Part shown: piece after piece, positions 1 through 33,443 of the stretch
How the letters are laid out: every line of letters begins with the position of its first letter
How positions within the stretch are numbered: position 1 is the stretch's first letter
Assembly (NCBI GenBank): GCA_013314715.1
Contig: JABUFC010000036.1
Span: 1 to 33,443 of the forward strand
Direction: 5' to 3'
Origin: Bacteroidales bacterium
GTDB lineage: Bacteria > Bacteroidota > Bacteroidia > Bacteroidales > GWA2-32-17
Length of the DNA: 33,443 bases
Program-made: the position numbers and the translations under genes
The notes under the pieces: model-generated
What the model was told of the DNA's origin: nothing
The model's database searches: none
Seen by the model: the letters and a program-made list of their open reading frames with translations, nothing else

Positions 1-2284
1 TAGCTCTTTTAGCTGCAAGAATTTTTTCTTTTATACCACCAACAGGGAGTACTTTGCCTCTTAAAGTAATTTCACCAGTCATAGCTATATGTGAAGCAAC
101 CTTGCGTTGTGTAAATGCAGAAGCAATAGAAGTCACCATCGTAATACCTGCCGAAGGGCCATCTTTGGGTATCGCTCCCTCGGGGACATGAATATGCACA
201 TTCCATTTCTCAAATACTTCGGGATTTATTTCTAATTCTTCAGCATGAGCTTTAACCCACTCATAAGCGATAACAGCCGATTCCTTCATCACCTCGCCTA
301 AATTGCCTGTAATAGTAATATTCCCTTTTCCTCTGCTAAGACTTGTTTCTATAAAAAGAATTTCGCCACCAACAGCTGTCCATGCAAGACCCGTAACAAC
401 TCCTGCTGTTTCGTTACCTTCGTATTCATCATTCTCAAATTCTGGCGGTCCTAATATTTCGCGAACCTGAGTTGTACTAAGTTGTTTCTGGTATTTTTCT
501 TTTAATGCAATTTTTTTAGCAATAGAGCGTATTACTTTTGCCAATTTTCGTTCTAAATTTCTTACTCCCGATTCGCGCGTATAATCTTGTATAATTTGTA
601 ATAGTATTTCGTCAGTAAACTTTACTTGCGAAGGTTTTACTCCGTGTTCCTTAAGCAATTTAGGTATAATGTGATGTTGAGCAATTTTTACTTTTTCTTC
701 GGCAATATATCCACTAACTTCAATCATTTCCATACGGTCGCGAAGTGCAGTACTAATAGTATTTGTTTGATTAGCAGTAGCAATAAACAATACTTTCGAC
801 AAATCGTAATCGATATCTAAATAATTATCGTGGAAAGTATTATTTTGTTCGGGATCGAGTACTTCAAGTAGTGCTGCCGATGGATCGCCTCTAAAATCGG
901 TTCCCACTTTATCAATTTCGTCAAGCACAAAAACTGGGTTCGACGAATTCGCTTTTTTAAGACCATAAATAATTCTTCCTGGCATGGCACCGATATAGGT
1001 TTTTCGGTGTCCACGTATTTCGGCTTCATCGTGAAGTCCACCCAATGATATGCGGACATATTTACGTCCTAATGCACGTGCAATAGACTTGCCCAATGAA
1101 GTTTTTCCCACACCCGGAGGTCCATACAAACAAATTATCGGAGCTTTTAAATCGCCCTTTAATTTTAAAATTGCCAAATGCTCGATAATGCGATCTTTTA
1201 CTTTTTCAAGCCCAAAATGATCTTCGTCTAATATTTCTTTGGCTCGTTTTAAATTGAAATTATCCTTTGTATATTCATTCCATGGCAGTTCAAGTATGAG
1301 TTGTAAATAATTGAGTTGAACTGAATATTCGGCAGCCGAGGGATTCATCCGTTCAAACTTTTCTAATTCTTTATAAAAAATATCGGCTGTTTGTTTTGAC
1401 CATTTTTTCTTTTTCGCCTTTTTCTTTAGTTCTTGTATTTCTTGCTCAAAAGGATTTCCGCCAAGTTCTTCCTGAATGGTTTTTATTTGTTGTTGAAGCA
1501 AATATTCCTTTTGTTGACGGTCGAGATCGAGTTTAACTTTTTGTTGGATATCGTTTTTTAACTCAAGCATCTGAACTTGTTGAACAAGCTTTTCGAGCAA
1601 TTTCATCCCTCTAGCTTTTAGGTCGTTAAGTTCAAGTAAATGTTGTTTATCGTTTAGCTTTAAATCGCTGCTTGAGCAAATAAAATTGATAAGAAAATAT
1701 GCATTTTCGATATTACGAATAGCAAGTGAGGCCTCAGATGGTATATTATTCGAGAGTTTGATAATTTTTAAAGTAAGGTCTTTTAGCGACGATAACAGTG
1801 CTTCGTATTCTTTATCATTGGTTTCGGGTTTTGTTTCGGGTAATGCTTTAACTTTAGCAACAAAATAAGGTTCTTCGCTAAGATACTGTTCTACCTGAAA
1901 ACGCCCTTTGCCTTGCAAAATAACGGTAGTCGTATTATCGGGCATCTCGAGCGTTTTAATAATTTGAGCATAAGTTCCAAGACTAAACAACTGTTCAGGT
2001 TTAGGATTTTCGTGTTTAGGATTTTTTTGAGCAATGGTTCCTAAAATTTTATTGGTACTACCTACTTCTTGTATAAGTTTAAGCGACTTATCGCGTCCTA
2101 CTGTAATAGGAATTACCACACCTGGAAAAAGTACCGTATTTCGAAGTGGTAAAATTGGCAGATTTTCGATTTCTTCTATTTTTTGATTTGGATCTAATTC
2201 TATTTCTTCTGATAAGATTGGAATAAATTCAGATTCGTCTAATTGATGCATACCGTATCCCATAAAAATATTTTTATTTATCAT
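1..2284 (-). CDS. lon: ATP-dependent Lon protease (3' end outside window)
   Basis: This is an AAA+ serine protease that unfolds and degrades damaged and regulatory proteins in the cytoplasm. The reading frame runs from an ATG at 2284 off the left edge, about 761 codons, so only the last few dozen residues are missing. The N-terminal LON substrate-binding domain is visible ([13 protein letters not shown] near residues 30-45), followed by a helical linker, a Walker A motif GPPGVGKT at 388-395, a Walker B region ending VFVLDEIDK, and the protease domain. The catalytic serine lies in PKDGPSAG (residue 711) and the catalytic lysine in GGIKEK (residue 752), so the dyad is intact. In-frame ATGs at 2263 and 2251 are alternative starts. 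It lies 66 bp downstream of the GlmU-like gene on the same strand and may be co-transcribed. The coordinate 1 end is a window boundary, not a stop. Confidence 0.97.
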
Positions 2285-2350
2285 TAAAATGCTGTAAAAT
2301 TGTCAGTTTTCAAAGCAGAATTATATAATAGGCAATTCGTGTGCCAAATA

Positions 2351-3538
2351 TTAATAGTTTCTAAATTGTTCGGTTTTTTTGTAGATCCATTGCAATATTT
2401 CTTTTTCAATGGCATTAAACTCTTTATTTCTGCGTTCAAATACCAATTTTGCTGTTTCTATTGCTTTATCAAACTGATAATGTGTATATCCTTGTGCTCC
2501 GCCCCATGAGAATGAAGGGACAAACGAGCGATGAAAGCCATCGCCAAAAAGGTTACAAGCAACCCCTACAACTGTTCCTGTGTTAAACATTGTATTGATA
2601 CCACATTTAGAATGATCGCCCATAATAAGGCCTGCAAATTGAAGACCCGTTGAAATAAATTTTTGTTGAGGATAGTTCCACATTTTAACTATAGCATAAT
2701 TGTTTTTCAAATTGCTATTGTTTGTGTCAGCGCCTAAATTACACCATTCACCTATAACGCTATTACCTAGAAAACCATCGTGCGCCTTATTGCTATAACC
2801 CAATATAACACTGTTATTGACTTCGCCTCCCACTTTTGAATAAGGACCAATAGTCGTGGCACCATAAATTTTTGCTCCCATTTTTAATGTGGCATGTTCG
2901 CATAAAGCGAAAGGACCTCGAATAAGACACCCCTCCATAATTTCTGCCTCTTTGCCAATATATACAGGTCCCTCGGAGGTGTTTATAGTAGCCGCTTCAA
3001 CTTTAGCACCTTCTTCAATAAAAACCGAATGAATATCGCCAATCAAAACATTTGTTTTGGATAAAGTTTGACTTATTCGATTTTGTGTAATAAGCTTAAA
3101 ATCGTTAATAATTTCTGAATCATTTTTCTTAAATATGTGGCAAAAATGAGTAATTAAATTGGGCTCAAAATCAATATTTTCTATGCTAAAGCTGGTTTTG
3201 CTATTTAAAAAAGCAAGTGTATCATCGTGATTCAATCGAGCTACAACAAAGATACCGTTAAAATAATATTGCTTACCTAACGGTATATTTTTTATAAAAG
3301 ATAATAGGTTATCACTCGGTAAAAGTGCACCGTTAATAATTATATTATCGTTGTCAATTGTTATGGGATATTTTTTATGAAGGTGCTCTTTAGTAGCATA
3401 AGAAATGGACGCATTGAGATATTGCTGCCATTTTTCAGAATTTTTTAAAATACCTATTCTTATTTCAGCAACTGGTCTTGTAAATGTAATGGGTAAAAGT
3501 TCATCCCAAAGTTCTGTATCAAGAAAAATAAGATTCAT
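2351..3538 (-). CDS. GlmU-like sugar nucleotidyltransferase / N-acetyltransferase, Bacteroidota type
   Basis: The 395-residue protein matches the alternative GlmU family of Bacteroidota (TIGR03991 type), proposed to make UDP-GlcNAc from glucosamine-1-phosphate for peptidoglycan and LPS. The N-terminal part (about 1-160) opens with MNLIFLDTELWDELLPITFT and has ITFTRPVAEIRIGIL. This replaces the LxxGxGTRM loop of classical GlmU. From about residue 165 there are left-handed beta-helix hexapeptide repeats (VFIEEGAKVEA, VYIGKEAEIMEG, IYGATTIGPYSKVGG, SVIGEWCNLGA), as in acyltransferases. HDGFLG near residue 255 holds a candidate catalytic histidine. The start is the ATG at 3538. A TAAATTTG box at 3550-3557 (minus strand) could be its -7 element, but no -33 partner is clear. 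The family assignment is from pattern recognition; the exact sugar substrate is inferred. Confidence 0.85.
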   Translation of the reverse strand: MNLIFLDTELWDELLPITFTRPVAEIRIGILKNSEKWQQYLNASISYATKEHLHKKYPITIDNDNIIINGALLPSDNLLSFIKNIPLGKQYYFNGIFVVARLNHDDTLAFLNSKTSFSIENIDFEPNLITHFCHIFKKNDSEIINDFKLITQNRISQTLSKTNVLIGDIHSVFIEEGAKVEAATINTSEGPVYIGKEAEIMEGCLIRGPFALCEHATLKMGAKIYGATTIGPYSKVGGEVNNSVILGYSNKAHDGFLGNSVIGEWCNLGADTNNSNLKNNYAIVKMWNYPQQKFISTGLQFAGLIMGDHSKCGINTMFNTGTVVGVACNLFGDGFHRSFVPSFSWGGAQGYTHYQFDKAIETAKLVFERRNKEFNAIEKEILQWIYKKTEQFRNY

Positions 3539-3656
3539 TTTTTTTAAGGCAAATTTACATCAAAATTTTCACTTCGCCTATAAGTACTAATTCATATCCA
3601 TTTTTATATAAAAATCTAAAAAAAAATTATAAAAAAGCATTATCGCTGGTCATGCA

Positions 3657-3687
3657 TTTCACGTTTAAAAAAAATGGTTTAACTTTG
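3657..3687 (+). promoter_or_regulatory. Candidate Bacteroidota promoter of the xdhCAB operon
   Basis: TAACTTTG at 3680-3687 fits the Bacteroidota -7 consensus TAnnTTTG. TTTC at 3657-3660, 19 bp upstream, approximates the -33 TTTG. This would leave a leader of about 20 nt before the xdhC ATG at 3709. The same string, GGTTTAACTTTG (allowing one extra G), recurs upstream of the T9SS gene. No operator is recognisable. Confidence 0.45.
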
Positions 3688-3708
3688 CTTTAAATATAAT
3701 TAAAGTAT

Positions 3709-4470
3709 ATGTTGAATATTTTTGAAGAAGTTGTTGCCGCACAAAAAGAAAATAAAAAAGCCGTTCTTTGCATTGTAATAAATAAGGTAGGCTCGGGTCC
3801 TCAAATACCTGGATCTAAAATGATCGTTTACGAAGATGGTAGCATAAAAGGCACTATTGGCGGTGGAAATATAGAACTGACCGTGATAGAAAAAGCCAAA
3901 GAACTCATGCGTCAATCGGTAGCTCAAAAATTAACTTTTGATTTAGAAGACGACTTATCAATGGCATGTGGTGGCTCTATGGAAGTCTATATCGAAACCA
4001 TCAACCCTCTTCCCGATTTGTTTATTTTTGGTGCCGGGCATGTTGGAAAAGCGGTTGCACAATTTGCTTATAAGGTTGGCTTTAACATTCACCTTATAGA
4101 CCCCCGCGAAAACATTTTTAGCGATGATGAGAAAAACCTATATCATTGCATACAAGAAGACTATTTAAAAGCCATCGATTCATTAAACATTCATAAAGAT
4201 AGCTATAACATTGTTGTAACTCCACAACATGCATTCGACGAAGCATTAATTGCCGTACTTGGCAAAAAAGAATACAAGTACCTCGGCATGATTGGAAGTA
4301 CCAAAAAAGTAGCTTTATTAAAACAGCGATTCTTATCTGAAAATATTTTATCTTCAGAACAATTAGAAAAAATTGATATGCCCATTGGTATTAAAATAGC
4401 TGCCCAAACGCCCGAAGAAATTGCTATTAGCATTCTTGCAAAGCTTATAGACGTTAAAAATCAACATTAG
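3709..4470 (+). CDS. xdhC: XdhC family molybdenum-cofactor insertion protein
   Basis: XdhC-type proteins bind the molybdenum cofactor, promote its sulfuration and hand it to xanthine dehydrogenase. They are chaperones and not part of the final enzyme. The 253-residue product has the N-terminal XdhC/CoxI motif, SGPQIPGSKM followed by GTIGGGNIE (about 29-56), then CGGSMEVYIE near residue 88. A Rossmann-type FIFGAGHVGKAV begins near residue 105, and the C-terminal block has MIGSTKK and AAQTPEEIAISILAKLI. The start ATG at 3709 follows a plausible promoter. The gene ends 12 bp before xdhA, and the order C-A-B indicates one operon. Length and motif order are normal for the family. The neighbours fix its partner as the XDH encoded next door. 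Confidence 0.92.
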   Translation: MLNIFEEVVAAQKENKKAVLCIVINKVGSGPQIPGSKMIVYEDGSIKGTIGGGNIELTVIEKAKELMRQSVAQKLTFDLEDDLSMACGGSMEVYIETINPLPDLFIFGAGHVGKAVAQFAYKVGFNIHLIDPRENIFSDDEKNLYHCIQEDYLKAIDSLNIHKDSYNIVVTPQHAFDEALIAVLGKKEYKYLGMIGSTKKVALLKQRFLSENILSSEQLEKIDMPIGIKIAAQTPEEIAISILAKLIDVKNQH

Positions 4471-4482
4471 AAACAAACTACC

Positions 4483-5916
4483 ATGCAGAACAAAATTGCA
4501 TTCATATTAGATCAAGAATTACAAGAAATAGATTTTTCGGTATCGAATGATATAAAGCCTACAACCACGGTTTTAAACTATTTACGAAAATTGCCTCACC
4601 ATAAGGGGGTTAAAGAAGGCTGTGCCGAAGGTGATTGTGGTGCTTGCACCGTAGTAGTTGCTGAACTCGATAACAAGCAACATATTCGTTACAAAACCAT
4701 TAACTCGTGTCTTGTTTTTTTACCGCAAATACATGGTAAATGGCTTATTACAGTCGAAAATTTAGCTCAAGACACATCGTTGCATCCGGTACAAAGCTCA
4801 TTAGTTGAAACTCACGGCAGCCAATGTGGCTATTGCACGCCCGGCATTGTAATGTCATCGTTTAGTGTGTATAAAAATCACCCCACACCCAGCCGTCAGG
4901 TAATAGAAGATGCTTTAGCCGGAAATTTATGCCGTTGTACCGGTTATCAACCCATTATCGAAGCCATCGAAAAAGCATGCAAACAACAAGGTATGGATCA
5001 ATTCAACGAACTCGAAAAACAGATGTTGCCCTTATTGCTCTCTATCAATAAAAACGAAACCATCGAGATAAAAACCCCTCAACAAATCTACTTAAAAGCC
5101 TTTACACTAAACGAAGCGATGCAAATACGCCAGCAACATCCCGATGCACTTGTTATTTCCGGCTCAACGGATATTGCTTTAAGACAAACCAAAAAGAAAG
5201 AGTTATTATCAAAAATCATCGATGTTTCGCAAGTTAAAGAACTTCATTTCTTCGTTGAAACAGAACACGAATATCGTATTGGTGCAGCATTAACGTTGGA
5301 ACAACTTAAAATCTATTCTTGTCATAAGTTAGACGCCCTACACGACATGTTGTCGGTGTTTGGCTCTTTGCAAATCCGCAACTCGGCAAGCATTGGAGGC
5401 AACATCGGTTCTGCTTCACCCATTGGCGACACCCTTCCTGTGTTGTTTGCCTATAAGGCAAAGGTCAAACTATCATCATTGACAGGAGAACGCATCATGC
5501 TGCTCGAAGATTTTATTATCGGCTACCGCAAAACTCAGTTAAGAGCCGACGAGCTAATTTGCGAGATTATTATTCCTAAAGATGAACAAGCAATCGTAAA
5601 GTCCTACAAAGTTTCGAAGCGACACGACCTCGACATTTCAATCGTAAGTGGCGGATTCAGTATAACATTAGAACAAAACAAAGTAACCTCTATCATTTTA
5701 GCATTTGGTGGCATGGCAGCCTACACCCAGCGTGCCAAGGAAGTCGAAGACTTTTTGATCCATAAAGAATGGAACGAAGATAATATTATACAAGCCCAAG
5801 CCCTTTTGTATAAAGCATTCACGCCTATTTCCGATGCTCGTTCGGGCGATGAATACCGCCGTTTGGTTGCAAAAAATTTACTTATGAAGTTTTTTATTGA
5901 AACGACTAAATCATAG
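4483..5916 (+). CDS. xdhA: Xanthine dehydrogenase small subunit (2x[2Fe-2S] and FAD)
   Basis: This subunit carries electrons from the molybdenum centre through two [2Fe-2S] clusters to FAD and then to NAD+. The 477-residue protein has a plant-ferredoxin-like cluster with Cys47, Cys52, Cys55 (CAEGDCGAC) and Cys76. The all-helical second cluster domain has Cys115 and Cys118 (CGYC) with Cys150 and Cys152 (CRC). An FAD-binding domain of the CO-dehydrogenase flavoprotein type starts near residue 200, with LVISGSTDIALR and RNSASIGGNIGSASPIGD as flavin-contact motifs. Length is close to bacterial XdhA (about 460-490). All eight cluster ligands are present, so the subunit looks functional. It starts 12 bp after xdhC and ends 4 bp before the chosen xdhB start. 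The preserved FAD domain argues for an NAD-type XDH and not a periplasmic cytochrome-linked hydroxylase. Confidence 0.94.
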   Translation: MQNKIAFILDQELQEIDFSVSNDIKPTTTVLNYLRKLPHHKGVKEGCAEGDCGACTVVVAELDNKQHIRYKTINSCLVFLPQIHGKWLITVENLAQDTSLHPVQSSLVETHGSQCGYCTPGIVMSSFSVYKNHPTPSRQVIEDALAGNLCRCTGYQPIIEAIEKACKQQGMDQFNELEKQMLPLLLSINKNETIEIKTPQQIYLKAFTLNEAMQIRQQHPDALVISGSTDIALRQTKKKELLSKIIDVSQVKELHFFVETEHEYRIGAALTLEQLKIYSCHKLDALHDMLSVFGSLQIRNSASIGGNIGSASPIGDTLPVLFAYKAKVKLSSLTGERIMLLEDFIIGYRKTQLRADELICEIIIPKDEQAIVKSYKVSKRHDLDISIVSGGFSITLEQNKVTSIILAFGGMAAYTQRAKEVEDFLIHKEWNEDNIIQAQALLYKAFTPISDARSGDEYRRLVAKNLLMKFFIETTKS

Positions 5917-5920
5917 TATT

Positions 5921-8227
5921 ATGTCAGAAAATATTCATCACGATAGCTCCATAAAACATGTTACCGGTAAGTCTATTTACATTAACGATATTGAACAAAG
6001 TCGAATGTTGTTAGGTAAAGTAGTATATAGCCCTCATGCTCATGCCAAAATTAAAAAGCTTGATATATCTAAAGCTCTCGAAGTTAAAGGTGTTCATGCT
6101 ATACTCACAGCAAACGATATTCCGGGTGAAAACCAAATGGGTCCTGTAGTTCACGATGAGCCTTGCTTAGCCAAAGATGAAGTTAATTTTATAGGGCAAG
6201 CCGTGGTTCTTATTGCTGCCGAAACCGAAGAACAACTCCATGAAGCAGAGCATGATATTGTTATCGAATATGAACCTCTTCCGGCGATTGTCGATTTAGA
6301 AACCGCTATTAAACAAAATACATTAATTGCTGCACCACGTCTGATTAAACGCGGAAATCCTGACGAGATTTTGGGCAATGCTCCCCATATTTTATCGGGC
6401 CGTTTGCGAACCAATGGACAAGAGCACTGGTATCTCGAAACACAATCGGCATTAGCCATACCTCGCGAAGATAATGAAATATTGATTTATGCTTCATCTC
6501 AAAACCCCAGCGAAACACAAGCCATTGTTGCCGAAGTGTTGGGTATTCCCAAAAACGAAGTCGAAGTTGAGGTAAAACGCATGGGAGGTGCTTTTGGCGG
6601 AAAAGAAACCCAAGCCAATCATGTAGCGGCATGGGCTGCATTACTTGCTAATAAATGTAAACAACCGGTTAAAATTCATCTTTTCCGCGACGATGACCAA
6701 ATTATGACCGGTAAACGACATCGATTTATTTCTAATTATAGCATTGCTTTCGACGATAACGGTAAAATTCTTGCCTATAAAGTAGAATTAAATGCCGATG
6801 CAGGAGCTGCCACCGATTTAACCATGGCTATTCTCGAGCGAGCCATGCTCCATGCTGATAATGCTTATTATTTACCTCATGTCGAAATTGTTGGCAAAGC
6901 ATACAAAACAAATCTACCATCCAATACGGCATTCCGGGGTTTTGGCGGACCTCAAGGCATGGCTGTCATTGAAAATGCTATTGACCGAATAGCTCGTTAT
7001 CTAAAAAAAGACCCACTCGAAATAAGAAAAATAAATTTTTACGACGAAGAATATCGAAATATCACGCCTTACAACCAGGAAATAAAACTCAACCGCTTAC
7101 CTGTACTGCTCGAAAAAATTATAGCTTCTTCTGAATATGAACGCCGACGAGTAGAAATAAATCGGTTCAATTTAGAACATCGTTTTCAAAAACGAGGCAT
7201 TGCTCTTACGCCTGTTAAATTTGGCATCTCGTTTACCACCTCATTTCTCAATCAAGCCGGTGCTTTGGTTAATATCTATACAGATGGAAGTGTATTAGTA
7301 AATCATGGTGGTACCGAAATGGGGCAAGGTCTAAACAGCAAAATTCAACAGATTGCTGCTCTTGAACTTGGTGTAAGTAGAGAAAAAGTAAAAGTAAACG
7401 CTACCAACACATCTAAAGTCCCCAACACATCGGCAACAGCAGCCTCATCGGGCAGCGATTTGAATGGCATGGCAGTAAAAAATGCTATGGACAAACTCAA
7501 AAAACGTCTTACTCCTATTGCCGTTGAATTAATTTGCCAAACTTATCAAACCAATGACATAAAAGAAGTAAACATTGTATTCGAAAACGACCTTGTTTAC
7601 GACAAATACTATCCCGAGCTTACCATCCCATTTACAAAGTTGGTACAAACATCGTATTTAAAACAAATTAGTCTTAGTGCCACGGGTTTTTACAAAACAC
7701 CCGGTATTTATTTCGACCGCGAAAAAGGCACTGGACAACCTTTTTATTATTTTGCTTATGGCATGGCTGTTTCTGAGGTAGAAATCGATGTTCTTACCGG
7801 AAAATATACCCTCATAAGAACCGACATTGTGCACGATGTAGGTAATTCTATACTCAAAGGCATTGACATTGGTCAAGTGCAAGGAGGTTTTATTCAAGGT
7901 GTGGGCTGGGTTACCACCGAAGAATTGAAATGGAACGAAAAAGGTTATTTATTAACTCACTCCCCTGATACATACAAAATTCCAACAGTACACGATATTC
8001 CAAAAATATTTAATGTAGCCTTGCTCGAAAACGCTCCTAACGTGGGCACTATTCGCCAGAGTAAAGCCGTTGGCGAACCTCCTTTTATGCTTGCCTTTTC
8101 GGTTTGGTTAGCCATTAAAGATGCTATTTCAGCGATTGGCAACAATCAAAAAGAGCCTGAAATAAGCCTTCCCATGACGACTGAACAAATATTGCTATCC
8201 ATCGAAAAGATTAAGGGAACCTCATAG
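5921..8227 (+). CDS. xdhB: Xanthine dehydrogenase molybdopterin-binding large subunit
   Basis: This is the catalytic subunit that hydroxylates hypoxanthine and xanthine to urate. I chose the ATG at 5921 (768 aa), just after the xdhA stop. A longer frame from 5897 would overlap xdhA and adds only MKRLNHSI. Molybdopterin contacts are visible: SQNPSETQ with Gln194, RMGGAFGGKE (220-229) and GTEMGQGLNSKIQQ. Arg339 in NLPSNTAFRGFGGPQ aligns with the purine-orienting arginine of true xanthine dehydrogenases, which aldehyde oxidases lack. Glu719 in GEPPFMLA is the base catalyst equivalent. The second purine-binding glutamate of the bovine enzyme appears as Asp in RDDDQIMTGKRH, a substitution I believe occurs in bacterial homologues but could not check. 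The 3' end faces the polysaccharide operon, with 28 bp between the two stops. Confidence 0.94.
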   Translation: MSENIHHDSSIKHVTGKSIYINDIEQSRMLLGKVVYSPHAHAKIKKLDISKALEVKGVHAILTANDIPGENQMGPVVHDEPCLAKDEVNFIGQAVVLIAAETEEQLHEAEHDIVIEYEPLPAIVDLETAIKQNTLIAAPRLIKRGNPDEILGNAPHILSGRLRTNGQEHWYLETQSALAIPREDNEILIYASSQNPSETQAIVAEVLGIPKNEVEVEVKRMGGAFGGKETQANHVAAWAALLANKCKQPVKIHLFRDDDQIMTGKRHRFISNYSIAFDDNGKILAYKVELNADAGAATDLTMAILERAMLHADNAYYLPHVEIVGKAYKTNLPSNTAFRGFGGPQGMAVIENAIDRIARYLKKDPLEIRKINFYDEEYRNITPYNQEIKLNRLPVLLEKIIASSEYERRRVEINRFNLEHRFQKRGIALTPVKFGISFTTSFLNQAGALVNIYTDGSVLVNHGGTEMGQGLNSKIQQIAALELGVSREKVKVNATNTSKVPNTSATAASSGSDLNGMAVKNAMDKLKKRLTPIAVELICQTYQTNDIKEVNIVFENDLVYDKYYPELTIPFTKLVQTSYLKQISLSATGFYKTPGIYFDREKGTGQPFYYFAYGMAVSEVEIDVLTGKYTLIRTDIVHDVGNSILKGIDIGQVQGGFIQGVGWVTTEELKWNEKGYLLTHSPDTYKIPTVHDIPKIFNVALLENAPNVGTIRQSKAVGEPPFMLAFSVWLAIKDAISAIGNNQKEPEISLPMTTEQILLSIEKIKGTS

Positions 8228-8255
8228 TTTCATCTTTTTTTTAGAAATTTAGATG

Positions 8256-9026
8256 TTATTTTGTAATAAGACTTAACTGTTCACAGATTTTTTTACCAGG
8301 ATAATTAATTAAAACACCACGATTTTTATCGTTGTAAATAAAAAAACTTCCAGCAGCTAATCCATTTACTTGCACACGACTATATAATTCTGTAAAATGT
8401 TCTATAGTTCCAGCTCCTCCCAGTGCAACCACAGGAATCTGAATGGATGATGTAATTTTTTCGAGCAATGCTACATCGTATCCGTTCATTTCGCCATCAC
8501 GCTCAATAGACTGAATAATTAATTCGCCAGCCCCCATTTGTTCCATATATTTAGCAAATTCTAAGGGTGTTTTGCCCGTTGCATGTTTTCCGTTATTAAC
8601 ATAAACTTTTGGCTTGCCCCAAAAATCATTTTTTACATCGATACATACCATGATGGTCGATGAACCAAATCGATTGGCAGCTTCGTTAATAAATTTGGGA
8701 TTGAAATATGCTTCGCTTCCAATAATTACCTTTTCGGCTCCCGCTTGAATAAGCTCCATTATTTGATGGCAATTTTTGATACCTCCACCAACGCCAAAAG
8801 GCATATTGGTTTCATCGTTGAGCAAACGAACCAGTTCGGATGATATACATCGATTTTCGCGTGTTGCATAAATATCTAAAACAATTAATTCGTCAGCAAA
8901 CGATTCATTGAAAATACGAATAGCATTGATGGGATCGCCTATATATCGGTCTTCTTTAAATTTTCGTGTTTTAATTAAATGCTTATTTTTTAGCAATAAT
9001 ACCGGTATAATGCGAGGACGATACAT
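8256..9026 (-). CDS. HisF-like ammonia-channel subunit for sugar amidation (WbuZ/HisF2 type)
   Basis: A 256-residue (beta/alpha)8 barrel of the HisF family, probably channelling ammonia from the neighbouring HisH-like glutaminase to the amidotransferase encoded upstream. It opens MYRPRIIPVLLLKNK. In histidine-pathway HisF this segment is xxRIIPCLDV, with catalytic Asp11; here residue 11 is Leu. The other catalytic aspartate of HisF is retained as Asp130 in MVCIDVK. Phosphate-binding loops FGVGGGIK and VALGGAGT are present. Loss of Asp11 fits a protein that no longer makes imidazole glycerol phosphate. No other his gene is nearby, and the gene follows the HisH homologue by 3 bp at the end of a polysaccharide operon. 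Function is inferred from the Pseudomonas WbpG/HisH2/HisF2 and E. coli WbuX/Y/Z systems. Confidence 0.88.
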   Translation of the reverse strand: MYRPRIIPVLLLKNKHLIKTRKFKEDRYIGDPINAIRIFNESFADELIVLDIYATRENRCISSELVRLLNDETNMPFGVGGGIKNCHQIMELIQAGAEKVIIGSEAYFNPKFINEAANRFGSSTIMVCIDVKNDFWGKPKVYVNNGKHATGKTPLEFAKYMEQMGAGELIIQSIERDGEMNGYDVALLEKITSSIQIPVVALGGAGTIEHFTELYSRVQVNGLAAGSFFIYNDKNRGVLINYPGKKICEQLSLITK

Positions 9027-9029
9027 AAT

Positions 9030-9647
9030 TTACAATTGTAAAAAATTAGAGAAAATAAGCTTACCCCACTCATGGCTTTTCTCGGGATGAAATTGCACAC
9101 CCAAAATATGGTCTTTTTCTACAGCTGATGCATAAGAATAACCATATTGTGTTATCGCTTTAACATCGTTAGATTCTGTTGTTTGCCAATGGTACGAATG
9201 AGCAAAATAAAATTCCTTTTGATTTAGTTCGCTGGTCATTATTTTACTGTTACCTATTAATTCAATAGTATTCCATCCCATATGTGGAACTTTTAATCCA
9301 TGCATATTATCGAAACGCTTAACAGTAGCATTGAACCAACCAAACCCTTCTGCATTTCCTTCTTCGCTAAAACGTGCCATGAGTTGCATACCTAAACAAA
9401 TACCTAAAATAGGAATGCCTTGTTCTAACACAGCTTTGTTTATATTGCCCCACAAATTCATTTGTCGCAATTGGTAAACAGCTAAGCCAAAATGTCCCAC
9501 ACCAGGTAATATGATTTTTGAGGCATGGAGTATATCGTCGGGCATGTTCGTTACCACTACTTCGGCATGAAGCTTAGTAAGCATTTTGACAATGGAGTTT
9601 AAATTGCCCATTTTATAATCGATCACAACGATTTTAGCTGAACTCAT
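9030..9647 (-). CDS. HisH-like glutamine amidotransferase for sugar amidation (WbuY/HisH2 type)
   Basis: A 205-residue class I glutamine amidotransferase that should release ammonia from glutamine and pass it to the HisF-like partner. The triad is complete: Cys84 in GICLGMQ, His187 and Glu189 in GVQFHPEK. The N-terminal block MSSAKIVVIDYKMGNLNSIV and the ILPGVGHFG loop are typical of HisH. It lies 3 bp upstream of the HisF-like gene and 40 bp downstream of the GT4-WbuX fusion. That places glutaminase, channel and acceptor enzyme side by side in one transcript. On sequence alone it could serve histidine synthesis; the partner's missing Asp11 and the context argue against that. Confidence 0.9.
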   Translation of the reverse strand: MSSAKIVVIDYKMGNLNSIVKMLTKLHAEVVVTNMPDDILHASKIILPGVGHFGLAVYQLRQMNLWGNINKAVLEQGIPILGICLGMQLMARFSEEGNAEGFGWFNATVKRFDNMHGLKVPHMGWNTIELIGNSKIMTSELNQKEFYFAHSYHWQTTESNDVKAITQYGYSYASAVEKDHILGVQFHPEKSHEWGKLIFSNFLQL

Positions 9648-9687
9648 GTTTGATGTAAAATAACTTTAAGCAAAGATAATCTTTTTT

Positions 9688-12174
9688 TTATTTTACAAAG
9701 AGTTTTCGATACAGCTTATACCAATAGTTTAAAATCTTATAATTATTGGGATATTGATAATACCAGCGAGGCTGAGCTTTAATTATTTCGTCCAATTCTT
9801 CTCGTTTAATCTCAAACTTTTTACAGATATACTCGTTAAGGTTTTCAACTTCATCTATTTTAAACGTAGGTTGTTTAAGTAATTCAAGAGCTTCTTCACG
9901 TGTCATTAAATTCATACAGATAAGCGACGAGAACGTGGCTTTTCGATAATCGATATTAAACTTTACAGGCAACAAATACGATTGCACCCAAGCTGTAATT
10001 CTCGATTCATAATGCTTACCTCCATAATGACGCCAACCAAATTCATTTTCTAAAATTTTTCGAGCCTCGTCTTTATTGTAATTGATATAGTTCAATAAGT
10101 ATATTATTTTGATTTGTCGAACAAACTTATAATAGCTTTCGTGCCAAAAACCAAATAAAGGAAAACGTTTTAACTTACCTTTACCAAACTGACGATGTAT
10201 GTACTTAAGATATTTTATATCTTTAGCGTTATAGTGCCATATTCGTGGCAAAATGCCTTCGGAGACATAGTTGCCACCGCTCACAATATATTTCACACCG
10301 TGTTTTGCCGCCACCTTATGTAAAATAGCTAAAATAGCTATATCGGTGGGTGTTTCTATTTCGGGTATCGAAGCTTTCAAAAAAGCTAATTGCAAATCGC
10401 GAAACTCGTTCCAATCGAGCACATAGCTTTCGTAGTCCATTTCGAGTTTATCGAGCAAATCTTTAATGTTTTTTACAGAGATTTCCGAATCCCAACCATT
10501 GTCCATATGTACAGCTAAAACCCGAACTCCATATTTTTTTAATAAATAAGCAGTATAGCAACTATCAACCCCACCACTAATACCTAAAACACAATCGTAT
10601 TTTTTGTTCTTTCCCTTTTCTTTAATTTTTTTGATAATATGTTCTAACTTAGTTAAATCGTTCGAAGTATTAATTTTATGAATGGTTTCGTTTAAAAACG
10701 TAGTACAATGATTGCAATACCCGTGTTCATCAAACGTAATTTCGGGGTCCGAAGTATCCATAACGCAACGGGTACATTGGCGGTAAGAAAGATGTAAATT
10801 GCTCACTTTTCTATTATCCTCTGAACGATTCAGTACTTCATTTTTCGTTAGCGTAAGATTCCAAACAATTTCAGCAAGTTTCTCTGTTTGTTTTTTGCGT
10901 GAGTATAGCTCTATATTTTTTGTATTACATTTTATTTCACCTGTTTTTATAAATTCATCATATAATTGGGTTAGTAAAACTTTTAAATGAGAGGTGTTTT
11001 CGACAATATAGCCGGCATTGGTTTCTTTAATCAAATCTTCTTGCATGAAGTGACTTAGACCTTCTACTTCTTCAAGATTATAATATTCTTCTTTAAGTTT
11101 TTGAGCTTCTGAATCATACGAAAAACACAATAATATGGATCGTCTAATACCAATATAATCAAAAATTTTGGTGCCTATAATAGAATAATCATTAAATAAC
11201 AACATTACATTATCTTTTGCCAATATGGGTAACAACTGTTCATTTTGTATTTTTGGGAATAAAGTAACACATGGAACTAAATTTGGATTTTGATTATTTA
11301 TCCAATCTTTCAATTGATCGGCAATATTAATTCCGTAAAAATTTAGTTTTATGCGAGCTTGAGAATGCTCTGAAATGAAAGCTGAAACTACTTTTAAAAA
11401 GGGTAGTATAGGATGCCAAGGATAAATAGTTCCTACAAAACCAATGCTAAAATATTCTGTTCTTTGTTTAATGCTACTGACTTTAGCAACAGCTTCAGGA
11501 TCGTAACCATTAGGAATAATAGCAAAAGATTTATTCGTAATTAAAGTTGAAATTTGATATTTAACAAAATCAGAAACTGTAATAATTAACGATACATTTT
11601 TTAAATATTTTTTTTCAAAATATTGATTCCATTTTTTAAATAAATTAGAATTATTTTTTTTATTTTGTGACCACGGATCGCGATAGTCGGCTATCCAAGG
11701 AATATTGAATTCTTTACTTAAATTAGAAGCATATTTAAATAATATAAAAGGGTCGCCGGTAGCAATGATAGCATCTACTCGATTATTTTTTAAATATTCA
11801 CGTGCAGCACGATATAAGCCCGATTTAGGACCGATATTCCATATCCATTGAGCAAATTCATAAAAAGCGGATATTGATTTCCGAATAAAACTTAACCGTT
11901 TTTCACCAAATTTAAGCATTAAGCGATTGGCTAAATTAGGTTTATAAGGCGTGCAAATAAGAGTACCTAAATCTGACTTTAAAACAATGGTTTCTGCCGA
12001 TTCGCTTGCCTCAATATAATCTAAATGATTGCCATGTTTATTTGCCCACTGACGAGTAATAACCACCGGTTCTACATTATATTCGTGTAAATATTTATAC
12101 CAAGCATAAGGTCGTAATCCCCCAACCGAAACATAAGGCGGAAAATCGTATGCTAATATGAGTAGTTTTTTCAT
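9688..12174 (-). CDS. Fusion: GT4-like glycosyltransferase + N-acetyl-sugar amidotransferase (WbuX/WbpG)
   Basis: The 828-residue frame joins two complete enzymes. Residues 1 to about 440 form a GT-B glycosyltransferase: an N-terminal MKKLLILAYDFPPYVSVGG glycine loop, WIADYRDPWS near 180, IIPNGYDP, and FVGTIYPWHP at the start of the donor-binding half. After a charged linker (about 440-462) comes an N-acetyl-sugar amidotransferase of about 365 residues, the normal full length. It has paired CxxC motifs, CTRC at 467-470 and CNHC at 487-490, a probable zinc ribbon. The ATP-binding PP-loop SGGVDS is at 533-538. WbuX/WbpG enzymes use ATP and ammonia to convert a sugar N-acetyl group into an acetamidino group, and the ammonia-supplying HisH/HisF pair is the next two genes. 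Both halves keep key motifs. A fusion is the simplest reading because the frame stays open; a lost stop in the assembly is the alternative. Confidence 0.9.
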   Translation of the reverse strand: MKKLLILAYDFPPYVSVGGLRPYAWYKYLHEYNVEPVVITRQWANKHGNHLDYIEASESAETIVLKSDLGTLICTPYKPNLANRLMLKFGEKRLSFIRKSISAFYEFAQWIWNIGPKSGLYRAAREYLKNNRVDAIIATGDPFILFKYASNLSKEFNIPWIADYRDPWSQNKKNNSNLFKKWNQYFEKKYLKNVSLIITVSDFVKYQISTLITNKSFAIIPNGYDPEAVAKVSSIKQRTEYFSIGFVGTIYPWHPILPFLKVVSAFISEHSQARIKLNFYGINIADQLKDWINNQNPNLVPCVTLFPKIQNEQLLPILAKDNVMLLFNDYSIIGTKIFDYIGIRRSILLCFSYDSEAQKLKEEYYNLEEVEGLSHFMQEDLIKETNAGYIVENTSHLKVLLTQLYDEFIKTGEIKCNTKNIELYSRKKQTEKLAEIVWNLTLTKNEVLNRSEDNRKVSNLHLSYRQCTRCVMDTSDPEITFDEHGYCNHCTTFLNETIHKINTSNDLTKLEHIIKKIKEKGKNKKYDCVLGISGGVDSCYTAYLLKKYGVRVLAVHMDNGWDSEISVKNIKDLLDKLEMDYESYVLDWNEFRDLQLAFLKASIPEIETPTDIAILAILHKVAAKHGVKYIVSGGNYVSEGILPRIWHYNAKDIKYLKYIHRQFGKGKLKRFPLFGFWHESYYKFVRQIKIIYLLNYINYNKDEARKILENEFGWRHYGGKHYESRITAWVQSYLLPVKFNIDYRKATFSSLICMNLMTREEALELLKQPTFKIDEVENLNEYICKKFEIKREELDEIIKAQPRWYYQYPNNYKILNYWYKLYRKLFVK

Positions 12175-12199
12175 TTTAAATTATTAAAACAAATATTTT

Positions 12200-13441
12200 T
12201 TAAACACATAATTCAAATATTTTTTTCACAAACTCACCATAATTCTTTTCTGCTTCAAAATTTTCTTTCCAAAATTGGTAAGCATTTTCTCTATACTGCT
12301 GCTTTTCAATATCGGGTAAATTTAAATAATTTTTTATAATTTTTGCCACATCATCTACCTTAAAACCTTTGGGAACCAAAAAACCAACTTTTTGATTAAC
12401 AACTTCACAAACTCCCCCCACGTTAGTGGCTAAAACGGGTATTCCTGCTGATAAAGCCTCCATAATGCTAACTGGCACTCCTTCCGACTCGCTTAAATTG
12501 ATAAACAAATCCACATAATTTTTATGATAAAAATCTAAAATTTCTTCATTGGGAACATTGCCTTTGAACTCATATTTTACATACTGAAGTTTTTCTTGGG
12601 CTAATTCTTCTAACCTGTTTCGAAGTGGACCATCTCCAAAATGTACCCACTTCAAATTTTTTATATTTAGTATGGCTAGCAACTCTACAATTAAATGAAT
12701 TCTTTTTAATGGAATTATGTGGCTGCAACTGCAGATAAGTATTCCATCGTGATTTTTATTTTCAATGGGTAAACGATGATTGATTTTTCCAAGACGTGAA
12801 ACCGCAATTTTATTATTATATTCATTCCCCAATAACGAAATAAACGCTTTACGACCGGCCTCAGATATGGAGTAAGTTACATCTAAATTTGAGACGATAA
12901 ACTTTTTAAAAGGCAAATAAGGCGGTTGATGCCTTTCAAAAAAAACATCCCAGCCGTGAGCTCGTGATACACAAACCATTGAATTATTTTTTGCTTTCAT
13001 TAAGGATAAGGCTAAAGCTTTATAGTCGTTCCAGTAAGAATAATAAATGGTTTTATTTTGGGAAATGGCTTCTTTAAATAATACATCCAATAGTTGTTTT
13101 TTCACTTTTAAGGCTCTTACCACATCCATATACATCAACTTAAAAAGTATCACCGAAGGTTTTAGCTTGTAATTTTTTATTGCAAACCTCCACTCTTCCA
13201 TAAAAAATGAACTAAGTATTTTGGGAAGTGCCTTTACTTTATCAAAAAAAGATACAAAATCACTAACAGGGTAAACTATCATATTTTTAGGCACATAACG
13301 ATTAAAATTAACGCTCTGTTGTGATTTTACAACTACAATCACTTTTTCAAATCGGTCAGCAATAACCCTCATCTCATCATCGATAAAAAATTCGCCGTGA
13401 GTAATTGGGTAATTATCGGTTAATAAAATAAGGGTTTTCAT
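12200..13441 (-). CDS. GT4 family glycosyltransferase
   Basis: A 413-residue GT-B glycosyltransferase, probably adding one sugar to the lipid-linked repeat unit at the inner face of the cytoplasmic membrane. The C-terminal half has the family 4 hallmark ESEGVPVSIMEALSAGIPV followed by ATNVGGVCEVV, which gives the E-x7-E pair and the nucleotide-sugar site. CSCSHIIPLKRIHLIVELL matches the domain-start loop with the phosphate-binding Lys-Arg. The open frame begins at a TTG (13447). I prefer the ATG two codons in, at 13441 (MKTLILLTDNYP). The 25-bp gap to the fusion gene and 34 bp from the preceding gene indicate co-transcription. Donor and acceptor cannot be told from sequence. Confidence 0.88.
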   Translation of the reverse strand: MKTLILLTDNYPITHGEFFIDDEMRVIADRFEKVIVVVKSQQSVNFNRYVPKNMIVYPVSDFVSFFDKVKALPKILSSFFMEEWRFAIKNYKLKPSVILFKLMYMDVVRALKVKKQLLDVLFKEAISQNKTIYYSYWNDYKALALSLMKAKNNSMVCVSRAHGWDVFFERHQPPYLPFKKFIVSNLDVTYSISEAGRKAFISLLGNEYNNKIAVSRLGKINHRLPIENKNHDGILICSCSHIIPLKRIHLIVELLAILNIKNLKWVHFGDGPLRNRLEELAQEKLQYVKYEFKGNVPNEEILDFYHKNYVDLFINLSESEGVPVSIMEALSAGIPVLATNVGGVCEVVNQKVGFLVPKGFKVDDVAKIIKNYLNLPDIEKQQYRENAYQFWKENFEAEKNYGEFVKKIFELCV

Positions 13442-13475
13442 GTTCAAAACTTTGAATAATTATAAAATCTATGCA

Positions 13476-14618
13476 TTAGCACTTTTGCATGTATATATTT
13501 AAAAGTTTTTCAGTGTGTTTCTTCATATCATATTGTTTTGCAAATGTCTGTGCATAATTTGACATAGCAAGAAATTTTTCACGATTATGCCATAATTCAA
13601 TGATTTTATCTACAAATTCAACTTCATTTTGTTCAAAAATTAAATATCCATTTTTATCATTTTCAATTATATCTCTGTTCCCTTTACCGTCGAGTGCTAT
13701 AATAGGCAAACCAGATGCCATCGCCTCTAAAAAAACTAATCCAAAAGGTTCATACCATGCACTGTGAACATAAATATGATGACTCCGATACATTTGTTTC
13801 ATATCATGAATAATTCCAGGTAAATCATAAAATTCATCCAAATTATTTTCCCTTATTAAATCAATCACATCTTGTCGTAAAAGTCCATTGCCAATTAAAG
13901 TCATTTTAAATGGAACGTTTCTTTTTTTAAGTTCAATCCCTATTTTCACTAAAAACATTTGATTTTTTTTGGGTTGAAAGCTTCCTACATTAATTAATTT
14001 TATAGGATATTCTAGTTCTTTTCTAAAAGCTTCAGGATTAAAAAACTTTTCAAAATCAAATCCATAATAAATTAAATGAACTTTCGCTTTTAATTTAGTT
14101 GATAAGACTTTCTGGTAAAAATCATAGGTATGCTTTGAATTGGCAATAAAATGAGTTTCAACTTTTGAATATTTTTTAGCAATAAGATACCTTTTTTCTA
14201 GCCATTGTATCAGTTTTTTTTTATTAAAAAGAAATTTCCATTCAAAATTTGCAAATTGTTCCATATTATCGTGTCCATGACACACATAAACACAATTTTT
14301 TAAAATGTAATAAGAACTAATAAACTCGCCTAAAAAACGGTGTGTATGGATAACGTGAGGTTTAAAATCATCAAGCAGTTTTTTTAAAATCGTATTCTCA
14401 TTTTTTCGTCTAAAAGAAAATGTTTGAAAATTCAAAGTCACGATATTAAAATCTTTTGTTTCGGCTTCGTATTGGTTATTGTCAAACAAAGATGCTATAA
14501 TAAAATCAACTGTATTTACTGCTTGGAGTTGCTTACATAAATCAACCAAATATCGTTCAGCTCCGCCTTTTCCAAGATCAGTAATAATAAATAATATCCT
14601 TAATTTTTCCATAAACAT
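13476..14618 (-). CDS. GT4 family glycosyltransferase
   Basis: A 380-residue GT-B glycosyltransferase of the polysaccharide operon. The N-terminus LRILFIITDLGKGGAERYLVDL has the GGAER glycine-rich loop common to family 4 enzymes. The C-terminal half has NVGSFQPKKNQ (Lys contact), then EPFGLVFLEAMASGLPIIALD with the E-x7-E signature, and GNRDIIENDKNGYLI. The start overlaps the end of the epimerase gene: ATG 14618 (MFMEKL) overlaps by 19 bp and ATG 14612 (MEKLRIL) by 13 bp. I cannot decide between them. The overlap suggests translational coupling. Sugar specificity is unknown. Confidence 0.88.
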   Translation of the reverse strand: MFMEKLRILFIITDLGKGGAERYLVDLCKQLQAVNTVDFIIASLFDNNQYEAETKDFNIVTLNFQTFSFRRKNENTILKKLLDDFKPHVIHTHRFLGEFISSYYILKNCVYVCHGHDNMEQFANFEWKFLFNKKKLIQWLEKRYLIAKKYSKVETHFIANSKHTYDFYQKVLSTKLKAKVHLIYYGFDFEKFFNPEAFRKELEYPIKLINVGSFQPKKNQMFLVKIGIELKKRNVPFKMTLIGNGLLRQDVIDLIRENNLDEFYDLPGIIHDMKQMYRSHHIYVHSAWYEPFGLVFLEAMASGLPIIALDGKGNRDIIENDKNGYLIFEQNEVEFVDKIIELWHNREKFLAMSNYAQTFAKQYDMKKHTEKLLNIYMQKC

Positions 14619-15535
14619 TTTTTTAATTTTCTAACTCTTGGTCTTACACGATACATCAATTTAACAAATAAATAATTGATTGGTGTAATGTTTTTTTCCC
14701 ATTTTTTGTAGTATTTTTCAAAAATCTTTTCTTGAGTTAATAAATATAATATTTTCAGTTGAGGGACATGAACGTTTTTTTGATAATAATACCTTACTAA
14801 CTCTTGCTTTTGCAAATCGTAATAAGACCAATATCCGGCATCAAATCGGGGCAAATTTTGCCGGATAGTTTCCAAACAAGCATCAATATTGTATTTAACC
14901 ATAATATTCCCGGTTACCCGATATAAATCAAATAAACCAAATAATGCATAAATAAACCCATTAAGAACATAAGAGGGTGGTTCAGAAGGAAATTCCTCAT
15001 ACCATAAATGACCATCTTTATCTATACGTTTTACACCTCCATCTTTAACATCCACATTCATAAATTGATAAGCCTTCCAGGCTGTCTCTAACAACGAGGA
15101 ATTTTGAGTAATCTGATATACTCTCAAGTAGAGAGAAATAACTTCTCCTTGTGCCATAGCCGATGGCCAAGGAGCTTTAATATTGTATTTTTTATCGTCA
15201 AAATTGTTATACCAAACAGCCCATTGTTCGGTTTCGTGTTTCAACTTTTCTAATCGTTCTATACACGCAAAAAGGTTTTTCAATTTGTTTTCGTCTTGGT
15301 ATTCAAGCCAATCGGCATGAAGCATAAATCCATACTGGCAAATATTTACCGGAAAATATTCGTATCTACCATTGATTCCAATCATGGGAACATGCTGATC
15401 GTCAAATTTGCCGTCATAGTAATTTTGGGTGTAGTGAACCATAGCTGGACGCATATCAATATAATATACTCCCAAGCTTTTATCCCAACTTACCTTGCCT
15501 AATCTTAACGTAATTTTTTTACTCTCCTCTTTCAT
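14600..15535 (-). CDS. D-glucuronyl C5-epimerase-like protein
   Basis: A 311-residue protein that resembles the C-terminal catalytic domain of heparan glucuronyl C5-epimerase (PF06662 type), which inverts C5 of uronic acids, usually within a glycan chain. Visible family blocks are the tyrosine-rich stretch VYYIDMRPAMVHYTQNYYDG (about 23-42), APWPSAMAQGEVISLYLR at 121-138, and the signature LWYEEFPSEPPSYVLNGF at 177-194. The fold is expected to be an (alpha/alpha)-toroid. There is no signal peptide or membrane segment, so it probably acts in the cytoplasm on a lipid-linked oligosaccharide or an intracellular chain. It is shorter than vertebrate Glce because the N-terminal beta region is absent. 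Its place among glycosyltransferases supports a role in making the repeat unit. The substrate uronic acid is unknown; a glucuronate or N-acetylated hexuronate residue is inferred. Confidence 0.8.
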   Translation of the reverse strand: MKEESKKITLRLGKVSWDKSLGVYYIDMRPAMVHYTQNYYDGKFDDQHVPMIGINGRYEYFPVNICQYGFMLHADWLEYQDENKLKNLFACIERLEKLKHETEQWAVWYNNFDDKKYNIKAPWPSAMAQGEVISLYLRVYQITQNSSLLETAWKAYQFMNVDVKDGGVKRIDKDGHLWYEEFPSEPPSYVLNGFIYALFGLFDLYRVTGNIMVKYNIDACLETIRQNLPRFDAGYWSYYDLQKQELVRYYYQKNVHVPQLKILYLLTQEKIFEKYYKKWEKNITPINYLFVKLMYRVRPRVRKLKKCLWKN

Positions 15536-15544
15536 GGTTTATTT

Positions 15545-16471
15545 TCATAAAGGTCGAATCCCATAGTTATCGATTATTATTCCTTTAACCATATCCTTAG
15601 GAGTAGCAAAGCATATTTTTTCTTTCCCCTCCCATGGAGCTTTGGTACCATCGTGTCGCCATTGACTCGACTTAAAATTCATAAAGTGAATATAAATGAA
15701 ATTTCGTGCAACATCGCGATTGTTGGTAATTTTACTGTCAATATAATACCACGTATCGGGTTGTTGGCTATTTAATGTTCCATCAAGCCAGGGTTTAAAA
15801 ACGAACGGCGTGGTGTATTGTTCTTTCAGATAAAGTTTTCGGGTTTTGTAAAATGATAGTTTGTTTAAAAACTTTTCGGGTAGCCTTAGCTTAAATTTAT
15901 CGTTGACCTTATGTAAATTATTTTGTACATACGCATTGGTTATTCCATGTTCATCAATACCCACAAAATCGGGATGATACAGAGCCTCTTTCCATCGGTA
16001 TATTTTTCTAAACATTGTTCGGTTTTTCTCATTGTTTCTGAAAAGGGCAAAATGTCCTGAAATGCGGTGGCTGTGGGTTGAAAACACATCGTATTTTGCA
16101 AGCAATTCATCGGTATAGAACGAACGAATATCACCAAACAACAGATCAACGTCGCACCAGCCATAAAAATCGTAGTCTTTAAAATCTACTTGATGAATAT
16201 ATCCGAACAATGGACGTAAATCGCAAAGTTTATAAGCGTTGGGAGGATTAAAATTCAATCCTGTAACTTGGTTTACAAACGAAATATAATCGCTAAAAGT
16301 AAGCGATCGAACTTTAATGTTTTGGGCATCAAGCAGCGATGTATCGCAATCAGTATAAAACAGAAAATCAATAGTTGAATTACGCTTGATGGTTTCTACA
16401 AATAATGCAAACCACTCCGGCCAGCGTCCAAAGTAAGGGATAAGGATTATTATGGAGTTTTTTCTTTTCAC
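15545..16471 (-). CDS. DUF6625-like putative glycosyltransferase
   Basis: A GT-A-like putative glycosyltransferase of about 308 residues, resembling the DUF6625 family found in capsule and LPS clusters. From the start used here, IIILIPYFGRWPEWFALFVET (split as IIILIPYFG and RWPEWFALFVET) is the N-terminal Rossmann strand. The acidic DxD-type motif is WCDVDLLFGD at 105-114, expected to hold metal and nucleotide sugar. HRISGHFALFRN and DEHGITNAY follow. The open frame extends to a TTG at 16498, inside the FkbM gene. I prefer the GTG at 16471 because it lies 8 nt past the FkbM stop and gives the family-like N-terminus MKRKNSIIILIPYFG. No ATG is available near either. Linkage and donor are unknown. 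Confidence 0.72.
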   Translation of the reverse strand: MKRKNSIIILIPYFGRWPEWFALFVETIKRNSTIDFLFYTDCDTSLLDAQNIKVRSLTFSDYISFVNQVTGLNFNPPNAYKLCDLRPLFGYIHQVDFKDYDFYGWCDVDLLFGDIRSFYTDELLAKYDVFSTHSHRISGHFALFRNNEKNRTMFRKIYRWKEALYHPDFVGIDEHGITNAYVQNNLHKVNDKFKLRLPEKFLNKLSFYKTRKLYLKEQYTTPFVFKPWLDGTLNSQQPDTWYYIDSKITNNRDVARNFIYIHFMNFKSSQWRHDGTKAPWEGKEKICFATPKDMVKGIIIDNYGIRPL

Positions 16472-16479
16472 TTTACTAA

Positions 16480-17244
16480 CTAAGAATTTAAATAACAAAT
16501 AATGTTTTCTCCTTTATGCGACAATACAAAATCATAATTTACTAATGTGCTAAAAAACTGTTTTGAGCATCCTTTTCTTAACCAATCATGCAACTCTATT
16601 ATAATAACTTTTGTAATAGGTAGCCATTGTTCAAAATTACTTTGAAACAATTCAATTTCTGAACCTTCAATATCAATTTTTAAAATATCAATCTGCGTGA
16701 TCTGGTGTATATTGATGAGATCTATCATCGTCAACGTTTTAACGTTATCCTGATTTTCATGAGTGGATTCCATTACTGAGTAGCCCCACTCTCCAAGATT
16801 ATTATCTTTTATGCTCAAATCTGCATGTTTATGCCAAATAGCATTATGATATATAACAATATTCTGATAATTTTTAGTGTTTTTTAGTAACATATCATAG
16901 TTATTTTTTTCAGGCTCTAATGCTATAATTTTTGATTCAGGAAACTTATTTGCAAAAAAGACGGAAGACAAGCCGATATTTGCCCCTAAATCAATGATTA
17001 CATTGGGTTTGAATTCAAGCTTTATATTGTACTCCTGATTAAAAAGAACTTGATAAAAGGTTTGAATATCTGAACTTTCAGCCCGTAAATATAAGGGGTA
17101 CTTATATTCCTTGTGTTTAAATTTTATTTCTTTTTTTCTTGAAATAAATAGCTGTTTAACATAAAAGATAAGACCATTCCAACCAAATCTAAGAAAGTGA
17201 TTTCGGATATAATTTATTCGTAATAATTGTTTAATTAACTGCAT
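16480..17244 (-). CDS. FkbM family SAM-dependent methyltransferase
   Basis: A 254-residue class I methyltransferase of the FkbM family, probably O-methylating a sugar of the repeat unit. The SAM-binding motif I is VIIDLGANIGLSSVFFANKF (near residues 82-101). Motif II acidic residues are in IIALEPEKNNYDML, and the family block ITQIDILKIDIEGSEIELF is near 200. The N-terminal 50 residues are basic and aromatic and contain no clear membrane segment. It starts 8 bp downstream of the flippase stop. Its 3' end overlaps the longest possible frame of the next gene, so the genes are tightly packed in one operon. The acceptor hydroxyl is not predictable. Confidence 0.9.
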   Translation of the reverse strand: MQLIKQLLRINYIRNHFLRFGWNGLIFYVKQLFISRKKEIKFKHKEYKYPLYLRAESSDIQTFYQVLFNQEYNIKLEFKPNVIIDLGANIGLSSVFFANKFPESKIIALEPEKNNYDMLLKNTKNYQNIVIYHNAIWHKHADLSIKDNNLGEWGYSVMESTHENQDNVKTLTMIDLINIHQITQIDILKIDIEGSEIELFQSNFEQWLPITKVIIIELHDWLRKGCSKQFFSTLVNYDFVLSHKGENIICYLNS

Positions 17245-17252
17245 ATTTAAAT

Positions 17253-18590
17253 TTATGATTTTGTTTTAATAAATGATTTGAAATAGGATGACACTGTTTT
17301 AATATCGTGGTAATTCATCAAATAATAATTACCAAATGGCATTTTTAATTTAATGTGTACAAAATACGCCATGGTTAAAAACGAAGCAAAATAAGTAAAA
17401 GTTGACGCTAGTGAAGCACCTACCAACCCAAAATATTTTATTAATATAAAATTGAATACAATATTAACAACAAAACTCAATATTGTTGCATATAAATTAT
17501 AAATTTGTTTATTGCAAGAAGCTATATAAACAGCATATAATCTTGACACATTTGAAAAAATAATACCTGGCAACAATATTTGAAAAAGAAATGCAGCACT
17601 TCTAAAATCCGCTCCATAAATAAGTGGGATAATCCAGTTTGCTATTAAAAAGCTAAAAACAGCCAATAAAATTAATGAAGTGAAATTTATTTTTGAATAT
17701 TTGTAAAACATTTTTTCTTTTTCTCTTATATTTTCTCCTGATAAAAAGGGCATTAATACATTTCCAATAGGAGCAGAAATCATATTAAAGATTACAATTA
17801 AGTTAGTGGCCAATGAAAACAGCCCAATAGCAACTTCGTCAAGATAATAATTCAAAAACCACAAACTTAATCTTGCATTAAAAAAACCAATAAATAAAGA
17901 TAAATGTGTATATAATGTGAATTCAATCATTGGTTTAAAATCTTTTGAATAAGAGACATTAAAACTAGGCTTAATATTTATGTCTTTATAAAAATAGTAT
18001 ATAAATTGAAATATATTTATTAATGAAACAAATAACAAACAATATAGAAGTATTTTTGTATCAATTTCAAACAAATTTGATTTATGAATAAAAAACAGTA
18101 AACCAAAAGATAAAAAATTCAATATACTATTGTAGAACAATATTTTATTTAATTTATTGAATTTTTTCATTCCTTGAAAAAATCCTGTTGCTATCCCTCC
18201 AATAATTGATAAAATTGAAAACAAATAAAGCCAAACTAAATACAATACTCCGCTATATTTTTCTGGGAATAATAGTTCTTTGTAATTTGAATAGTTAAGA
18301 AACAACAACAATAGAAAAATCAAGATACTACAAGCTATAATTATATATAGAGAGATCGCTAAAATTTTATTTTTTGCAATGGTACCTGAAGGTAAAAAGT
18401 ACGTTAATGCGCTTCCAAAACTCAACGAAAAAAAAACAGCAATCAATTGAGCATTTGCCTGATACAAAGCAAAAACGCCTTTCCCTTCTGGACCAATCAT
18501 TCGAGCAATAAAAACACCTGATATAATTCCAAATAATTGAATTGGGATTTGAGTTAAAAATGTATATAATATGCTACTGCTAAGCTTCAC
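17253..18590 (-). CDS. Wzx-like oligosaccharide flippase (PST/MATE-type), GTG start
   Basis: A 445-residue very hydrophobic protein with about 12 predicted membrane segments, of the polysaccharide transporter (Wzx/RfbX) type. It should flip undecaprenyl-diphosphate-linked repeat units across the inner membrane. The N-terminal region FGIISGVFIARMIGPEGKGVFA is the family signature: a helix, then ARxIGPxGxG. The start is a GTG at 18590 (GTG-Lys-Leu-Ser). The next in-frame ATG lies about 30 codons in, inside the first conserved helix, so GTG is well supported. TATTTTTG at 18602-18609 on the minus strand fits a -7 box but would give a leader of only a few nucleotides, and no -33 partner is seen. 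It is the first gene of the minus-strand operon. Confidence 0.9.
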   Translation of the reverse strand: MKLSSSILYTFLTQIPIQLFGIISGVFIARMIGPEGKGVFALYQANAQLIAVFFSLSFGSALTYFLPSGTIAKNKILAISLYIIIACSILIFLLLLFLNYSNYKELLFPEKYSGVLYLVWLYLFSILSIIGGIATGFFQGMKKFNKLNKILFYNSILNFLSFGLLFFIHKSNLFEIDTKILLYCLLFVSLINIFQFIYYFYKDINIKPSFNVSYSKDFKPMIEFTLYTHLSLFIGFFNARLSLWFLNYYLDEVAIGLFSLATNLIVIFNMISAPIGNVLMPFLSGENIREKEKMFYKYSKINFTSLILLAVFSFLIANWIIPLIYGADFRSAAFLFQILLPGIIFSNVSRLYAVYIASCNKQIYNLYATILSFVVNIVFNFILIKYFGLVGASLASTFTYFASFLTMAYFVHIKLKMPFGNYYLMNYHDIKTVSSYFKSFIKTKS

Positions 18591-18666
18591 TTTTTTTGAA
18601 ACAAAAATACATTAAATATTTATTCGATTTTTATAATAGGGTTGGTTTAATTAGCATTTATATTGC

Positions 18667-18697
18667 TTTTAAGAATTTTGTAATGGGTTTAACTTTG
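18667..18697 (+). promoter_or_regulatory. Candidate promoter of the T9SS protein gene
   Basis: TAACTTTG at 18690-18697 fits the Bacteroidota -7 consensus. TTTT at 18667-18670, 19 bp upstream, is a weak -33 match. A second TAnnTTTG-like box, TATCTTTG at 18714-18721, sits only 4 nt before the ATG at 18726 and would give a nearly leaderless mRNA. I cannot tell which is used. Confidence 0.4.
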
Positions 18698-18725
18698 ATT
18701 CAACCAAATTGATTATCTTTGTATT

Positions 18726-21700
18726 ATGAAACTACGGGCAATTATAGTAACTCTAGTTATTTTATCTCTTAGCTTTGCTGCATATAGTCAATTTAATTAT
18801 TCAAGATTAAAGCTTTGGCTTACTTCAGACACCATTGATACAGTTAATAATAAAATTACTCATTGGTTTGACAGAAGTGGCTATCATTACGATTTAAGCC
18901 AAACTATACCCAACTGGCAACCTACATTTTCTTTTAGCCCTATTCTAAATCATAATACACTATGTTTTGATGGAAACGACCTCCTTAATTCACCTAACCT
19001 CAACCTTTTAAATTGTGAAATTTTTATGATAGCTAAAGGATATGAAGTTAATAATCAATATTTCGGATTTGGAAGTGGATATTATGTTAATTTTCTTAAT
19101 GATCGATCTATTATTTACCTTGAAGGAGGAAATTATAGATATTTTACACCACAACAAAATACCAACGTTTTTCAAATTCATAATTTTGGATGGAGTAATG
19201 GAGATGCATCTACTGCATTCTTAAATATCAACAACATACCTTTAAATTACGGGAGTACCATTGCTAATACAGGCTTTATACTTAATGACTTAAAAGTTGG
19301 AGCCAATGCATTAAAAGGAGAAATTGCTGAAATTATTGTTTTCGATACTATTTTAAACCCAACCCTACGCGATAGTGTCGTTTTGTATCTTCAAAATAAA
19401 TACGCACCACCTGTGCGTTTACCTAACGATACGATACTTAATACTTTCTGTACTATTACCATAAAGCCACAAGGTTATTTTACTGCTTACCTTTGGAACA
19501 CCGGTGAAACAACTGATAGCATTACCGTTCAATCTACAGGATATTATAAAGTTACAGCCACCGACATTTTTGGACGACAAAGCACCGATAGTATTTGGGT
19601 GCAATTCCCAGAGGCACAGTTTGCTAGCACCTATCAGCTATGTTTTGGCGATTCGATGCTTATTACATCTGCGTTAGGCAATAGCATGAATTATAACTGG
19701 AGCAACGGAGGAAATCAAAGTTATACCTATGTAAAACAAGAAGGTTGGTATTATGTAACCATTACTGACGCACAATATTGTTATTACATCGATTCTTTCT
19801 TTGTCGATATTGACAGTTTGGCCATGCATCCGCTCTTTGTAAGCGATACCACTCACTTATGCGAGGGCAATTTACTTAACTTTAATCCCTATAGCTTTCC
19901 TATTGCACATTACCTGTGGCAACCAACCGGTGATACGCTACCACAGACTACCGTTACACAAAGCGGCTATTATACGCTAAGCGTTACAGATGTTGTTGGA
20001 TGCCAAAACAAAGATTCTATTTTTGTTGATATTATTGGAAGCATTCCAATGATTGATTTCACATTTGACACCATTTGTTTAGGAACCATAACGACTTTCA
20101 CTAATTTATCTTCATTAAATTACGATTCTTTATTATGGGAATTTGGAGATGGCAGCATTTCAAAAGATTTTAATACAACTCATTTATTTTTAGCATCTGG
20201 CAATTATTGGGTTAAGCTAACATTATATAACGGAGCTTGTAGTAATTACGTTACGAAAACAATAATAGTTAAAGAAAAACCTATTGCTAATTTTAATTAT
20301 TCATTGTCATGTACAGGGTTACCTACCAACTTTTATAACTTATCATACAGCAATGATAGTATTATAGAAACACTTTGGAACTTTGATGGAATTCATACAA
20401 GTACCTCAAATAATCCTTCTTTTATCTTTACAAACAATGGGAATTATTCGGTTTCATTAAATATTACCTCTGCAAATGGATGCAAAGATTCGATTATTAA
20501 AACTATTAATATATCTGATTCCGCAGTTTTGCCAATTATTAGTTTATATTACCCGGAAAATAATATTACTATTGCCAATAATCAAGTTAATTTTGTTTGG
20601 ACTGCAAGTAATGCCATAAAATATATCTTTGAATTATCTCTTGATTCATTTGTAACTATTATAACTTCCGATACAACTGTATATAATTATGTCCATTTAT
20701 TTCTAGAAAATAAAACATATTTTTGGAGAATAAAGGCATTTAATTATTGCAATCAAGAAAGCATTTCTGAAATATATAAATTTAGCGTTTTTACTCCTCA
20801 GACTTTAAATGGTTTAAAACTTTGGCTTACTTCAGACACCATTGATACAGTTAATAATAAAATTACTCATTGGTTTGACAGAAGTGGCTATCATTACGAT
20901 TTAAGCCAAACTATACCCAACTGGCAACCTACATTTTCTTTTAGCCCTATTCTAAATCATAATACACTATGTTTTGATGGAAACGACCTCCTTAATTCAC
21001 CTAACCTCAACCTTTTAAATTGTGAAATTTTTATGATAGCTAAAGGATATGAAGTTAATAATCAATATTTCGGATTTGGAAGTGGATATTATGTTAATTT
21101 TCTTAATGATCGATCTATTATTTACCTTGAAGGAGGAAATTATAGATATTTTACACCACAACAAAATACCAACGTTTTTCAAATTCATAATTTTGGATGG
21201 AGTAATGGAGATGCATCTACTGCATTCTTAAATATCAACAACATACCTTTAAATTACGGGAGTACCATTGCTAATACAGGCTTTATACTTAATGACTTAA
21301 AAGTTGGAGCCAATGCATTAAAAGGAGAAATTGCTGAAATTATTGTTTTCGATACTATTTTAAACCCAACCCTACGCGATAGTGTCGTTTTGTATCTTCA
21401 AAATAAATACGCACCACCTGTGCGTTTACCTAACGATACGATACTTAATACTTTCTGTACTATTACCATAAAGCCACAAGGTTATTTTACTGCTTACCTT
21501 TGGAACACCGGTGAAACAACTGATAGCATTACCGTTCAATCTACAGGATATTATAAAGTTACAGCCACCGACATTTTTGGACGACAAAGCACCGATAGTA
21601 TTTGGGTGCAATTCCCAGAGGCACAGTTTGCTAGCACCTATCAGCTATGTTTTGGCGATTCGATGCTTATTACATCTGCGTTAGGCAATAGCATGAATTA

Positions 21701-23846
21701 TAACTGGAGCAACGGAGGAAATCAAAGTTATACCTATGTAAAACAAGAAGGTTGGTATTATGTAACCATTACTGACGCACAATATTGTTATTATATCGAT
21801 TCTTTCTTTGTCGATATTGACAGTTTAGCCATGCATCCGCTCTTTGTAAGCGATACCACGCACTTATGCGAAGGTAATTCGCTTAGCTTTAATTCTTATA
21901 ATTTCCCTATTGCACATTACCTGTGGCAACCAACCGGTGATACGCTACCACAGACTACCGTTACACAAAGCGGTTATTATACGCTAAGCGTTACAGATGT
22001 TGTTGGATGCCAAAACAAAGATTCTATTTTTGTAGAGATTACAGGCAAGGCACCTATTGCCAATTTTTCGGCTACCCATACATGCAAAGGCGACAGTACA
22101 CTTTTTACAGATTTATCTATTCCACTCGACAGTTCACCCATCAATACCTGGCAATGGATTATTAACAACGACACCCTCAACGAACAAAATCCATCGTATT
22201 TGTTTTCGCAATATGGTACTTATGCCATTAAACTAAATGTAGGCACCGAAGCAGGTTGTTTTCAAACGAACGAACAAAACATTACTGTTCACCCACTACC
22301 CATTTGCGATTTTGACGCTATTCGATTATGCAACAACCACGCTACTTATTTCTCTTCTCATTCTCATATTCCAGTAGGCTCTATTGCTGGCTTAACCTGG
22401 AAATGGGGAGATGGAACGTTCAGCTTCGATAGCGACACTACTCATATCTACGCATTACCCAACAACTACACAGTAACACTTATTGCCGAAAGCGATGAGG
22501 GTTGTATCGATAGTATTGCACAAAATATCGAAATTAAACCAAGCCCCGTAGCCGGTTTTGATGTTTCGCCTTCGTGCAATGAGAACCCTACTTTTTTTGC
22601 CGATACCAGTCAAACCTATTACTATAACCCTATTATGCACTGGGAGTGGTGGTTTGGCGATGGTGCTACTTCTTTTACTCAACACCCCCAACATGTATAT
22701 CAGCAAAGCGGAAATTATATAATTACATTAGCCATACAATCGCTCAATGGATGCAGCGATACTGTTCAAAAAAACATTTTAGTTTCCACAAAACCACAGG
22801 CAAATTTTATTGCAGATACCGCATGTGTTCATCAACCTTTAATTTTAGAAGATGCTTCATCAATAATAAATGGTACTATTGACGAATGGAATTGGTATGT
22901 TCATAATAATTTTGTTTCTTCATTGCAAAATGCAACTTTAACACTCACATCTTCGGGTAGCTTGCCTATAACACTAATTGTTACCTCCAATACTCGATGC
23001 ACCGATACCATCACAAAAAACATTACCGTTTATCCCAAACCCAGCGTAAATTTCGACCTTCAACCGACTTATGGAGCTGTTCCATTAACGGTATATTTCA
23101 ATAACCTATCTGAATTTGGACAATCATATTGGAATTTCGGCGATGGTAGTACATCAACCATTACTCAGCCAACACATAATTTTACCGATACAGGCAAATA
23201 CACCATTTGGCTTACCTTAACCAACATTCACGGATGCAAAGATTCTATTTCTAAAACAGTATTAGTTGTGCCAAATTGGCTCGATTTAGCTATTGAAAAA
23301 ATATTTTATATTAAAGACAATCTATTTTTAACGGTTCAGGTTTTAGTCGCCAATGTGGGTACACTTCCTATCGAAAATCCCTATGTAACTCTTATGGTCG
23401 ATGGCAATCGTTTAGTTTCTGAATTAATTACCGACACTCTTTTTTCGGGCGATAAAATTATGTACACCTTTACAAGTAAAATACCTATAGCCGATGCAAC
23501 TCCTTCATATATATGCGTTCAAGGACAAGTATGGCAAACACAAAATGAAGTCAACAATCAAAATAATGAGCAATGCATTGCCTTAAGCGAAGAAGAACAA
23601 TTACTTAATTTTTACCCCAATCCTGCTCAAAACAATATTCATATTCTATTGCAATTAGATGAGGATCAAACTATTTATATTCAGTTAACAGATATTACAG
23701 GCAAAAAACTGCTATATCAACCATTAACACTGGAAAAAAGCTTTCATCAACTAAATATTTCTTTGGAAAACCTCTCACAAGGAATTTATATTATACAAAT
23801 ACGAACGAAAAAAAATACCTTTGTGCATAAATTTATGAAAGAATAG
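18726..23846 (+). CDS. Giant T9SS-secreted LamG-like/PKD repeat protein with internal duplication
   Basis: A 1706-residue surface or secreted protein. A signal peptide (MKLRAIIVTLVILSLSFAAYS, then Gln) is followed by a LamG/concanavalin-like domain at about 27-226 (LKLWLTSDTIDT, HWFDRSG). Three Ig-like modules of about 65 residues fill 230-434. Two PKD-like domains lie at about 437-598 (LLWEFGDGS, TLWNFDG), then a fibronectin-III-like module to about 690. A second LamG plus three Ig modules covers 699-1103 and is almost identical to the first set. About five PKD or PKD-like domains follow (WKWGDGTF, WEWWFGDGA, YWNFGDGS), a CARDB-like domain near 1516-1620, and a type A T9SS sorting domain from LLNFYPNPAQNN (near 1626) to the C-terminal KFMKE. 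It should cross the outer membrane by T9SS. An adhesive or matrix role is inferred; no enzyme motif is visible. Confidence 0.9.
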   Translation: MKLRAIIVTLVILSLSFAAYSQFNYSRLKLWLTSDTIDTVNNKITHWFDRSGYHYDLSQTIPNWQPTFSFSPILNHNTLCFDGNDLLNSPNLNLLNCEIFMIAKGYEVNNQYFGFGSGYYVNFLNDRSIIYLEGGNYRYFTPQQNTNVFQIHNFGWSNGDASTAFLNINNIPLNYGSTIANTGFILNDLKVGANALKGEIAEIIVFDTILNPTLRDSVVLYLQNKYAPPVRLPNDTILNTFCTITIKPQGYFTAYLWNTGETTDSITVQSTGYYKVTATDIFGRQSTDSIWVQFPEAQFASTYQLCFGDSMLITSALGNSMNYNWSNGGNQSYTYVKQEGWYYVTITDAQYCYYIDSFFVDIDSLAMHPLFVSDTTHLCEGNLLNFNPYSFPIAHYLWQPTGDTLPQTTVTQSGYYTLSVTDVVGCQNKDSIFVDIIGSIPMIDFTFDTICLGTITTFTNLSSLNYDSLLWEFGDGSISKDFNTTHLFLASGNYWVKLTLYNGACSNYVTKTIIVKEKPIANFNYSLSCTGLPTNFYNLSYSNDSIIETLWNFDGIHTSTSNNPSFIFTNNGNYSVSLNITSANGCKDSIIKTINISDSAVLPIISLYYPENNITIANNQVNFVWTASNAIKYIFELSLDSFVTIITSDTTVYNYVHLFLENKTYFWRIKAFNYCNQESISEIYKFSVFTPQTLNGLKLWLTSDTIDTVNNKITHWFDRSGYHYDLSQTIPNWQPTFSFSPILNHNTLCFDGNDLLNSPNLNLLNCEIFMIAKGYEVNNQYFGFGSGYYVNFLNDRSIIYLEGGNYRYFTPQQNTNVFQIHNFGWSNGDASTAFLNINNIPLNYGSTIANTGFILNDLKVGANALKGEIAEIIVFDTILNPTLRDSVVLYLQNKYAPPVRLPNDTILNTFCTITIKPQGYFTAYLWNTGETTDSITVQSTGYYKVTATDIFGRQSTDSIWVQFPEAQFASTYQLCFGDSMLITSALGNSMNYNWSNGGNQSYTYVKQEGWYYVTITDAQYCYYIDSFFVDIDSLAMHPLFVSDTTHLCEGNSLSFNSYNFPIAHYLWQPTGDTLPQTTVTQSGYYTLSVTDVVGCQNKDSIFVEITGKAPIANFSATHTCKGDSTLFTDLSIPLDSSPINTWQWIINNDTLNEQNPSYLFSQYGTYAIKLNVGTEAGCFQTNEQNITVHPLPICDFDAIRLCNNHATYFSSHSHIPVGSIAGLTWKWGDGTFSFDSDTTHIYALPNNYTVTLIAESDEGCIDSIAQNIEIKPSPVAGFDVSPSCNENPTFFADTSQTYYYNPIMHWEWWFGDGATSFTQHPQHVYQQSGNYIITLAIQSLNGCSDTVQKNILVSTKPQANFIADTACVHQPLILEDASSIINGTIDEWNWYVHNNFVSSLQNATLTLTSSGSLPITLIVTSNTRCTDTITKNITVYPKPSVNFDLQPTYGAVPLTVYFNNLSEFGQSYWNFGDGSTSTITQPTHNFTDTGKYTIWLTLTNIHGCKDSISKTVLVVPNWLDLAIEKIFYIKDNLFLTVQVLVANVGTLPIENPYVTLMVDGNRLVSELITDTLFSGDKIMYTFTSKIPIADATPSYICVQGQVWQTQNEVNNQNNEQCIALSEEEQLLNFYPNPAQNNIHILLQLDEDQTIYIQLTDITGKKLLYQPLTLEKSFHQLNISLENLSQGIYIIQIRTKKNTFVHKFMKE
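18813..20026 (+). repeat. Internal duplication, copy 1 (1214 bp)
   Basis: Direct repeat of 20820-22033 at a constant offset of 2007 bp with no indels. Reading both copies by eye, the first 974 bp (18813-19786) show no difference. The remaining 240 bp hold roughly 14 substitutions, clustered at 19787, 19820 and about 19857-19904. It encodes the LamG-like domain plus three Ig-like modules. Confidence 0.95.
20820..22033 (+). repeat. Internal duplication, copy 2 (1214 bp)
   Basis: Second copy of the 1214-bp unit. Protein differences from copy 1 fall only near its C-terminal end, for example NSLSFNSYNFPIAHY against NLLNFNPYSFPIAHY. The two copies are separated by a 793-bp unique segment (20027-20819) that encodes PKD and fibronectin-III-like modules. 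Confidence 0.95.
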
Positions 23847-23847
23847 T

Positions 23848-24432
23848 ATGGATTTGATTTTTGCTTCGAATAATAAACACAAAGCCGAAGAAATAAGACT
23901 CTTACTACCCACCCATATTCGTTTACTAACGCTGTCGGAGGTAGGCTTTTTTAAAGAAATAGAAGAAACAGGGCTAACTTTAGAAGAAAATGCACGCATA
24001 AAGGCAAGAACTGTTTTTAACGAAATTAAACAACCCGTTTTTGCCGATGATACAGGACTCGAAGTAGAAGCATTGGGTGGTAAGCCAGGCGTTTATTCGG
24101 CACGTTACGCGGGTGAAGATGGCAACTCAGATGCTAATATGAAAAAACTCCTTCGTGAAATGAAGGATATTCAAAATCGTAATGCTCAATTTCGCTGTTG
24201 TATTGTTTTAATTGTAAACGAAAAAGAATATTTATTTAATGGTATCGTAAGAGGGACAATAGCTCATTCGCCTCGAGGAAACAATGGTTTTGGCTACGAT
24301 CCTATTTTTGTCCCCGAAGGCGATATACATACCTTTGCAGAAATTCCTCTTTGTGTAAAAAATACATTGAGCCATCGCACATTAGCTATAAAGCAAATGA
24401 TCGAATTTATAAATCAAACCATGCATGCTTAA
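23848..24432 (+). CDS. rdgB: RdgB/HAM1 non-canonical purine NTP pyrophosphatase
   Basis: Hydrolyses ITP, dITP and XTP to the monophosphates, keeping deaminated purines out of DNA and RNA. The 194-residue protein has the full set of family blocks: ASNNKHKAEEI (7-16 region, nucleotide phosphate contact), FADDTGLEVEALGGKPGVYS (catalytic Asp pair), SARYAG, NGFGYDPIFVPEG and LSHRTLAIKQM. Length is normal. The ATG is 1 bp after the T9SS gene stop, and the 3' end overlaps aroB by 8 bp, so it sits inside a tight plus-strand unit. The preceding partner is unusual for a housekeeping enzyme. Confidence 0.96.
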   Translation: MDLIFASNNKHKAEEIRLLLPTHIRLLTLSEVGFFKEIEETGLTLEENARIKARTVFNEIKQPVFADDTGLEVEALGGKPGVYSARYAGEDGNSDANMKKLLREMKDIQNRNAQFRCCIVLIVNEKEYLFNGIVRGTIAHSPRGNNGFGYDPIFVPEGDIHTFAEIPLCVKNTLSHRTLAIKQMIEFINQTMHA

Positions 24433-25468
24433 GCCTATAACATATCAACACGCCAGAGGGGAATGCAAAATTATTTTCAATCCCTTTTCGTTGTTTGTAC
24501 ATCAACTACCACAAAATTCGGTTTTTATTGTCGATAAAAACGTTTATCAATTATACCTTAACATTTTCAATAAAATAAAAAAACCTATTTATATTTATCA
24601 AGCCAGCGAAAAAAGAAAAACGCTGAAATCATTAGAATATATTTTTAATTTTTTTTATGATAATGCCGTTGATAGAGGATTTACCATAGCCGTTGTAGGA
24701 GGTGGTATAACGTGCGATATTGGTGCTATGGCTGCGTCTTTATGGAAACGAGGTTGCAAACTCGTACTGGTGCCAACAACGCTTTTAGCAATGATAGACG
24801 CAGCAATCGGCGGAAAAACAGCGATCAATTTTCATTCAATAAAAAACAGCGTTGGTACTTTTTATCATGCCGATAAAATTTGGATCGATACTAAGTTTTT
24901 AAACACACTTCCCATAGAAATCTATACAGAAGGTATTCCAGAAATCATCAAACATGCCCTATCGCTTAATAAAAATTTACTCGAGCAACTTATAAAAATC
25001 AATGCTGATTCTTTTGGGTATCTAAAAAATATAAGTGATGACATCATTTACGAAAACATTATAACCAAACTAAGCATCGTAACTTCCGACCCTGAAGAAA
25101 AAAACATAAGAAAAATATTAAACGTGGGGCATACGGTTGGACATGCATTTGAACTCTCGTATGGACTACCTCACGGAATAGCTGTGGCTAATGGCATTCT
25201 TGTAGAACTTGAAACATTCAATTTACTGGGCTACATTGACGATCCCTCAGTATTAACTATATCAAAAACACTTTTAAAACCATTTATATCTAATAAAATA
25301 AAAAAAGAAATTGAACCTTTATTGCCATTTTTGTTACAAGATAAAAAACGAAATATGGACGAAATTTCTATTCCGATTGTAAAATCAATTGGAAATACCA
25401 TTATCCAAAATATTCAAATAACCGACTTTACAAAAGCCTTGCAAGAAGTACTTTTAAATGAACGTTAA
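24425..25468 (+). CDS. aroB: 3-dehydroquinate synthase
   Basis: Second step of the shikimate pathway: converts DAHP to 3-dehydroquinate using NAD+ and a divalent metal. The 347-residue protein has the NAD-binding VVGGGITCDIGAMAASLWKR, the substrate loop VPTTLLAMIDAAIGGKTAIN and KNSVGTFYHADKIWID. Metal ligands are in EGIPEIIKHAL (Glu), NVGHTVGHAFE (His) and GLPHGIAVANG (His). The start ATG overlaps the rdgB stop, and its end overlaps aroA by 11 bp, which suggests translational coupling through the three genes. The N-terminal 90 residues are weakly conserved. Confidence 0.95.
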   Translation: MLKPITYQHARGECKIIFNPFSLFVHQLPQNSVFIVDKNVYQLYLNIFNKIKKPIYIYQASEKRKTLKSLEYIFNFFYDNAVDRGFTIAVVGGGITCDIGAMAASLWKRGCKLVLVPTTLLAMIDAAIGGKTAINFHSIKNSVGTFYHADKIWIDTKFLNTLPIEIYTEGIPEIIKHALSLNKNLLEQLIKINADSFGYLKNISDDIIYENIITKLSIVTSDPEEKNIRKILNVGHTVGHAFELSYGLPHGIAVANGILVELETFNLLGYIDDPSVLTISKTLLKPFISNKIKKEIEPLLPFLLQDKKRNMDEISIPIVKSIGNTIIQNIQITDFTKALQEVLLNER

Positions 25469-26702
25469 AATCAACATACCTTATTTGAATGGGCAATGGA
25501 CAGCTCCATCATCTAAAAGTGAACTTATACGATTTATTGCCATTGCCATGCAGTGCGAAGAAACAAGCACACTAAATAACGTAACCTGGTGCAACGATAG
25601 CTATGCTATGCTCAACACAGCCGAAGCGTGGGGAGCTGATATCGAACTATCCGAAAATAGGTTACAAATTAAAGGCTGCATAGAACCACAATCGCACGAA
25701 TTCAATACAGGTGAATCGGCTCTTTGCCTACGTTTGATGATACCTATTTTGGCATGCCACAAAGGCACATACAAATTGCAAGCAGAAGGTACTTTGCTTA
25801 ATCGCCCTGTCGGCGAAATTGAAAACATTATCAAGCAACTGGGTGCTCATATCCAAACAAATCAGAATTTCCCACCTATAACCATTACCGGCAGTATTCA
25901 AGCTGGTAGCCTTACTATCGAGAATCCAATCACATCGCAAAATTTAAGCGGTTTGCTTATGGCATTGCCTTTATTAAAAGACAATAGTCGAATAGCTGTA
26001 AATAAACTCATTAGTCAACCTTATATTAAACTAACGCTTTCGTGTTTACAACAAGCAGGAATTAACATTACGGTCAATTCAATGTTTAACGAGTTTATTA
26101 TTCAAGGCAACCAAGCTTTTAAACCTATATCAACTTCAATAGAAGGCGATTGGAGTGCTGCATCGCTTTTTTTAGTTGCAGCCGCTATAAATGGTCAACT
26201 GCGATTAAAAAATCTTAATCCACAAAGTTTACAAGCCGATAAAGCAATATTAAATTTTATTTCAACTAAATACGACCATCAATACCATTGTAGAAAACAA
26301 GCCATTCAAGCTTTTGAAGCCGATATTACCCATTGCCCCGATTTATTTCCTGCCCTTATGGTTTTGGCTCTAAATGCAAACAATAGTTGCAAAATCACTG
26401 GCATTAACCGTTTATTATACAAAGAAAGCAATAGAATTGACAAGTTTATTGAAGAATTCTCAAAATTTGGTGGTAAATATAGCATTCAAGGCGATATACT
26501 CCATATACGACCACCCGAAAAAATAGACTCAGCAACCATTAACGCTCACAACGACCACCGCATAGCAATGGCTGCTGCTATGGCTACCATCGGAAGCGAT
26601 GCTGATGCTACTATTGTTGGGGCTGAGTGTGTTAATAAATCTTATCCTTCTTTTTGGGAAGACCTTCAATGTTTAGGTGCCAACCTTTCAATAAACAATT
26701 AA
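25458..26702 (+). CDS. aroA: EPSP synthase (3-phosphoshikimate 1-carboxyvinyltransferase), divergent
   Basis: Joins phosphoenolpyruvate and shikimate-3-phosphate in the sixth shikimate step. The 414-residue protein keeps the catalytic Lys in SSKSELIR, GDWSAASLFLVAAA, the catalytic Asp in CPDLFPALMVLAL, the PEP-contacting Glu-Ser-x-Arg-Ile block in YKESNRIDKF, and DHRIAMAAAMA near the C-terminus. The N-terminal domain departs from the common pattern: where most enzymes have NxGTxxR, this one has NTGESALCLRL, and LNRPVGEIENII follows. All core catalytic residues I can locate are present, so it is probably active. It overlaps aroB and directly abuts pgeF. Confidence 0.9.
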   Translation: MNVKINIPYLNGQWTAPSSKSELIRFIAIAMQCEETSTLNNVTWCNDSYAMLNTAEAWGADIELSENRLQIKGCIEPQSHEFNTGESALCLRLMIPILACHKGTYKLQAEGTLLNRPVGEIENIIKQLGAHIQTNQNFPPITITGSIQAGSLTIENPITSQNLSGLLMALPLLKDNSRIAVNKLISQPYIKLTLSCLQQAGINITVNSMFNEFIIQGNQAFKPISTSIEGDWSAASLFLVAAAINGQLRLKNLNPQSLQADKAILNFISTKYDHQYHCRKQAIQAFEADITHCPDLFPALMVLALNANNSCKITGINRLLYKESNRIDKFIEEFSKFGGKYSIQGDILHIRPPEKIDSATINAHNDHRIAMAAAMATIGSDADATIVGAECVNKSYPSFWEDLQCLGANLSINN

Positions 26703-27521
26703 ATGAAGCCTTACATTATACAACGAAAAAATCATATAGCATGGATTGAATTTCCCATTCTATCTCAATTTTCCGAGTTGGTGCATTTTTCTACCCTACG
26801 AATGGGAGGGTTTAGCAATCACCCACAAGCATCGCTCAACATGGGTTTTGTACGAACCGACTTCACAACCAAAGTAATCGAAAACCGAAAATTAGTAGCC
26901 GAATCCTTGGGTATACCTATTGAAAATATGATATTTTCGCGTCAAACTCATAGCGACCACATTGCCATAGTTTCTGCTGTTGATAAAGGCAAAGGCGTTT
27001 TTTATAAACCTACTGCTATACAAGATAATGATGGGTATGTAGTCTCCGAACCCCTTATTTGCCCAGTTGTAATGACTGCCGATTGCGTGCCTGTATTTCT
27101 CTACGACCCTCAAAACAAAATAGCATCGGTCGTACATTCGGGCTGGCGAGGAACCGTTCAACACATTGCATCCAAAGCGGTTGATATAATGGTAGCTAAA
27201 GGATCACATGTAAATAATATTGTAGCCGCCATAGGTCCATCGGCTGGAAGTTGTTGTTACCAAGTTGGCGAAGAAGTACTCGAAAAATTTGTTAGTGCAT
27301 ATGGAACTGAAGCCTATCGTTTCTTTTCATCACCCAAACCGCCCTTTACGGTAAATTTATGGGATGCTATACGCACTTCGCTCATACGAAGCGGTCTAAC
27401 ACCTAAACATATTGCCCAAACCGATTTATGCACTATTTGTAATCCACATATGTTTTTTTCTGCACGCAACAATAAAGGAATGACCGGCAGAATGGCTTCG
27501 GGCATAATGATTAAACCTTAA
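26703..27521 (+). CDS. pgeF: Multicopper-oxidase-like purine nucleoside hydrolase/PgeF (YfiH/LACC1 family)
   Basis: Member of the YfiH/YlmD/LACC1 family. Members have been described as zinc-dependent purine nucleoside phosphorylase/adenosine deaminases and, in E. coli, as a peptidoglycan editing factor. The 272-residue protein has the family blocks FSRQTHSD (His ligand), VVMTADCVPVFLYDP (Cys ligand), ASVVHSGWRGTVQH (His ligand) and AAIGPSAGSCCYQVGEEV. The C-terminal block is QTDLCTICNPHMFFSARN. The start codon immediately follows the aroA stop, so the two are co-transcribed. Which of the family's activities applies cannot be told here. Confidence 0.9.
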   Translation: MKPYIIQRKNHIAWIEFPILSQFSELVHFSTLRMGGFSNHPQASLNMGFVRTDFTTKVIENRKLVAESLGIPIENMIFSRQTHSDHIAIVSAVDKGKGVFYKPTAIQDNDGYVVSEPLICPVVMTADCVPVFLYDPQNKIASVVHSGWRGTVQHIASKAVDIMVAKGSHVNNIVAAIGPSAGSCCYQVGEEVLEKFVSAYGTEAYRFFSSPKPPFTVNLWDAIRTSLIRSGLTPKHIAQTDLCTICNPHMFFSARNNKGMTGRMASGIMIKP

Positions 27522-27561
27522 ACATAAAACTCTACTAAAAAATTTAATTGAGCGACAATAA

Positions 27562-28050
27562 CTATATTTTTCTAATTCTACCTTTATCGGAGCATTGCTT
27601 TATTAGTATTGAAATAGATGATTGCAGCAAAGGATGCTCCCATTCGGGGCTAATCTCTTGCAATGGCAATAAAACAAATAAACGTTCGTGCAAATGTGGA
27701 TGAGGTAATGTTAATATAGATGAAGTTAACAAACATTTATCACAAAAGAGAATATCTAAATCAATTATTCGATCAACATAAAACGTTTCATTAACATTAC
27801 TACGTCGTCGACCCATTTTTTTTTCAATATCTAACAAAAAAGCTAAAAGTTGTTCAGCCTCAAAATAACTTTCGTATAAAATAACTGCATTGTAAAACCA
27901 ATTTTCGCTTTTATACCCCCAAGGCTCTGACTCATAAATTGAAGATTGCTTTAATACCTTACCTCCCAGATCTTTTATAGCTTCAATTGCCTGATTTATA
28001 TTACTAATACGATTCCCAATATTACTACCTAAACTAATCCCGTATAACAT
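27562..28050 (-). CDS. folK: 2-amino-4-hydroxy-6-hydroxymethyldihydropteridine pyrophosphokinase
   Basis: Transfers pyrophosphate from ATP to 6-hydroxymethyldihydropterin in folate synthesis. The 162-residue protein has LGSNIGNR at the N-terminus, SSIYESEPWGY (pterin-binding loop), FYNAVI, and KKMGRRRSN. The metal- and ATP-binding DRIIDLDILFCD is followed by LPHPHLHERLFVLLPLQEI. Length is normal and all hallmark residues are present. Its 3' end converges on pgeF (40 bp apart, no clear terminator). Its 5' end diverges from dnaE across 92 bp. Confidence 0.95.
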   Translation of the reverse strand: MLYGISLGSNIGNRISNINQAIEAIKDLGGKVLKQSSIYESEPWGYKSENWFYNAVILYESYFEAEQLLAFLLDIEKKMGRRRSNVNETFYVDRIIDLDILFCDKCLLTSSILTLPHPHLHERLFVLLPLQEISPEWEHPLLQSSISILIKQCSDKGRIRKI

Positions 28051-28142
28051 TCTTAAATTGTTAATAAAAAGCTTCTAAAGTTATGAACAATTCTAATCAA
28101 ATACGCATACTAATTCTTAATTTTACGAAAAATATTTTTTTT

Positions 28143-31100
28143 ATGAGTTTTGTTCATTTACATGTTCATACACAGTATTCTATCCTTGATGGTGCTTCTA
28201 ATATCAAAAAATTAATAAAACGAGCTGTCGATTTGGGCATGCCTGCTTTAGCTATTACTGATCATGGAAATCTTTTTGGTATTAAAGAATTTTTAAATGA
28301 ATGCAAAAAACATAACGATGCCGAAAAGAAAAAACAAAAAGAAGCCCTTGAAAAAGGTGAGACTTACGAACCTCGTTTTTTAAAACCAATTGTAGGTTGC
28401 GAAATGTATTTAGCACGTCGCTCTCGGTTCGATAAAGATAAAAACTCCGACGACCGAAGCGGAAATCATTTAATCGTATTAGCAAAAAATATAACCGGAT
28501 ATCATAATCTATTAAAACTTGTCTCACTATCGTATATAGAAGGTTTTTATAGCAAGCCTCGCATCGATAAAGAAATACTCTTTAAATACAAAGACGGTCT
28601 TATTATATCTACCGCTTGTATTGCTGGCGAAATTCCTTCTGCCATTAGAAAAAATGATATAGAACTGGCACACAAACTAATATTAGAATACAAAGAACAA
28701 TTTGGCAACGATTTTTATCTCGAATTGCAAATGCATAAAACCAACGACCCCACAGCCGATAATGAAGTTTTTAAAGAACAAGAAAAAGTCAATAAAGTAC
28801 TTATAGAGCTTTCGAAACAAACAGGAGTAAAACTAATTTGCACCAACGACGTTCATTTTATCAATCAAGAAGATGCAGAGGCTCACGATAGGTTAATATG
28901 TATCAACACCAATGTTCCGGTTAACGATCCCTATCGCTTACGCTACACCAAGCAAGAATGGCTCAAATCGCCCGAAGAAATGAAAGCTCTTTTTTCGCAT
29001 ATACCTGAAGCGATAGAAAACACCCTTGAAATAGCTCATAAAGTAGAAGAATACGATATTAACAATTCACCAATAATGCCTATTTTTCCTATACCAAAAG
29101 ACTTTGCCGATGAAGAAACATACAAACAAAAATATACCGAAAATGACCTTATCGAAGAGTTTGGTGCAGATAATTTTAAACGTTTAGGAGGATACGATAA
29201 AGTATTGAGAATAAAATTCGAAGCCGATTATCTCGAACATCTTGTTAACATTGGGAAACAAAAACGTTATGGTAAACAAATAACCCCCGAAATTGAAGAA
29301 CGAATACAGTTTGAACTCAATACCATTAAACGAATGGGTTACCCTGGTTATTTTTTAATTGTTCAGGATTTTATCAATCAGGCTCGTAAAATGGGTGTTT
29401 GGGTCGGTCCTGGACGTGGTTCTGCAGCAGGTTCGGTAGTTTCGTATTGTTTAAACATTACAAACCTCGATCCTATAAAATATAATTTGCTATTTGAGCG
29501 TTTTTTAAACCCCGAACGAATTTCATTGCCCGATATAGATATCGACTTCGACGAAGATGGCCGCGAAGTTATTTTAAATTGGGTTGTAAAAAAATATGGC
29601 GAAGACAAAGTTGCCAATATTGTTACCTTTGGACGTATGGCAGCAAAATCGGCCATTAAAGATGTTGCCAGAATTCAAAATGTTCCTTTACAAGAAGCTA
29701 TTCGACTTACCAAACTTATACCTGAAAAAGAAGTAACCCTCGAAAAAGCTTACGAAGGCTCAGCAGAACTTAAAAATGAATTAGAAAATGGTTCGCCACT
29801 TATAGTCGAAACACTTAAGTATGCTCAAACACTCGAGGGCAGTGTAAGGCAGACAGGTATCCACGCATGCGGAATTATTATTAGCCGCGACCCACTTATG
29901 GAACATGTCCCCGTTTTTAAGTCGAAAGACTCGGAATTGCTCGTTACTCAATACGATGGACATTTTCTCGAAGAAATCGGTATGCTCAAAATGGACTTCC
30001 TCGGACTTAAAACATTATCTATTATAAAAGATGCTATCGATAACATAAAACTTCGCTACAATAAAGAAATTGACATTAACACCATTCCGCTTGACGATAA
30101 AAAAACATTTGAGCTATTTAGCAAAGGGCTTACAACCAGCGTTTTTCAATTTGAATCGGAAGGGATGAAACGATACCTTAAAGAACTTAAACCTGACCGT
30201 CTCGAAGATCTTATTGCGATGAATGCTCTATTTCGACCAGGACCATTAAAATACATCCCTCAGTTTATTGCACGAAAACATGGCAAAGAAAAAATTGAAT
30301 ACGACTTACCTCAAATGGAAGAGTTTCTTAAAGAAACTTACGGCATAACCGTCTATCAGGAACAGGTAATGCTTCTTTCGCAAAAACTTGCTAATTTTAC
30401 CAAAGGCGAAGCAGACGCACTCCGCAAGGCAATGGGTAAAAAACAACGCGAAGTACTCGACAAAATGAAAAGTCGCTTTATGGATGGTTGTAAACAAAAC
30501 AACCTCGATCTTAGCAAGTGCGAAAAAATATGGTCAGATTGGGAAGCTTTTGCCGAATACGCATTCAATAAATCGCACTCAACTTGCTATGCCTACCTTG
30601 CTTATCAAACTGCATATTTAAAAGCTCATTATCCGGCTGAATTTATTGCTGCCAACCTTAGTCGCAACCTCGCCGATATTAAAGAAATAACCAAACTTAT
30701 GAACGATTGCCGTCGAATGGGCATTAAGGTATTAGGTCCAAGCGTAAACGAAAGCCATATTCGCTTCACTGTTAACAAAGATGGAAACATCCGTTTTGGC
30801 TTAGGGGGCATTAAAGGACTTGGCGAAGCCGTTGCCAATGCTATAATCAACGAACGCAAGAACGGACCTTATACTTCTATTTTTAATTTTGCCGAACGTC
30901 TCGATCCCACTATGGTAAACAAACGAAGCTACGAAGCGTTAGCTTATGCTGGTGCATTCGACGAATTTACTAACGTTCAACGACATCATTATTTTAATGA
31001 TAATGGTCCTTCGTTTATCGAACAATTGCTTAAATACAGCCAACAAATTCGTAACGATAAATTATCGAACCAAAACACACTTTTTGGAAGTTCTTTACCA

Positions 31101-31799
31101 ATAGCCATTACCCCACCTACCATTCCCGTTTGCGAAGAATGGAGTACCATATATAAATTAAAAAAAGAAGCCGAATACATTGGCATTTACTTATCATCGC
31201 ACCCACTCGACCCCTATCTATTCGACATCGAAATGCTTACCAATACCACACTATCAGAACTGTCAAACTTAGAACTTTTAAAAGATAAAGAATTAAAATT
31301 TGCAGGCATGGTCAACGAGGTAACACAAAAAACTACCAAAACAGGAAAACCATATCTCTCTGCCACTATCGAAGACTATACCGATATTTACCATATTAAT
31401 CTATTTGGTCAAGATTTCGTTAATTATGCAAATTATTTTAAACAGGGTTTAGCTATTATTATTAAAGCTCACGTACCACAAAAAAAAGAAGATCAAAACT
31501 CATTTCAACCTGACCTTGCTATTAAAAAAGTTCTGCTTCTAAGCGAAATGCGTAATTTATACAAAAAAATTACCATTCAACTATGCATAGAAGATTTGAC
31601 CGAAAGTTTTATTAAAGATTTTTTAGAGGCCTTGAAAATGGCAGGAAAAGGAAAAACCGAATTAAATCTTCGGCTTTATACTAACATTGAAGAAGATAAA
31701 GATTTAAAATTCGATATGGTTTCGAAAAAATACAAAATATTTTTGTCAAACGATTTTATTAACTTCCTTCGCGAAAACGAAATATCTTTTAGTATTTAA
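28143..31799 (+). CDS. dnaE: DNA polymerase III alpha subunit
   Basis: Replicative DNA polymerase catalytic subunit. I chose the ATG at 28143 (MSFVHLHVHTQYS; 1218 aa) because family members start with the PHP domain. The longer frame from 28083 adds 20 residues unlike the family. The PHP metal-site motifs HLHVHTQYS and ITDHGNLFG are intact at the N-terminus. The polymerase active-site aspartates lie in LPDIDIDFDEDGRE near residue 461, with GPGRGSAAGSVVSY just before. FNKSHSTCYAYLAYQTAYLK and the tandem helix-hairpin-helix region follow. QNTLF near residue 977 resembles the beta-clamp-binding motif QxxLF. An OB-fold-like segment (KFAGMVNEVTQKTTKTGKPY) and a C-terminal tail complete it. A terminator-like hairpin follows the stop. 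Confidence 0.96.
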   Translation: MSFVHLHVHTQYSILDGASNIKKLIKRAVDLGMPALAITDHGNLFGIKEFLNECKKHNDAEKKKQKEALEKGETYEPRFLKPIVGCEMYLARRSRFDKDKNSDDRSGNHLIVLAKNITGYHNLLKLVSLSYIEGFYSKPRIDKEILFKYKDGLIISTACIAGEIPSAIRKNDIELAHKLILEYKEQFGNDFYLELQMHKTNDPTADNEVFKEQEKVNKVLIELSKQTGVKLICTNDVHFINQEDAEAHDRLICINTNVPVNDPYRLRYTKQEWLKSPEEMKALFSHIPEAIENTLEIAHKVEEYDINNSPIMPIFPIPKDFADEETYKQKYTENDLIEEFGADNFKRLGGYDKVLRIKFEADYLEHLVNIGKQKRYGKQITPEIEERIQFELNTIKRMGYPGYFLIVQDFINQARKMGVWVGPGRGSAAGSVVSYCLNITNLDPIKYNLLFERFLNPERISLPDIDIDFDEDGREVILNWVVKKYGEDKVANIVTFGRMAAKSAIKDVARIQNVPLQEAIRLTKLIPEKEVTLEKAYEGSAELKNELENGSPLIVETLKYAQTLEGSVRQTGIHACGIIISRDPLMEHVPVFKSKDSELLVTQYDGHFLEEIGMLKMDFLGLKTLSIIKDAIDNIKLRYNKEIDINTIPLDDKKTFELFSKGLTTSVFQFESEGMKRYLKELKPDRLEDLIAMNALFRPGPLKYIPQFIARKHGKEKIEYDLPQMEEFLKETYGITVYQEQVMLLSQKLANFTKGEADALRKAMGKKQREVLDKMKSRFMDGCKQNNLDLSKCEKIWSDWEAFAEYAFNKSHSTCYAYLAYQTAYLKAHYPAEFIAANLSRNLADIKEITKLMNDCRRMGIKVLGPSVNESHIRFTVNKDGNIRFGLGGIKGLGEAVANAIINERKNGPYTSIFNFAERLDPTMVNKRSYEALAYAGAFDEFTNVQRHHYFNDNGPSFIEQLLKYSQQIRNDKLSNQNTLFGSSLPIAITPPTIPVCEEWSTIYKLKKEAEYIGIYLSSHPLDPYLFDIEMLTNTTLSELSNLELLKDKELKFAGMVNEVTQKTTKTGKPYLSATIEDYTDIYHINLFGQDFVNYANYFKQGLAIIIKAHVPQKKEDQNSFQPDLAIKKVLLLSEMRNLYKKITIQLCIEDLTESFIKDFLEALKMAGKGKTELNLRLYTNIEEDKDLKFDMVSKKYKIFLSNDFINFLRENEISFSI

Positions 31800-31834
31800 C
31801 TTTTGCATAATACATATACCCCCATCATTGAAGC

Positions 31835-31870
31835 AAGGTAGCAATAAAAAAGCTACTTTCTTTTTTTTTA
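31835..31870 (+). terminator. Rho-independent-like terminator after dnaE
   Basis: GTAGC (31838-31842) pairs with GCTAC (31852-31856) around an A-rich loop. The stem can be extended by a few A:T and G:T pairs on each side. A T-rich run from 31857 to 31869 follows. It lies about 35 bp after the dnaE stop. Confidence 0.65.
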
Positions 31871-31992
31871 AATAGCTTTACGTTATTTATAATAGCAAAA
31901 CACTACCATTTAAACCAAGTACAATGAATAAACAAATTCAACCAGACTAATAAAAATAGAAATATTTTTAAAGTAATCAACTCAACACCCAC

Positions 31993-32076
31993 CGTCATAC
32001 CGAGCTTGTCGAGGTATAACCATTCACCAATCTAAATGAGCATAAGGGGTCATTCTTCGACAAGCTCAGAATGACG
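31993..32076. repeat. REP-like inverted repeat, copy 1
   Basis: Two 29-nt arms (31993-32021 and 32048-32076) pair at 24 of 29 positions around a 26-nt loop. The arm core is GAGCTTGTCGA on the left and TCGACAAGCTC on the right. The surrounding unit, from ACACCCACCG to the CAAAAA tail, recurs at 32199-32281 in the same orientation. This hairpin type is widespread in bacterial intergenic DNA as a short non-autonomous repeat; that is general knowledge, not a search result. Confidence 0.85.
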
Positions 32077-32198
32077 AGCAAAAAACTAGCTTTTATTCAC
32101 CAAGATTGAGATAAATTAAAAGAATTGTCAAAGTCGAGTTCTTCAAGTAAGTAATAGATAGATTAAAAATAAGTAATTCAATTCAACCCTACACCCAC

Positions 32199-32281
32199 CG
32201 TCATACCGAGCTTGTCGAGGTATAACCATACGCAAAACTAAATGGGCATTGGGGTCATTCTTCGACAAGCTCAGAATGACG
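32199..32281. repeat. REP-like inverted repeat, copy 2
   Basis: Same arms as copy 1 (32199-32227 and 32253-32281) with a 25-nt loop. The arms are identical between copies, while the loops have diverged (CATTCACCAA against ATACGCAAAA). Conserved arms with drifting loops suggest selection or repair acting on the stem. Confidence 0.85.
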
Positions 32282-32325
32282 ACAAAAAGGTTGGACTCGA
32301 CCATAAAGGAATTTTGCAAAGGTCT

Positions 32326-32394
32326 CTAAGTTTCAAGAATTTGTCCGTTGAAACTTTCACTATAAGGATGTCCAAGTAAGATATACACTTTCAT
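32326..32394 (-). pseudogene. Remnant of a flavodoxin-fold NAD(P)H oxidoreductase N-terminus
   Basis: From an ATG at 32394 the minus strand reads MKVYILLGHPYSESFN and six more residues to a TAG at 32328-32326. The pattern of beta-strand, GHP and SFN matches the first strand and FMN/FAD phosphate loop of NAD(P)H:quinone oxidoreductase-like proteins (Flavodoxin_2 family). Those are about 180-200 residues long, so only the first 22 residues remain. The reading breaks where the sequence GAGACCTTTGCAAA begins, just before REP copy 2, so an insertion or deletion there probably destroyed the gene. A chance match is possible because it is so short. Confidence 0.45.
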
Positions 32395-32425
32395 AATGTA
32401 GTTTTCTTGTATTTTTTACATTTTT

Positions 32426-32559
32426 CCATAACGTTTTGGCGCTTAGCGCAGTGGCGGATTTCGGAGCATTTCACTGTCAAACTACGATAAAATTTATTTG
32501 TTGTACTACCCTCCTTATCAGCACTTTCTGCACGCTTGATTTTATCCTTTGTTATGGGC
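32426..32559 (-). repeat. Palindrome-bounded cassette-separator-like element
   Basis: A 134-bp segment begins CCATAACG (32426-32433) and ends GTTATGGGC (32551-32559), which gives perfectly complementary 7-bp ends (CCATAAC/GTTATGG). Internal sequence is G+C-richer than its surroundings and includes GCGCTTAGCGC. It lies 3 bp past the stop of the small secreted-protein gene and 32 bp before the oxidoreductase remnant. A second element with the same end motif (GCCCATAACGG) starts at 33305. This resembles attC-type separators in architecture, but the ends do not fit the strict integron RYYYAAC/GTTRRRY boxes. Confidence 0.5.
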
Positions 32560-32562
32560 TTG

Positions 32563-33162
32563 TTATTCTGCTATTTCCATATTAATTATACTTATTTTAT
32601 CTTGCCAAGAGTTTGATGATTCATGGTAAAATTTTCCATGTATAAATTTTACTTTGTATTTTTTATTGCAGAATGATTCGATAATACTCATCCCCTCAGA
32701 TTCATTTTCTTCCCATTTAATAAAATCTGGAACTTCATTTGCCTCCAATAGCCCACCAATTTTATCTTTAAAGGCTATTGTTACACCGTCCTCATGAATG
32801 TTTCCATAAACTAATTCTAATTCAGCAACAATATAGCCATTATCATCCATAAAAACCCTTTCTTGATTGCACTTATTAAGTTCTACTTTATATTTTTCAA
32901 TAGCTGTATTTTTTTCCTTTATCTCATTTACAAAGTTTAATTGCTTAATTAAAGCATCCTTTATCTGATTTTCTAATTGCAATATTTGTTGAGTATAATT
33001 TGATTCTTGATTTATAATAACTGACTTAAGGCTATCAATTACCTTTTTTTGACTTTCAATTATTTCTTTTTTTGATTGAGCAATTGTCTCGATTGTTAAT
33101 GCGCAAAGAAAAGTTAGTAATATTGTAACTATTCTTAATGTTTGATGGGATTTATTTTTCAT
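32563..33162 (-). CDS. Small secreted protein with coiled coil, function unknown
   Basis: I do not recognise this 199-residue protein. I chose the ATG at 33162 because it starts directly with a signal peptide: MKNKSHQTL, a hydrophobic stretch IVTILLTFLCALTIETIA, then Gln at the likely +1 site. The open frame extends to an ATG at 33243, but those 27 residues are polar and look untranslated. Residues about 32-100 form a probable coiled coil rich in Lys, Glu, Gln and Asn (EIIESQKKVIDSLKSVI, QILQLENQIKDALIKQLNF). The C-terminal 80 residues look globular, with beta-rich segments such as YIVAELELVYG and YKVKFIHGKFYH. It is probably periplasmic. It is very AT-rich and sits alone between two palindromic elements, which suggests mobile or cassette origin. 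Confidence 0.65.
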   Translation of the reverse strand: MKNKSHQTLRIVTILLTFLCALTIETIAQSKKEIIESQKKVIDSLKSVIINQESNYTQQILQLENQIKDALIKQLNFVNEIKEKNTAIEKYKVELNKCNQERVFMDDNGYIVAELELVYGNIHEDGVTIAFKDKIGGLLEANEVPDFIKWEENESEGMSIIESFCNKKYKVKFIHGKFYHESSNSWQDKISIINMEIAE

Positions 33163-33304
33163 ATTATGTAAATTAAATTTTGTCTTACTCGTATGGCTTT
33201 TCAGTTCCGCCCTGTTTTTTAAATGTGGTTTTCTTGTCTCCACTTTTTTTTGTCTGTCACTTTAGGTGGTCAGCCTGCCTTGAACCGCTATGTTGTTTAA
33301 ACTT

Positions 33305-33443
33305 GCCCATAACGGCTTCGGAATTACCTTCGGTGAGAACGCTACGCTTAGTTGGTGCAGCAGAGCCCGATGTTTTGCTTGCAAAACAGTAAAGGGCGAA
33401 GCTGCATCCTAATCGGGCTCTGTTACACCAATTCTCGTGATAG
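33305..33443 (-). repeat. Second cassette-separator-like element, cut by the window edge
   Basis: Starts with GCCCATAACGG at 33305-33315, the same end motif as the element at 32426-32559. It contains a strong imperfect hairpin: 33352-33371 pairs with 33412-33431 at 18 of 20 positions, including 11 perfect pairs CAGAGCCCGAT/ATCGGGCTCTG. A nested small hairpin, GTTTTGC (33372-33378) and GCAAAAC (33381-33387), lies in the loop. If it follows the first element, it should end with GTTATGGGC shortly beyond the window. Confidence 0.5.

Follow-up and report, generated by a model that had tools for sequence, protein, structure and literature searches.

Does a single gene of a Bacteroidales bacterium unite the modification of a sugar with its transfer, or have two neighbouring genes simply run together? 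The gene lies in a window of 33,443 nucleotides (assembly GCA_013314715.1, contig JABUFC010000036.1; the whole stretch analysed), and its one open frame encodes a GT4-like glycosyltransferase (GT) followed by a complete amidotransferase of the NASAT/WbuX family. We predict from its sequence a bifunctional glycan-assembly enzyme in which the acetamidination and the transfer of a sugar are coupled, with ammonia delivered through HisH and HisF2, and give this reading a probability of roughly 0.65.

Domain organization of the fusion gene

The gene (12174..9688, minus strand) reads as one uninterrupted frame (828 codons) that starts with ATG and stops at TAA. The first-pass annotation had placed a GT4-like enzyme and a WbuX/WbpG amidotransferase in this one frame; its coordinates are right, the frame is open and both families score above their cut-offs. 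The features of the frame are:

10840..12174, minus strand: GT4-like glycosyltransferase domain, residues 1-445 (Pfam Glyco_transf_4; unfused relatives stop about there)
10792..10839, minus strand: interdomain linker, about residues 446-461 (from the distance between the conserved SRK and the first Cys)
9691..10791, minus strand: NASAT/WbuX domain, residues 462-828 (TIGR03573; structure alignment to 8wex)
10765..10776, minus strand: CTRC, first half of the tetracysteine (zinc) motif, residues 467-470
10705..10716, minus strand: CNHC, second half of the tetracysteine motif, residues 487-490 (within GYCNHC)
10561..10578, minus strand: PP-loop SGGVDS, residues 533-538

No stop codon interrupts residues 1-445, the junction (residues 440-470) or residues 462-828, whereas the other two forward frames hold 35 and 47, 3 and 3, and 27 and 37 stops over these respective stretches.

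The NASAT half matches the NCBIfam WbuX model TIGR03573 over residues 466-798 with 278 bits (cut-off 203.2), spanning model positions 3-343 of 344. NASATs are defined by a PP-loop SGGXDS and a tetracysteine motif CXXC...[GN]XCXXC (PMC10607449), and the window's domain carries both. Its structural model aligns to LpNASAT of Legionella pneumophila (PDB 8WEX) with Z 25.8 and rmsd 3.1 over 313 residues at 21% identity, compared with Z 12.2 for the second PP-loop protein among the structures listed. Fold, tetracysteine and PP-loop are the same in the two proteins, but LpNASAT is a 468-residue chain described without a GT domain. This half of the window's protein is a predicted converter of acetamido to acetamidino groups.

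In the GT half, Pfam Glyco_transf_4 (PF13439) matches residues 115-227 with 39.4 bits (cut-off 28.5). The N-terminal part (residues 1-205) aligns to GT4/GT-B structures with Z of about 11-13, and the model of residues 2-205 aligns to MshA (3c4q) with Z 12.8 over 158 residues.

Predicted ammonia supply and neighbouring genes

As had been noted, genes for HisH- and HisF-like subunits follow directly, and family matches confirm them; both share the strand of the fusion gene, with gaps of 40 nt from the fusion gene to HisH and 3 nt from HisH to HisF2. The surrounding cluster comprises:

8256..9026, minus strand: AglZ/HisF2 acetamidino modification protein, predicted ammonia channel subunit (NF038364, 322.1 bits, cut-off 310)
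9030..9647, minus strand: HisH-type glutaminase subunit (TIGR01855, 214.9 bits, cut-off 105.4)
12200..13447, minus strand: GT4b, a GT4 glycosyltransferase, upstream neighbour of the fusion (Pfam Glycos_transf_1)
13476..14618, minus strand: GT4c, a GT4 glycosyltransferase (Pfam Glycos_transf_1 and Glyco_transf_4)
14600..15535, minus strand: D-glucuronyl C5-epimerase C-terminal domain protein (Pfam C5-epim_C)
15545..16498, minus strand: DUF6625 protein (Pfam DUF6625)
16480..17244, minus strand: FkbM-type methyltransferase (TIGR01444 and Pfam Methyltransf_21)
17253..18590, minus strand: Wzx-type flippase (Pfam Polysacc_synt)

A histidine-pathway HisF was rejected for the gene at 8256..9026, which scores 196.8 bits against TIGR00735, below the cut-off of 294.55, and passes NF038364; it is the single match to NF038364 in the genome at E 1e-20. 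The window's HisF matches the AglZ/HisF2 family in this respect and differs in the NASAT that partners it, which is joined to a GT. No nucleotide-sugar pathway genes for the substrate sugar were recognised in the window cluster, and the genome's sole Epimerase_2 match is a WecB-type protein on another contig, in another glycan locus (L219).

The earlier idea that the fusion sits beside its own ammonia supply holds for the window but does not extend to all fusion genomes. HisF2 is on another contig in G327 and broken in G056, and in G302 it was sought and none scored above the family cut-off; constant companionship of the fusion with HisH and HisF2 was therefore dropped. Thus, amidination in G302 and G056 would need another source of ammonia, or may be lost. 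Among the matches listed, 38 genomes have at least two NASAT matches; 14 of these are absent from the HisF2 list, for which they may not have been sampled, and 22 of the 24 present there have a single HisF2 match.

Recurrence of the fusion and of adjacent pairs

A search for the same domain order elsewhere found the full-length fusion in three further genomes, each from another family (G327, 60% identity; G056, 56%; G302, 49%), so that homologues are not always two separate genes. The tetracysteine and PP-loop are present in all four fusions. The stretch from the conserved SRK at the end of the GT to the first NASAT cysteine measures 42 residues in the window's protein, against 31, 26 and 52 in its three fused homologues.

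Split pairs, with the GT followed by the NASAT on one strand, occur in G897 (4-nt overlap), G273 (4 nt apart), G955 (29 nt apart) and G098 (89 nt apart). At locus L036 the order is GT, HisH, HisF2, NASAT; it is the same at L033, with a methyltransferase joined to the NASAT, and in G155, where the GT is doubled. Self-doubled GTs of this kind are also found in G098 and G005, and a more distant one in G312. Enzymes like GT4b and GT4c recur in loci with GT and NASAT. Genome G877 has a cluster that resembles the window's (FkbM, DUF6625, C5-epimerase, GT4c and GT), with no NASAT within the 15 kb examined; its NASAT, HisH and HisF2 lie on a different contig. The GT-containing stretches examined in G236, G192 and G221 held no NASAT. 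The viral contigs searched gave no relative, and none of the 16 plasmid records with a match covers 80% of the query at one place.

In the order-level sample, a NASAT co-occurs with this GT subfamily in 9 of 19 genomes, versus 28 of 374 (p 1e-5), by Fisher tests that ignore kinship and treat rows of one genus as independent. The excess persists after removal of the four fusion genomes (5 of 15, p 0.005), and also when G098, whose NASAT came from a separate search, is discounted (4 of 15, p 0.027). These counts, like those of NASAT and HisF2 rows, are by-eye tallies of listed rows from overlapping genome samples; at most two candidates were scored per genome at strict E limits, so NASATs in genomes with the GT may be missed. 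Under that scoring 10 of the 19 genomes gave no NASAT match, which suggests that the GT does not depend on an amidinated sugar everywhere.

The NASAT tree does not support descent of all four from one fusion without later change, since a single clade of the four fused domains is rejected (AU p 0.002): the fused domain of G302 groups with the split NASAT of G273 (100/100), and that of G056 with the split NASAT of G098 (99/93). The GT tree leaves the matter undecided, as a single clade is not rejected (p 0.32) and 17 of 29 inner branches are open; bootstrap values are unsettled in both trees. Splitting of old fusions or exchange of domains, instead of repeated fusion, could account for part of this non-monophyly. 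A quick 110-row NASAT tree, built with a simpler model and a single support measure and leaving out L051, whose NASAT part is about 40 residues short, gives a rough 12 changes of state, with gain and loss not told apart.

Fusion partners of NASAT and HisF2

In the class-level sample, 17 of the best 150 NASAT matches listed lie in open frames of at least 600 aa. All 16 besides the window's were scanned with Pfam, as was one HisF2 fusion, and 9 of the 16 join NASAT to another GT (among the matches listed). Other partners include an acyltransferase, a methyltransferase and AsnB, the last being an AsnB-type enzyme joined to NASAT at L205. GT4b-like enzymes are NASAT partners in two genera (L191-L195 and L196-L197). 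Neither nucleotide-sugar dehydratases nor dehydrogenases or aminotransferases occur among the identified partners, 5 of the 16 being not identified. As a control, 1 of 82 HisF2 rows has an open frame above 310 aa, and this lone case is a HisF2+GT4 fusion with a free NASAT and HisH beside it.

Proposed coupling of amidination to transfer

We suggest the following mechanism. The N-terminal GT-B/GT4 domain would take an N-acetylated residue from its nucleotide-sugar donor and add it to a lipid-linked glycan. The C-terminal NASAT domain would activate the N-acetyl group with ATP, releasing AMP and PPi, and ammonia, drawn from glutamine by HisH and passed through the HisF2 channel, would replace the oxygen of that group to leave an acetamidino group. 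Through the fusion, one sugar would be both amidinated and transferred by a single protein, and its modified form would arise at its site of use; amidination could take place on the donor at hand-over, or act on the lipid-linked residue that has just been added. The first-pass annotation had proposed such coupling as a possibility, and the recurrent fusion with its varying linkers, the adjacent pairs and the other GT+NASAT fusions lend the idea real support, with the coupling itself still conjectural. We infer catalysis by both halves, the kind of sugar, a shared target residue and the order of the steps; the fusion may also keep the NASAT at the membrane. Recurrence of the joined genes in several related bacteria suggests that both steps are done together.

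An alternative that we consider unlikely is that neighbours were joined by chance and drift, and that the NASAT acts on a free nucleotide sugar with no functional coupling to transfer. GT and NASAT do adjoin in several of these clusters, where a lost stop codon or a short deletion could be enough to merge the two genes, and the doubled GTs of G098, G005, G155 and the more distant G312 indicate that joining of neighbours occurs here. However, fusion of this pair is found in four genomes, each with a linker of its own length, and NASAT is joined to other GTs too. HisF2, by comparison, is rarely fused, and its single case is again with a GT4. The absence of nucleotide-sugar enzymes of the three kinds named above from the identified partners also speaks against this alternative.

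Quite improbable, in our estimate, is a scaffold in which the fusion places the NASAT at the membrane assembly site: GT4b or GT4c would add the residue to be amidinated, and the sugar transferred by the fused GT would be another one. The varied partners of NASAT elsewhere imply that amidination and the partner's reaction may concern different sugars, and the recurrence of GT4b- and GT4c-like enzymes in these loci, together with the GT4b-like partners in two genera, agrees with such an arrangement. Nevertheless, one GT subfamily appears in four fusions with NASATs that do not form a clade, and a shared substrate fits this better than mere placement.

The GT half might instead serve for recruitment, with little or no catalysis of its own and activity in the NASAT alone, which we regard as very unlikely. 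The GT4 enzyme had been called complete at first; the call holds for Glyco_transf_4, but the C-terminal half falls below Pfam Glycos_transf_1. Neither of the Pfam C-terminal GT models (PF00534, Glycos_transf_1, and PF13692) matches the GT half of the window's protein. In 20 aligned subfamily members, the window's included, such a model is matched once, weakly (Glyco_trans_1_4), compared with 20 of 20 for Glyco_transf_4. A search of solved structures with the GT profile returned none at E 0.001, so the donor sugar cannot be guessed from a relative. The C-terminal half is divergent, and its model, built from an alignment with only four GT relatives, is of low confidence. Against a recruitment domain, this half is well conserved across the 20 members, which are mostly unfused proteins and share 71 invariant positions; structures of catalytic GT4 enzymes can be aligned to the N-terminal half; and the subfamily also occurs free-standing beside other GTs.

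A sequencing or assembly artefact that erased a stop codon, conceivable in a draft genome of 100 contigs, has a negligible probability and was rejected, because full-length counterparts of the fusion, their linkers unequal in length, exist in three other genomes, and the linker is open in frame with three stops in each of the other two frames.

Extending the coupled reading, we tentatively propose that acetamidination in Bacteroidota may often be an assembly-stage reaction, in which a general HisH-HisF2 module feeds several NASATs of one cell, each targeted by fusion to the transferase of its sugar. As the NASAT is joined to a sugar-adding transferase, the amidine would then form at hand-over or once the sugar has joined the lipid-linked glycan, not on the free nucleotide sugar.

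Relation to known systems

WbpG and WbuX are free-standing NASAT proteins with HisH/HisF-like partners. They have the PP-loop and tetracysteine in common with the window's NASAT, which differs in being the C-terminal half of a glycosyltransferase. WbpG (Pseudomonas aeruginosa O5) and WbuX (E. coli O145) are assigned to the NASAT family, with an acetamidino product (PMC10607449). Our literature search, which covered titles and the openings of abstracts and few subscription papers, found no glycosyltransferase-NASAT fusion among the papers listed.

A review of protein O-glycans in Bacteroidota, published in 2025, states that the stage at which modifications such as acetamidino groups are introduced, on the nucleotide sugar or after assembly of the glycan, is not currently known (PMC12871550). 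Natural GT+NASAT fusions make this question of timing directly testable, since one protein offers two active sites that can be inactivated separately. Additionally, they allow the type of sugar handled by otherwise orphan glycosyltransferases to be predicted as one that is N-acetylated and then amidinated, a prediction seldom obtained from sequence alone, and they may represent a ready-made catalyst for glycans with acetamidino sugars.

Sugar amidation in Bacteroidota also takes another form. WbpS/PGN_1234 of Porphyromonas gingivalis is a uronamide-forming amidotransferase of the AsnB type that acts on a surface-glycan sugar (PMC7468200); it belongs to the AsnB family and yields a carboxamide, not an amidine. 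Close parallels to the fusion gene are the split pairs of G897, G273, G955 and G098, in which a free GT 48-54% identical to the window's is followed directly by a NASAT on the same strand, two genes where the window has one.

The fused gene and its neighbours

Fusion of a GT4-like glycosyltransferase (GT) to an N-acetyl sugar amidotransferase (NASAT) of the WbuX/WbpG kind is real and recurrent. In the window the fused gene is

9688-12174, minus strand: GT half (residues 1-445), linker and NASAT half (residues 462-828)

This is a single unbroken frame from ATG to TAA, and its 828 open codons are not a product of chance, because each of the other two forward frames holds dozens of stops across both halves alike. 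Residues 466-798 match NCBIfam TIGR03573 (WbuX) at 278 bits (cut-off 203.2), and residues 115-227 match Pfam Glyco_transf_4 at 39.4 bits (cut-off 28.5). Both family motifs defined in PMC10607449 are present: the tetracysteine, formed by CTRC at 467 with CNHC at 487, and the PP-loop, SGGVDS at 533. The first-pass annotation, which placed a GT and an amidotransferase with these motifs in one frame, is thus confirmed. In an AlphaFold2 model, ten-residue block means of pLDDT are mostly >90 in the NASAT half, 54-95 over residues 1-200 and 26-55 over residues 200-460. The modelled NASAT half aligns with the Legionella NASAT 8wex over 313 residues (Z 25.8; next PP-loop protein Z 12.2), and residues 2-205 align with GT4 structures (MshA 3c4q, Z 12.8, 158 residues). 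Third-position G+C is 0.20 in the GT half versus 0.33 in the NASAT half, which is compatible with, but no proof of, two origins.

HisH- and HisF-like subunits had been proposed for the next two genes, and family models bear this out: the first exceeds the TIGR01855 cut-off (HisH, the glutaminase subunit), and the second scores 322.1 bits against the AglZ/HisF2 acetamidino model (cut-off 310; HisF2, a predicted ammonia channel subunit) and falls below the cut-off of the histidine hisF model (196.8 versus 294.55). Histidine synthesis is an unlikely role for this HisF2, because it is the only match to the HisF2 model in its genome at E 1e-20, whereas 13 of 14 control genomes matched through ordinary HisF. 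A profile search at E 1e-20 found no histidine-type HisF in this genome (completeness 99.5%), and the organism may not synthesize histidine. Two GT4 genes are found upstream in the same orientation, together with genes encoding a protein with a C5-epimerase domain, a DUF6625 protein, an FkbM-type methyltransferase and a flippase of the Wzx type; judged by its predicted functions, the gene set is a surface-polysaccharide cluster. The window also encodes a 1706-aa protein (18726-23846, plus strand) in which several hundred residues are repeated internally as near-identical copies, and whose C-terminal region resembles a type IX secretion sorting domain.

Distribution and origin of the fusion

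The full-length fusion occurs in 4 of 393 genomes of the order, from four different families: the window's own, G327 (60% identity), G056 (56%) and G302 (49%). The domain order sought elsewhere therefore exists, and the possibility that homologues are always two separate genes is contradicted. Among 99 relatives, the own genome and G056 carry it, and it was recovered from the own genome only among 395 genomes of the phylum and in a second draw of 395 genomes of the order (completeness ≥97%); at most two candidates per genome were scored in these order and phylum draws, and the draws overlap. No second fusion was found within the families of G327, G302 and G056 (4, 6 and 2 genomes), nor this full-length fusion in 36 loci of a public genome collection. 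Of the genomes in the same genus, G002 carries NASAT as a separate gene and lacks such a GT, and G001 and G003 gave no match. On these genome-draw counts, the window-type fusion is rare and scattered, yet not confined to one genome. The tetracysteine and PP-loop motifs are retained in all four fusions, with 42, 31, 26 and 52 residues between the conserved SRK of the GT and the first NASAT cysteine.

A NASAT-domain tree (41 rows) rejects a single clade of the four fused domains (AU p 0.002); the fused G302 domain pairs with the split domain of G273 (support 100/100), and that of G056 with the split domain of G098 (99/93). The GT tree has little resolution and does not reject a single clade of the four fused GTs (p 0.32). 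The NASAT branching pattern could have arisen through any of three routes: recurrent fusion, recurrent fission or domain exchange.

Split relatives and co-occurrence

In four genomes a GT gene of the same subfamily is followed immediately, in the same orientation, by an unfused NASAT gene: G897 (4-nt overlap), G273 (4-nt gap), G955 (29 nt) and G098 (89 nt). The order GT, HisH, HisF2, NASAT is found at locus L036, at L033, where the NASAT is fused to a methyltransferase, and in G155, where the GT is doubled. In the first order draw, 19 genomes have this GT (≥46% identity) and 374 do not; a NASAT match is present in 9 of the former and 28 of the latter. Excluding the four fusions leaves 5 of 15 (Fisher p 0.005), and not counting the NASAT of G098, which came only from the search among 99 relatives, leaves 4 of 15 (p 0.027). 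Running counter to coupling, 10 of the 19 lack a NASAT match with up to two candidates scored per genome, and a G877 cluster (FkbM, DUF6625, C5-epimerase, GT4c, GT) has no NASAT in the 15 kb fetched; the NASAT-HisH-HisF2 genes of G877 lie on a different contig from this window-like cluster. Four genomes encode tandem GT-GT proteins of 859-920 aa, in each of which a GT of this subfamily is present twice:

L125:10037-12736 (G098)
L126:4655-7414 (G005)
L128:9018-11690 (G155)
L208:4739-7315 (G312): both copies more distant (30-34%)

Other NASAT fusions

The WbuX model matched 135 of 395 genomes of the class, and 17 of the best-scoring 150 rows lie in open frames of at least 600 aa. All 16 besides the window were fetched and Pfam-scanned, and every one has an N-terminal extension of ~200-650 residues. 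The partner is a GT in nine: GT4 with Glycos_transf_1 in seven (from two genera, with five and two genomes), GT2 in L204 and a short GT4 N-domain in L202. L201 has a hexapeptide acyltransferase and L205 an AsnB-type enzyme, and five extensions gave no Pfam match (L198-L200, mutually alike; L203 and L206, mutually alike), with HisH then HisF downstream of L203, as in the window. Other searches yielded L084/L207, with NASAT joined to a different GT4, the methyltransferase fusion L033, and L051 (contig named Planctomycetota), with the reverse order NASAT-GT4 and a NASAT part ~40 residues short. Coordinates of three fusions are

L205:4018-7092, minus strand (G1304): AsnB-type enzyme with glutaminase domain, plus NASAT, 1025 aa
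L033:2282-4288, plus strand: NASAT plus SAM methyltransferase, 669 aa
L211:4784-6718, plus strand (G1190): HisF2 plus GT4, 645 aa

The L205 fusion may supply its own ammonia, or may amidate a single sugar twice. By analogy with the N-methylacetimidoyl groups known on Campylobacter legionaminic acid (PMC3958885), the L033 enzyme could make an amidine and then methylate it. L211 (His_biosynth 5-231; Glyco_transf_4 and Glycos_transf_1 323-605) was the lone case in a control in which 1 of 82 HisF2 rows lay in an open frame >310 aa, against 17 of the best-scoring 150 for NASAT (Fisher p 0.004, rows within one genus not being independent). The gene order in G1190 is free NASAT, HisH, HisF2-GT4, a predicted amidation complex tethered to a GT through a different subunit, HisF2. 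On a fast tree built from 110 NASAT domains (22 fused rows), at least 12 fused/free changes are required.

Ammonia supply

Intact HisF2 above cut-off is present in two of the four fusion genomes, the own (in the window) and G327 (on a different contig). The G056 copy is broken; HisH-HisF2-NASAT remnants (L118:1609-3155) lie just upstream of its intact fusion. Neither G302 nor G273, with its NASAT beside a GT, has HisF2 above the family cut-off, and the weaker G302 matches are adjacent, like hisA and hisF. Among the matches listed, 38 class-draw genomes have at least two NASATs, and 24 of these are in the HisF2 list. At E 1e-80, a limit that hides divergent copies (G1216 carries a second, weaker HisF), 22 of the 24 have one HisF2 and 2 have two. 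Several NASATs of one cell thus probably draw on a single HisH-HisF2 pair acting in trans.

Proposed mechanism

Argued from its fold, NASAT probably converts ATP to AMP and PPi and ligates ammonia to a sugar N-acetyl group, giving an acetamidino group (PMC10607449). The NASAT half would, by analogy, catalyse this ATP-dependent (AMP + PPi) ligation, the GT half would transfer the same sugar, and their joining would keep modification and transfer together. The stage at which such groups arise in Bacteroidota O-glycans, on the nucleotide sugar or after assembly, is described as unknown in a 2025 review (PMC12871550). Because 9 of 16 partners are GTs and none identifiable by Pfam is a nucleotide-sugar dehydratase, dehydrogenase or aminotransferase, we lean towards amidination at the glycan-assembly stage, from a small, non-independent sample in which 5 of 16 partners have no Pfam match. 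Among the titles and abstract openings surveyed, none describes a GT-NASAT fusion. The system is of the same kind as WbpG/WbuX, but differs in that the amidotransferase is built into the glycosyltransferase.
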